Below, one piece after another: positions 1 to 40,563 of a stretch of 40,563 bases of DNA (positions are counted from its first letter, which is position 1; every line of letters starts with the position of its first letter). A program made the position numbers and the translations under genes. The notes under the pieces were generated by a model. It did not search any database and was not told the DNA's origin. It saw only the letters and a program-made list of their open reading frames with translations. Source of the DNA: Actinomycetota bacterium (GTDB taxonomy: Bacteria; Actinomycetota; Acidimicrobiia; Acidimicrobiales; JAJPHE01); contig DAHUYE010000037.1 in NCBI GenBank assembly GCA_027315345.1, positions 1 through 40,563 of the forward strand, given 5' to 3'.

Positions 1-91
1 GCCTCTGGGCCTCGTCATAGCTGGCTCCGTCAACCACCGCCTCCAGGGCTTCCTCAAGAGCCCACGGCTCCCAACGACCAATCCTCGCCAT
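1..91 (-). CDS. Partial hypothetical protein (N-terminus only)
   Basis: The reading frame starts at an ATG at 91 and runs leftward off the window edge, so only about 30 residues are visible. They begin MARIGRWEPW and include an acidic stretch ending SYDEAQR. The start is well supported, because the minus strand carries AGGAGGTG a few bases upstream. The SYDEAQR end resembles the start of a helix-turn-helix of resolvase or transposase type, but too little is visible to assign a family. It is divergent to, and about 40 bp from, the broken end of a monooxygenase gene, so it may belong to whatever truncated that gene. Confidence 0.5.
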   Translation of the reverse strand, partial: MARIGRWEPWALEEALEAVVDGASYDEAQR

Positions 92-119
92 GCGACACCT
101 CCTGGTAGGGAGCTGTCGC
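92..119. repeat. Small inverted repeat GCGACA-N16-TGTCGC
   Basis: GCGACA (92-97) and TGTCGC (114-119) form a perfect 6-bp inverted repeat around the ribosome binding site of the leftward partial gene. It could be an operator, a hairpin in its 5' leader, or the end of an inserted element. Nothing distinguishes these. Confidence 0.3.
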
Positions 120-129
120 GGTCACCGGT

Positions 130-652
130 TGAGCCCAAGCACCGATTTCCGGACGGGGACCCGGCCTACCTCCGGAATACCTTCGGCGCCTGGCCGGATC
201 CCGTCCCTCTCCTCCTGCATGGGACGGCTCCTGACCAAGTAATCCGCAATGACATCGTGGACCGTTCTCCGATTGATCACTGGAGCCTCGGGCCCATAAC
301 CCTCCTGGGCGACGCCGTTCACCCGATGCGTCCCCACCTGGGCCAGGGGGGCTGCCAAGCGATCGAGGATGCCGTCTGCCTCGCCGGCTGTCTTGGCCGG
401 CTTCTTCAGCCAGCTACAGCCTTCCTCACCTACGAGAGGCGGCGCCGACGCCGTACACGGATGATGGTCCGGCGCTCGGTCAGGGCCCGAATCACCTATC
501 CATCGGGCGTGCGAACCCGGATCATTGACGGCGTGATTGCGGTGGTGCCTCGTCTCCCCGTCCTGCGCTTGGAGATGCAGCTAGGCGCAGCCAGGATGTT
601 CGGTAACAGGGCCGGCAGACGAGCCGTCGGTTTCTGGACCAACTCAGTCTGA
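130..652 (+). pseudogene. 5'-truncated FAD-dependent monooxygenase (PHBH fold)
   Basis: The open frame encodes the C-terminal third of a flavoprotein hydroxylase of the salicylate hydroxylase/zeaxanthin epoxidase type. The region from about 158 reads DPAYLRNTFGAWPDPV, then VIRNDIVDR, then the flavin-contacting LLGDAVHPMRPHLGQGG followed by AIEDA. The family is normally about 380-400 residues. The N-terminal Rossmann fold with its GxGxxG and the middle DG motif are absent, and the frame runs upstream into unrelated sequence with no credible start. A GTG at 257 could start a 131-residue product, but that would lack the FAD-binding fold. Truncation next to an oppositely oriented gene suggests an insertion or deletion breakpoint near 120-150. 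Confidence 0.8.
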
Positions 653-724
653 GGGCCAGGACGATGTCAGGGCCAGGCCGAGTCCCGATCCCGGGGTCGT
701 AGCCCCGTCGACAGGTCCGGATCC

Positions 725-1240
725 CTACCAGCCCACGGTGCCGTCGACGAGTTCGCGGATCAGATCCGCGTGGCCATTGTGGCGGGCGTACTCCTCGATC
801 ATGTGGTTGTAGATCCACCGCAGCGAGCAGGGCTGGCCCCGCCGGGTTCCGGTGTCGTCCAGACTGTGGCCATCCGCGGCTGCTCGGGCGGCATCGCACT
901 CGGACTGCCAGGCAGTCAGGTCCGCCTCCCAGTCCGCCCCGTCGAGGGGGATAAGTTCGCTGTCTTCTACGCCAGGATCGGCCCAGATATGTCCTATGTC
1001 CTCAGCGCCGAGGACCCTCCGGAACCAGTTGCGCTCGACTTCGGCCATGTGTCGCACCAGCCCATGGAGGGACAGCTTCGAGGTCCCTACTGGCCGCGCC
1101 TTTCGCTGTGCATCATCGAGGCCCTCGCACTTGAGCAGGAGGGTCATCCGGTGGAACTCGAGCCAAGACTCAAGCATGTTTCGCTCGGGCTGGACGAAGT
1201 CCGGTTCGCTCCGTCGGGCATCGATCAGATCCTCAACCAT
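725..1240 (-). CDS. DinB-family (DUF664) protein
   Basis: About 171 residues of the DinB/YfiT four-helix family, which includes actinobacterial mycothiol-dependent enzymes. The central segment LSLHGLVRHMAEVERNWF and the C-terminal WIYNHMIEEYARHNGHADL carry the family's three spaced metal-binding histidines (H in LVRHM, then HMIEEYARHNGH). This predicts a metal-dependent thiol transferase or detoxification hydrolase in the cytosol, with unknown substrate. I chose ATG 1240 (MVEDLID) because GGGAGG lies 5 nt upstream. The frame stays open to 1333, but the extra 31 residues do not resemble the family. The length fits the family (160-180 residues). Confidence 0.85.
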   Translation of the reverse strand: MVEDLIDARRSEPDFVQPERNMLESWLEFHRMTLLLKCEGLDDAQRKARPVGTSKLSLHGLVRHMAEVERNWFRRVLGAEDIGHIWADPGVEDSELIPLDGADWEADLTAWQSECDAARAAADGHSLDDTGTRRGQPCSLRWIYNHMIEEYARHNGHADLIRELVDGTVGW

Positions 1241-1340
1241 GGCAGCCTCCCGGTCGCCGTCCATTTGTTGGAGTAGTCCGATAGCGATATTGCCACCTTG
1301 GAATAGTCCAGGCTGGGCGGTGAGGAGCGACACCTATAAC

Positions 1341-1370
1341 GCCCGGTCCGGAGTTAGCGAGCGTCCGGGC
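1341..1370 (-). terminator. Possible stem-loop after the relaxase gene
   Basis: GCCCGG (1341-1346) pairs with CCGGGC (1365-1370) in the 192-bp gap between the relaxase stop and the DinB start. A second GC-rich patch at about 1381-1413 repeats GCGCGCTA twice and ends in the palindrome ACGCGCGT. No T-run follows, so a role as terminator is only suggested by position. No other gene is visible in 1241-1432. Confidence 0.25.
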
Positions 1371-1432
1371 TTTCGGCGATCGCGCGCTATGCCTACCGCG
1401 CGCTAACGCGCGTTCTATATGACGTCGCACAC

Positions 1433-4400
1433 TCACACGGTGATCTGCGGGCCGGGGGCTATCTCGGGTGTCGTGCGCACGTGGACCGCCGGCGTCGGTG
1501 CCGGCACCACATCCTGGGGGGCGGGAGGAGCATCAGGCCCGTCGGAAACGAGCGTGGGTGGGTCGGCTCGGAGATCCTCCCGTCGGGACAGCCGGGTGGA
1601 CAGCTGAGAACGGCCATGAACGAGGACCTCGGCCAACTCCTTCCCCTCGGCCCGAAGGCGCAGGACGTCGTCCTCCAGGCCGGCGAGGCTGGCGCCCTGG
1701 TCGATCCGGGCCTGGGCGGCGAGGCCGGACCAAGCTTCGGCTCGGCTGGCACCGGTGGCCAGTTCTGGGTGCTCGACGAGCAAGCCATCCAGCTCGTCCC
1801 GGGCCCGGAAGCGCGCCCGGCCCCGCAGTCCACCAGGGGACAGGGCCGAGCGCTCCAGGTCGGCCCGCAGGACGTCGATCCGCTCGGCCAAGCGGGCCTC
1901 GGCCCGAACGGTGGCAGCGGCGGCGACGATGAGGGGCTGTTGCCGGCGGTTGAGGGTCAGGGATGCCTCGGCGGCGGCCAGGGCGGCGGCCAACGCGGCT
2001 GCCTTGGCCTCGTGTCGGGACAGGACGGCCTCCATGGTCTCGACCAGGGCATCGGCATGGGCGGCTTCCTCCTCCCAACGCAGCCGGCTCCACGAGCCGG
2101 ATGGAGCGGCCACCAGTGCCTCGGCCCGAAGGGCCAGTTCCACCCGAGCCGCCTCGGCTCGGACCCGGGTCAGTCCATGGCGGGCCGACCAGGCCTCATA
2201 GCCCCGATGCGCCTCCTCCAGGTCGGCCACCTGGGCCCGGAGGTGCTCCTGACCGAGTTGTGCCCGCCCTGTCCTTGGCCCGTCCCCGGCCAGGATGGCC
2301 CGGCCCTCGTCCAGCTCCGCCTCCCGCAGCTGGGTCGAGAGATCAGCCAGGGCCACCGCCACCCGCGGCGGAGCCGTTTCGGACTTGGCCGCCTCGACCA
2401 TCAGGTTCAGCTCCTCGGTGGTCATCGAAGCCAACGACGCTGGTTCGGCTCTGCCCAGCGCGAGCGCGGCCCGATCCCACCAGGCCCGGGCGTCGACCCG
2501 GGCCGCCGGTGGCCGGGGCCCGAGGGGGTCGGTGCCATCGTCCCAGCCGAAGGCCTCCCGGTAGCCGGCTATGAGGCCGGCGCCGGCCGACCAGGGCCCC
2601 GCATCGCCCTCCGGGCGCGACCCCAGCTCGGCCGCCCAGGTCGGAGCATCGGTGGCCACCGTCTCGGCCAAGGCTGTCATGCGGGCATCCATGGCGCTGG
2701 CCACCTCGGCCATCACGGCGTCGAGGTCACCGCCGTAGGTCGGGGTGAGCTCGGCGAATGACGGTCCCAGCGCGACCCGGGCGGCCGACTCGGTCCGGCG
2801 CAGGCGCCAGTGCAACACAGCGGCGATGTCGCTGGCATCCTCCAATCCGCGGAGATGAGCGGCGTCCAGAAGGGCGGCACCGGCGTCCATCCCTGAGGCT
2901 TCGATGGCCCGCAGACGCGCCGCCAGGGCGCCCCAGGCCGGGGAGTCGACCATGTCCCGGGCGAAGGAGGGATCGACTCCTTCGGCCAGCACGTCGGCCC
3001 AGCGAGCCCGGCCGGCCTCGGCCAACAGGTCCCCCCAGATGGGGAAGAGCCGATCCAGTCCGACCCGGCGGCGCTCCTCCTCGGCGGCGGTGGCGAGGGC
3101 CGAGCGCGCCAGCGGATCGTCCTCCCGGGACAGCACGCCGGAGAGCACTTCCAGGGGGTCAGCTTCGGGGCCGTCGGCGTCGGCGCCTTCCGGACGCACT
3201 GTCGTGACGTAGGCGTAGTTGGCCGTCCTGCCTCGGGTGAGACCCACGTACAGACCGGCCCGGGAGGTGGCCGAAGTGACGAGGGAATGGCAGACGTCCA
3301 CCGTTTGGCCCTGTGAAGAATGAACGGTGCCGGCATATCCGAGCTGGGCCCAGTCGGCCAGGTAGGCGGCGTCGAGCTCCACTGTGTCATTCCCACCGAC
3401 CTGCCGGGCGGTCAGTCCACCGGTGCCGACGGCTGTCACCTCCCAGCGGTCCCGGTTGGCCACCCAAGAGCCCTCGGTGGTCGAGCGCCCCCGGTCGTTG
3501 CGTCGGGTGACGATCACATCCCCCACCCCGGCCACGTTGCCGTCGGCCAACCCAATCCTGACGGCGTCGTCCACCTTGCCCCGCTCCACCAACGCGGCGC
3601 GGAAGCGCTCGGACAGCACGGCGGCAGCCTCGTTGGTGTCGGCCAGCAGGAGCACCTCGAGCCCCCGGGCCCAGTCGGCCAGGGCGCCCTCCAAGGCGGC
3701 GCCTTCCATGTCCTCGGCGTCGCCACCGGTGATCCGGCCCCGCAGCTCGTAGTCCTCTAGTACCCGGACCTCTCCGGCCCGTAAGGCCAGGCTGGCCGCC
3801 GCCTCCCAGGGCGCCGAGAAGCGGCGGACCTCGCCCAGCTGGGCCGCCCCGGTGCGCTCCACCAGCATCCGGAAGACGCCGGAGGCATCGGGTGAATCGA
3901 GCTGGCGGTCGTCGCCCATCAGCACCAACTTGGCCCCGGCCGCGCTCACCAGCCCGACCAGGGAGTCGATGTCGGAGCGCGAGGCCATGGCCGCCTCGTC
4001 GAGTATCCACAGGTCGCCTGTGGATATCCCGTAGGCGGCGAACCAGGCCTCGTCGCGCTGGGAGTTGTCTCGCTGGGCGTGCTCCCAGATGACCTTGACC
4101 GTGTTGAGGGCCGGGATGCCGGCGGCCTGGCCCAGCACCCGGGCCGCCGTCTCCGATGGAGCCAGTCCGAGCACCCGCCCACCTCCGGTGCGCCAGGCCC
4201 GGGCCAGGGCGGCCATGGCGTAGGTCTTGCCCACCCCCGCTGGGCCGAGCACACACTGCGCCACCCGTCCCGAGCCCAGCACGTCGCGCACCACCAGGGA
4301 CTGGTCGAGTCCCAGTCCGGCCTCGGCCAGCACCCCTCCGGCCCGCGGGGACGTCACCTTGGGACCGTCGTTGCGCTGGGCGGCGGCCAGGATGCGCCTC

Positions 4401-5437
4401 TCGGCAGACAGAGCCCCGGTGGTGGTGTAGCGCTCCACACCGTGCTGGCGGTAGACGGAGTTTCCGTCGGCGGCCCGTCGCAGGCGCTCGGGGACACAGA
4501 AGGGTTCCGGCAGGGTGAGCCCGACCACGCCCAGCTCCCGCGCCCGGCTCTCGATGGCCGTGGTCACCAAGTCGTCGACCCGGGCCAAGAGGGCGTCGGG
4601 ATCGGTGCCGGCCGCGACGCTGAGCTGTCTGGTCACGACCCGGGCCAGGTCGTAGCGGGTCCAGGTGGAGTGGCTCTCCTCCAGTTCCACCAGAGCGTTG
4701 GCGACCACGACGTCGTCCTCGTCCGGCTGGGAGGGATGCAGCTCGGAGTCGTGGAAGAGCCGGTTGTCCACCGCCGCCATCCACACGTCCCGCAGCGTCG
4801 TGTCGAGGCGCTCCTTGGTCTCGGCCGACCACCGGGCCAGGGCCTCCTCGGTGGTCTCGGCGCCGTCCTTGGGCTGTCGGGTCTGGAGGGTGGCCCAGGC
4901 CGCCATCTGGGACCGGAGCCAGTCCGAGGGGGCATAGCCGTGGCCGGCCTCATAAGCCTCGGCCATCTCGCCCACCCGGGCGGTGATCTGTCCCCGTCGG
5001 GTGGAGAACAGCCTGCAGACCTCCTCGGGAACCCCCACGATCTCTCTGGCTCCGCCCTCCTTGCGCACCTCGTGGCGCACCCCGAGGGAGGCCTCCAGGG
5101 CCGCTTCGCGGACCCGGTCATACAGGGCCCCGGCCGAGGCTGCCACCCGGTAGATGGCCCGGGCATCCAGGCTCCGCCAGGCCCCGTCCGAACAACGCAC
5201 GCGGTTGAGAACGGCGTTGTGGGTATGTATCTGCACATCGCCCGAGCGCGACATGCGGTGGTCGAAGGAGGCCACCACCCAACCGGTGGTGTCCACCGAG
5301 CGGATGCCGGAATGTCCGGCCCGGGACCACGCCGCCTCCCGTTCCAGGTAGGCCAGGGCCGCGTCCACCCCGGCGTGATGGGCGGCCCAGATGGCCGCCC
5401 GGCCGGCCTCGTCGGCGGCCGCCCACAGCACGCTCAC
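1433..5437 (-). CDS. MobF/TraA-type relaxase-helicase, main part (frameshifted from its N-terminus)
   Basis: This 1334-residue frame is the bulk of a TrwC/TraA conjugative relaxase, which nicks and unwinds DNA at oriT during mobilization. It begins at SVLWAAADEAG, which in intact homologues follows the motif FDLT...PKSV. The HUH metal site is FDHRMSRSGDVQIHTHN (about residues 58-74). A RecD-like helicase follows, with Walker A GPAGVGKT (about 396-403), Walker B WILDEAAM (about 475) and the late motif VHSSQGQT. The C-terminal ~500 residues are an Ala/Glu/Arg-rich, probably coiled, tail. The catalytic tyrosine region lies in the adjoining frame 5445-5936. One extra base in a five-G run (5445-5449, plus strand) separates the two. 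The long open frames on the opposite strand are codon-usage shadows. Confidence 0.9.
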   Translation of the reverse strand: MSVLWAAADEAGRAAIWAAHHAGVDAALAYLEREAAWSRAGHSGIRSVDTTGWVVASFDHRMSRSGDVQIHTHNAVLNRVRCSDGAWRSLDARAIYRVAASAGALYDRVREAALEASLGVRHEVRKEGGAREIVGVPEEVCRLFSTRRGQITARVGEMAEAYEAGHGYAPSDWLRSQMAAWATLQTRQPKDGAETTEEALARWSAETKERLDTTLRDVWMAAVDNRLFHDSELHPSQPDEDDVVVANALVELEESHSTWTRYDLARVVTRQLSVAAGTDPDALLARVDDLVTTAIESRARELGVVGLTLPEPFCVPERLRRAADGNSVYRQHGVERYTTTGALSAERRILAAAQRNDGPKVTSPRAGGVLAEAGLGLDQSLVVRDVLGSGRVAQCVLGPAGVGKTYAMAALARAWRTGGGRVLGLAPSETAARVLGQAAGIPALNTVKVIWEHAQRDNSQRDEAWFAAYGISTGDLWILDEAAMASRSDIDSLVGLVSAAGAKLVLMGDDRQLDSPDASGVFRMLVERTGAAQLGEVRRFSAPWEAAASLALRAGEVRVLEDYELRGRITGGDAEDMEGAALEGALADWARGLEVLLLADTNEAAAVLSERFRAALVERGKVDDAVRIGLADGNVAGVGDVIVTRRNDRGRSTTEGSWVANRDRWEVTAVGTGGLTARQVGGNDTVELDAAYLADWAQLGYAGTVHSSQGQTVDVCHSLVTSATSRAGLYVGLTRGRTANYAYVTTVRPEGADADGPEADPLEVLSGVLSREDDPLARSALATAAEEERRRVGLDRLFPIWGDLLAEAGRARWADVLAEGVDPSFARDMVDSPAWGALAARLRAIEASGMDAGAALLDAAHLRGLEDASDIAAVLHWRLRRTESAARVALGPSFAELTPTYGGDLDAVMAEVASAMDARMTALAETVATDAPTWAAELGSRPEGDAGPWSAGAGLIAGYREAFGWDDGTDPLGPRPPAARVDARAWWDRAALALGRAEPASLASMTTEELNLMVEAAKSETAPPRVAVALADLSTQLREAELDEGRAILAGDGPRTGRAQLGQEHLRAQVADLEEAHRGYEAWSARHGLTRVRAEAARVELALRAEALVAAPSGSWSRLRWEEEAAHADALVETMEAVLSRHEAKAAALAAALAAAEASLTLNRRQQPLIVAAAATVRAEARLAERIDVLRADLERSALSPGGLRGRARFRARDELDGLLVEHPELATGASRAEAWSGLAAQARIDQGASLAGLEDDVLRLRAEGKELAEVLVHGRSQLSTRLSRREDLRADPPTLVSDGPDAPPAPQDVVPAPTPAVHVRTTPEIAPGPQITV

Positions 5438-5936
5438 GGATTTCGGGGGTTATGCCCGTCAGATCAAACCCGGCCACCGATCGGCGCTCGCCCCGCCGGC
5501 GCAGGAGGGCCTCGCGCTCGGCCCAGTCAGTCTCTGCCTGGGCCCGATAGACGACCTCTTCGGCCTCGAGTTCCACCGAACCCAGACCCTCGGCCACCAG
5601 GCCGGCCTCACGGGTGACCCAGTCCCGGCGGACCTTGGCCAGATGCGCCGACCGGGCTGCCTCGATGCGTTCGGCCAGCGGACGGAAGACCGAGGGCGGC
5701 CGGCCCAGCTCGACCGGTTCGCTGGGATGGAGCAGCAGGCCGAAGACCCGCTCCATCTGCTCGGGGGTCACCTCGCCGGCCAGTCCCAGCTCGGGGAAGG
5801 CGGCGCGACCGGCCCAGCGTCCGGGGGCTTCGCCCCGGGCTACGTCGGCCAGGTAGTAGTCGTCAGCGCCACCGGCCACGGCGTCGATGAGGTAGCGCCA
5901 CCCACCCCCGGCGAAGATCTTCCCGACAGAGAGCAT
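5118..5936 (-). CDS. N-terminal part of the MobF relaxase (frame broken near 5447)
   Basis: The first ~163 residues, encoded by 5936-5445, are the N-terminus of the TrwC/TraA relaxase domain. They start MLSVGKI, carry the expected tyrosine pair in GADDYYLADVARGEAPGRW, and end GFDLTGITP, the point where homologues continue PKSVSVLWA. That continuation is present in the +1 frame. Downstream of 5445 this frame reads Arg/Gly-rich nonsense to 5118. Removing one C from the run of five (minus strand) fuses the halves into a protein of about 1500 residues, normal for the family. The start is ATG 5936. An AGGAGG-like sequence lies 16 nt upstream, inside the 35-bp repeat, farther than usual. The break is either a real inactivating mutation, a base-calling error in a homopolymer, or less likely a programmed +1 slip on CCC. 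Confidence 0.75.
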   Translation of the reverse strand: MLSVGKIFAGGGWRYLIDAVAGGADDYYLADVARGEAPGRWAGRAAFPELGLAGEVTPEQMERVFGLLLHPSEPVELGRPPSVFRPLAERIEAARSAHLAKVRRDWVTREAGLVAEGLGSVELEAEEVVYRAQAETDWAEREALLRRRGERRSVAGFDLTGITPEIRERAVGGRRRGRPGGHLGRPSRRGGRGPGLPGTGGGVVPGRTFRHPLGGHHRLGGGLLRPPHVALGRCADTYPQRRSQPRALFGRGLAEPGCPGHLPGGSLGRGPV

Positions 5937-5947
5937 TCATGGCTCTA

Positions 5948-5982
5948 TCCGGACCTCCAGAGGGCCGATCGTCAAAAAACTT
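5948..5982 (-). promoter_or_regulatory. 35-bp inverted repeat, copy A, with 18-bp dyad (upstream of relaxase)
   Basis: Read on the minus strand, this is AAGTTTTTTGAC, GAT, then CGGCCCTCTGGAGGTCCGGA. It matches the plus-strand repeat at 6987-7021 at 33 of 35 positions. Its core CGG-N-CCTC-TG-GAGG-N-CCG is itself a dyad. It lies 12 bp upstream of the relaxase ATG in the same gene-relative orientation as copy B has to the excisionase gene. It may be a shared operator for transfer and excision. Alternatively, the two copies could be terminal repeats of a small ~1.07-kb mobile unit. Confidence 0.7.
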
Positions 5983-6092
5983 TCCGGAAAACTTCCTGGC
6001 CCGCCGGTGCCAACAGGCGGGACGCCGACCTCCTTCATCATCAGGAGATGCAGAGGTGTGCGGGATCCGGCCTTTGACTTTGGGTCTCTGGC

Positions 6093-6135
6093 CGCGCCCG
6101 GGAGCCGGCCCCCGCAGAGGCCGGAGTCGGGCGCG
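6093..6135. other. Nested GC-rich hairpin between relaxase and pRiA4b-like gene
   Basis: CGCGCCCG (6093-6100) pairs perfectly with CGGGCGCG (6128-6135). Inside it CCGGCC (6105-6110) pairs with GGCCGG (6119-6124) around an 8-nt loop. A smaller hairpin, CCCGCC/GGCGGG, sits at 6000-6021. A structured block beside a relaxase gene is where an oriT would be expected, but no nic consensus is recognizable. It could instead be an mRNA leader structure for the gene at 6165. Confidence 0.45.
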
Positions 6136-6164
6136 GGCTGAGCGCTTGATGGCGCCACCGGGGA

Positions 6165-6782
6165 ATGAGCCAGAGGCTCCAGCGGCATCCACCCAGGAGC
6201 TACCCGGCCCTACGCTCCAGCCTCGTGCCCAAGCCTCCTGGCCAGCCCGTCTTCCAGCTGCGGATCACGCTCCAGCACATCCACCCGCCGGTATGGCGTC
6301 GCCTCCTCGTGCCGGGCAGTGTCCGCCTCGACCGGCTGCACCGGATGATCCAGGCCGCCTTCGGCTGGGAGGATTACTACCTTCACGTCTTCCGGATCGG
6401 CGCTACCGAGATCGGCATGCAGGGCGAGGACGCTCCAGAGGAGGAGCTCGACGAGACGGCAGTAACCGTGCTGGCTGCCTTGGAGGGGATCCGGAGCTTT
6501 GACTACGAGTACGACTTCGGCGACTCCTGGGAGCACGAGGTCGTGGTGGAGGACTTCTGGCGGGCACCCCTCGGGCTCAAGTTCGGGGTCTGCATCGACG
6601 GCCAGAGGGCCTGCCCGCCCGAAGACGTCGGGGGCTACCCGGGCTACGAAGAATTCCTCGAGGCCGTCGCCGATCCCGAGCACGAGGAGCACGAGCGCTA
6701 CCTGACTTGGGCCGGCGGCTCCTTCGACCCGGCCGCGTTCGACCTGGCCCTGGCCAACGCCCGGCTTCAGAAGGCGCGCTGA
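6165..6782 (+). CDS. Plasmid pRiA4b ORF-3-like protein (IS1096 TnpR-like family)
   Basis: A 205-residue protein almost wholly covered by the pRiA4b ORF-3 domain. Signature stretches are LRITLQHIHPPVWRRLLVPG (residues ~32-51), LHRMIQAAFGWEDYYLHVF, and FDYEYDFGDSWEHEVVVEDF followed by CPPEDVGGYPGYEEFLEA. The family is common on plasmids and insertion elements and has no proven biochemical role. The glycine/acidic DYxYDFGDxWEH motif is its hallmark. ATG 6165 lacks a strong ribosome binding site, and a GTG near 6222 is an alternative start just before the domain. The gene sits alone between the divergent relaxase and excisionase-integrase operons, flanked by inverted repeats and big hairpins. It may therefore regulate the element or be a separate small insertion. 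Confidence 0.85.
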   Translation: MSQRLQRHPPRSYPALRSSLVPKPPGQPVFQLRITLQHIHPPVWRRLLVPGSVRLDRLHRMIQAAFGWEDYYLHVFRIGATEIGMQGEDAPEEELDETAVTVLAALEGIRSFDYEYDFGDSWEHEVVVEDFWRAPLGLKFGVCIDGQRACPPEDVGGYPGYEEFLEAVADPEHEEHERYLTWAGGSFDPAAFDLALANARLQKAR

Positions 6783-6793
6783 GCCGAGCACCA

Positions 6794-6857
6794 GGGGCGG
6801 TCAAGGTCCGGCGCCAGCCGGTCCCGTAGGGACGCCGCCGGCGACCTTGACGGCCCC
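6794..6857. other. Large extended hairpin (terminator, structured RNA or oriT candidate)
   Basis: GGGGCGGTCAAGGTC (6794-6808) pairs with GACCTTGACGGCCCC (6843-6857) with one mismatch over 15 bp. The interior folds further, ending in the perfect hairpin GTCCC-GTA-GGGAC. It begins 12 bp after the pRiA4b-like stop codon, which fits a terminator, but no T-tract follows on either side. Its size and its place in a mobilizable element's control region keep an origin-of-transfer role open. Confidence 0.55.
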
Positions 6858-6986
6858 GCCCGTGACTGCCTGGCCCCGGCCACCATGGAGCCAGCCCCGG
6901 CCCGGCGGCCGGGGCGTGGTTGCGGCGGTTCTACCCCGAGGGTCGTCGCTGGCGCTCGTACGGCCGTGGAAAACAACTTTTTCAAG

Positions 6987-7021
6987 AAGTTTTTTGACAA
7001 ACGGCCCTCTGGAGGTCCGGA
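6987..7021 (+). promoter_or_regulatory. 35-bp inverted repeat, copy B, with 18-bp dyad (upstream of excisionase)
   Basis: The sequence is AAGTTTTTTGAC, AAA, then CGGCCCTCTGGAGGTCCGGA. It is the mirror of 5948-5982 with two mismatches in the spacer. TTGACA (6994-6999) resembles a -35 box, but no good -10 follows at 17 bp. It ends 47 bp before the excisionase start. The flanking interior sequence is also partly similar in the two copies (AACTT/AAGTT runs), so the duplicated unit may be longer than 35 bp but eroded. Confidence 0.7.
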
Positions 7022-7068
7022 AAGGGAGTGGGAGGCAGCGGGTGCCGCCATAGGAGGGCTGGGCGACG

Positions 7069-7407
7069 GTGAGCAGTGAACCGAGATGGACCGAGCAGGA
7101 AGAACGGGAAGGTCGGGTCATCCCCCTTCCGACACCGGGCGACGATGTGGCTCCAGCCGCCTGGTCGGCAGGACGCCTCTTGGTGAGTCCGGAGATCGCC
7201 TCTGATCTGCTCTGTATCGGCCGGACCAAGCTCTACGAGCTGCTGGCCTCCGGGGACATAGAGTCCGTCCGGTTGGGCTCCTGTCGGCGGATCCCGATGC
7301 AGGCGCTGGAAGACTTCGTCAGCCGACTTCGCCGGTCCCGCCGGCCTCCAGGTGTCACAGCCGGCCGCGACGATTTCGGCGCGTCCGAGATCGGGGGTGG
7401 GGTATGA
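7069..7407 (+). CDS. Excisionase-family helix-turn-helix protein
   Basis: A 112-residue protein with a central MerR/excisionase-type winged HTH (HTH_17): LLVSPEIASDLLCIGRTKLY followed by ELLASGDIESVRLGSCRRIP. Such proteins bind near att sites and bias the integrase toward excision. The polar ~35-residue N-terminus is not conserved in the family. The GTG start at 7069 is preceded by AGGAGG 11 nt upstream. Its stop overlaps the integrase ATG by 4 bp (GTATGA), so the two are translationally coupled, the usual xis-int arrangement of actinobacterial integrative elements. The 35-bp dyad repeat lies just upstream. Confidence 0.85.
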   Translation: MSSEPRWTEQEEREGRVIPLPTPGDDVAPAAWSAGRLLVSPEIASDLLCIGRTKLYELLASGDIESVRLGSCRRIPMQALEDFVSRLRRSRRPPGVTAGRDDFGASEIGGGV

Positions 7408-8669
7408 GCATCAGCCGTAGACAGACGGCCACCGGGTGGGCCTACGACGTCCGCCTGCGCCGGCCCGACGGCCGGCAGTACAAGCGGTCCTTCCCGACCA
7501 AGAAGGCGGCAGTCGAGTTCGAGGCGGCCGAGCGCCTGGCTGTCCGGGCCGGGGAGTGGCTCGACCCCGCGGCGGGCCAGGTCAGCCTCAAGGAGTACTC
7601 GGGTGCCTGGTTGGCCCAGCGCGGCGACCTCCGGCCCCGCACGGTCGACCTGTACCGGTGGCTGCTGGCCAAGCACATCTGGCCCGGTCTCGGCCAGCGC
7701 CAGCTCGGTGAGATCAGGACGACGGAGGTGAGGGAGTGGCGGGCCGACCTCATGGCCGGCGGTCTCGGATCGAGCACGGTGGCCAAGGCCTACCGGCTGC
7801 TGCGCACCATCCTGGGCACCGCCGTCGAGGACGGTTGCATCTCGAAAAACCCCTGCGCCATACGGGGCGCCGGTATAGAGCGGACGCCGGAACGACCGGT
7901 GGCCACCCTGGAACAGGTCTACGCCCTGGCCGGGGCGGTCCCTGTGAGGAACCAGGCCCTGGTCCTCCTGGCCGCCTTCTCCGGGATGCGGCTAGGCGAG
8001 CTTCTCGCGCTCCAACGGGAGCGGATCGACTTGGACGCTGGCGTCGTCCACGTCACCGAATCCCAGCACGAGTTGGTCGACCGCCGCATCGTTACCGGTC
8101 CCCCGAAGACCGAGGCGGGACGGCGTACGGTCAGCATCCCTCCGCACCTCTTGCCGGTCCTGGCCGAGCACTTGAACCGTTGGGTAGGTCCTGAGCCAGA
8201 CGCCCTCGTCTTCACCGGGGACAAGGGCGGCTGGCTGCGGCGCAGCCAGTGGAACTCACGATGGCGCCAGGCCCGACAGAAGGTGGGCTTGCCCCACCTC
8301 CATTTTCACGACTTGCGCCATACCGGCAACACGTTGGCCGCGGCTACCGGTGCTTCCACCAAGGAGCTTATGAGCCGTCTGGGACATGCGTCCGCCCAGG
8401 CCGCGCTGCGCTATCAGCACGCAACGCGTGAGCGGGATCAGGCCATCGCTGACGCTCTCTCCGAGATGGTGAATGAGGCCCTCGGACAGCCACGAACGGC
8501 GCCGAACGACCACGGATGCGCCATAAATGCGCCATGTGCGCCATCTGAAGGCCCAAACGAGACCTCCCGCCGAGGGCAAAAAGTGCCTCTGAGCAGGGCT
8601 TCTACCGAGAGCGGGCGACGAGAATCGAACTCGCGTTCTCAGCTTGGGAAGCTGATGTTCTGCCTCTGA
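7404..8669 (+). CDS. Tyrosine recombinase/phage-type integrase
   Basis: A 421-residue tyrosine recombinase. It has an N-terminal arm-binding domain (WAYDVRLRRPDGRQYKRSF), a SAM-like core-binding domain (about 62-155), and a catalytic domain with R in FSGMRLGELLAL (about 196), HDLRHT (about 302), LGH, and the nucleophilic tyrosine in AALRYQHATRERD (about 336). All catalytic positions are intact. The last ~25 codons run into the tRNA-Gly gene on the other strand, so the C-terminal SQLGKLMFCL is a translation of tRNA sequence. This is typical when attP abuts int. The protein should recombine at the tRNA anticodon-loop region, using the 37-bp repeat as core. Confidence 0.93.
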   Translation: MSISRRQTATGWAYDVRLRRPDGRQYKRSFPTKKAAVEFEAAERLAVRAGEWLDPAAGQVSLKEYSGAWLAQRGDLRPRTVDLYRWLLAKHIWPGLGQRQLGEIRTTEVREWRADLMAGGLGSSTVAKAYRLLRTILGTAVEDGCISKNPCAIRGAGIERTPERPVATLEQVYALAGAVPVRNQALVLLAAFSGMRLGELLALQRERIDLDAGVVHVTESQHELVDRRIVTGPPKTEAGRRTVSIPPHLLPVLAEHLNRWVGPEPDALVFTGDKGGWLRRSQWNSRWRQARQKVGLPHLHFHDLRHTGNTLAAATGASTKELMSRLGHASAQAALRYQHATRERDQAIADALSEMVNEALGQPRTAPNDHGCAINAPCAPSEGPNETSRRGQKVPLSRASTESGRRESNSRSQLGKLMFCL

Positions 8670-8680
8670 ACTACGCCCGC
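8610..8680 (-). tRNA. tRNA-Gly (anticodon CCC)
   Basis: On the minus strand the 71-nt sequence folds as a complete tRNA. The acceptor is GCGGGCG/CGCCCGC. The D-arm is GTTC/GAAC. The anticodon stem TCAGC/GCTGA has the loop TTCCCAA, giving anticodon CCC. The T-arm is GCGAG/CTCGT with loop TTCGATT, and the discriminator is T. No CCA is encoded. The 3' half faces the integrase gene, whose last codons overlap it. The 5' half (8644-8680) is duplicated at 11067-11103, marking this gene as the integration site. Confidence 0.95.
8644..8680. repeat. att core, copy 1 (37-bp direct repeat in tRNA-Gly)
   Basis: These 37 bp are identical to 11067-11103 in the same orientation. Identity starts at the edge of the tRNA anticodon loop and stops exactly at the tRNA 5' end. 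This is the expected mark of an element that carries its own copy of a tRNA half and rebuilds the gene on insertion. The 2.4 kb between the copies could in principle excise as a circle. Confidence 0.85.
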
Positions 8681-8709
8681 GAAGAGTGTTTGAAGATAGC
8701 AAAGGCCCA

Positions 8710-8786
8710 GGTCACGGGCAGTGCGGTGGCAGGTAGATGGGGGCCACGCCGAGTGACGGTTGCCCCGACGTGACCTAAACGTGACC
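8710..8786. promoter_or_regulatory. CGTGACC repeats beside the att site (candidate arm or Xis sites)
   Basis: The heptamer CGTGACC occurs inverted at 8710-8716 and directly at 8769-8775 and 8780-8786, the last two 11 bp apart (one helical turn) and enclosed by GCCCCG/CGGGGC. Another copy lies at 11111-11117, 8 bp past the second att repeat. Short iterated sites close to att cores are typical of integrase arm or excisionase binding. No gene is otherwise visible between 8681 and 8819. Confidence 0.4.
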
Positions 8787-8819
8787 GTACGGGGCAGGAA
8801 CAGGGTCTCGCAGACCGCC

Positions 8820-8963
8820 TCATGGTCGGCCCCCCCGCTCCGGAGGCCCGTCCGGCCGGCGGGAGGCCTGGATCAGCAGGTCGATTCCCATCGCAACCTG
8901 TCGGTCGCGCTCGTCGGTCGCCTGCGGGTAGCGCAGCGCAGCCTGGGGCGGTCTCCTTTCGAC
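8820..8963 (-). pseudogene. C-terminal remnant of a second tyrosine integrase
   Basis: On the minus strand, stop codon at 8820-8822, one frame reads PPQAALRYPQATDERDRQVA followed by MGIDLLIQASRR. PQAALRY plus AT-x-ERD is the signature around the catalytic tyrosine of phage-type integrases. It aligns with AQAALRYQHATRERDQAIAD of the intact integrase nearby but is clearly diverged from it. Nothing upstream in this frame looks like the rest of an integrase, and the adjoining amidase occupies 8982 onward. Only about 40 codons survive. The relic lies inside the att-flanked segment, indicating that this unit once had its own integrase. Confidence 0.65.
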
Positions 8964-8981
8964 ACGTCAAGACCTGGAAGT

Positions 8982-10085
8982 TCAGATCGTGCGGACCGCC
9001 GCCTCCAGCACAGAGGCGGCGGCCAGCAGTTCCTCCTCACTGGGGCCGATCAGCTGGATGCTCGCCGGCAGTGGTCCGGCCGAGGGCACCGGAACGGAGA
9101 CCGCCGGCAGGCCGGCCAGGTTGACCGGCAGGGTGCAGCGGGCCATGAGAAGGTCCTCGCCGGCGTCGAGGGTGGGCGGGAAGATGGTGATGGTCGGCAT
9201 GGCGATCACGTCGACTCGGCGAAGGGCTTCGGCCAGCTCCGCCTTCCAGGCCTGCTGCGTGGCCCGGACTGAACTAACGGCGCCGGCGTCGATGGCGGTG
9301 CCCAGCTGCAGGCGGGTCCGGACATCCTCGCCGATCCCGCCTGGATCCGACTCGACCAGGTTGCGATCGGCGGCCCAAGCCTCGGATACCAGCAGCATCC
9401 CGGCCGCAGCCGTGGCGTCGTCCCAACCCGGGAGCTGAACTTCCTCCAGCTCCCAACCGGTGGCCCGCAGGCCCGCCTCCACGGCGGCGGCGATGAGCGG
9501 GTCGGACTCAACCAGGAAACGACCGACGCGCAACGGGCGGGCGGGGGCCGGCTGGAATCCCGGCTCCAGCAGCTGCATCCCCGTGACCAGCCCCGCCACG
9601 TCGGCGGCCATGGGACCGATGGTGTCGAGACTGAGGGCGAGCGGCCACACCCCTTCCAGGGAGATGCGGCCCCAGGTGGTCTTGAGCCCGGAGGTGCCGC
9701 AGCAGGCGGCCGGGATGCGCACCGACCCGCCGGTGTCGCTGCCGTAGGCGACGTCCGCCTCACCGGTGGCCACCGCCACCGCCGAACCGCTGGAGCTTCC
9801 TCCCGGCACCCGGTTGGGGTCGAGCGGGTTGACGGGGGTGCCGAACCAGGGGTTGATGCCGGTGACGCCGAGGGCCAACTCGTGCAGGTTGGTGCGGCCG
9901 ATGATCCTCGCCCCCGCCGCCCTCGCCCCGGCCAGGCAGGCGGCGTCGGCGGCGGCGGGAAGGGCCCGGTCGGCCACCGCACGACAGCCCGCCGTGGTGG
10001 GTATGCCCTCCATATCGATGAGGTCCTTGACCGCCAGGCGCACTCCCGTGCCGGGCGCGTCGAGGCGGGTGATGAATGTGGTCAT
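8982..10085 (-). CDS. Amidase signature (AS) family hydrolase
   Basis: A 367-residue amidase with the complete Ser-cisSer-Lys triad: K20 in LAVKDL, S97 in PGGSSSGSAVAVATG, and nucleophile S121 in GSDTGGSVRIPA. The family hydrolyses amides (GatA, nicotinamidase-like, aryl-acylamidases), and the substrate here cannot be read from sequence. It is shorter than the usual 450-490 residues, starting almost at the catalytic lysine, so the N-terminal helical region is reduced. The ATG at 10085 is preceded by AAGG. It is transcribed toward the tRNA and lies within the 37-bp att repeats, probably as cargo of a former integrated element. Confidence 0.88.
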   Translation of the reverse strand: MTTFITRLDAPGTGVRLAVKDLIDMEGIPTTAGCRAVADRALPAAADAACLAGARAAGARIIGRTNLHELALGVTGINPWFGTPVNPLDPNRVPGGSSSGSAVAVATGEADVAYGSDTGGSVRIPAACCGTSGLKTTWGRISLEGVWPLALSLDTIGPMAADVAGLVTGMQLLEPGFQPAPARPLRVGRFLVESDPLIAAAVEAGLRATGWELEEVQLPGWDDATAAAGMLLVSEAWAADRNLVESDPGGIGEDVRTRLQLGTAIDAGAVSSVRATQQAWKAELAEALRRVDVIAMPTITIFPPTLDAGEDLLMARCTLPVNLAGLPAVSVPVPSAGPLPASIQLIGPSEEELLAAASVLEAAVRTI

Positions 10086-10148
10086 AGACGCCTTCTATCA
10101 CGCAACCTTCCAGCCTGGTGGCCGTGCGGGTGGGCGGTGGCGGTCTCC

Positions 10149-10275
10149 GGAGCGGCCCTCGATGCTGTCCACCTGGCCAGCGCCCTCGCGGTCGGTGATC
10201 CGGACCTCGTCTTCGCCGTCTGGGACCGGCTACTTCACACTGGCGCCCGTGCGGCACAACTCCGGGTTGCACCGC
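10149..10275 (+). pseudogene. 3' remnant of a PIN-domain (VapC) toxin gene
   Basis: Within 10086-10367, one plus frame reads GAALDAVHLASALAVGDPDL followed by VFAVWDRLLHTGARA. This is the C-terminal half of a VapC PIN nuclease: the LDAxHLA helix with its metal-binding Asp, then the (V)xWDRxL strand with the last acidic residue. The N-terminal half is not detectable upstream in any frame. The frame runs on without a stop into the antitoxin gene at 10377. I take this to be decayed toxin DNA next to an intact pair. Confidence 0.6.
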
Positions 10276-10376
10276 TGGATATCGGAAGATGGCCCCGGGC
10301 TGTGCAGGATCCCACTGCCTCCCGGCCGGCGGGGGCGGGCGCCGACGCCTGGCTGATGCGTACTATCATGCACACT

Positions 10377-10637
10377 GTGCCGAAGAGCCGGATCACCGTG
10401 ACCGTCGACCAGGAGTTGGTCGCCCAAGCTCGAGCCTTGGGCGTCAATCTTTCGGCCGCCTGCGAGCAGGGTCTAGCGGAAGTCACGGAGACAGTCTTGG
10501 CCCGCGCCGAATTGGCCCGACAAGTGTCGGAGTTCGAGGCAAGCGGCGGTATCTACGATGACAAGAAATTGGCGCGTGCCAGGCGGATCCTGGCTGAGGC
10601 GGACGCCCATCACAAGGTCGACCGCGTCGCTGGCTGA
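10377..10637 (+). CDS. CcdA/VapB-like antitoxin
   Basis: About 86 residues. The N-terminus VPKSRITVTVDQELVAQARA then LGVNLSAACEQGL is a ribbon-helix-helix DNA-binding domain of the CcdA-like type. The C-terminal half (VSEFEASGGIYDD and following) is the flexible toxin-wrapping region. It should neutralize the PIN toxin encoded immediately downstream and autorepress the operon. GTG 10377 starts at the conserved block. ATG 10368 is an alternative. A TACTAT -10 candidate at 10361-10366 favours the GTG with a near-leaderless message. The stop overlaps the toxin start (TGATG). Confidence 0.8.
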   Translation: MPKSRITVTVDQELVAQARALGVNLSAACEQGLAEVTETVLARAELARQVSEFEASGGIYDDKKLARARRILAEADAHHKVDRVAG

Positions 10638-11038
10638 TGCCCGTATGCGTGCTCGACTCGACGGCGCTGGACGAACTGGGCTCGCCCGAGTGGCGTCGGG
10701 CGCTGCTCGAAGCAGGCTACGACCTGGTCGTGCCCACTGCCGTGCTCGCCGAACGCTGGACTGGCCGACCACAGGACCATCAGCTCCGGCTAGGCCTGCG
10801 ATCCACTCGCCGACTGGCCCTCGATGAGGGCAGGGCGAACGCCGCAGGTGAACTACGCGCCAAGGTCGTACCGACCCGCCGGCGGGCGCCGTCGGCCGTC
10901 GACGCTGTAGTGGTCGCCGTGGCTGACCACGAAGCTCGTCGCGATCGGGTGCTCGTCCTGACGGCAGATGTCGCTGATTTCGAGGCTCTCCGGACGCATA
11001 CAACCAACAGTCGGCGCGTCATTATCCGGCGGACATAA
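10637..11038 (+). CDS. PIN-domain toxin (VapC-like ribonuclease)
   Basis: A 133-residue PIN nuclease. Acidic metal ligands are visible as D7 in CVLDSTAL, E in VLAERWTG, D in APSAVDAVVVAVAD, and D in LTADVADFEAL. VapC toxins cleave tRNA or rRNA when freed from antitoxin. It is translationally coupled to the antitoxin by a 1-nt overlap. It is the last gene before the second att repeat, so the pair is probably cargo or an addiction module of the att-flanked segment. Confidence 0.85.
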   Translation: MPVCVLDSTALDELGSPEWRRALLEAGYDLVVPTAVLAERWTGRPQDHQLRLGLRSTRRLALDEGRANAAGELRAKVVPTRRRAPSAVDAVVVAVADHEARRDRVLVLTADVADFEALRTHTTNSRRVIIRRT

Positions 11039-11066
11039 GGGAATAACCCCCGGCCGACGTTTCGGG

Positions 11067-11103
11067 TTGGGAAGCTGATGTTCTGCCTCTGAACTACGCC
11101 CGC
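11067..11103. repeat. att core, copy 2 (tRNA-Gly 5'-half duplicate)
   Basis: A perfect 37-bp copy of 8644-8680. Here the tRNA half is not followed by a matching 3' half, so it is not a functional tRNA. It marks the far end of the bracketed 2.4-kb unit. Everything to its right looks chromosomal. Confidence 0.85.
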
Positions 11104-11147
11104 AGACGGCCGTGACCCCACCAGTCGGGTCCTCGGCCGCCGGCTGG

Positions 11148-12155
11148 TCAGGACCTGAGGCTGTAGGTGTAAGGCGCCACCGGGGGCGTCAGCGTGTAGC
11201 GGTGGGAGCCCCAGGAAACGGCCAGCCGACCCGAACCTGCACCGAGTTGGACCTCGGTCGGCTGGTCGGCGGTGTAGGTCTCCCGCTGGCCGGCGGACAG
11301 CGTCCCGGCCCAAAGGACGCTCCCGCCGGAGGAGAGGATCTCGACCCAGCACGGAGCGGCGGTGGTCACCGTCAACGTGTAATGCGCCGCGCCGACGGTC
11401 AGGGTGGCCGAGGCCGGTGATGTCAGATCCAGGCCCGGAACGACCGAGCCTCCCACCGGCGGCTTATGGGTCACGGTCCGGGTGGATGCGGCCGCCGCCG
11501 TCGACGGGTGGATTCCGAGAGTCGCCCCCCCGCCGGTCATGGCCAGTGCCACTGCACAGGCGACCACGGCCAAGGCGGTTCCGGCCGTGGCCAGGCGGAG
11601 GGCCCGGGAACTGCCGGCGGGCCGGCGACGCCGGTTGCGCCGGCCGGAGGCCAACCGGCCCCCACGGTGGCCCGTGGGGATCAGGTCCGAGTCGGCCACC
11701 AATGGCACGAGAGTGTGGAGGGTCGGCTCATCGGCCTGGCCGATCTTGGTCGGTTCGGGGCGGAAAAACATGGAGGTCGGCCGGTCGGTGCCGACTCCGA
11801 GGGGTGCCAGGGACCAGCTGATGGCGGTGACCGGGTCCGCCGGCCGCGGCTGGGGGGTCGAGGTGGAGGTGGCGCCGGCGCCGGGCGCTGTCGTGGAGAG
11901 CATCTGACGCGAGGAAAGGAGAAGCGGCTCCGGGTCCATCTCCAGCACACCGCATATCCGCTCGAGGCCGGCCCGGACCTCTTCGGCACCGACGCCGCTC
12001 AGAGGCTGGGCGTTCTCCATAAGGAACAGGAGCCGGGGGCTGACCCCGGCGGCGTCGGCCACTTCCGCCGTGGTCAGACCGGCGGACTGCCGCTGACGGC
12101 GAAGGGCTGCGCCCATCGAGGCGGGCATCTCCAGGTGGTCGGTCAGGATCGTCAC
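11148..12155 (-). CDS. RodZ-like membrane HTH protein
   Basis: A 335-residue protein with RodZ architecture. An Xre-type HTH lies at residues ~13-75 (ALRRQRQSAGLTTAEVADAA, then GVSPRLLFLMENAQ). A Pro/Thr-rich and basic cytoplasmic linker follows, then one membrane segment (TAGTALAVVACAVALAMTGG, about 190-210). The periplasmic C-terminal beta domain of the DUF4115 kind includes APCWVEILSSGG and SAGQRETYTA. RodZ couples MreB to the wall synthesis machinery. In actinobacteria without clear rod shape the role is less certain, and a membrane-anchored regulator is the alternative. The GTG start at 12155 has only a weak upstream AGTAGG. It is transcribed alone. Confidence 0.75.
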   Translation of the reverse strand: MTILTDHLEMPASMGAALRRQRQSAGLTTAEVADAAGVSPRLLFLMENAQPLSGVGAEEVRAGLERICGVLEMDPEPLLLSSRQMLSTTAPGAGATSTSTPQPRPADPVTAISWSLAPLGVGTDRPTSMFFRPEPTKIGQADEPTLHTLVPLVADSDLIPTGHRGGRLASGRRNRRRRPAGSSRALRLATAGTALAVVACAVALAMTGGGATLGIHPSTAAAASTRTVTHKPPVGGSVVPGLDLTSPASATLTVGAAHYTLTVTTAAPCWVEILSSGGSVLWAGTLSAGQRETYTADQPTEVQLGAGSGRLAVSWGSHRYTLTPPVAPYTYSLRS

Positions 12156-12210
12156 TACCTACTGAGATGTCCGTTACCCCCTGTCCCTAAACCGGGGGCC
12201 CCTGAGGTCC

Positions 12211-14046
12211 TCAGAGGCGGCCCGCACCACCGGAGGGGACCGCCTCCATGGCGTCGAGCTCCAGGCCCAGGAGGGCACCGCGCTCGGCGCCGTCCGGCTC
12301 GGGAGCCCGGTCGTCTCCGGCCGACCACGACACGGCGGCGGACGCCAGGCACATGGCCAGAGCCACTCCGAAAGTGATGAGCAGGCCGTGGTGGAACGGG
12401 TGTGACAGAAGCGACGGGAAAAAGCTCCTGCCGGTGATGGCCGCCGCCCGGGCGGCGGGCAGGCTGTGCAAAGCCGGGCCGAGCAGGGCGCGCATGGGGT
12501 TGTAACCGAGGAAGGCGGCGAAGAGGCTGCCCACCGGGGGCAGGGCCGCCGCCCGGGCGGCGGCGGCGGCGGGCACACCCTGGGCGAGCAGTCCGGCCCT
12601 CATCACCTGGGGCAGCTGGGCGGCCAGGCCGACCACCATCAGGGAGAAGAAGACTCCCATCGACAGCACGAAACCGCCGTTCATGAAGGTGGCCAGCACG
12701 CCCGACGCCGATCCCCGGTGGCGGGCCGGCACCGCGTTCATGATGCTCATGGAGTTGGGGGCCGAGAACAGCCCGAAGCCGACCCCGTTGAGGAAGATGA
12801 TCACGGCAAAAGGCCCGTAGCCGAAATCGGCCGGCAGGGTCATCAGGGCGGCGAAGGTGGCGGCCCCGACCACCATCCCCCCGGTGGCGAAGCGCCGTCC
12901 TCCGTAGCGGTCCGACAGCTTGCCCGACAGCGGCCCGGAGAGGAGGAAGCCGGCTGACAGGGGGATCATGTAGATGCCTGCCCACAGCGGAGTGCGGGCG
13001 AAGTCGTATCCGTGCAGTGGGAGCCAGATGCCCTGCAGCCAGATGATGAGGATGAACTGCAGCCCGCCCCGGCCCATGGATGACAGCAGGTTGGCCACTC
13101 CGCCGGCGGCAAAGGCCCGGATCCCGAACAGCTCGAGGTGGAACAGCGGGTCGGCCACCCGCCTCTCCACCGCCAGGAAGCCGGCCAGGAGGCCGACCCC
13201 CAGGACGAGGGCGCCGTCGACCAGGGGGCTGGTCCAGCCCATGGTGTGCCCGCCGTAGGGCTGGATGCCGTAGGTGATGCCGACCATGAGCGACACCAGC
13301 CCGCCGGCGAGGGTGAGGTTCCCCCACCAGTCGATGCGGGCCGGGTGACGGGCGCCTAGGTCCCGCAGCCCCAGGATCCCCCACACCGAGCCGGCCGCGG
13401 CCACCGGCACGCTGATCAGGAAGACCAGGCGCCAGTCGATGCTGGCCAGCAGGCCGCCCACGATGAGGCCCAGGAACGAGCCGGCTATGGCCGCCACCGA
13501 GTTGATGCCGAGGGCCATGCCCCGCTCGTTGGCCGGGAAGGCGTCGGTCAGGATGGCGTTGGCGTTGGACATGAGCAGGGCCCCGCCGATGCCCTGCACC
13601 ACCCGGCCCCCGATGAGCTCGATCGCGCCGGTCGAACCGTGCCCCGGCACCAGGGCCAGGCCGAGGGCCGCCACGCTGAAGACCACGAAGCCCGTGTTGT
13701 ACATGCGGGCCCGTCCGAACATGTCCCCGATACGCCCGAAGGTCACCACCAGTACGGCCGTGACGACCAGATAGGACATCAGGGTCCAGAGCAGGTAGCT
13801 GATGTTGGCCGGCTGGAGAGGATTGAGCCGGATCCCCCGGAAGATGGCGGGCAGGGAGATGATGACCACCGAGGCGTTGAGGGTGACGAGGAAGACCCCG
13901 AGCGTCGTGTTCGACAGCGCCACCCATTTGTAGCGGGCGCCCAAGGCGTGGCTCCCGGCCGGTTGTCCCATCGTGTCGGGCTGTGCCGCCGTCATCGGCT
14001 GGACCGTACCCGAACCGACGGCGAAGGGGCCGCGGCTCTCCGTCAC
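12211..14046 (-). CDS. DHA2-family MFS drug transporter (EmrB/QacA type)
   Basis: A 611-residue, strongly hydrophobic protein with about 14 membrane segments. Family motifs include the first-helix LGVFLVTLNASVVIISLPAI, motif A in FGRIGDMFGRARMYN, and the motif-C-like SVAAIAGSFLGLIVGGLLAS preceded by VVQGIGGALLM. It is expected to export drugs or metabolites using the proton gradient. A long loop near residues 485-530 (Ala/Pro-rich) separates the last helices. The GTG at 14046 follows GGAGGG very closely. ATG 13995 is an alternative. No adjacent TetR/MarR regulator is present, although a RodZ-like gene follows in the same direction. Confidence 0.88.
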   Translation of the reverse strand: MTESRGPFAVGSGTVQPMTAAQPDTMGQPAGSHALGARYKWVALSNTTLGVFLVTLNASVVIISLPAIFRGIRLNPLQPANISYLLWTLMSYLVVTAVLVVTFGRIGDMFGRARMYNTGFVVFSVAALGLALVPGHGSTGAIELIGGRVVQGIGGALLMSNANAILTDAFPANERGMALGINSVAAIAGSFLGLIVGGLLASIDWRLVFLISVPVAAAGSVWGILGLRDLGARHPARIDWWGNLTLAGGLVSLMVGITYGIQPYGGHTMGWTSPLVDGALVLGVGLLAGFLAVERRVADPLFHLELFGIRAFAAGGVANLLSSMGRGGLQFILIIWLQGIWLPLHGYDFARTPLWAGIYMIPLSAGFLLSGPLSGKLSDRYGGRRFATGGMVVGAATFAALMTLPADFGYGPFAVIIFLNGVGFGLFSAPNSMSIMNAVPARHRGSASGVLATFMNGGFVLSMGVFFSLMVVGLAAQLPQVMRAGLLAQGVPAAAAARAAALPPVGSLFAAFLGYNPMRALLGPALHSLPAARAAAITGRSFFPSLLSHPFHHGLLITFGVALAMCLASAAVSWSAGDDRAPEPDGAERGALLGLELDAMEAVPSGGAGRL

Positions 14047-14049
14047 TTC

Positions 14050-14308
14050 CCTCCGCCCAGCGAGGTCGACTACGCCTATGAGAACGCACCGGGGCCGCCG
14101 GCCATGTGGTGGGCCGATGTCGAGTCAGGCAACAGCTGGTCGAGCGACACCACCGACAACGACTTCACCCTCGACGGCCTCGCCTACGAGATGGGCACGC
14201 TGACCACCACCACCGGCGCCGGAGGTGGCTTCTACTCTGTGGGTCACCCAGAACGGCAGCACCACCGCCGGCACCACCACCTTCGACGCTGACCAATCCT
14301 GCGGCTGA
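14050..14308 (+). pseudogene. Fragment of a putative secreted protein
   Basis: Between the MFS and LOG genes the plus strand has a protein-like stretch, VDYAYENAPGPPAMWWADVE followed by SGNSWSSDTTDNDFTLDG. Near 14230 the coding signal moves to another frame reading LWVTQNGSTTAGTTTFDADQ, then SCG and a TGA at 14306-14308. The Thr/Ser/Gly/Asn-rich style is that of an extracellular protein. No start codon or signal peptide precedes it, and the frame change points to decay. I cannot name a family. Confidence 0.35.
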
Positions 14309-14325
14309 GCCGCCGAGGGTGAGGA

Positions 14326-15438
14326 TCAGGGCCCGGGCGGGGTGGCCTGTCGCGGCGCGCTGTCCAGGGCGTTGACGGCGTCGATGAGCTGGCGCAGGCC
14401 GGCGTAGCTGGAGTGGTTGAAGCGCAGGAGCAAACGGGGCAGTTCGGCGTGGTCGCGGCTGCGCACCTCCACCGGCAGCGGACCGGAGACCTGGATGCGT
14501 TGGTTGGCCGACAGGTATCCGAAGCGCTTGGACAACCCGCTCACCTCCGCCTTGGTCGGCGCCGACTGCAGGCGCAGCACCAGCAGGTCGCCCACCCACC
14601 GGGAGGAGTGGTAGTTGCGGTAGAAGCCGAGGATCTCATCGGCGGCCTCCTGGGCGTTGTCGGTTACCCGCCAGAGAGCGCTGTCCTCCGGTGAGATCAG
14701 GCCCCGGGAGGTCACCTCGTCCTGGATGAATCGGGTCCAGGCCCCCCAGTAGGAGTCCTCGGGAACGTCCAGCAGCACGATGGGGGCGGGCTGGGCCTTG
14801 CCCGTCTGCAGCAGGGTCAGCAACTCGAAGCCCTCGTCCAGGGTGCCGAAGCCACCGGGCAGGATGAGAAAGCCGTCCGACTCCTTCATCAGCATCAGCT
14901 TGCGGGTGAAGAAGTACTTCATCTCCACCAGCTTGGGGTCCGAGGCGATGAAGGCGTTGGCCCCCGACTCGAAGGGAAGGCGGATGTTGACCCCGAAGGA
15001 GCGGCCCGGCCCGGCCCCTTCCTGGCCGGCGGCCATGATCCCCGGCCCGGCCCCGGTCACCACCATCCAACCGGCGTCGGCCAGGGCCCGGGCCGCGTCA
15101 CGGGCCTGGGCGTAGACGGGGGCGTCGGGCCGGGTCCGGGCCGAGCCGAAGATGGTGACCTTGGGGACGTCCCGGTAGGGGGCGAAGACCTCGAAGGCGT
15201 CGGCCAACTCCCCGATGGCGGTCTCGGTGATCTTGAGGTCGAGCCGGTCGGCGGCCCCGCCTCCCAGCCGGATCCCGGTGGCCAGGATGTTGGCGATCAG
15301 ATCCCGGTTGGCCTCGATGCCGGCCTCATCCATCAACCGGGTGACCAGTTCGGCGGCTCCGTCATGGGTCGCAGTTTCCAGAGCCGAAGCGTCCCCCAAC
15401 ACCGGCTCCACACCGGTGCGGCGCCGTCCGCCGCTCAT
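14326..15438 (-). CDS. LOG-family (TIGR00730-like) protein
   Basis: A 370-residue member of the LOG/'lysine decarboxylase-like' Rossmann family. Conserved stretches are [55 protein letters not shown] and the signature [12 protein letters not shown] enzymes remove ribose phosphate from nucleoside 5'-monophosphates (cytokinin-like activation). This protein is longer than the ~190-residue LOGs, with ~90 extra residues at each end as in the actinobacterial long form, whose substrate is unsettled. Its start overlaps the stop of the LLM oxidoreductase by 4 bp (ATGA), so the two are one operon. Confidence 0.85.
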
Positions 15439-16457
15439 CGGGTCCCGGCCAGCAGCTCGTAGGAGGCCACCCGGTCGCGGAAGTCATAGAGGTTGGTGGT
15501 GATCATCATCTCCTTGGCCCCGGTGGCGGCGGCCAGCTTCTCCAGACCTTCGGTCACCGTGGCCGGGCTGCCCACCAGATGGTGGCGGGTCAGGTTGGTG
15601 GCCAGGGCCTCCTCACCTGGGCCCCACGCGTAGTCGGCCGCCTCCTGCGGGCTCACCATCCGGGCCGGACGGTTGGTCCGCCGGAGCAGCATCTGCAGCC
15701 GGGACGGTCCGTGCAGCTGCACCGCCTCCTCGTCCGTGGCGGCCACCACCGCCGCCACCCCCAGCATGGGGTAGGGCTCGGACAGGACCTCGGAAGGAGT
15801 GAAGCGCTGGTGGTAGAGCTCCATGGCCACTTCGGTGTTCTCCGGGCTGAAGTGGTGGGCGAAGGCGAAGGGCAGACCCAGCAGGCCGGCCACCTGGGCG
15901 CTGTAACCGCTGGAGCCGAGCAGCCAGATGGCCGGCATGTTGCCCTCGGCCGGCACGGCGTGGATGGCCCGGTAGGGATGGTCCTCGGGGAAGGAGGAGT
16001 TGAACCAGGCCATGAGCTCGCCCAGTTGCTGGGGGAAGTCGTCCGCCGACAGCGGGGCGGCCGAGCGCCGCAAGGCCCGGGCTGTCACCGGGTCGGTGCC
16101 CGGGGCCCGGCCCAGGCCGAGGTCGATGCGTCCGGGGTGGAGGGCCTCCAGCATCCCGAATTGCTCGGCCACCACCAGGGGTGGATGGTTGGGGAGCATG
16201 ACCCCACCCGAACCGACCCGGATGGTGCTGGTGGCGGCGGCCAGATGGGCGATGAGGACGGCCGGGGCCGAGCTGGCGATCCCGGGCATGTTGTGGTGCT
16301 CGGCCACCCAATGACGGAGGTAGCCCAGCTCCTCCACCCGCCGCACCAGGACCAGGCTGTTGGCCAGGGCCTCGGCGCTGGTGGTGCCCCGGGGGACCGG
16401 AGCCAGGTCGAGGACGGACAGGGACAGTGGGCGCTCCGCCACGCCGGGGTTGGGCAT
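15435..16457 (-). CDS. LLM-class flavin-dependent oxidoreductase (luciferase-like)
   Basis: A 340-residue TIM-barrel flavoprotein of the bacterial luciferase-like group. Landmarks are [12 protein letters not shown] at the N-terminus, [40 protein letters not shown] and the [14 protein letters not shown] motif, all diagnostic of the subfamily near LuxA-like monooxygenases of unknown substrate. It uses FMNH2 or F420H2; the cofactor cannot be chosen from sequence. It is first in a two-gene operon with the LOG-family gene and divergent from the molybdenum hydroxylase, 34 bp away. Its TAGCCT -10 candidate (16472-16467) is 9 nt from the ATG. Confidence 0.9.
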
Positions 16458-16466
16458 CTCGGGTCC

Positions 16467-16486
16467 AGGCTACGCGGCCGTATGGT
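16467..16486. promoter_or_regulatory. Overlapping divergent -10 boxes
   Basis: Plus strand: TATGGT at 16481-16486, 5 nt before the ATG of the molybdenum hydroxylase gene. Minus strand: TAGCCT at 16472-16467, 9 nt before the LLM gene. Neither has a clear -35 box or ribosome binding site, which fits leaderless transcription from one shared 34-bp gap. Confidence 0.45.
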
Positions 16487-16491
16487 GGGTC

Positions 16492-18885
16492 ATGCCCGGT
16501 TCCATTCTCGGTAATGCCGTCGTCAGGGTCGAGGACCCCGAGCTCCTGGTCGGGGGGGCGACCTTCATCGACAACCTCGATCTGGGCGGGGCCCTGCGCC
16601 TGGTCTTCGTCCGGTCCCCTTTCGCCCACGCCCGCATCCGCTCCATCGACACCACCGCCGCCGCGGGGATGCCGGGGGTCGTCGCCGTCTACACCGCCGC
16701 CGATCTGGGCCTGGCCCCCCATCACGCCTTCTTCCCCGTCAACGAGCTGGCGGCCCGGCCGCCGCTGGCCGAGGGGAAGGTGCGCTTTGTCGGGGACGCG
16801 GTGGCGGCGGTGGTGGCCGACAGCCTCGCCCACGCCCTGGACGGGGCCGAGATGGTCGAGGTCGACTACGACCCCCTGCCCGCCGCCGTCGATCCCGAGG
16901 CCGCCCTGGAGGAGGATGCCCCTCAGCAGTTCGAGGCCATCGGTTCCAATCTGGCCGCCTCCCTGCGCAGTCCGGCCGCCGGTGACCCGCTGGAGGACGC
17001 CGAGGTGGTGCTGCGGGCCCGCTTCGTCAATCAGCGGGTGGCGGTCATGCCCATGGAGGGAAACGCCTGCGCCGCCGTCCCCGGCGACATAGAGGACGGG
17101 CAGGGCCATGACATAACCGTCTACGTCTCCACCCAGATGCCCCATGCCTTCGCCCGCCTGGCCAGCCGGGTCATCGGCATCCCCCAGGATCGCATCCGGG
17201 TCATCGCCCCCCACGTCGGCGGCGGCTTCGGGGCCAAGGCGGGCATAGCCGCCGAGCACAGCGTGGTCATGGCCTGCGCCCTCAAACTGGGCCGCCCGGT
17301 GCGCTGGGTCGAGACCCGCTCGGAAAATCTCATCTCCATGCCTCACGGCCGCGGTCAGATCCAGTACGTCGAGATGGGCTTCACCCGCGCCGGTGACATC
17401 ACCGGTCTGCGCTGCCGGATGATCGGTGACGCCGGCGCCTACGCCGGCTTCGGCGGAGCGCTGCCCATGAGCACCACCCGCTCCATGGCCCAGGGCGTCT
17501 ACCACATCCCCAAGATCTCCTTCGACGTGGCCGTGGCCCTCACCAACACCACCTCCATGGGCGCCTTCCGCGGCGCCGGCCGGCCCGAGGCGGCCGCCTT
17601 CCTGGAGCGCATCATGGACATGGCCGCCGATGAGCTCGGGATCGACCCCGTCACCATCCGCCGGCGCAACCTGATCGGCCCGGAGGAGTTCCCCTACCGC
17701 ACCGCCATGGGCACCCTCTACGACAGCGGGGACTACGCCAAGTCACTGGACGCCGTCCTGGAAGCGGCCGGCTACGAAGCCCTGTTGGCCGAACAGAAGG
17801 AACGGCGGGACCGGGGCGATCGGATGCAACTGGGCATCGGCCTGTCCGTCTATGTGGAGGTGACCGGCGGTGGCGGCGGTGGGGAGTACGCCTCAGTCGA
17901 GGTCCATCCCGATGGCACCGCCACGGTCATGGCCGGCACGTCGGCCCACGGCCAAGGCCACGCCACGTCCTTCTCCATGATCGTGGCCGACCGCCTCGGC
18001 ATCCCCATCGAGAACATCCGCTACATCCAGTCCGACACCGCTCTGGTCCCGCGCGGCGGCGGCACGGGCGGGTCGCGCTCGCTGCAGCTCGGCGGCAGCG
18101 CGGTGGGTGAAGCCGCCCAGGGCGTTCTGGAGAAGGGCCGGGAGCTGGCCGCGTCACTGTTGGAGGCGGATCCGGCCGACATAGTCGTAACCGAGGACGG
18201 AAGGCTCGGCGTGGCCGGGGTGCCGGCTCGGGCCCTGAGTTGGGCCGAACTGTCCCAGGCGGCCGCCGACTCGGGCCAGACCCTCTCCACCGCCCTGGAC
18301 TGGCAGCAGACCGGGGCCACCTTCCCCTTCGGCGCCCACGTCTCGGTGGTGGAGGTCGACACCGAGACAGGTTGGGTGCGGCCCATCCGCCACGTGGCCG
18401 TGGACGACTGCGGTCGGATTCTCAATCCATTGATTGTCACCGGCCAGCAGCACGGCGGCATCGCCCAGGGCATGGCCCAGGCCCTGTGGGAGCACATGAT
18501 CTATGACCCCGACGGCAATCCCCGCACCGCCACCCTGGCCGAGTACGCCATGCCCTCGGCGGCCGAGGTGCCGTTCTACGAGACGTCGAACACCGAGACG
18601 CCTTCGCCGCTCAATCCGTTGGGGGCCAAGGGAATCGGGGAGTCGGGCACCATCGGCTCAACCCCGGCCGTCCAGAACGCCGTGGTCGACGCCGTCAGCC
18701 ATCTCGGGGTGCGCCACATCGACATGCCCTGCACGCCCGAGCGGGTGTGGCGGGCCATCGCCGACGCCAAGGCCGGCCGCCACGACCCCTGGCGGGAGCC
18801 CCCTTCCATCTTCAGCCGGCTGCCAGCCCCGGCGGCGGCCCCTGCATCGCCCGCATCCGGAGACGAGCCGGAGATGGACCTCTAG
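16492..18885 (+). CDS. Xanthine dehydrogenase/CO-dehydrogenase-type molybdopterin subunit (form II CoxL-like)
   Basis: A 797-residue large subunit of the molybdenum hydroxylase family. Present are the N-terminal hammerhead domain ([19 protein letters not shown]), [16 protein letters not shown] for cofactor contact, [14 protein letters not shown] at the active-site loop, and the late [13 protein letters not shown] bearing the catalytic glutamate. The loop reads as the form II pattern (xFRGAGR) rather than AYRCSFR of true form I CO dehydrogenase, so the substrate is probably a purine, aldehyde or other compound. The FAD (CoxM) and 2Fe-2S (CoxS) subunits, normally in the same operon, are absent next to it. 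Start: ATG 16492, 5 nt after TATGGT. It converges on the GGDEF gene with overlapping stops. Confidence 0.9.
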
Positions 18886-20411
18886 ACGCCGGCCGGGCTG
18901 AGCACCTCTTCGCCGAGGTCCTCGTAACAGAATCGGTTGCGGCCGAGATCCTTGGCCCGGTAGCAGGCCTGGTCGGCCCGCTCCAGGGTCATACCGGACA
19001 AGTCGCCCTCCCGGTGGCGGGCCACGCCGGCGCTGAAGGTGGCCAACGGGGCCCGATCGCGCCAGCCGGCCATGAGCCGCTCGATCACTTCGCCGGCCTC
19101 GGCCAAGGTGGTATCGGGCAGGTGGAGCATGAACTCCTCCCCGCCGTGGCGCACCACCGAGTCAGGCTTGCGCAGACGGCTGGCCAAGTAATCGGCCAGG
19201 TCCGAGAGCAGCCGGTCCCCGGCGCTGTGGCCCCGGCTGTCGTTGACCGACTTGAAACGATCCAGGTCGATGAGGACGAGGCAGTCACCGACACTGAGCG
19301 ATTCGAGGATCTGGCGGGAGCGGCGGCGGTTGCCCAACCCGGTCAGGTCATCGGTGAGGGCGTCGCTGGCGCTCAGGCCGGCCCGTTCCACCTGGCGTTG
19401 GAACGCCCGGGCCGAGGCCAGGGCCCCGGCGGCGGCGTCGGCCAACAGCTTGAGGGCCTCCACCTCCTCGGGCAGGATGGCCCGGGGGGCGCCCAGGGCA
19501 GCCATGAGGACGGCGCTGACCCGGCCGTTGTCGTGGATGGGTACGCCCACCGCGGTGGCTACGCCGCCGGCCCGGATGTCCTCCACCGTGCGCGGCTCGT
19601 GCTGGTAGTCCGAGACGATGATGGCCTGGTCCGACTCCCACACCGTCCCGGTCAGGCTGTCGGTCAGCGGATAGCTCCCCCCGCTGAAGGCCTCCGAGAT
19701 GCCCCGGGTGTGGAGGGGCTCGAAAGCGCCGGCGTCCTCATCGATCACGGCGATGTTGGCTCCGTCGTAGCCGAGCCCCATGACGGCATCGACGGCGCCG
19801 TCCAGCACCGCCTCGGGGGACAGGTGCCGGGCCGCGGCTATGGTCGCTCCCACGATGCGCAGACTGCCGGCGGCCCGCTCCGCCCGCTGCTTCTCCCGGT
19901 CGGACTGGGCCACGATGCGGGAGACGATCTCGGCCACCAGGCAGGAGATGACCACTACCAGGATCACGGCCCGCAGATCGAGGCTGGCATGGACCCGGCC
20001 CAACACAACGGGGACGGAGAAGCCGACCACGACCACCGGGAGGACCTTGAAGGCGGTCCCGGGCGGGTGATGGACCCCTATCCAGACGAAGAGGACCACG
20101 AAGAACATCCCGTAGGCCCGGTCCGGTACGAGCCCGACTTTGTTGGAAGCGCCGATGACGGCCAGGGCCGGCAGGCACAGGATGAGGGTGGCCGACGGGG
20201 CCCAGCGGGCCCAGGGAAGGAGATAGGCCGCCCCGGCTGCGCCCAGGTCGATGGCGGCGATCCCGAGGAGGTAGAGGTGGGCGTGGACCTGGGGGTGCCC
20301 ACCCGTTACCGCCCAGTCCACGAGGGCCAGCAGCCCGCTGACGCCGAACAGGACAGCGGCGTGGCGGGCCGCTGTACTGGGTTGGGACCGCACCGCCTGC
20401 GTATCGGCCAT
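18882..20411 (-). CDS. Membrane GAF-GGDEF diguanylate cyclase
   Basis: A 509-residue protein. About six N-terminal membrane helices (roughly 18-185) are followed by a short coiled segment, a GAF-like sensor domain (~195-335, [20 protein letters not shown]) and a GGDEF domain. The active-site signature is intact as GGEEF in [13 protein letters not shown]. The product-inhibition I-site RxxD is present as RKPD, five residues before it. It should make cyclic di-GMP at the membrane with feedback control. No EAL or PilZ domain is encoded in the window. A sugar transferase with a structured leader at 37.5 kb is a conceivable target. The 3' end overlaps the convergent molybdenum hydroxylase gene by 4 bp. 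Confidence 0.9.
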
Positions 20412-20476
20412 TCGGGCCGGGAACTTGAGCGGCCCCTGGAGCGGACGGCCTCAGCCGGTGCCGCCCGTTTCTGGGT

Positions 20477-21310
20477 TCAGCTCAGGGGGGCTGCGCAGGT
20501 GGTGGCCCAGGTGCAGTCGTTGAAGGCGGTGCCGGTGGGGTCAGGAGCCGACGGAGTAGCGATGACATTCCCGTTGGAGTCGGTCAGCTGCATCTCATCG
20601 GCCGGCACCAGCCCGGCGGGACCCCCGTTGACCTTGGCATTGCTGAACCCGACCGTGCCCAGATTGGGCAGGTTGGTGAGCCCGGTGCCGGAGGTGCCCA
20701 CCGACAGGGGGGTCTCCTCGATGAACTCGGCCGTGGTGTAGTCGGAGGGGTAGGGGATGGTCTGGGTGGCCGTCCCGGTGTGACCGGTGGTCAGGTCGGT
20801 GAGGACGATGTTCCAGACCTCGGGGGCGGTCTGGGTCAGGCTGGCGCTGATCACGTCCCCTGCAGTGACGGGCATGGAGAACCGGATGCTCGGCACGGGA
20901 ACGATCTCCCACCAGGCGTAATAGGAGGCGGTGCCGCCGGCGGACACGTCCTGCTCGGTGCCGGCCTGGACCAGGGTGGAGTCGCCCACCAGGCAGTCGC
21001 TGGTGATGCAACCGCCCCCGATGCCGACCCAGGTGGCCGAGGACTCGGCTTGGCCGGCCGTGTGCTGGGTGGCCGTCGGCACCGTCCAGGTGGCACTGAT
21101 GGACTGATAGGGACCGGACTGGGTCAGCGGCTCGGAGTAGCCCGACCAGTTGGTGGACTGGCTGGTGGCGAAAGTGGCGGTGTGGCCGACCGGCAGGCCC
21201 GGCAGGCCCGGCAGGCCCGGCAGGGCGTGGGCCTGGGCCGGCAGGGCGGTGGCCCCGGCCAGGGCCAGGGCTCCAGCGGCGGTCCCGGCTATCAGCAGAC
21301 GACGAATCAC
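20477..21310 (-). CDS. Secreted G1-family glutamic endopeptidase (eqolisin-like)
   Basis: A 277-residue protein with a clear Sec signal peptide (MIRRLLIAGTAAGALALAGA, cleavage near AQA-HA) followed by a G1 peptidase domain. Typical landmarks are NWSGY near the mature start, TWVGIGGG, the catalytic Gln in LVQAGTEQDV, YYAWWEIVP, and the catalytic Glu in TAEFIEETP. G1 peptidases work at acidic pH through a Glu-Gln dyad. They were first described in fungi, but bacterial members are known. A GLP tandem repeat lies just after the signal peptide. The GTG start at 21310 has GGAGG 8 nt upstream. Confidence 0.85.
   Translation of the reverse strand: MIRRLLIAGTAAGALALAGATALPAQAHALPGLPGLPGLPVGHTATFATSQSTNWSGYSEPLTQSGPYQSISATWTVPTATQHTAGQAESSATWVGIGGGCITSDCLVGDSTLVQAGTEQDVSAGGTASYYAWWEIVPVPSIRFSMPVTAGDVISASLTQTAPEVWNIVLTDLTTGHTGTATQTIPYPSDYTTAEFIEETPLSVGTSGTGLTNLPNLGTVGFSNAKVNGGPAGLVPADEMQLTDSNGNVIATPSAPDPTGTAFNDCTWATTCAAPLS
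21191..21226. repeat. 9-bp tandem repeat encoding Gly-Leu-Pro
   Basis: The unit CGGCAGGCC repeats four times (the last copy slightly changed) inside the G1 peptidase gene. On the minus strand it encodes a GLPGLPGLP linker between signal peptide and catalytic domain. Copy number may vary by slippage. Confidence 0.75.
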
Positions 21311-21333
21311 GGAAGCTCCTCCCTCGGACCAGA

Positions 21334-21360
21334 AGGATACCCCCCGAAGTGACTAGTCAA
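21334..21360 (-). promoter_or_regulatory. Promoter of the G1 peptidase gene with palindromic operator
   Basis: Minus strand TTGACT (21360-21355) and TATCCT (21339-21334) are spaced 15 bp, upstream of a leader with GGAGG. The perfect palindrome TGACTAGTCA (21350-21359) overlaps the -35 box and may bind a regulator. The same gap serves the divergent dcd gene. Confidence 0.45.
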
Positions 21361-21415
21361 TCACCGCCCGGGCCGGTTCCCGGAGCCGGACACATGGGGC
21401 CGGTACGCTGCCGCC

Positions 21416-23446
21416 GTGATCCTGTCCGACCGCTCCATCCGGGAGGAGATAGCCGCCGGGCGCATCGTCATCGACCCCTTCGATGAGTCCTCGGTCCAGC
21501 CCTCCTCGGTCGACCTGCACATCGACCGCTACTTCCGGGTCTTCCGGAACCACACCATGGGCTACATCGACGTCAAGGCGGACCAGGAGGAGCTGACCGA
21601 ACTGGTCGAGATCGCCCCGGACGACGTGTTCATCCTCCACCCCGGTGAGTTCGTGCTCGGCTCCACCCTGGAGCGGGTGGCCATCCCCAACGACCTGGTG
21701 GCCAGGTTAGAGGGAAAAAGTTCGCTTGGCCGCCTGGGCCTGCTCATTCACTCCAGCCTGCCGGCGTCGGAAGAGATTCTGGTCCTGGACCACTCCGGCC
21801 TGCGCCGGCGGACGATCGGGGAGGTCGTCCAGAAGCGGATCCAGGGCTCCGTCGTCTCTTATGACCCTGAGACGTTCAGGACCCACTACGCACCCATCAC
21901 CGGGTGGTACGAGGGCCCCGCCGACCGGATATTCGAGGTCCGGCTCAAGTCAGGTCGGTCCGTGCGACTGACGGCCGGCCACAACCTTTTCGGACTGGAC
22001 CGGGACGGACAGATTCGCAAACTGCGGGTTCAGGAACTGACCCCGGGATGCATGGTGGCCATACCCCGGTCCATTCCGGAACCCCCTGAGGCCTCGGCCG
22101 GCCTCGATCTGCGCCAGCTGATCCCGGACGAGGCGATCCCGCACATGGTCGTCTCCGGACCGACTGTGGCCGATGCTGACGGCTGGGACATGTTTGAGGT
22201 TGCCCTTCGGGATCTGGGCTACCGCCACACCGGTTGGTACCGCCAGAAGGGCCAACTACCCGCCCACCTGGCCCGGTCCTTCGGCTCCCTGTGGGACAAC
22301 CTCGGGTCGGGCGATCGCATCCGCCCTCGGGGCGCCCGCTACGGCCTGCCGGTCCGATGGGACGTCGACGAGGATCTGGCCTGGCTGATCGGTTTTTTCA
22401 TTGCCGAGGGTCACCGGCGGGCCAACCAGGTGAACTTTGCCAACACCGACCAGGCCCACCTGGACCGGGTTGAGCGCATCCTCCGCCGTTGGGACCTGCC
22501 CGTGTACCGCCGGGACACGTCCGTCACCTGCGCCTCCAGCATTCTCAGCGAGCTACTGGGGTGGATAGGCACCGGAGGAAAAGCTCCCACCAAGCGCATC
22601 CCCGAGGATGCCTTCGGCTGGCCCCGGCCCCTGCTCGAGTCGCTGCTCCAGGGCCTGCTCGACGGAGACGGGCTCCATGGCCGGGACCGCCGTTGCTATT
22701 TCACCTGTTCGCCCGGCCTGGTCAGCGACGTGCTGCGCCTGGCCCAACGCCTCGGCATTCGGGCCACTGCTTCTTTCCGGGATCGGGCCCGCTACGGCCT
22801 GTATCAGGTGTCGATGCCGCACAACGAGCACAAGCTGCTCACGGGTGTCCCTCTCCCTGACCGGCTGCTGGTCCGGGCCCGGGAGGAGGCCGGCCTCCGC
22901 CAGAACCAGGCCGCCGCCTTGGCCGGCTACAGCCGGCCGACGGATCTGTGCAACATCGAGAAGCGGTCGGGCCGCGACGTTGTGCGCTTCGCCACTCTGC
23001 GCCGCCTAGGCGAGCTGTATGCCGGGCTAGCGCCTGACTCTCCCGCTGTGCAGGTCCTCCAGCGGTTGACCGATGGTGACCTGGCTTGGGACCGGGTGGC
23101 CGAAGTGGTCGACACCGGCGTGGAGGAGCCGATCTATGACATCGAGGTGCGCCCTGACGGTCGCAAGATCGAGAACTTCGTCGCCGGATCGGGCGGTGTC
23201 TTCGTCTCCAACACCGCCGGATTCGTGGACGCAGGGTGGAATGGCCATCTGACCCTGGAGTTGTCCAACGTGGCCAACCTTCCCATCACCCTTTATCCGG
23301 GTATGAAGATCGGCCAGATCAGCTTCCTGCGCATGACCACCGAGGCCGACGTGCCCTACGGGTCAAAGGCGGCCGGGTCCAAGTACCAGAACCAGCGGGG
23401 CCCCACCCCCAGCCGCTACTTCGAGAACTTCAAGCCCCGGACCTGA
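21416..23446 (+). CDS. dcd: dCTP deaminase interrupted by an intein
   Basis: A 676-residue precursor. Residues 1-113 and 600-676 together form a normal 190-residue Dcd. The N-extein has [16 protein letters not shown] and the substrate-binding [13 protein letters not shown]. The C-extein begins [19 protein letters not shown], with the catalytic Glu as E615 (E129 after splicing). Dcd converts dCTP to dUTP for dTTP synthesis. Some actinobacterial homologues such as M. tuberculosis Rv0321 also act as dUTPase. The inserted 486 residues carry intein blocks. Without splicing the trimer's active site would be split, so activity should depend on it. Start: GTG 21416, 6 nt after TACGCT (leaderless). 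The 3' end overlaps a convergent nucleotidyltransferase gene by 31 bp. Confidence 0.95.
21755..23212 (+). other. Intein with LAGLIDADG endonuclease and HTH domain, inserted in Dcd
   Basis: Residues 114-599 of the precursor. The splice junctions are inferred as IHS/SLPASE and FVSN/TAGF: Ser at intein position 1, Asn last with Ser rather than His before it, and Thr as first C-extein residue. Block B is RLTAGHN (T186, H189). Blocks F/G are [15 protein letters not shown] and [11 protein letters not shown]. The endonuclease motifs are [12 protein letters not shown] (about 321-332) and [10 protein letters not shown] (about 410-419), both retaining the acidic residue. An Xre-like HTH ([20 protein letters not shown], about 486-540) lies between the endonuclease and the C-terminal splicing blocks. 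It probably helps target recognition. The element looks intact, so homing may still be possible. Confidence 0.93.
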
Positions 23447-24012
23447 ACGGTCGGGGCGGCCGCCAGTTCCGCCAGGCGCCGGCTGGAGGGGTGGTCCTCA
23501 CCCAGCAGCCGGCCTACCCAATCCCCCACGGCGTCGGGGTCCAAGGACCCGGCGCTGAGCATGTCGGCTATGTCGGTCCAGTCCCGCCGCCGGCCGTAGA
23601 GGACCTTGAACACGCCCAAATGGTCAGCGGCAAGGACCGGGATGGCGTCCCCCTCCTCACCGAAGCTCCTCATCACCGCCGCCCGGCCCACCACCCCGTG
23701 GAACCGGTGGCGGGGGAAGTACACATCGATGGGTACCCCGTCCCTGGGCCGGCCGTGCCAGAGGCGGACCTGGCCGTCGGCCCGGGCCCGGCTCACCTCG
23801 GCGTGGGTGTAGTCGACGGGCATCCGGGCGAAGACCTGATCGGCCCGGTCGGCCGAGACGGCCATGTCGAGATCGATGTTCCAGGTCGGGCGGGGTTCGG
23901 CCACGTAATAGGCCAGCGCGATGGCGCCACCGAAGGCGTGTCCGATGTCGGCCCCGGCCAGACCCTCATGGATGGCGCGGACCAACCCGGCCCTCGAAAG
24001 ACGCTTGGCCAC
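23416..24012 (-). CDS. Nucleotidyltransferase (AbiEii/MenT-like toxin candidate)
   Basis: A 198-residue protein of the nucleotidyltransferase superfamily. The GG pair is in [12 protein letters not shown], the first catalytic aspartates in NIDLDMAV, and a third acidic site in VPIDVYF. The C-terminal helical part contains [20 protein letters not shown], frequent in AbiEii/COG2253-type proteins. Such enzymes act as toxins that nucleotidylate tRNA or proteins when not held by an antitoxin. An Xre protein is encoded 8 bp upstream in the same direction, which fits a toxin-antitoxin operon. The C-terminus overlaps the 3' end of dcd on the other strand by 31 bp. Confidence 0.75.
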
Positions 24013-24020
24013 CGGCTTTC

Positions 24021-24347
24021 CTAACGGCGGGCCGGGACGAGCTCGGCCCAGGTCGGGGGCTCGGGCGGGACCGACTCGCCACCGTCGGCCGCCCCGGCAT
24101 CGGCCTCGTCCAGACGCTGGGCCAGGACCGACCCGTTCCCGTCCCGCCGGGGTGTCAGGCGCAACTCGTAGCCGCAGGCCGCCATCAGCACGGCCAGGCG
24201 GTCCACTCCGGGATCGTGGCGGCCCGACAGGTAGTCACTGATCCGACCCTCGGCCACTCCCGAACGCCGGGACAACTCTCGGGAGTTGAGGCCGGCCCGG
24301 TCCAGGGCCGAGTAGAGAAGCGCCGACGCTTGTTTCACGAGCGCCAC
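24021..24347 (-). CDS. Xre-family antitoxin-like regulator
   Basis: A 108-residue protein. The N-terminal half is an Xre/Cro HTH (LDRAGLNSRELSRRSGVAEG, then RISDYLSGRHDPGVDRL). The C-terminal half is acidic and Pro-rich (ADAGAADGGESVPPEPPTWA), as in antitoxins. It precedes the nucleotidyltransferase gene by 8 bp. It should bind DNA upstream of its own gene and, by position, neutralize the toxin candidate. An AT-rich patch with AAAGTTGTTAAAT (about 24354-24366) just upstream may be its operator and promoter. Confidence 0.78.
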   Translation of the reverse strand: MALVKQASALLYSALDRAGLNSRELSRRSGVAEGRISDYLSGRHDPGVDRLAVLMAACGYELRLTPRRDGNGSVLAQRLDEADAGAADGGESVPPEPPTWAELVPARR

Positions 24348-24370
24348 TTTACCAAAGTTGTTAAATCCGG

Positions 24371-24655
24371 CTAGGGGCGCTTGGCCAACTCCTGCAGGGC
24401 CCGGGCCTTCTGGCGGCGCTGGTTGGTGCGCCGCTTCCAGTCCTTGAGCTTCCAGTGCCGGGGCCGCTTGCGGGTGGTGCTCACCGCCGAAGTGTGGGGC
24501 CGGTCATGGGGCAGGACCGGGACGATGAGGTCATCCGGGTCGGTCACCGCCCCCAGCGACGCCCGCACCGCCTGGCGCTCCCGGTGATTGCTCCACCGAC
24601 GTTCGATCTTGGCCGGGCGCTCGGCGTCTTCGGGACTGCGATGACGTTTGCTCAC
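24371..24655 (-). CDS. Small basic protein of unknown function
   Basis: A 94-residue protein rich in Arg, Lys and His (MSKRHRSPEDAERPAKIERR at the start; WKLKDWKRRTNQRRQKARAL near the end). It has no membrane segment. The GTG at 24655 has GGGAGGA a few bases upstream, which supports translation. Composition suggests nucleic-acid or ribosome binding. I do not recognize a characterized family. Confidence 0.6.
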   Translation of the reverse strand: MSKRHRSPEDAERPAKIERRWSNHRERQAVRASLGAVTDPDDLIVPVLPHDRPHTSAVSTTRKRPRHWKLKDWKRRTNQRRQKARALQELAKRP

Positions 24656-24757
24656 AAGGTCCTCCCTCGGGGGTCGGCTTGGTCAAACTCGCTGCTGGGT
24701 CCACCGTACCCCCGCCGGGGCCGGCCGGGAACCCACCAATGGCCCTTCTTTGGCCGC

Positions 24758-25345
24758 TCAGCTCCCGGGGTCCTGGTTCCAGCGGGTGATGGCCCGCCGG
24801 CCGTGTTCGAAGCCGAGGACGCTGACCGAGCCGGCGTCGAGGCGGAAGGCACGTCCCCAGGCGATGTCCAGACCGACCCAGCGCACGGCCAGGGCGCGCC
24901 CGAAGTGCCCATGGGAGAACACGGCCACGTCGCCCTCCTGGGCCAGCAACTCGGACACCACCCGGTCGGCCCGGGCCGCCACCTGGGCCGGGCTCTCCCC
25001 ATCCGGGCCTCCCGCCGTCCAGATGGACCAGGCCGGGTTCTCGGCTTCGATCTGGTCCGACGTCAGCCCCTCATAGGAGCCGTAGTCCCACTCGGCCAGG
25101 TCGTCCCGGACCACAAGCGGGGGCCCGGCCAGGCCGGCCAGCTCCGCCGTCCGCCGGGCCCGCCGGCGGGGACTGGACCACACCGCGCTGAACCTTCCCG
25201 TCGAGAGGCTGCTGCCGACCGCTCTGGCGTCGGCCTCGCCCTGGGGGGTGAGGTCGATGTCGGTGGTCCCGGTGTGGCGACCGGACAGGGACCACTCGGT
25301 CGTCCCGTGGCGGACCAGCACGACCTGGTGGAGAGAGGGCGCCAT
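24758..25345 (-). CDS. Histidine phosphatase (phosphoglycerate mutase-like)
   Basis: A 195-residue branch-2-like histidine phosphatase. The N-terminal catalytic motif is VLVRHGTTEWS, AVWSSPRRRARRTAE carries the phosphate-binding Arg, DLAEWDYGSYEG has the acidic catalytic residue, and FSHGHFGRALA holds the second histidine. It is probably a broad-specificity phosphatase (sugar or nucleotide phosphates), not a glycolytic mutase: it lacks the GpmA insert, and a true gpmA exists at 34.4 kb. It is divergent from the Fe-S reductase gene, sharing an 86-bp gap with a TAGCTT -10 candidate on the minus strand. Confidence 0.88.
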   Translation of the reverse strand: MAPSLHQVVLVRHGTTEWSLSGRHTGTTDIDLTPQGEADARAVGSSLSTGRFSAVWSSPRRRARRTAELAGLAGPPLVVRDDLAEWDYGSYEGLTSDQIEAENPAWSIWTAGGPDGESPAQVAARADRVVSELLAQEGDVAVFSHGHFGRALAVRWVGLDIAWGRAFRLDAGSVSVLGFEHGRRAITRWNQDPGS

Positions 25346-25431
25346 CGGGCCGGGAAGCTAGTTCCGCCCTGGTTAGACTGCCGCCGCCCGTGACCAGGTT
25401 GTCCCGGAGCGGAGCCGATAAAAGGAGCCAA

Positions 25432-27657
25432 GTGAGACTCGTCATCGGATGGGCCATCACGGCTGTAGCCCTGGCCGTGGCCGGCCGGCGGGCCCGCGAC
25501 CTCTACCGCATGGTGATGGTCGGCCAGCCCGCCCCGGAGCGCCTGGAGAACGTCCCCGGCATGATCTGGGCCCAGCTGCAGGATGTCTTCGCCCAGCGCA
25601 AGCTGCTCAAGCGGCCCGTCCCCGGCATCGCCCACTTCTTCACCTTCTGGGGTTTCGTCCTGCTGATGACCACCATCCTCGAGGCCTTCGGGGACCTGTT
25701 CGTCCACAACTGGGCCATTCCCCTCATCGGCCACGACTCCTGGCTGGGCTTCATGGAGGACTTCATGGTCTCGGCCGTGCTCCTCTCCCTCGTGGCCTTC
25801 GCCATCATCCGGGTGAAGAACTCGCCCCACCGCCTGGAGCGCAAGTCCCGCTTCTACCGCTCGCACAGCGACGCCGCCTGGCTGGTCCTGCTCATGATCT
25901 TCATGGTCATGGCCACCAACGTCTTGTACCGGGGCGCCCAGACCCAGTTGCACGATTTCTCCTACACCCACTGGGCCTTCCTGTCCTGGTGGGCCGGCGG
26001 CCTCATGTCCGGGCTCAGCCACGGCACTCTGGAGGCGCTGGAGGCCATCGGGGTGCTGGGCCAGATAGCCGCCGTCATGACCTTCCTGGTGGTGGTCATG
26101 TACTCCAAGCACCTGCACGTATTCGTGGCGCCCCTCAACGTCAGCTTCTCCCGTCGCCCCAAGGCTCTGGGCCCGCTGGCCACCACCCCGGACATGGACT
26201 TCGAAAACATGGCCGAGGACGCCGTTCTGGGCGCCGGTCACATCCAGGACTTCAAGTGGAAGCAGCTCCTGGACCTGATCACCTGCACCGAGTGCGGCCG
26301 CTGTCAGGACCAGTGCCCGGCCTGGAACACCGGTAAGCCCCTGTCACCCAAGCTGGTGATCCTCGACCTGCGCGACCACCTCTTCGACCGCTCCGCCGCC
26401 CTGGTGGGAGCCGGGGTCAAGGCCGGCTCGGCCGCCGGCGAGGACGGCGCCGCCGTGGATGCCAAGCCGGCCGAGGCCCGCCTGGTGCCCAACATCATCG
26501 ACCCCGACGTCCTGTGGTCCTGCACCACCTGTGGCGCCTGCGTGGAGCAGTGCCCGGTGGACATCGAGCACGTCGACACCATCGTCGACATGCGCCGCTA
26601 CGAGGTGCTGATGGAGTCCAGCTTCCCCACCGAGGCCGGCCTCATGCTCCGCAACATCGAGAACCAGGGCGACCCCTGGGGCCTGGGTTCCTCCAAGCGT
26701 CTGGAATGGACCGAGGGCCTCGGCTTCGAAGTCCCGGTGGTCAGCGGCTCCATCCCCGCTGAGGTCGAGTACCTGTTCTGGGTCGGCTGCGCCGGAGCTT
26801 TGGACGAGCGGGCCCGTAAGGTGACCCAGTCGGTGGCGAGGCTGCTGAACCGGGCGAAGGTCAACTTTGCCGTGCTGGGGCCGGCGGAGACGTGCACCGG
26901 GGACCCGGCCCGCCGACTCGGTAACGAGTACCTCTTCCAGATGCAGGCCCAGATGAACATCGAGACCCTCAACGGCGCCGGGGTCAAGAAGGTCATCGCC
27001 TCCTGTCCCCACTGCTTCAACTCCATCGGGCGGGAGTACCCGGGCCTGGGCGGTAACTACGAGGTCCTGCACCACACCCAGGTCTTCGCGGAGCTGGTCC
27101 GCACCGGAAAGCTCAACCCGACCAACAGCTTCGACGCCAAGGTCACCTACCACGACCCCTGTTACCTGGCCCGCCACAACGACCTCTATGGGGCCCCCCG
27201 CTCGGTGATCGATTCCGTCCCCGGGGTCGAGTCCATCGAGATGCACCGCCACGAGCGGCGGACCTTCTGCTGCGGAGCCGGCGGGGCCCGCATGTGGATG
27301 GAGGAGAAGATCGGTAAGCGCATCAACGTCGAGCGCACCGATGAGGCCATCGGCACCGGCGCCGACGTAGTCGGCACGGCCTGCCCCTACTGCATGATCA
27401 TGATCGATGACGCCGTCAAGCAGCGGCAGTCCGAAGGCGCCGCCTCCGAGTCCATGCGCGTGCTCGACATCGCCCAGATCCTCGAGACGTCGCTGCCGCC
27501 GCTGGAGCCGGCAGCAGCCGTGGCGGCAGCGCCGGCGGAGGCGGCCTCACCGCCGCCGGCCGACACCTCCCCGTCCGGTGACAGCTCACCGCCGCCGGCC
27601 GACTCGGCCTCCCCGCCCCTCGACGCCGGCCCGGAGTCAGGTCCCGAAGGAGCCTGA
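25432..27657 (+). CDS. Membrane-bound Fe-S oxidoreductase (HdrD/Rv0338c-like)
   Basis: A 741-residue protein. About five N-terminal helices (to ~residue 230, e.g. FFTFWGFVLLMTTILEAFGD) resemble the cytochrome-b-like NarI/DsrM fold. A two-cluster ferredoxin domain follows (CTECGRCQDQCP and CTTCGACVEQCP), then two CCG domains (FWVGCAGALDERARKV, ASCPHCFNSIGREYP, HDPCYLARHN, FCCGAGGARMWMEE). This is the layout of heterodisulfide-reductase-like electron transfer proteins such as M. tuberculosis Rv0338c. It probably passes electrons between the quinone pool and a cytosolic partner. The ~50-residue C-terminal tail is Pro/Ser/Ala low complexity. The GTG start is set by AAAGGAG 4 nt upstream, behind a TAGACT box at 25374-25379. 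Confidence 0.9.
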   Translation: MRLVIGWAITAVALAVAGRRARDLYRMVMVGQPAPERLENVPGMIWAQLQDVFAQRKLLKRPVPGIAHFFTFWGFVLLMTTILEAFGDLFVHNWAIPLIGHDSWLGFMEDFMVSAVLLSLVAFAIIRVKNSPHRLERKSRFYRSHSDAAWLVLLMIFMVMATNVLYRGAQTQLHDFSYTHWAFLSWWAGGLMSGLSHGTLEALEAIGVLGQIAAVMTFLVVVMYSKHLHVFVAPLNVSFSRRPKALGPLATTPDMDFENMAEDAVLGAGHIQDFKWKQLLDLITCTECGRCQDQCPAWNTGKPLSPKLVILDLRDHLFDRSAALVGAGVKAGSAAGEDGAAVDAKPAEARLVPNIIDPDVLWSCTTCGACVEQCPVDIEHVDTIVDMRRYEVLMESSFPTEAGLMLRNIENQGDPWGLGSSKRLEWTEGLGFEVPVVSGSIPAEVEYLFWVGCAGALDERARKVTQSVARLLNRAKVNFAVLGPAETCTGDPARRLGNEYLFQMQAQMNIETLNGAGVKKVIASCPHCFNSIGREYPGLGGNYEVLHHTQVFAELVRTGKLNPTNSFDAKVTYHDPCYLARHNDLYGAPRSVIDSVPGVESIEMHRHERRTFCCGAGGARMWMEEKIGKRINVERTDEAIGTGADVVGTACPYCMIMIDDAVKQRQSEGAASESMRVLDIAQILETSLPPLEPAAAVAAAPAEAASPPPADTSPSGDSSPPPADSASPPLDAGPESGPEGA

Positions 27658-27702
27658 GGCGGCGGATCCCCTGGCCGCGTCCTTCCCGGAGGACCCGCAC
27701 AT

Positions 27703-27756
27703 ATGACTTCAACCCGCACACGTTTTCTTATTTCAGAATGGTTACGGAACGAATAA
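27703..27756 (+). CDS. Possible 17-residue peptide ORF
   Basis: The frame ATG 27703 to TAA 27756 encodes MTSTRTRFLISEWLRNE. GGAGGA lies 9 nt upstream of the ATG, an unusually good ribosome binding site for chance. Its last codons fall in the hairpin at 27736-27762. It could be a leader peptide or simply chance. No homologue is known to me. Confidence 0.25.
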   Translation: MTSTRTRFLISEWLRNE

Positions 27757-27762
27757 CCGTTC
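27736..27762 (+). terminator. Stem-loop downstream of the Fe-S reductase gene
   Basis: GAATGGTTA (27736-27744) and TAACCGTTC (27754-27762) form a 9-bp stem with one G-U-type mismatch and a 9-nt loop, in the 265-bp gap before the cupin gene. It is unusually AT-rich for this window. Terminator of the Fe-S gene is the simplest reading, although no T-run follows. Nothing else is visible up to 27,909. Confidence 0.35.
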
Positions 27763-27922
27763 ACCACCAGTCGACGCGCGAGCACTTTTTCCGGTGTCCG
27801 TTCAAGTTGCATGCCTCAACCGGCGCCACGCTGGGTGACCGGCGGCCGAGCGAGCCACCACCGGGTGCGGGCGGCCTCGCCGGCCAGTCCGACGGCACGA
27901 CCAGCCATCTAGATTTCTGCCG

Positions 27923-28309
27923 GTGCCCAACGCTGAGCCGGCCCGCCGGATCACCCCGGCCGAGCGGGAGGAGGCCGATCCCACTCCCGGCGTCGTCAGG
28001 GAGCAGGCCATTGCCGCCGAGGGCATCTGGGCCGGCCTGGTGCGGACGGCGCCGCAGATGGTCTCAGGTTGGCATCACCACGGGGAGCACGAGACATCCA
28101 TCTACGTGGCGTCCGGTCGCCTGCGCATCGAATCCGGCGCCGGCGGGACCGATGTGGTCGAAGCCTCCGTGGGTGACTTCGTCCACGTGCCGGCCGGCTC
28201 TGTGCATCGCGAGGCAAACCCGGGTGATTCCGAGAGCCAACTGATCGTCGTTCGGGCCGGCCAGGGGCCGACCACCGTCAACGTCGACGGTCCGGCCCGA
28301 CGCGCCTAG
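27923..28309 (+). CDS. Cupin-domain protein
   Basis: A 128-residue single-domain cupin. Motif 1 is GWHHHGEHETSIYVASGRLR, giving the three His and one Glu metal ligands. Motif 2 is VGDFVHVPAGSVHREANP with the last His. Such proteins bind Fe, Mn or Zn and act as small dioxygenases, isomerases or sensors. The substrate is unknown. GTG 27923 lies 7 nt after TAGATT and has no ribosome binding site, so it is likely leaderless. It is a single gene converging on the cyclic-nucleotide-binding gene. Confidence 0.85.
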   Translation: MPNAEPARRITPAEREEADPTPGVVREQAIAAEGIWAGLVRTAPQMVSGWHHHGEHETSIYVASGRLRIESGAGGTDVVEASVGDFVHVPAGSVHREANPGDSESQLIVVRAGQGPTTVNVDGPARRA

Positions 28310-28350
28310 GACGGCCCAGGACCGGCTCCCCTCCCCGCCGGCCGCCCTTC

Positions 28351-28770
28351 CTACTTGGACTTGGTGTCCTGCTCGGAAAGGCGCTTGGCCATGGCGCTCA
28401 ACAGCTTGTGGGTGATGGAGGGCACCTCGTCCAGAAGGGCCCCGAACTCCCGGCCCCCCAGCACGAGCAGCGACATGTCGGTGGCGGCCACCACGGTGGA
28501 GTTCCGGGGAAGGCTGGAGAGGATGGACAACTCCCCGAAATAGCCCCCCGGCCCCAGCGTGGTCACCTTGCGACCGTTGCGCTTGACCGTCGCCTCCCCC
28601 TGGCGGATAACGAACATCTCTCTCCCCAGGGCCCCCTGTGTGATGAGCTCCTTGCCCTCCTTGACGTCAACTTCGTCGCAGGCGCGGGCTATGTGCTGGA
28701 GCTCCCGCTGGCTGCAGCTGTTGAAAAGCCAGGTGTCAGCCAGGTGTTGGATCTTCTTGTCGGTAGGCAC
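28351..28770 (-). CDS. Cyclic-nucleotide-binding domain protein
   Basis: A 139-residue protein that is essentially one cNMP-binding domain: LFNSCSQRELQHIARACDEV, ELITQGALGREMFVIRQGEA, then the phosphate-binding cassette LGPGGYFGELSILSSLPRNS with the key Glu and Arg. There is no HTH or catalytic domain, so it may relay cAMP/cGMP binding to a partner. The GTG at 28770 begins at the conserved VPTDKKI and follows TACCAT (28784-28779) by 8 nt. A longer frame to 28881 overlaps the neighbouring gene and looks unrelated. Confidence 0.85.
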   Translation of the reverse strand: MPTDKKIQHLADTWLFNSCSQRELQHIARACDEVDVKEGKELITQGALGREMFVIRQGEATVKRNGRKVTTLGPGGYFGELSILSSLPRNSTVVAATDMSLLVLGGREFGALLDEVPSITHKLLSAMAKRLSEQDTKSK

Positions 28771-28822
28771 GGGCGCAGATGGTAACGACCCGCACGCAAT
28801 CGTGCCCGATTCGCCCCCGGGG

Positions 28823-29452
28823 TCAGGCCCGGCCCATCCGGCGCGCCGCCCAGGGCGACCAGTACCAGAGAGCCCACCCAAGGCCCAACAGGCCGATCAC
28901 CAACAGGACCAGGCCCACCGCCAATACGGCGGGGCCGATTCCGATGCCCCCGGCGTGCATGAAGAATCCAGGCCCGGGGCCGACCGCTCGGATTCCACCC
29001 GGAGCGGCCATGATGCTGCCCGGCCCGCCGAAGCGGAACGGTAGAGGGCCGGCCGCCACGCGCTTGGCCACCATGGCGGCGCCCATGCGATGGCCGCTGG
29101 CCAGGACAGCCAGACCCAGGCCGGCGGCCAGCACGCCAAGCAACGCCGTCAGCATGACTGATATCGGCGGCCGCCTCCGACGCCCCGTCGGCCCGGGCCA
29201 CCGGCCCGGCCCGGTGACATTCTCCGGCCCGGCCGGAGGCGGAACCGGAGCGACGCCGCGCGCCTGGGCCCAGGCGGTGGCGAAGCCCGGGGCGTCGAAG
29301 GCGCTGTTGCCCAACACGTCCTCCAGCGAACCGCCTTCGGCCTCGGCCTCGTCCAGATCGGCGGTCAGGTCGGCGGCCATCTCGTTGGCCACCGGATCGG
29401 GGACCCCGAGCCGGCGCCAGACCTCACGGCACTGTTCGACGAAGGAACTCAC
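28823..29452 (-). CDS. HAAS-domain membrane protein
   Basis: A 209-residue protein. The N-terminal HAAS-like helical domain (FVEQCREVWRRLGVPDPVAN, ADLTADLDEAEAEGGSLEDV) is typical of DUF1700-type proteins paired with PadR regulators. A Pro-rich linker and two membrane segments follow (VMLTALLGVLAAGLGLAVLA at ~100-120; AVLAVGLVLLVIGLLGLGWA at ~175-195). Its GTG start overlaps the PadR stop by 4 bp, forming a two-gene operon. HAAS proteins are thought to sense or transduce envelope signals with PadR. No transporter gene accompanies this pair. Confidence 0.75.
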   Translation of the reverse strand: MSSFVEQCREVWRRLGVPDPVANEMAADLTADLDEAEAEGGSLEDVLGNSAFDAPGFATAWAQARGVAPVPPPAGPENVTGPGRWPGPTGRRRRPPISVMLTALLGVLAAGLGLAVLASGHRMGAAMVAKRVAAGPLPFRFGGPGSIMAAPGGIRAVGPGPGFFMHAGGIGIGPAVLAVGLVLLVIGLLGLGWALWYWSPWAARRMGRA

Positions 29453-29802
29453 GACGCCACCTCTGCTTTCACCAGACCGAGCACCCCGTCAACGGCATCC
29501 CGGGCCCCCTGCCACTCCCCGACCCCGTCCCGCAGGGCCGTCTCCCCGGCGCCGGACAGGCTGTAGTACTTCCGGGGCGGCCCGCCGTTGCTGGCCGCCC
29601 GCCGGGTCTCCACCAGGCCGTCCCGCTCCAGGCGGCCCAGCAGCGGATAGATGGAGCCTTCGCCCACGATGGACAGACCGCGGGCCCGCAGCCGCTTGGT
29701 CATCTCGTAGCCATAGGCCGGCCCCTCCTCCATGACGGCCAGAAGGCAGAGGTCGAGGACGCCGCGGAGGAGTTGGCTTCGCCGTCCGTCGGGGGTTGCC
29801 AT
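29449..29802 (-). CDS. PadR-family transcriptional regulator
   Basis: A 117-residue PadR repressor. The winged HTH runs LDLCLLAVMEEGPAYGYEMT, LSIVGEGSIYPLLGRLERDG, then the wing GPPRKYYSLSGAGETAL. A short C-terminal dimerization helix makes it a PadR-s2 type. ATG 29802 is preferred because a TATCTT -10 box lies 7 nt upstream and the conserved region starts there. It is translationally coupled to the HAAS membrane gene. The inverted repeat at 29810-29829 overlaps its own promoter, so autorepression is likely. Confidence 0.88.
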   Translation of the reverse strand: MATPDGRRSQLLRGVLDLCLLAVMEEGPAYGYEMTKRLRARGLSIVGEGSIYPLLGRLERDGLVETRRAASNGGPPRKYYSLSGAGETALRDGVGEWQGARDAVDGVLGLVKAEVAS

Positions 29803-29809
29803 GCACCAC

Positions 29810-29829
29810 AAGATACCAGTAACTATCTT
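29810..29829. promoter_or_regulatory. Putative PadR operator AAGATA-N8-TATCTT
   Basis: A perfect 6+6-bp inverted repeat with 8-bp spacer. Its TATCTT arm on the minus strand is the PadR gene's -10 box. PadR proteins usually bind such dyads with 8-bp spacers at their own promoters. A TACATT -10 for the divergent DUF35 gene lies about 65 bp away. Confidence 0.6.
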
Positions 29830-29906
29830 GCGCGGCAAGGCAAGGGTGCGACCGCCATCTGCGGCGGGGCGTCGGATGGGGGGTTGGCGATCGTTACATT
29901 GCGGGG

Positions 29907-30305
29907 GTGCCATCCAAGCTCGTACCCGAGGCGTCCCCCGAGACGCAGCCCTTCTGGGACGGCTGCGCCGCCGGCCAGCTCCGGCTGCAGCGGTGCCGGT
30001 CCTGTGACGCCTTCTACTTCCCGCCCCGGCCGTTCTGCCCGACCTGCCTGTCCGAAGACGTGGTCTGGGAACCGGTCAGCGGGCGGGGCCGGCTGCACAC
30101 CTACCTCATCAACCACCGGGCCGCCCCCGGCTTCGAGGCCCCCTACGCCATAGCCGTGGTGGAACTGGACGAGGGGCCCCGGATGATGACCAACATCGTC
30201 GGCGTCGAGAACACCCCGGACAACCTTGTTCTCGACATGGCCCTGCAGGTCACCTTCGAGTCCCGGGGAGAGATGATGCTGCCCGTCTTCGAGCCGGCCC
30301 GATGA
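29907..30305 (+). CDS. DUF35/Zn-ribbon OB-fold protein (ChsH2-like)
   Basis: A 132-residue protein with an N-terminal rubredoxin-like zinc ribbon (CRSCDAFYFPPRPFCPTC) and an OB fold (GRGRLHTYLINHRAAPGFEA, PYAIAVVELDEGPRMMTNIV). DUF35 proteins pair with thiolase-like partners. In steroid degradation the ChsH2 DUF35 domain and Ltp2 form an aldolase. GTG 29907 follows TACATT by 6 nt (leaderless). It overlaps the thiolase gene by 4 bp (ATGA), so the two proteins are made together and probably form a complex acting on an acyl-CoA. Confidence 0.88.
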   Translation: MPSKLVPEASPETQPFWDGCAAGQLRLQRCRSCDAFYFPPRPFCPTCLSEDVVWEPVSGRGRLHTYLINHRAAPGFEAPYAIAVVELDEGPRMMTNIVGVENTPDNLVLDMALQVTFESRGEMMLPVFEPAR

Positions 30306-31456
30306 GCATCCGCCAGCAGATCGCCATCGTCGGGGCGGCCGAGACGACCGAACTGGGTCACATCCCGGGGATGTCCTCCATCGAGTTGCACGCCGACGCC
30401 GCCCGCAACGCCATCGCCGACTGCGGCATCGACCCGGCCCGAATCGACGGAGTGGCCTGCGCCGGCCAGAGCCCGGTGGCGGTGGCCCAGTACCTGGGCA
30501 TCACCCCCCGCTACCTGGACGGGACCAGCGTGGGGGGCTGTTCGTTCATGCTCCATGTGCGCCACGCCGCCGCCGCCCTGGCTGCCGGCATGTGCGACAC
30601 CGTGCTCATCACCCATGGGGAGTCGGGGCGCTCGAGAGTGGGAGTGGGCGGCTTCGGCGGGCCCGGTTTCGGGGGGGCAACCCTCCAGGGTCAGTTCGAG
30701 GCGCCCTACGGGCCGACCGGTCCACCCACCATGTTCCCCATGGGCGTGCTGCGCTACATGAAGGACTTCGGTCTGACCCATGAGCAGCTGGCCATGGTGG
30801 CGGTCGTCCAGCGGGAGTGGGCCGGCCGCAACCCCAGGGCGATGATGCGCGATCCCATCACCGTCGAAGATGTTCTGGCCTCCCGGTTGATCGCCTACCC
30901 CATGCACCTGCTGGAGTGCTGCCTGGTCACCGACGGGGGCGGCGCCCTCATCCTCACCCGGGCCGACCGGGCCGGGGACTTTCCCACCCCTCCCGTCTAC
31001 GTGCTCGGCACCGGTGAGTCATCCGAGACGCCCATGGTCTCCCAGATGGAGGACTTCACCACCTCCAAGGCCTTCCGGGTCTCCAGCACCCAGGCCTTCT
31101 CCGAAGCCGGCATCAGCCACTCCGACGTGGACCACCTCATGATCTACGACGCCTTCGCCCACCTTCCCATCTACGGCCTGGAGGACCTCGGCTTCGTGGG
31201 CCGGGGCGAGGCCGGCGCCTTCATCGAGGAGGGCAACACCCGCCCCGGGGGCCGGCTCCCGCTCAACACCAACGGCGGAGGCCTCTCCTACACCCACACC
31301 GGCATGTACGGGATGTTCGCCCTCCAGGAATCGGTCCGCCAGGTGCGCGGGACGGCGCCGGCCCAGGTGCCCGGCGTGCAGATCAGCGTGGCCCAGGGAG
31401 TGGGGGGCATGTTCGCCGCCGCCGGCACGGTCATCCTCACCAACCAGAACGGCTGA
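30302..31456 (+). CDS. Thiolase-like lipid-transfer protein (SCP-x/Ltp type)
   Basis: A 384-residue thiolase-superfamily protein of the SCP-x/Ltp group: IAIVGAAETTELGHIPGMSS at the start, TSVGGCSFMLHVRHAAAALA around the nucleophile position, AYPMHLLECCLVTDGGGALI, and the C-terminal LPLNTNGGGLSYTHTGMYGM. The substrate is expected to be a branched or steroid-like acyl-CoA, cleaved by thiolysis or retro-aldol. The DUF35 partner immediately upstream favours the Ltp2-type retro-aldolase role. No other beta-oxidation genes are nearby, so the pathway is not identified. Confidence 0.88.
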   Translation: MSIRQQIAIVGAAETTELGHIPGMSSIELHADAARNAIADCGIDPARIDGVACAGQSPVAVAQYLGITPRYLDGTSVGGCSFMLHVRHAAAALAAGMCDTVLITHGESGRSRVGVGGFGGPGFGGATLQGQFEAPYGPTGPPTMFPMGVLRYMKDFGLTHEQLAMVAVVQREWAGRNPRAMMRDPITVEDVLASRLIAYPMHLLECCLVTDGGGALILTRADRAGDFPTPPVYVLGTGESSETPMVSQMEDFTTSKAFRVSSTQAFSEAGISHSDVDHLMIYDAFAHLPIYGLEDLGFVGRGEAGAFIEEGNTRPGGRLPLNTNGGGLSYTHTGMYGMFALQESVRQVRGTAPAQVPGVQISVAQGVGGMFAAAGTVILTNQNG

Positions 31457-31466
31457 CCGCCCCTCA

Positions 31467-31874
31467 CTAGGCCCCGATGTCCTGAACGCTGACCCCTTGG
31501 GCGTGGCTGGCCAGGACGTCCAGGTCCCCCGTGTCCACTGTGGCCACCAGGGCTCCCCCTTGAAGCTCGGCCACCGCCACCAGAAAGGCGTCGATAGCCA
31601 ACTCCGAGCCGGCGCCCGCCGCGCCCAGGAGTTGACCGGCCCGCACCCCGGCGCGCGTGTCGATCGGGAACACCTGAACCCGCTCTCGACGCAGCCCGGC
31701 GAAGATCCCGGCATCCCGCCGCCGTCCTCGAACCACTTCGGCCAGCACGGCGGCCACGGTTCCGACCGGAAGCTCCCTCCGCCGCATCTCCGTGATCAGG
31801 GCCCGCACCCGATCCCGCCTTAGGGCCGGCCCATGCGCCATCGACGAGAGCGCCTCGCTGTCCAGTAGGAGCAT
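31467..31874 (-). CDS. PIN-domain toxin (VapC-like)
   Basis: A 135-residue PIN protein: D in MLLLDSEALSSM, E in AAVLAEVVRG, D in SELAIDAFLVAVAELQG, and the final acidic site in VATVDTGDLDVLASHA. This is a predicted RNase. ATG 31874 overlaps the antitoxin stop by 1 nt (TGATG), which fixes the start. A longer open frame to 31949 runs through antitoxin sequence. It converges on the thiolase gene, 10 bp apart. Confidence 0.85.
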   Translation of the reverse strand: MLLLDSEALSSMAHGPALRRDRVRALITEMRRRELPVGTVAAVLAEVVRGRRRDAGIFAGLRRERVQVFPIDTRAGVRAGQLLGAAGAGSELAIDAFLVAVAELQGGALVATVDTGDLDVLASHAQGVSVQDIGA

Positions 31875-32152
31875 CAGCCCACCCGACGCGACTGTCCAGA
31901 CCGCTCGTTCCGGCGTGTCTCCCATTGACCGACGGCCTGCGCAGCCCACTCCAGGGTCTCAGCTGGGATCGGTCCGTGGTCGCGTTCGAGCTCGGCCAGC
32001 CAGTCGTCCACGGCGGACAGGTGGCGCCATTTGGCCAGGTGGGCGGCCACGGCGCCGTCCACGGCGGCGGACAGGCTCCGGGCGCCGGCCAGACCTCGCA
32101 GCTCCTCAAGCTGGCCGGCGTCCAGGGTGAGCGTGACCTTCTCCTTAGCCAT
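31874..32152 (-). CDS. VapB-like ribbon-helix-helix antitoxin
   Basis: A 92-residue protein. The N-terminal KEKVTLTLDAGQLEELRGLA followed by RSLSAAVDGAVAAHLA is a ribbon-helix-helix. The C-terminal amphipathic part (VDDWLAELERDHGPIPAETL) should fill the toxin's active-site groove. It is cotranscribed with, and overlaps, the PIN toxin. TACTAT (32164-32159) lies 6 nt before the ATG, so the mRNA is probably leaderless. The surrounding AT-rich patch is the likely operator. Confidence 0.82.
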   Translation of the reverse strand: MAKEKVTLTLDAGQLEELRGLAGARSLSAAVDGAVAAHLAKWRHLSAVDDWLAELERDHGPIPAETLEWAAQAVGQWETRRNERSGQSRRVG

Positions 32153-32201
32153 TCTCCGATAGTAGTACCTTTATACCTCTTAGCTCGGCCTTCCCGGCGG
32201 T

Positions 32202-32696
32202 TCAGCCGGTCCGGTGCAGCTCGGCCGACAGGTGGTGGGTCAGAGGCTGGCCGACCGCCGCCATCCGGAGGTCGTAGCGGAGGAGGTCCCCGTCCAAGGC
32301 GAAGTCCCGCTCCAGGGCCGTGACCGCCTTGGCCGAGGTCGTCAGGGCCACGGCGGTCGAGCGCATCCGGATGACCAGAGACCCGGGCCCGGCTTTCCCC
32401 AGCTCGATCTCCCCCTCCTCGATCTCGACCACGCCGGTGGGATGAGCCAGGACAAGCTCGATCCGGCCCGGGCCGGGGGCCCGCCAGTAGCCCGTCTCGG
32501 CGTGCAGCGGGCGCCCGTCGGCGGCATGGCGGGTGCGCTGGGCGTAGGCCAGGAAGGGCTTGCCCACGTGGGAGAACTCCACCGTCTCCTCGTAGTCGAA
32601 GGCCTCGATGGTCGGATACTCCCCGTGGCCCCGCCCCGACCAGCTTCCCAATAGGGGCGCCAGGGCCATCACGTCTGGGTGGAGAGGAACACTCAT
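32202..32696 (-). CDS. Nitrobindin-family heme-binding beta-barrel protein
   Basis: A 164-residue protein of the nitrobindin/THAP4-C (formerly DUF1794) family. It has the [20 protein letters not shown] motif at residues ~17-36, a middle [20 protein letters not shown], and the C-terminal [14 protein letters not shown] with the histidine that coordinates heme iron. These proteins bind ferric heme and isomerize peroxynitrite to nitrate. ATG 32696 starts at [10 protein letters not shown], the usual family start. It is divergent from the alpha/beta hydrolase gene. Confidence 0.88.
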
Positions 32697-32750
32697 GGAC
32701 TCGAGCATGACACCGGCGCCCGGCGGATCGGTACAAGGATGGAGGCCACC

Positions 32751-33833
32751 ATGGTCTCTCCTGCCGCCGTATCGCCGCGCCCGGGACTCCGAGGCGGGCG
32801 CATCCCGGTGGTCAGGTTGGGCCGGCACCGCATCCGCACCGCCTCGGGGCGGACGGTGGGTGTGGCCATGGCCGGTACCGGCATGCCCCTGGTGGTGGCC
32901 CATGGCTTTGCGGCCCAGGGCGCCCTCTACGCCCAGACCCTGAGCCGGCTGGTGTCGATGGGCTTCATGGTGGTGGCCGTGGACGTGGCCGGCCACGGCC
33001 GGACCCCGCCGCCGCCCTTTCCGGCCCTGTGGCTGTCGGCCTACCGGGATGAGTTTGCCGCCGCCGTGGACGCCCTCGGCATCCGCCGGGCCGTGTTCAT
33101 GGGTCACTCCATGGGCGGGCGCATCGTCACCGAGCTGGCCGCCGAGCGCCCCGAGGCCGCGGTCGCCCTGGTCCTGGTCGACCCGGTGGTGGGCCGGGAC
33201 TGGGATCGTCAGGTCTCCGACCTGAGGCACAACCCGATCAGCGGGGCGGGCCTGGTCATGCGCCTGGCCGTCGACACGGCCAGCCTGGTGGACCCCCATG
33301 ACCTCGACCAGACGGCCAAGATCCTCTCCCTCCTGGTCCGATCGGGCCTCAGCTCCCCGCTGCCCCGCCTGATGGCGCCGGCGGCTGCCCTGATCGGCGC
33401 CGAGCCCTCCGAGCCACTGTTGAAGACGCTGGCGGCGTCCCGCCTGCCCGCCGTGGTGATCCACGGCTCCCTCGACCGGCCCCTGCCCCTGGACGGGGCC
33501 AGGCGGGCGGCCGCCACCCTCGGGGCCGACCTGGTGGTGGTGGACGGGGCCCGGCACTCCTGGCTGTTGAGCGACCCCGAGACGCTCCCGGACGTCTTCG
33601 GCCAACTCCTCCAGGGCCGGTTGGGCGACGCCTGGACGGCGGCCGTGCAGGGCGCCGGCCTGGACCCGGCCGCGGCCTCCCTGGACCAGATCGAGGCCGC
33701 CATGCTGGTCCCCAACTCCCTGGCCGCCCATCTGTCCAACCGGGTCGAGTTCATCGCCACCCGCCCGAGAAAACCCAGCCGCTACTCCTGGCGGCTCGAG
33801 ACCCAGCCCGGCCGGCTGAGGCGCGTGGTCTGA
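32751..33833 (+). CDS. Alpha/beta-fold hydrolase
   Basis: A 360-residue alpha/beta hydrolase. The oxyanion region is [10 protein letters not shown], the nucleophile elbow GHSMGGRIV, the acid D in [12 protein letters not shown], and the histidine in [13 protein letters not shown], so the triad is complete. It is probably an esterase or lipase-like enzyme with a substrate that cannot be read off. The C-terminal ~80 residues extend past the usual fold (ENSLAAHL-like helices, then an Arg-rich tail). I chose ATG 32751 because GGAGG lies 5 nt upstream. ATG 32739 and earlier in-frame starts lack that support. Confidence 0.87.
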
Positions 33834-33898
33834 AGCCCACCGCCGGCGGCCGAACCAGCCCGACCTTGGCGGTCCGGGAGGGCCTACCTTGGGAGTCG

Positions 33899-34264
33899 GT
33901 GGCCACCATCCTCGTCACAGGCGGAAGCGGCACCCTGGGCGCCCACGTCGTCACCCGGCTGCGGGGTAAGGGCCGCGACCTCCGGGAGCAACGGGGACGG
34001 CCCCGCCGGACGCTGCGCCTGCCCCTACCCGGTGCCACCGCCCGGGCTTTCCGCCAGGGCCTCAACACCTGCCCGGATCGGAAGGTGGGTACCGTCACCT
34101 GGGCCCAGTACCTGGCCGCCGGTCCATCCGGGCCGGCCGAAGCGGCCAGAGCGAAGAGCGGGAGGCGCCCATGTGGTGGAGAGGCCTGGTGGGCCTGGTG
34201 GCCCTGGCCGTCGGCGCACTGTGGATCGGCCAGGGCATCGGCACCGTTCACGGCTCGTTCATGA
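33899..34264 (+). pseudogene. Internally deleted NmrA/SDR-type oxidoreductase
   Basis: The frame starts with the Rossmann motif of NAD(P)-binding epimerases ([20 protein letters not shown], then RGKGRDLR) and, after only ~10 residues, continues LPLPGATARAFRQGLNTCPD followed by RKVGTVTWAQYLA. The latter is the extreme C-terminus of NmrA-like SDRs of about 250-290 residues. The middle ~180 residues, including the substrate part, are missing in frame. A TACCTT box 8 nt before GTG 33899 shows the old promoter survived. The tail overlaps the next gene. The short product is unlikely to be active. Confidence 0.7.
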
Positions 34265-34362
34265 CCGGCCACTCGGAGTGGACCGTTATCGGCGCTCTGC
34301 TGGCCGCCTTCGGCCTGGCCATGCTGGCCTGGGCCGTCCACCACTGGCGTACGGCGGCCTAG
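34171..34362 (+). CDS. Small two-helix membrane protein
   Basis: 63 residues. Two hydrophobic segments, LVGLVALAVGALWIGQGIG and VIGALLAAFGLAMLAWAV, flank a short loop GTVHGSFMTGHSEW. The ALWIGQGIG...GSFMTG pattern recurs in small actinobacterial membrane proteins of unknown function. GGGAGG lies 5 nt before the ATG, a convincing start. It overlaps the tail of the SDR pseudogene in another frame and converges on gpmA. Confidence 0.75.
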   Translation: MWWRGLVGLVALAVGALWIGQGIGTVHGSFMTGHSEWTVIGALLAAFGLAMLAWAVHHWRTAA

Positions 34363-34370
34363 AGGACGCC

Positions 34371-35129
34371 TCAGCCGGCCTGGCCCTGGGCGGCCACCGC
34401 CGCCGCCTTGGCGGCTATCTCGTCAGCGTCTCCGAGCCAGCGGGGGGCGGCGGTTGAACGACACACGTCGGCTGGGTCCAACTCGTAGAGACGGGGAACT
34501 CCCGTCGGGATCTCCAGGCCGGCTATCTCGTCATCCCCGATGCTCTCCAGGTGCTTGATGAGTGCCCGCAGGGAGTTGCCATGGGCCGCCACCAGCACCC
34601 GCCGGCCGGCGGCCAGGTCGGCGGCGATGACGTCGTGCCAGAAGGGCAGTACCCGCTCCACCACGTCGGCCAGGCATTCGGTCAGGGGGAGCTGGTCCCG
34701 GGGGACGGTGTCGTAGCGGGGGTCCCGGGCCGGGTTCATGTCCGAGGCCGGGTCCAGCTCGGGAGGTGGTGTGGTGTAGCTGCGCCGCCACAGGTGGACC
34801 TGTTCCTCCCCGTGGGTGGCGGCCGTCTCGGCCTTGTTGAGGCCCTGGAGCCCGCCGTAGTGGCGCTCGTTGAGCCGCCAGTGGCGCACCACCGGGATCC
34901 AGGCCAGACCCATCTCGGCCAGGACCAGCGACCCGGTGCGAACGGCCCGGGTGAGCAGGGAGGTGTACATGACGTCGAAGGCCAGGCCCTCGCCGGCCAG
35001 GAGGGCCCCGGCCTTGGCCGCCTCGGCCTCGCCCAGGGCGGTCAGGTCCACGTCCACCCACCCGGTGAAGCGAGAAGGCTCCACGTTCCACTGGCTCTGG
35101 CCGTGGCGGAGAAGAACCAGGGTGCTCAT
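34371..35129 (-). CDS. gpmA: 2,3-bisphosphoglycerate-dependent phosphoglycerate mutase
   Basis: A 252-residue dPGM that interconverts 3- and 2-phosphoglycerate in glycolysis. It has the full GpmA signature: [12 protein letters not shown] (catalytic H9), [33 protein letters not shown] with the acid/base Glu, and [18 protein letters not shown]. Length matches the family (~247-250). The Ala-rich C-terminal tail is ordinary for actinobacteria. The ATG follows TACCCT (35143-35138) by 8 nt with no ribosome binding site, so it is likely leaderless. Confidence 0.95.
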
Positions 35130-35213
35130 GGGCCGAAAGGGTAGGGCCTCGGCAGCTCGGGGGGAGGGTGGCGTAGCCCGAGCGGTTCACCGAATCTTCG
35201 GAAAGAAGAATCG

Positions 35214-35232
35214 AGTGCTACTATGTAGCACT
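35214..35232. promoter_or_regulatory. Phd/VapC operator palindrome overlapping -10 box
   Basis: AGTGCTACTATGTAGCACT is a perfect 8+8-bp inverted repeat with a 3-bp spacer, directly abutting the antitoxin ATG. TACTAT (35219-35224) within it is the -10 box, 8 nt before the start. Antitoxin binding here would block RNA polymerase, giving the usual autoregulation. Confidence 0.75.
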
Positions 35233-35499
35233 ATGGAACGGATCGGGGTCAGAGAGCTTCGCCAACACGCCAGTCGCTACCTCGCCCGGGTGGCGACTGG
35301 AGAGACGATCGAGGTAACCGATCGCGGCCGGCCCGTCGCCCTCCTCGTTCCCAGCCGTGAAGACCGATGGCAGGACCTCGTGGCCAGCGGCCAGGTCCTG
35401 GCCGCCACCGGGGAGGGCGATGTGTTGGATGAGGCCCCGAACGACTACGGCGTCGATGCCTCGGCTCGCCTGGCGGTGATGCGCGCCGAGGAGCGATGA
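35233..35499 (+). CDS. Phd/YefM-family antitoxin
   Basis: 88 residues. The N-terminal MERIGVRELRQHASRYLARV, then TIEVTDRGRPVALLVP, is the classic Phd/YefM DNA-binding and dimer domain. The C-terminal part (QVLAATGEGDVLDEAPNDYG) is the toxin-binding tail. It overlaps the PIN toxin gene by 4 bp. A perfect palindrome abuts its start codon. Confidence 0.88.
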   Translation: MERIGVRELRQHASRYLARVATGETIEVTDRGRPVALLVPSREDRWQDLVASGQVLAATGEGDVLDEAPNDYGVDASARLAVMRAEER

Positions 35500-35894
35500 A
35501 GCTCTACCTCGACTCGTCCGCCTTGGTGAAGCTTGTCCAGCGAGAGACGGAGTCGGGCGCCTTGAGGCGGTTCCTGCGTCGTCAGCGAGTCGACCAGCTC
35601 GTGACGAGCGCACTGGCGAGGGTCGAGGTGGTCAGAGCGGTCTTGCCCGGCGGCCCTGCTGCTCTCGCGCAAGCACGCCGGCAGCTCTCCCGCCTCGACC
35701 AGATCATGCTCAGCACCGAGGTGCTCGACCGGGCCGCGACCTTGGCCCCAAGCGTCCAGTTGCGGAGTCTGGATGCGATCCACCTGGCCGCCGCCCAACT
35801 GGTCGGAGCCGACCTGCGGGCTGTGGTCACCTACGACGCTCGGATGGCAGACGCCGCCCAGGATCTCGGCTTGGCGGTCGAGAGGCCGGGATGA
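35496..35894 (+). CDS. PIN-domain toxin (VapC)
   Basis: A 132-residue VapC: D6 in KLYLDSSALVKL, E in LARVEVVRAV, D in LRSLDAIHLAAAQLVGAD, and the last acidic residue in VVTYDARMADAA. All metal ligands are in place, so it is a predicted active endoribonuclease held by the Phd-like antitoxin upstream. The ATGA overlap indicates translational coupling. The LDAxHLAxA core closely resembles that of the decayed PIN fragment at 10.2 kb. Confidence 0.9.
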   Translation: MKLYLDSSALVKLVQRETESGALRRFLRRQRVDQLVTSALARVEVVRAVLPGGPAALAQARRQLSRLDQIMLSTEVLDRAATLAPSVQLRSLDAIHLAAAQLVGADLRAVVTYDARMADAAQDLGLAVERPG

Positions 35895-35956
35895 GACCAA
35901 CCGGGATGTCGGTGATCCGCGCTCTCAGTTCAGCGAACTACGGATAGGGGCCGGTC

Positions 35957-37117
35957 CTATGGTGGCCCCGCGAGGCCCTCCACCAGGACGGTTCCGGCGG
36001 GGACGGCCAGCACCCGGTCGGCCAGCGGGAACGTCGAGGTTCCGGCATGGACGACCAGGATCCGATCCAGCTCCAGGTCCTCCAGGGCATGGCGCATCGA
36101 CGGGGTCAACTGCGGCTGGTCGGTGCGCTTCACCTCGATGCCCACCCGGGCCGAGCCCACCCGGACGATTAGGTCGATCTCGGCGCCGGCGTGGGTTGCC
36201 CAGAACCAGGGATCGGCTACATCCATCTGGAGGATCTGTTCGATCACGAAGCCCTCCCAGCTGGCCCCGACTTTCGGGTGCCCGAGTAGCTCGTCCATCG
36301 AGCCGACGCCCAGGAGGCGATGCAGCAGGCCGGCGTCGCGGATGTAGACCTTCGGTGCTCTGACCTGACGCTTGGAGATATTGGCGAACCAGGGCTGGAG
36401 CTGGCGCACGACCAGGGCATCGGACAGGGCGTCCAGGTAGCGCCGGACGCTGGCTTCCGACACCCCAAGAGCCCGGGACAGCTCGGCCCCGTTCCACGTC
36501 TGGCCGTGGTAGTGCGCCAGCATGGTCCAGAACCGCCGCATGGTCACCGAGGGGAGCCGGAAGCCCAGGTTGGCCAGGTCCCGCTCGAGGAAGGTCGAGA
36601 TGAAGTCGTCCCTCCACCGGGCCGAGGTCTGATCGTCAGCGGCCAGTGTCGAGGGAGGGAACCCTCCCCGCAGCCACAGCCGGCCCAGCTGATCCGCACC
36701 CAGGTCCGATGCCCGCAGCCCGCCCAGCTCCACCAGGGCGACACGCCCGGCCAGTGACTCCGAGGCCAGTCCGACCAGTTCCGGTGAGGCGCTGCCCAGC
36801 ACCAGGAACTGTCCCGGCGTGGCGCGCTGGTCGGCCAGCACCCGCAGAACCGGAAAGAGGTCCCCACGTCGCTGGGCCTCGTCGATCACCACCGTCCCCT
36901 TCAAGCCCGACAGGGCGAGGGTCGGCTCACCCAGCCTGGCCAGGTCCCTCGGGTCTTCGAGGTCGAAGGAGTTGGAGGCAGGCGCCTGGACCACCACGCG
37001 AGCCAGCGTTGATTTGCCTGCTTGGCGCGGTCCGGTCAGAAGCACGATCGGCATACGCCCCAGGGCCTCCAGCAGGCGCTTCGAGTCGGCCGGCCGGGAG
37101 ACCAGCGGGTAGGACAT
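35957..37117 (-). CDS. AAA/DUF4143 ATPase
   Basis: A 386-residue ATP-binding protein. AAA_14 domain: Walker A LLTGPRQAGKSTLAR, Walker B GTVVIDEAQRRGDLF, sensor LVLGSASPEL. The DUF4143 C-terminal domain (about 200-385) contains a winged-helix (TWNGAELSRALGVSEASVRR) and a restriction-endonuclease-like core ending AEIDLIVRVGSARVGIEVKR. These proteins are widespread, variably present in genomes and functionally uncertain; links to mobile DNA and defence are suspected. ATG 37117 is favoured: TAGAAT (37131-37126) lies 8 nt upstream. TTG 37126 is an alternative. Confidence 0.88.
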   Translation of the reverse strand: MSYPLVSRPADSKRLLEALGRMPIVLLTGPRQAGKSTLARVVVQAPASNSFDLEDPRDLARLGEPTLALSGLKGTVVIDEAQRRGDLFPVLRVLADQRATPGQFLVLGSASPELVGLASESLAGRVALVELGGLRASDLGADQLGRLWLRGGFPPSTLAADDQTSARWRDDFISTFLERDLANLGFRLPSVTMRRFWTMLAHYHGQTWNGAELSRALGVSEASVRRYLDALSDALVVRQLQPWFANISKRQVRAPKVYIRDAGLLHRLLGVGSMDELLGHPKVGASWEGFVIEQILQMDVADPWFWATHAGAEIDLIVRVGSARVGIEVKRTDQPQLTPSMRHALEDLELDRILVVHAGTSTFPLADRVLAVPAGTVLVEGLAGPP

Positions 37118-37126
37118 ACCTTGCAA

Positions 37127-37505
37127 TTCTACTGTCTAGTGACTGATTTTCAAGGTCTGCTGGCCGAAGCCGAGCAGGCGATGGGGTGAATTACGGGCAT
37201 GGGATTCTATTTCCCCAATGAATTAACCCTCCCGAAGTAGGACCTAACTGGCCATAAACCAGCCCTTTCCATTTACGGGCCGGCCCCCACCCAAGGTGTT
37301 GGGGCCTCCCCGTTCGGTTCCCTAAGCCCCAAATCTCGGCAAACGCACCACTCGCGGTGGTGGGATGGCAGCCACCGGTTAACGCGAATTACACCTATCA
37401 ACCCCTTCACAAACGGCCTCTAACCCGGTACGGTGATTTCAACTTTGGGGCGGAGTGGGTTGTTGACCCGGCCCTATCTGGTGGGAGTGACGGGCGGGTA
37501 CGGGC
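37127..37505 (+). promoter_or_regulatory. Long structured leader/intergenic region before the sugar transferase gene
   Basis: 379 bp without a gene and visibly less GC-rich than its surroundings. One hairpin is GGCCCC...GGGGCC (37282-37306). A second is CACCAC-TCGCG-GTGGTG (37346-37362). GGTGG (37356-37360) can instead pair with CCACC (37372-37376), so the two stems exclude each other as in a switch. The order GGCAAAC, hairpin, GGGA, GCAGCCACCGG is reminiscent of c-di-GMP-I (GEMM) aptamers, but the conserved GACGCAAAGCC core is not matched. No T-rich terminator is seen. A 5' regulatory RNA is plausible and its ligand is unproven. Confidence 0.4.
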
Positions 37506-39035
37506 ATGGCGATGTTGGCGGACAGGGAACTGGGCACCATCCTCAAGGGGGCAAAAGACTGTCCCGCCACCGATCCAGCGCTGACCGTCGATACCCAGGC
37601 GGCCGAGGCCGGCCGGCGCCGGCGCCGGGCCTGGGCCGGCCGGCACCTGGCCGCCGTGGCCGTCCTCGATGCCGGCCTGTTCCTGGCCGTGGCCCTCTCC
37701 GCCGCCCCTCTCCACTACGCCGGCGGGACTCTCAGGCTGGCCCACTACCGGGTCACGTTCGCCGTGGGCGCCCTGGTGGCCACCGTCCTGTACTCGGCTG
37801 CCCTGGCCAGCGCCGGCTGCTACGACCGGCGGGTCCTCGGCTCGGGGACCGAGGAGTACCGCCGGGTCCTCAACGGCGGCGTTCGATTTGTGGCCGCCTT
37901 CGCTCTGCTCGAGGTCGCCTTCAAGCTGCAGGTCGGCCGCTCGGCGGTCCTGGCCACCGTCCCGGCGGGGGTGGGGCTGAGCCTTCTGGTCCACCACCGG
38001 GCCCGCCGCCGGCTCCGCTCCGCCCAGGTCCGGGGTCAGCGCCGGGAGCGCATGGTGGTGGTGGGCCGGGAGCGGGAGGCCGACCTGTTCATGCGCCACC
38101 TCCTGGTCTGGGGTCACTCCGCCATCGATGTCACCGCCATCTATACCGGGGATGCCCGGGAGTGGGCTTCGGCCTATCCGACCTCGGCGGTGCGGATCCC
38201 CGACCGGGACAGCTTCTTCTCCCTGGTCCGCTCCGGCGCCGTGGATTCCGTGGCCGTGGTGGACCAGGGTGCCCTGGGCGAACAGGGCCTCCGGGATCTC
38301 GGCTGGGCCCTGGAAGGCCTGGGAGTGGACATCATGGTCGCCCCCGAGGCCACCGACGTGGTCGGCCCCCGCCTGGCCGTGCGCCCGGTGGGCGGCCTGC
38401 CGCTGCTGCATGTGGAGGAGCCCCGCTTCACCGGACCGGTCCGGGTGGTCAAGGACCTGGTGGAGCGGGCCATAGCCGCCTTCGGCCTCATCGTCACCTC
38501 ACCCCTGCTCCTGGCCACGGCGCTGGCCGTCAAGCTGACCAGCCCCGGTCCGGTGTTGTACCGCCAGACCCGGGTGGGACGCGACGGCAGGGACTTCACC
38601 ATGCTCAAGTTCCGCAGCATGACCGTGGGTGCGGACTCGGCTGTGCCGGAGATGATCGGCATGAACGACTGCGACGGGATCCTCTTCAAGATGCGGACCG
38701 ACCCCCGGGTGACCACAGCGGGCCGGTGGATGAGGAGGTTCTCCATCGATGAGCTGCCCCAGCTGTGGAACGTGGTGCGGGGCGACATGTCCGTGGTGGG
38801 GCCCCGCCCGCCGCTGCCCTCGGAGGTGGAGCTGTACCCGGCCCATGTGCGCCGGCGTCTCCTGGTCAAGCCGGGCCTGACCGGATTGTGGCAGGTGAAC
38901 GGGCGGGCCGATCTCTCCTGGGAGGACGCCGTCCGCCTCGACCTGCACTATGTGGACAACTGGAGCCCCACCGGGGACCTGGCCATCCTGCTTCGCACCC
39001 TCGGCGCCGTGGTCAGGGGCCGGGGCGCCTACTAG
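37506..39035 (+). CDS. Exopolysaccharide polyprenyl glycosylphosphotransferase
   Basis: A 509-residue enzyme of the WbaP/CpsE/EpsL type that loads the first sugar-1-phosphate onto undecaprenyl phosphate, starting exopolysaccharide or O-antigen units at the membrane. About four N-terminal helices (45-165) and a CoA-binding-like domain (REREADLFMRHLLVWG and following) precede a reentrant helix (IAAFGLIVTSPLLLATALAV). The catalytic PF02397 domain has YRQTRVGRDGRDFTMLKFRS, FSIDELPQLWNVVRGDMSVV, GPRPPLPSE and KPGLTGLWQVNGR. All signature residues are present. No other polysaccharide genes follow, so it is separated from its pathway or acts alone. Confidence 0.92.
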   Translation: MAMLADRELGTILKGAKDCPATDPALTVDTQAAEAGRRRRRAWAGRHLAAVAVLDAGLFLAVALSAAPLHYAGGTLRLAHYRVTFAVGALVATVLYSAALASAGCYDRRVLGSGTEEYRRVLNGGVRFVAAFALLEVAFKLQVGRSAVLATVPAGVGLSLLVHHRARRRLRSAQVRGQRRERMVVVGREREADLFMRHLLVWGHSAIDVTAIYTGDAREWASAYPTSAVRIPDRDSFFSLVRSGAVDSVAVVDQGALGEQGLRDLGWALEGLGVDIMVAPEATDVVGPRLAVRPVGGLPLLHVEEPRFTGPVRVVKDLVERAIAAFGLIVTSPLLLATALAVKLTSPGPVLYRQTRVGRDGRDFTMLKFRSMTVGADSAVPEMIGMNDCDGILFKMRTDPRVTTAGRWMRRFSIDELPQLWNVVRGDMSVVGPRPPLPSEVELYPAHVRRRLLVKPGLTGLWQVNGRADLSWEDAVRLDLHYVDNWSPTGDLAILLRTLGAVVRGRGAY

Positions 39036-39079
39036 GGGTCTCACACCCGCAGCGCCGACGACCACGCCGCCTTCGTTCT

Positions 39080-39282
39080 ACGCTTTCCCCTCGGCCGCCG
39101 ACCTGCCCGGGTTCCGCACCGCCCACACGGTGACGCCCACCCCCAACAACCCGCTGGGCGCCAAGGGGATCGGTGAGTCCGGCACCACAGGATCGGCCTG
39201 CGCCGTCTGGAACGCGGTGGTGGACGCCCTTCGCCCCTTCACCCCGGAGAAGGTGTGGAGGGCCATGCCGGGCGAGAACTGA
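39080..39282 (+). pseudogene. 3' remnant of a second molybdenum hydroxylase large-subunit gene
   Basis: The frame reads FYAFPSAADLPGFRTAHTVT, then [20 protein letters not shown] and ends EKVWRAMPGEN. This matches the last ~65 residues of the XdhB/CoxL family, including the catalytic GESG, and parallels the C-terminus of the intact gene at 16.5-18.9 kb ([16 protein letters not shown]...PERVWRAI). No other part of the gene is present, because the sugar transferase ends 45 bp upstream. This is a clean truncation relic, more likely from a deletion than from copying, given its divergence. Confidence 0.75.
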
Positions 39283-39287
39283 CAAGT

Positions 39288-40556
39288 TCACGCCGCCGTC
39301 CTGAACAGCGAGGGCCGGGACACCGGCGCCGTACTCACCCCCAGCACCGAACCATTGGGCCGGTGAAAGGTCAGTTCCCCATTGGCATCACCTGAGGCCC
39401 GATAGCCGGCATGGACCAAGGTGTGGTGGCGACCACACATCAAGGCGCCATTACTCACATCGGTGCTCCCGCCTTCCTCCCATTCGACCACGTGGTGGAT
39501 GTCAGTAATGCCCCGCTGACAACCAGGGAAGCGACACCGCCCCCTGTCCCGCACCGTGATGGCCCGGCGCTGGGCCGTGGTCCAGTCCCTCACCTTGCGA
39601 CCCAGATAGAGAGGCTCGCCACCCTGGCGGATGAGGTGGGTGATGAAGCTGGCATCACAGGCGATACGGGCGGCCACCTCCTTGTCCAGGGGTGATCCAT
39701 CCACCAGCTCCGCCGGCCCGCCCGGCAGCCCGGAGCTGTCAGCCACCTCGGCCACCAGGTGCACCAGGTAACGGTCAGCCCCGCTGGCATGGCCCTCACC
39801 CATATGGGCCATGGCCACCGCCACGCCGTCCATGAACGCATCCGCCCGGGTCTGGCCGTACTTCACCCGCCAGTCCAACTCCGCCGAGAGGTCGACCCCC
39901 TCATCGTGCGCACGTGCAGACTGGTCATCGGACTCCGCCGGCGATTCGGGGAAGGCGTCCTCGCCACCGGCCGGCTCATCGTGCGCACGTGCAGACTGCC
40001 CATCGGCCCCCGCCGGCGCCTCCGGGAAGGGATCCTCTCCACCCGGGGGTGCCATAAAGGCCCGCAGCATGGCTTCGACCGCGGCCAGCTCGTCATTGGT
40101 CAGGGTGGCCCGGAGCTGGCCCAGTCCGTGATGGCCTTTCCAGATCCGGATCTCCCGGCGTTCGGGTTTGTCATAGGGACCACCCCGCTCCTGGGAGGCG
40201 AGGGCGGCGTAGTAGCGCACGGCCGCTTCCACATCGTGCACGGTGCCGGAGCGGGCCAGTTCCACCAGGGCGGTATCCACCTCGGTCGAGGCGTCATCGA
40301 GTGAACAGATGGCCCGAGCGGCCGAATAGGAGATCTCCGCGCCGGCAAAGGCGTCATGGACCACCGCCCGGCGGGACAGCTCATGGGCCAGACGCAATTT
40401 CTCATAAGCGGTGGAGCGCGCCAGACCACACCGCCACGAAAGCCAGGCGGCGCAGTGCAACTGACCGTCGGCGGCCCAGCCCTCGTCACGATCGAAGTCC
40501 ACCAGCACATCCAGCCAGGCCGACTCGTTGGTCTCCATCAACGACCGACGTTCCAC
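39288..40556 (-). CDS. DUF222-HNH endonuclease-like protein (possibly N-terminally cut by the window edge)
   Basis: 422 visible residues. A DUF222 domain (VDFDRDEGWAADGQLHCAAW, LSWRCGLARSTAYEKLRLAH) is followed by an acidic linker and an HNH nuclease motif RCRFPGCQRGITDIHHVVEW with SNGALMCGRHHTLVHAG. His-His, Asn and His ligands plus paired Cys are present. These proteins occur in many copies in actinobacterial genomes, have no proven role and often behave like mobile genes. The linker contains a 25-residue duplication. GTG 40556 or ATG 40538 could start it, but DUF222 normally has ~40 more residues, so the true start may lie beyond the window. Confidence 0.88.
   Translation of the reverse strand: MERRSLMETNESAWLDVLVDFDRDEGWAADGQLHCAAWLSWRCGLARSTAYEKLRLAHELSRRAVVHDAFAGAEISYSAARAICSLDDASTEVDTALVELARSGTVHDVEAAVRYYAALASQERGGPYDKPERREIRIWKGHHGLGQLRATLTNDELAAVEAMLRAFMAPPGGEDPFPEAPAGADGQSARAHDEPAGGEDAFPESPAESDDQSARAHDEGVDLSAELDWRVKYGQTRADAFMDGVAVAMAHMGEGHASGADRYLVHLVAEVADSSGLPGGPAELVDGSPLDKEVAARIACDASFITHLIRQGGEPLYLGRKVRDWTTAQRRAITVRDRGRCRFPGCQRGITDIHHVVEWEEGGSTDVSNGALMCGRHHTLVHAGYRASGDANGELTFHRPNGSVLGVSTAPVSRPSLFRTAA
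39900..40049. repeat. 75-bp tandem duplication inside the HNH gene
   Basis: Two adjacent 75-bp units (39900-39974 and 39975-40049), each beginning CTCATCGTGCGCACGTGCAG, encode near-identical 25-residue acidic segments (GGED-x-FPE-x-PA, then QSARAHDE). The reading frame is kept. This is a recent in-frame duplication in the linker between DUF222 and HNH. Confidence 0.85.
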
Positions 40557-40563
40557 CAGCCAG

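Follow-up and report, generated by a model that had tools for sequence, protein, structure and literature searches.

A candidate regulatory site shared by the relaxase and excisionase operons of an integrative mobilizable element in Acidimicrobiia

The window, the whole 40,563-nt stretch of DNA analyzed here, carries two near-identical sites, one in front of a TrwC/MOBF relaxase gene and one in front of an excisionase (xis)-integrase operon. The site is repeated, confined to ~37 nt, conserved across different xis-int modules, held at a fixed distance from the relaxase start and matched by an independent pair in another element. We consider it reasonably probable that this is a cis-regulatory site common to the relaxase and xis-int genes and bound by one element protein, most likely Xis.

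Results

Two copies of one site precede divergent genes

A sequence-only reading of this DNA had pointed to 35-bp copies at 5948-5982 (minus strand) and 6987-7021 (plus strand) with 33 of 35 bases in agreement. Coordinates, orientation and agreement were all confirmed, and no match is expected for such a repeat in shuffles. As was also claimed, the copies precede two divergent genes, each with the same orientation relative to the gene downstream of it. The sole differences are GAT versus AAA after TTTTTTGAC. Similarity reaches 50-nt arms at 84%, and the sharply conserved block spans ~37 nt (5945-5981 and 6988-7024). There is no third comparable site in the window, where a weight matrix made from the sites scored the best segment at 60.1 and the next at 2.2, a gap of nearly 60 bits. 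The sites and the features around them are as follows.

1433 to 5936, minus strand: TrwC/MOBF relaxase-helicase, in two frames (5118-5936 and 1433-5437)
5945 to 5981, minus strand: relaxase-side site, AGTTTTTTGACGATCGGCCCTCTGGAGGTCCGGATAG, its first base 45 nt from the relaxase ATG (5936)
5982 to 5996, minus strand: AT-rich flank, TTTTCCGGAA, adjoining the relaxase-side T-run
6033 to 6060, minus strand: putative oriT, CACACCTCTGCATC-TCCT-GATG, 122 nt before the relaxase start and separate from the repeated sites
6165 to 6782, plus strand: pRiA4b ORF-3-like gene (PF07929; 2i1s), between the two sites
6794 to 6925, plus strand: two successive hairpin-forming repeats, between the PRiA4 gene and the xis-side site
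6973 to 6987, plus strand: AT-rich flank, ACAACTTTTTCAAG, adjoining the xis-side T-run
6988 to 7024, plus strand: excisionase-side site, AGTTTTTTGACAAACGGCCCTCTGGAGGTCCGGAAAG, ~45 nt 5′ of the xis GTG (7069)
7069 to 7407, plus strand: excisionase-like winged-HTH gene (HTH_17)
7404 to 8669, plus strand: tyrosine integrase
8609 to 8680, minus strand: tRNA-Gly(CCC), overlapping the 3′ end of the integrase gene

Each site is built of an AT-rich T-run, TTGAC and then a GC-rich part that would serve in recognition. Across the element genes (1433-8600, 71% GC), the flank ACAACTTTTTCAAG plus T-run is the most AT-rich 24-nt spot, and TTTTCCGGAA plus T-run is the second, a feature that the sequence-only reading had passed over. 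A scan with the sigma-70 consensus found no promoter. Read by eye, TTGAC(A/G) is followed after a gap of 19 nt by GGATAG, which ends 8 nt 5′ of the relaxase ATG; this spacing is only suggestive, but would suit a weak, regulated, leaderless promoter.

Shared control had originally been ascribed to a dyad, CGG-N-CCTC-N2-GAGG-N-CCG, that could bind a dimer. The dyad is literally present in both window copies, but it is statistically ordinary (p of ~0.11-0.15 relative to shuffles and of 0.33 relative to random segments of the window) and is missing from two homologous xis-side sites, those of C88 and C19 described below. A palindromic operator for a symmetric, MerR-like dimer was discarded on these grounds.

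The carrier is a tRNA-targeting element with a MOBF relaxase

The window comes from a 3.84-Mb draft genome, and its element is referred to as C90. It combines an integrase at a tRNA gene, a relaxase and a putative oriT, as a tRNA-targeting integrative mobilizable element with a MOBF relaxase does. The tRNA-Gly(CCC) gene is the probable attachment site; its 3′ half has an exact 42-nt copy at C15:4811-4852, and the element therefore probably spans two contigs. Among the ORFs of window positions 1-8680, no T4SS/T4CP or FtsK-type transfer or replication genes were recognized by eye; the element probably continues on another contig. The tRNA was the sole match in an Rfam search, and only the PRiA4 gene matched the plasmid and phage collections, in plasmids. 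A +1 frameshift, due to either mutation or assembly error, splits the relaxase near 5437-5480, at the motif FDLT(F)SPPKSVSVLW, a region through which an intact relative, the C10 relaxase, reads.

The hairpin motif at 6033-6060 is likely the oriT. It is identical in C88, and CACNCTKGCA with (mostly) a short inverted repeat precedes many MOBF relaxases of the order, typically 40-125 nt from the start; the arms that follow CACNCTKGCA differ between genomes and are mostly self-complementary.

Two other repeats were observed in the window. The 5′ half of tRNA-Gly is repeated directly over 37 bp (8644-8680 and 11067-11103) on either side of 2.4 kb that encode an amidase and a toxin-antitoxin pair; this tRNA may have received a second integration, of which the repeat would be a trace. 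The double hairpin has the conserved form GGTCAAGG...GGTCCCGNAGGGACGCCG...CCTTGAC, followed by another GC hairpin, whose sequence varies, and in most copies by TGGTAGC. It has five copies in this genome (window 6794-6925, C88:13792-13860, C19:62228-62296, C21:6049-6109 and C6:973-1028), three of them just upstream of xis-side sites, and, outside this genome, one match among 298 genomes of the order (G038:C26). It has no Rfam entry; a structured RNA and a REP-like repeat are both possible.

The site recurs in front of different xis-int modules

C88 has the same layout as C90, with an IS21-like insertion interrupting its relaxase. Over 37 nt the relaxase-side sites of the two are identical, and the xis-side site of C88 agrees at 27-28 of 37 positions; since the one has diverged and the other is unchanged, coupling in C88 may be lost. 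Alignment of C90 with C88 yielded three separate conserved islands, namely, the relaxase-side site, the hairpin motif ~50 nt further on and the xis-side site, and the islands at both sites stand in otherwise unalignable DNA. C19 is a relic near tRNA-Phe, adjoining a truncated ssb gene, that consists of an integrase, xis and the site and has neither a PRiA4 gene nor a relaxase. The xis-side site thus heads a different xis-int module in each of C90, C88 and C19, with integrases that differ and with tRNA-Gly, -Pro and -Phe as the respective targets. The other xis-like genes of the genome (C33, C54, C92 and C62) are without the site.

Identity is 73-100% inside the 37 nt and falls to 15-53% in most flanks; only in the orthologous relaxase pair of C90 and C88 does conservation run on into the gene. 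The five strong sites follow the pattern A.TTTTTTGAC....GG...TC..G.GGTCCGGA.AG, with the invariant core TTTTTTGAC-N4-GG-N3-TC-N2-G-N-GGTCCGGA.

C75 (2532-2719, L011) carries the 3′ part of the relaxase from where the C88 relaxase is cut, with inverted IS ends TTATGCCGAGTAG / CTACTCGGCATAA, so that C75 and C88 are probably one element. Past the relaxase 3′ end, C75 holds a degraded site (2632-2659) and an oriT-like sequence.

Diverged relaxases and an independent pair

With three relaxases that are 62% (C10), 60% (C89) and 56% (G233) identical to that of the window, the best matrix match fell 44, 43 and 43 nt before the start codon, respectively, compared to 45 nt in the window (shuffle p of 0.002, <0.0003 and 0.001). 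These matches are weaker than the C90, C88 and C19 sites. G233 is an Acidiferrimicrobium, another genus of the same order. More distant MOBF relaxases gave no site match with the weight matrix.

C10 has a pair of its own, GTCACGGGGATTTTTTTCAATCTGG / GTCAGGGGGATCTTTTTCAATCCGG, which agree at 22 of 25 positions. The second site lies ~3 kb from the relaxase-side site on the other strand, is the best match in 19 kb (reached in 0 of 300 shuffles) and stands upstream of a 63-codon excisionase-like HTH gene with a match to phrog_66 (excisionase and transcriptional regulator; E of 2.6e-6). No PRiA4 gene lies between the paired C10 sites. Although different from the C90 pair, the C10 sites retain the arrangement of a T-run, GG a few nucleotides later and ~40 nt to the relaxase start. 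One motif thus precedes both the excision and the transfer genes of a single element in C90 (33/35) and again in C10 (22/25), and the likeness is greater within each element than between the two, as a binding protein specific to each element would predict. C89 carries a site on the relaxase side; a partner was sought before its HTH gene and not found.

A pattern scan of 84,980 genomes gave no match, one match in IMG/VR lay inside a phage-like coding gene (L062) and was judged to be chance, and among 148 genomes of the order the site was found in the window's own genome only. A search for relatives of the relaxase in genome_contigs returned one, from Acidiferrimicrobium, and the viral contigs returned none. 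Nearly all site copies come from one draft genome and one relative, and several of the elements are decayed. In the literature searched, no regulatory site was described for the MOBF elements of Acidimicrobiia, and a 2011 survey found the AICE class that it defined absent from Acidimicrobiia (PMC3218068).

Xis is the best candidate regulator

Xis matches HTH_17 (PF12728) above the cut-off. A sequence search against the PDB gave no hit, and fold comparison with an AlphaFold model that is good only for residues ~40-90 returned Pukovnik Xis (4j2n; Z of 8.5, rmsd of 1.3 over 52 residues) and RdfS and BldC (Z of 7.5). From its place next to int, Xis would stimulate excision by the linked integrase. 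We infer that this BldC/RdfS-type winged-HTH protein is the best candidate regulator, because it has the HTH_17 fold of Pukovnik Xis, RdfS and BldC, of which RdfS and BldC regulate transcription, and because it is an element-encoded DNA-binding protein that accompanies the strong xis-side sites. The pRiA4b ORF-3-like protein had been named alongside Xis as an obvious candidate. It is an unlikely one, since C10 and C19 carry sites without a PRiA4 gene; the only two PRiA4 genes in the genome are those in C90 and C88.

Discussion

In our proposal, an integrative mobilizable element carries one cis-regulatory site of its own in two copies, the first at the relaxase promoter and the second at that of the xis-int operon. 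A single element-encoded DNA-binding protein, most likely Xis, would bind both sites, and this binding would switch excision and DNA processing for transfer together. The sites are confined, AT-rich, at a fixed distance, kept across integrase modules and matched within elements, which argues for promoter-proximal operators of one element-specific regulator; the roles of promoter or operator, the binding of both copies by one protein and the identity of that protein as Xis are what we infer from these features. The earlier idea of one regulator acting on both relaxase and excisionase is upheld insofar as the shared site is backed by conservation across elements and by the C10 pair, but its palindromic basis fails. 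Gene conversion could account for part of the match within an element, but it leaves unaccounted for the position and orientation of the site before xis and relaxase genes in unrelated modules. The comparisons point to a functional cis-element that would be a variant of known ICE co-regulation.

A second element in the same genome follows this design with a site version of its own, so one switch probably governs both exit from the chromosome and cell-to-cell transfer. Excision without mobilization, or the reverse, wastes or loses the element, and a shared site would be a minimal solution with one protein. A further suggestion, which we put forward tentatively, is that co-resident elements each have a private two-promoter switch, in which the site pair and excisionase co-diverge, the excisionase is the transcription factor for the relaxase and neighbors do not cross-activate. 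Co-resident elements whose sites are matched within and different between them make this idea directly testable, and would show how cross-talk is avoided.

Several other readings of the pair were weighed. The same two promoters might answer to a trans factor other than Xis, whether a host regulator, an alternative sigma factor or an element gene outside the window. We hold this to be unlikely, though it is the most serious competitor: a host-read promoter would be in keeping with the -35-like TTGAC and with the constant distance to the relaxase start, and the C90 element probably extends past the window, but a single host factor is not favored by C90-type and C10-type pairs that differ within one genome. 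It is more doubtful still that the site before the relaxase serves oriT as an accessory, providing the relaxosome with an AT-rich bend, and that the xis-side copy is a duplicate of little function. That site does lie ~50 nt from the putative oriT hairpin, and the degraded C75 copy (2632-2659) also adjoins an oriT-like sequence; however, the probable oriT falls outside the repeated sites, which weakens this reading, the conserved xis-side sites of C90, C88, C19 and C10 do not adjoin an oriT, and where the oriT motif precedes other MOBF relaxases the site is mostly lacking.

We give little credence to the idea that translation of relaxase and xis is controlled through a short leader peptide, encoded in the frame TTG-ACN-xxx-GGx...GTC-CGG. 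All five strong copies keep this frame open and the TGA of the relaxase copy abuts the relaxase ATG, but in TTTTTTGAC and GGTCCGGA it is the third codon positions that never vary and the first and second that do, opposite to what selection on a peptide would leave, and the C10 and C89 versions break the relation of the frame to the start codon. Least credible is the alternative raised in the sequence-only reading itself, that the copies bound a 1.07-kb mobile unit as its terminal inverted repeats, with the pRiA4b-like gene as cargo. The inverted arrangement around one gene would suit such a unit, but comparison of the elements revealed both single sites (C19) and a pair with no PRiA4 gene (C10), so that the sites occur without the unit and the transposon reading fails. 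Moreover, the PRiA4 gene is found only inside two related elements, C90 and C88, the C88 xis-side end resembles its supposed partner at only 27 of 37 positions, and there is no target duplication.

Set against these alternatives, common control of relaxase and xis-int by an element protein has parallels in known systems. RdfS of ICEMlSymR7A, like the window Xis an HTH_17-type excisionase, binds its own promoter and attP, its operon is shared with transfer genes, and it couples excision to transfer gene expression (PMC11963761). It differs in that rdfS stands at the head of the transfer operon, no consensus motif exists for RdfS and the activator is FseA (PMC11963761), whereas the window has two separate divergent promoters with a near-identical site. 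The promoters of ICEclc have a common 27-bp motif (PMC9286271), and as in the window one motif is common to promoters of excision and transfer; ICEclc differs in being a proteobacterial ICE with eight such promoters and the activator BisDC (PMC9286271). BldC of Streptomyces shares the fold of the candidate regulator and requires an AT-rich block with a C 4 bp further on (PMC5859096), and the AT-rich block and GC part of the window sites would suit head-to-tail binding. Direct repeats of its consensus, AATTNNNN(C), are not clearly present at the window sites, however, and BldC, in contrast to the window Xis, is a chromosomal developmental regulator (PMC5859096).
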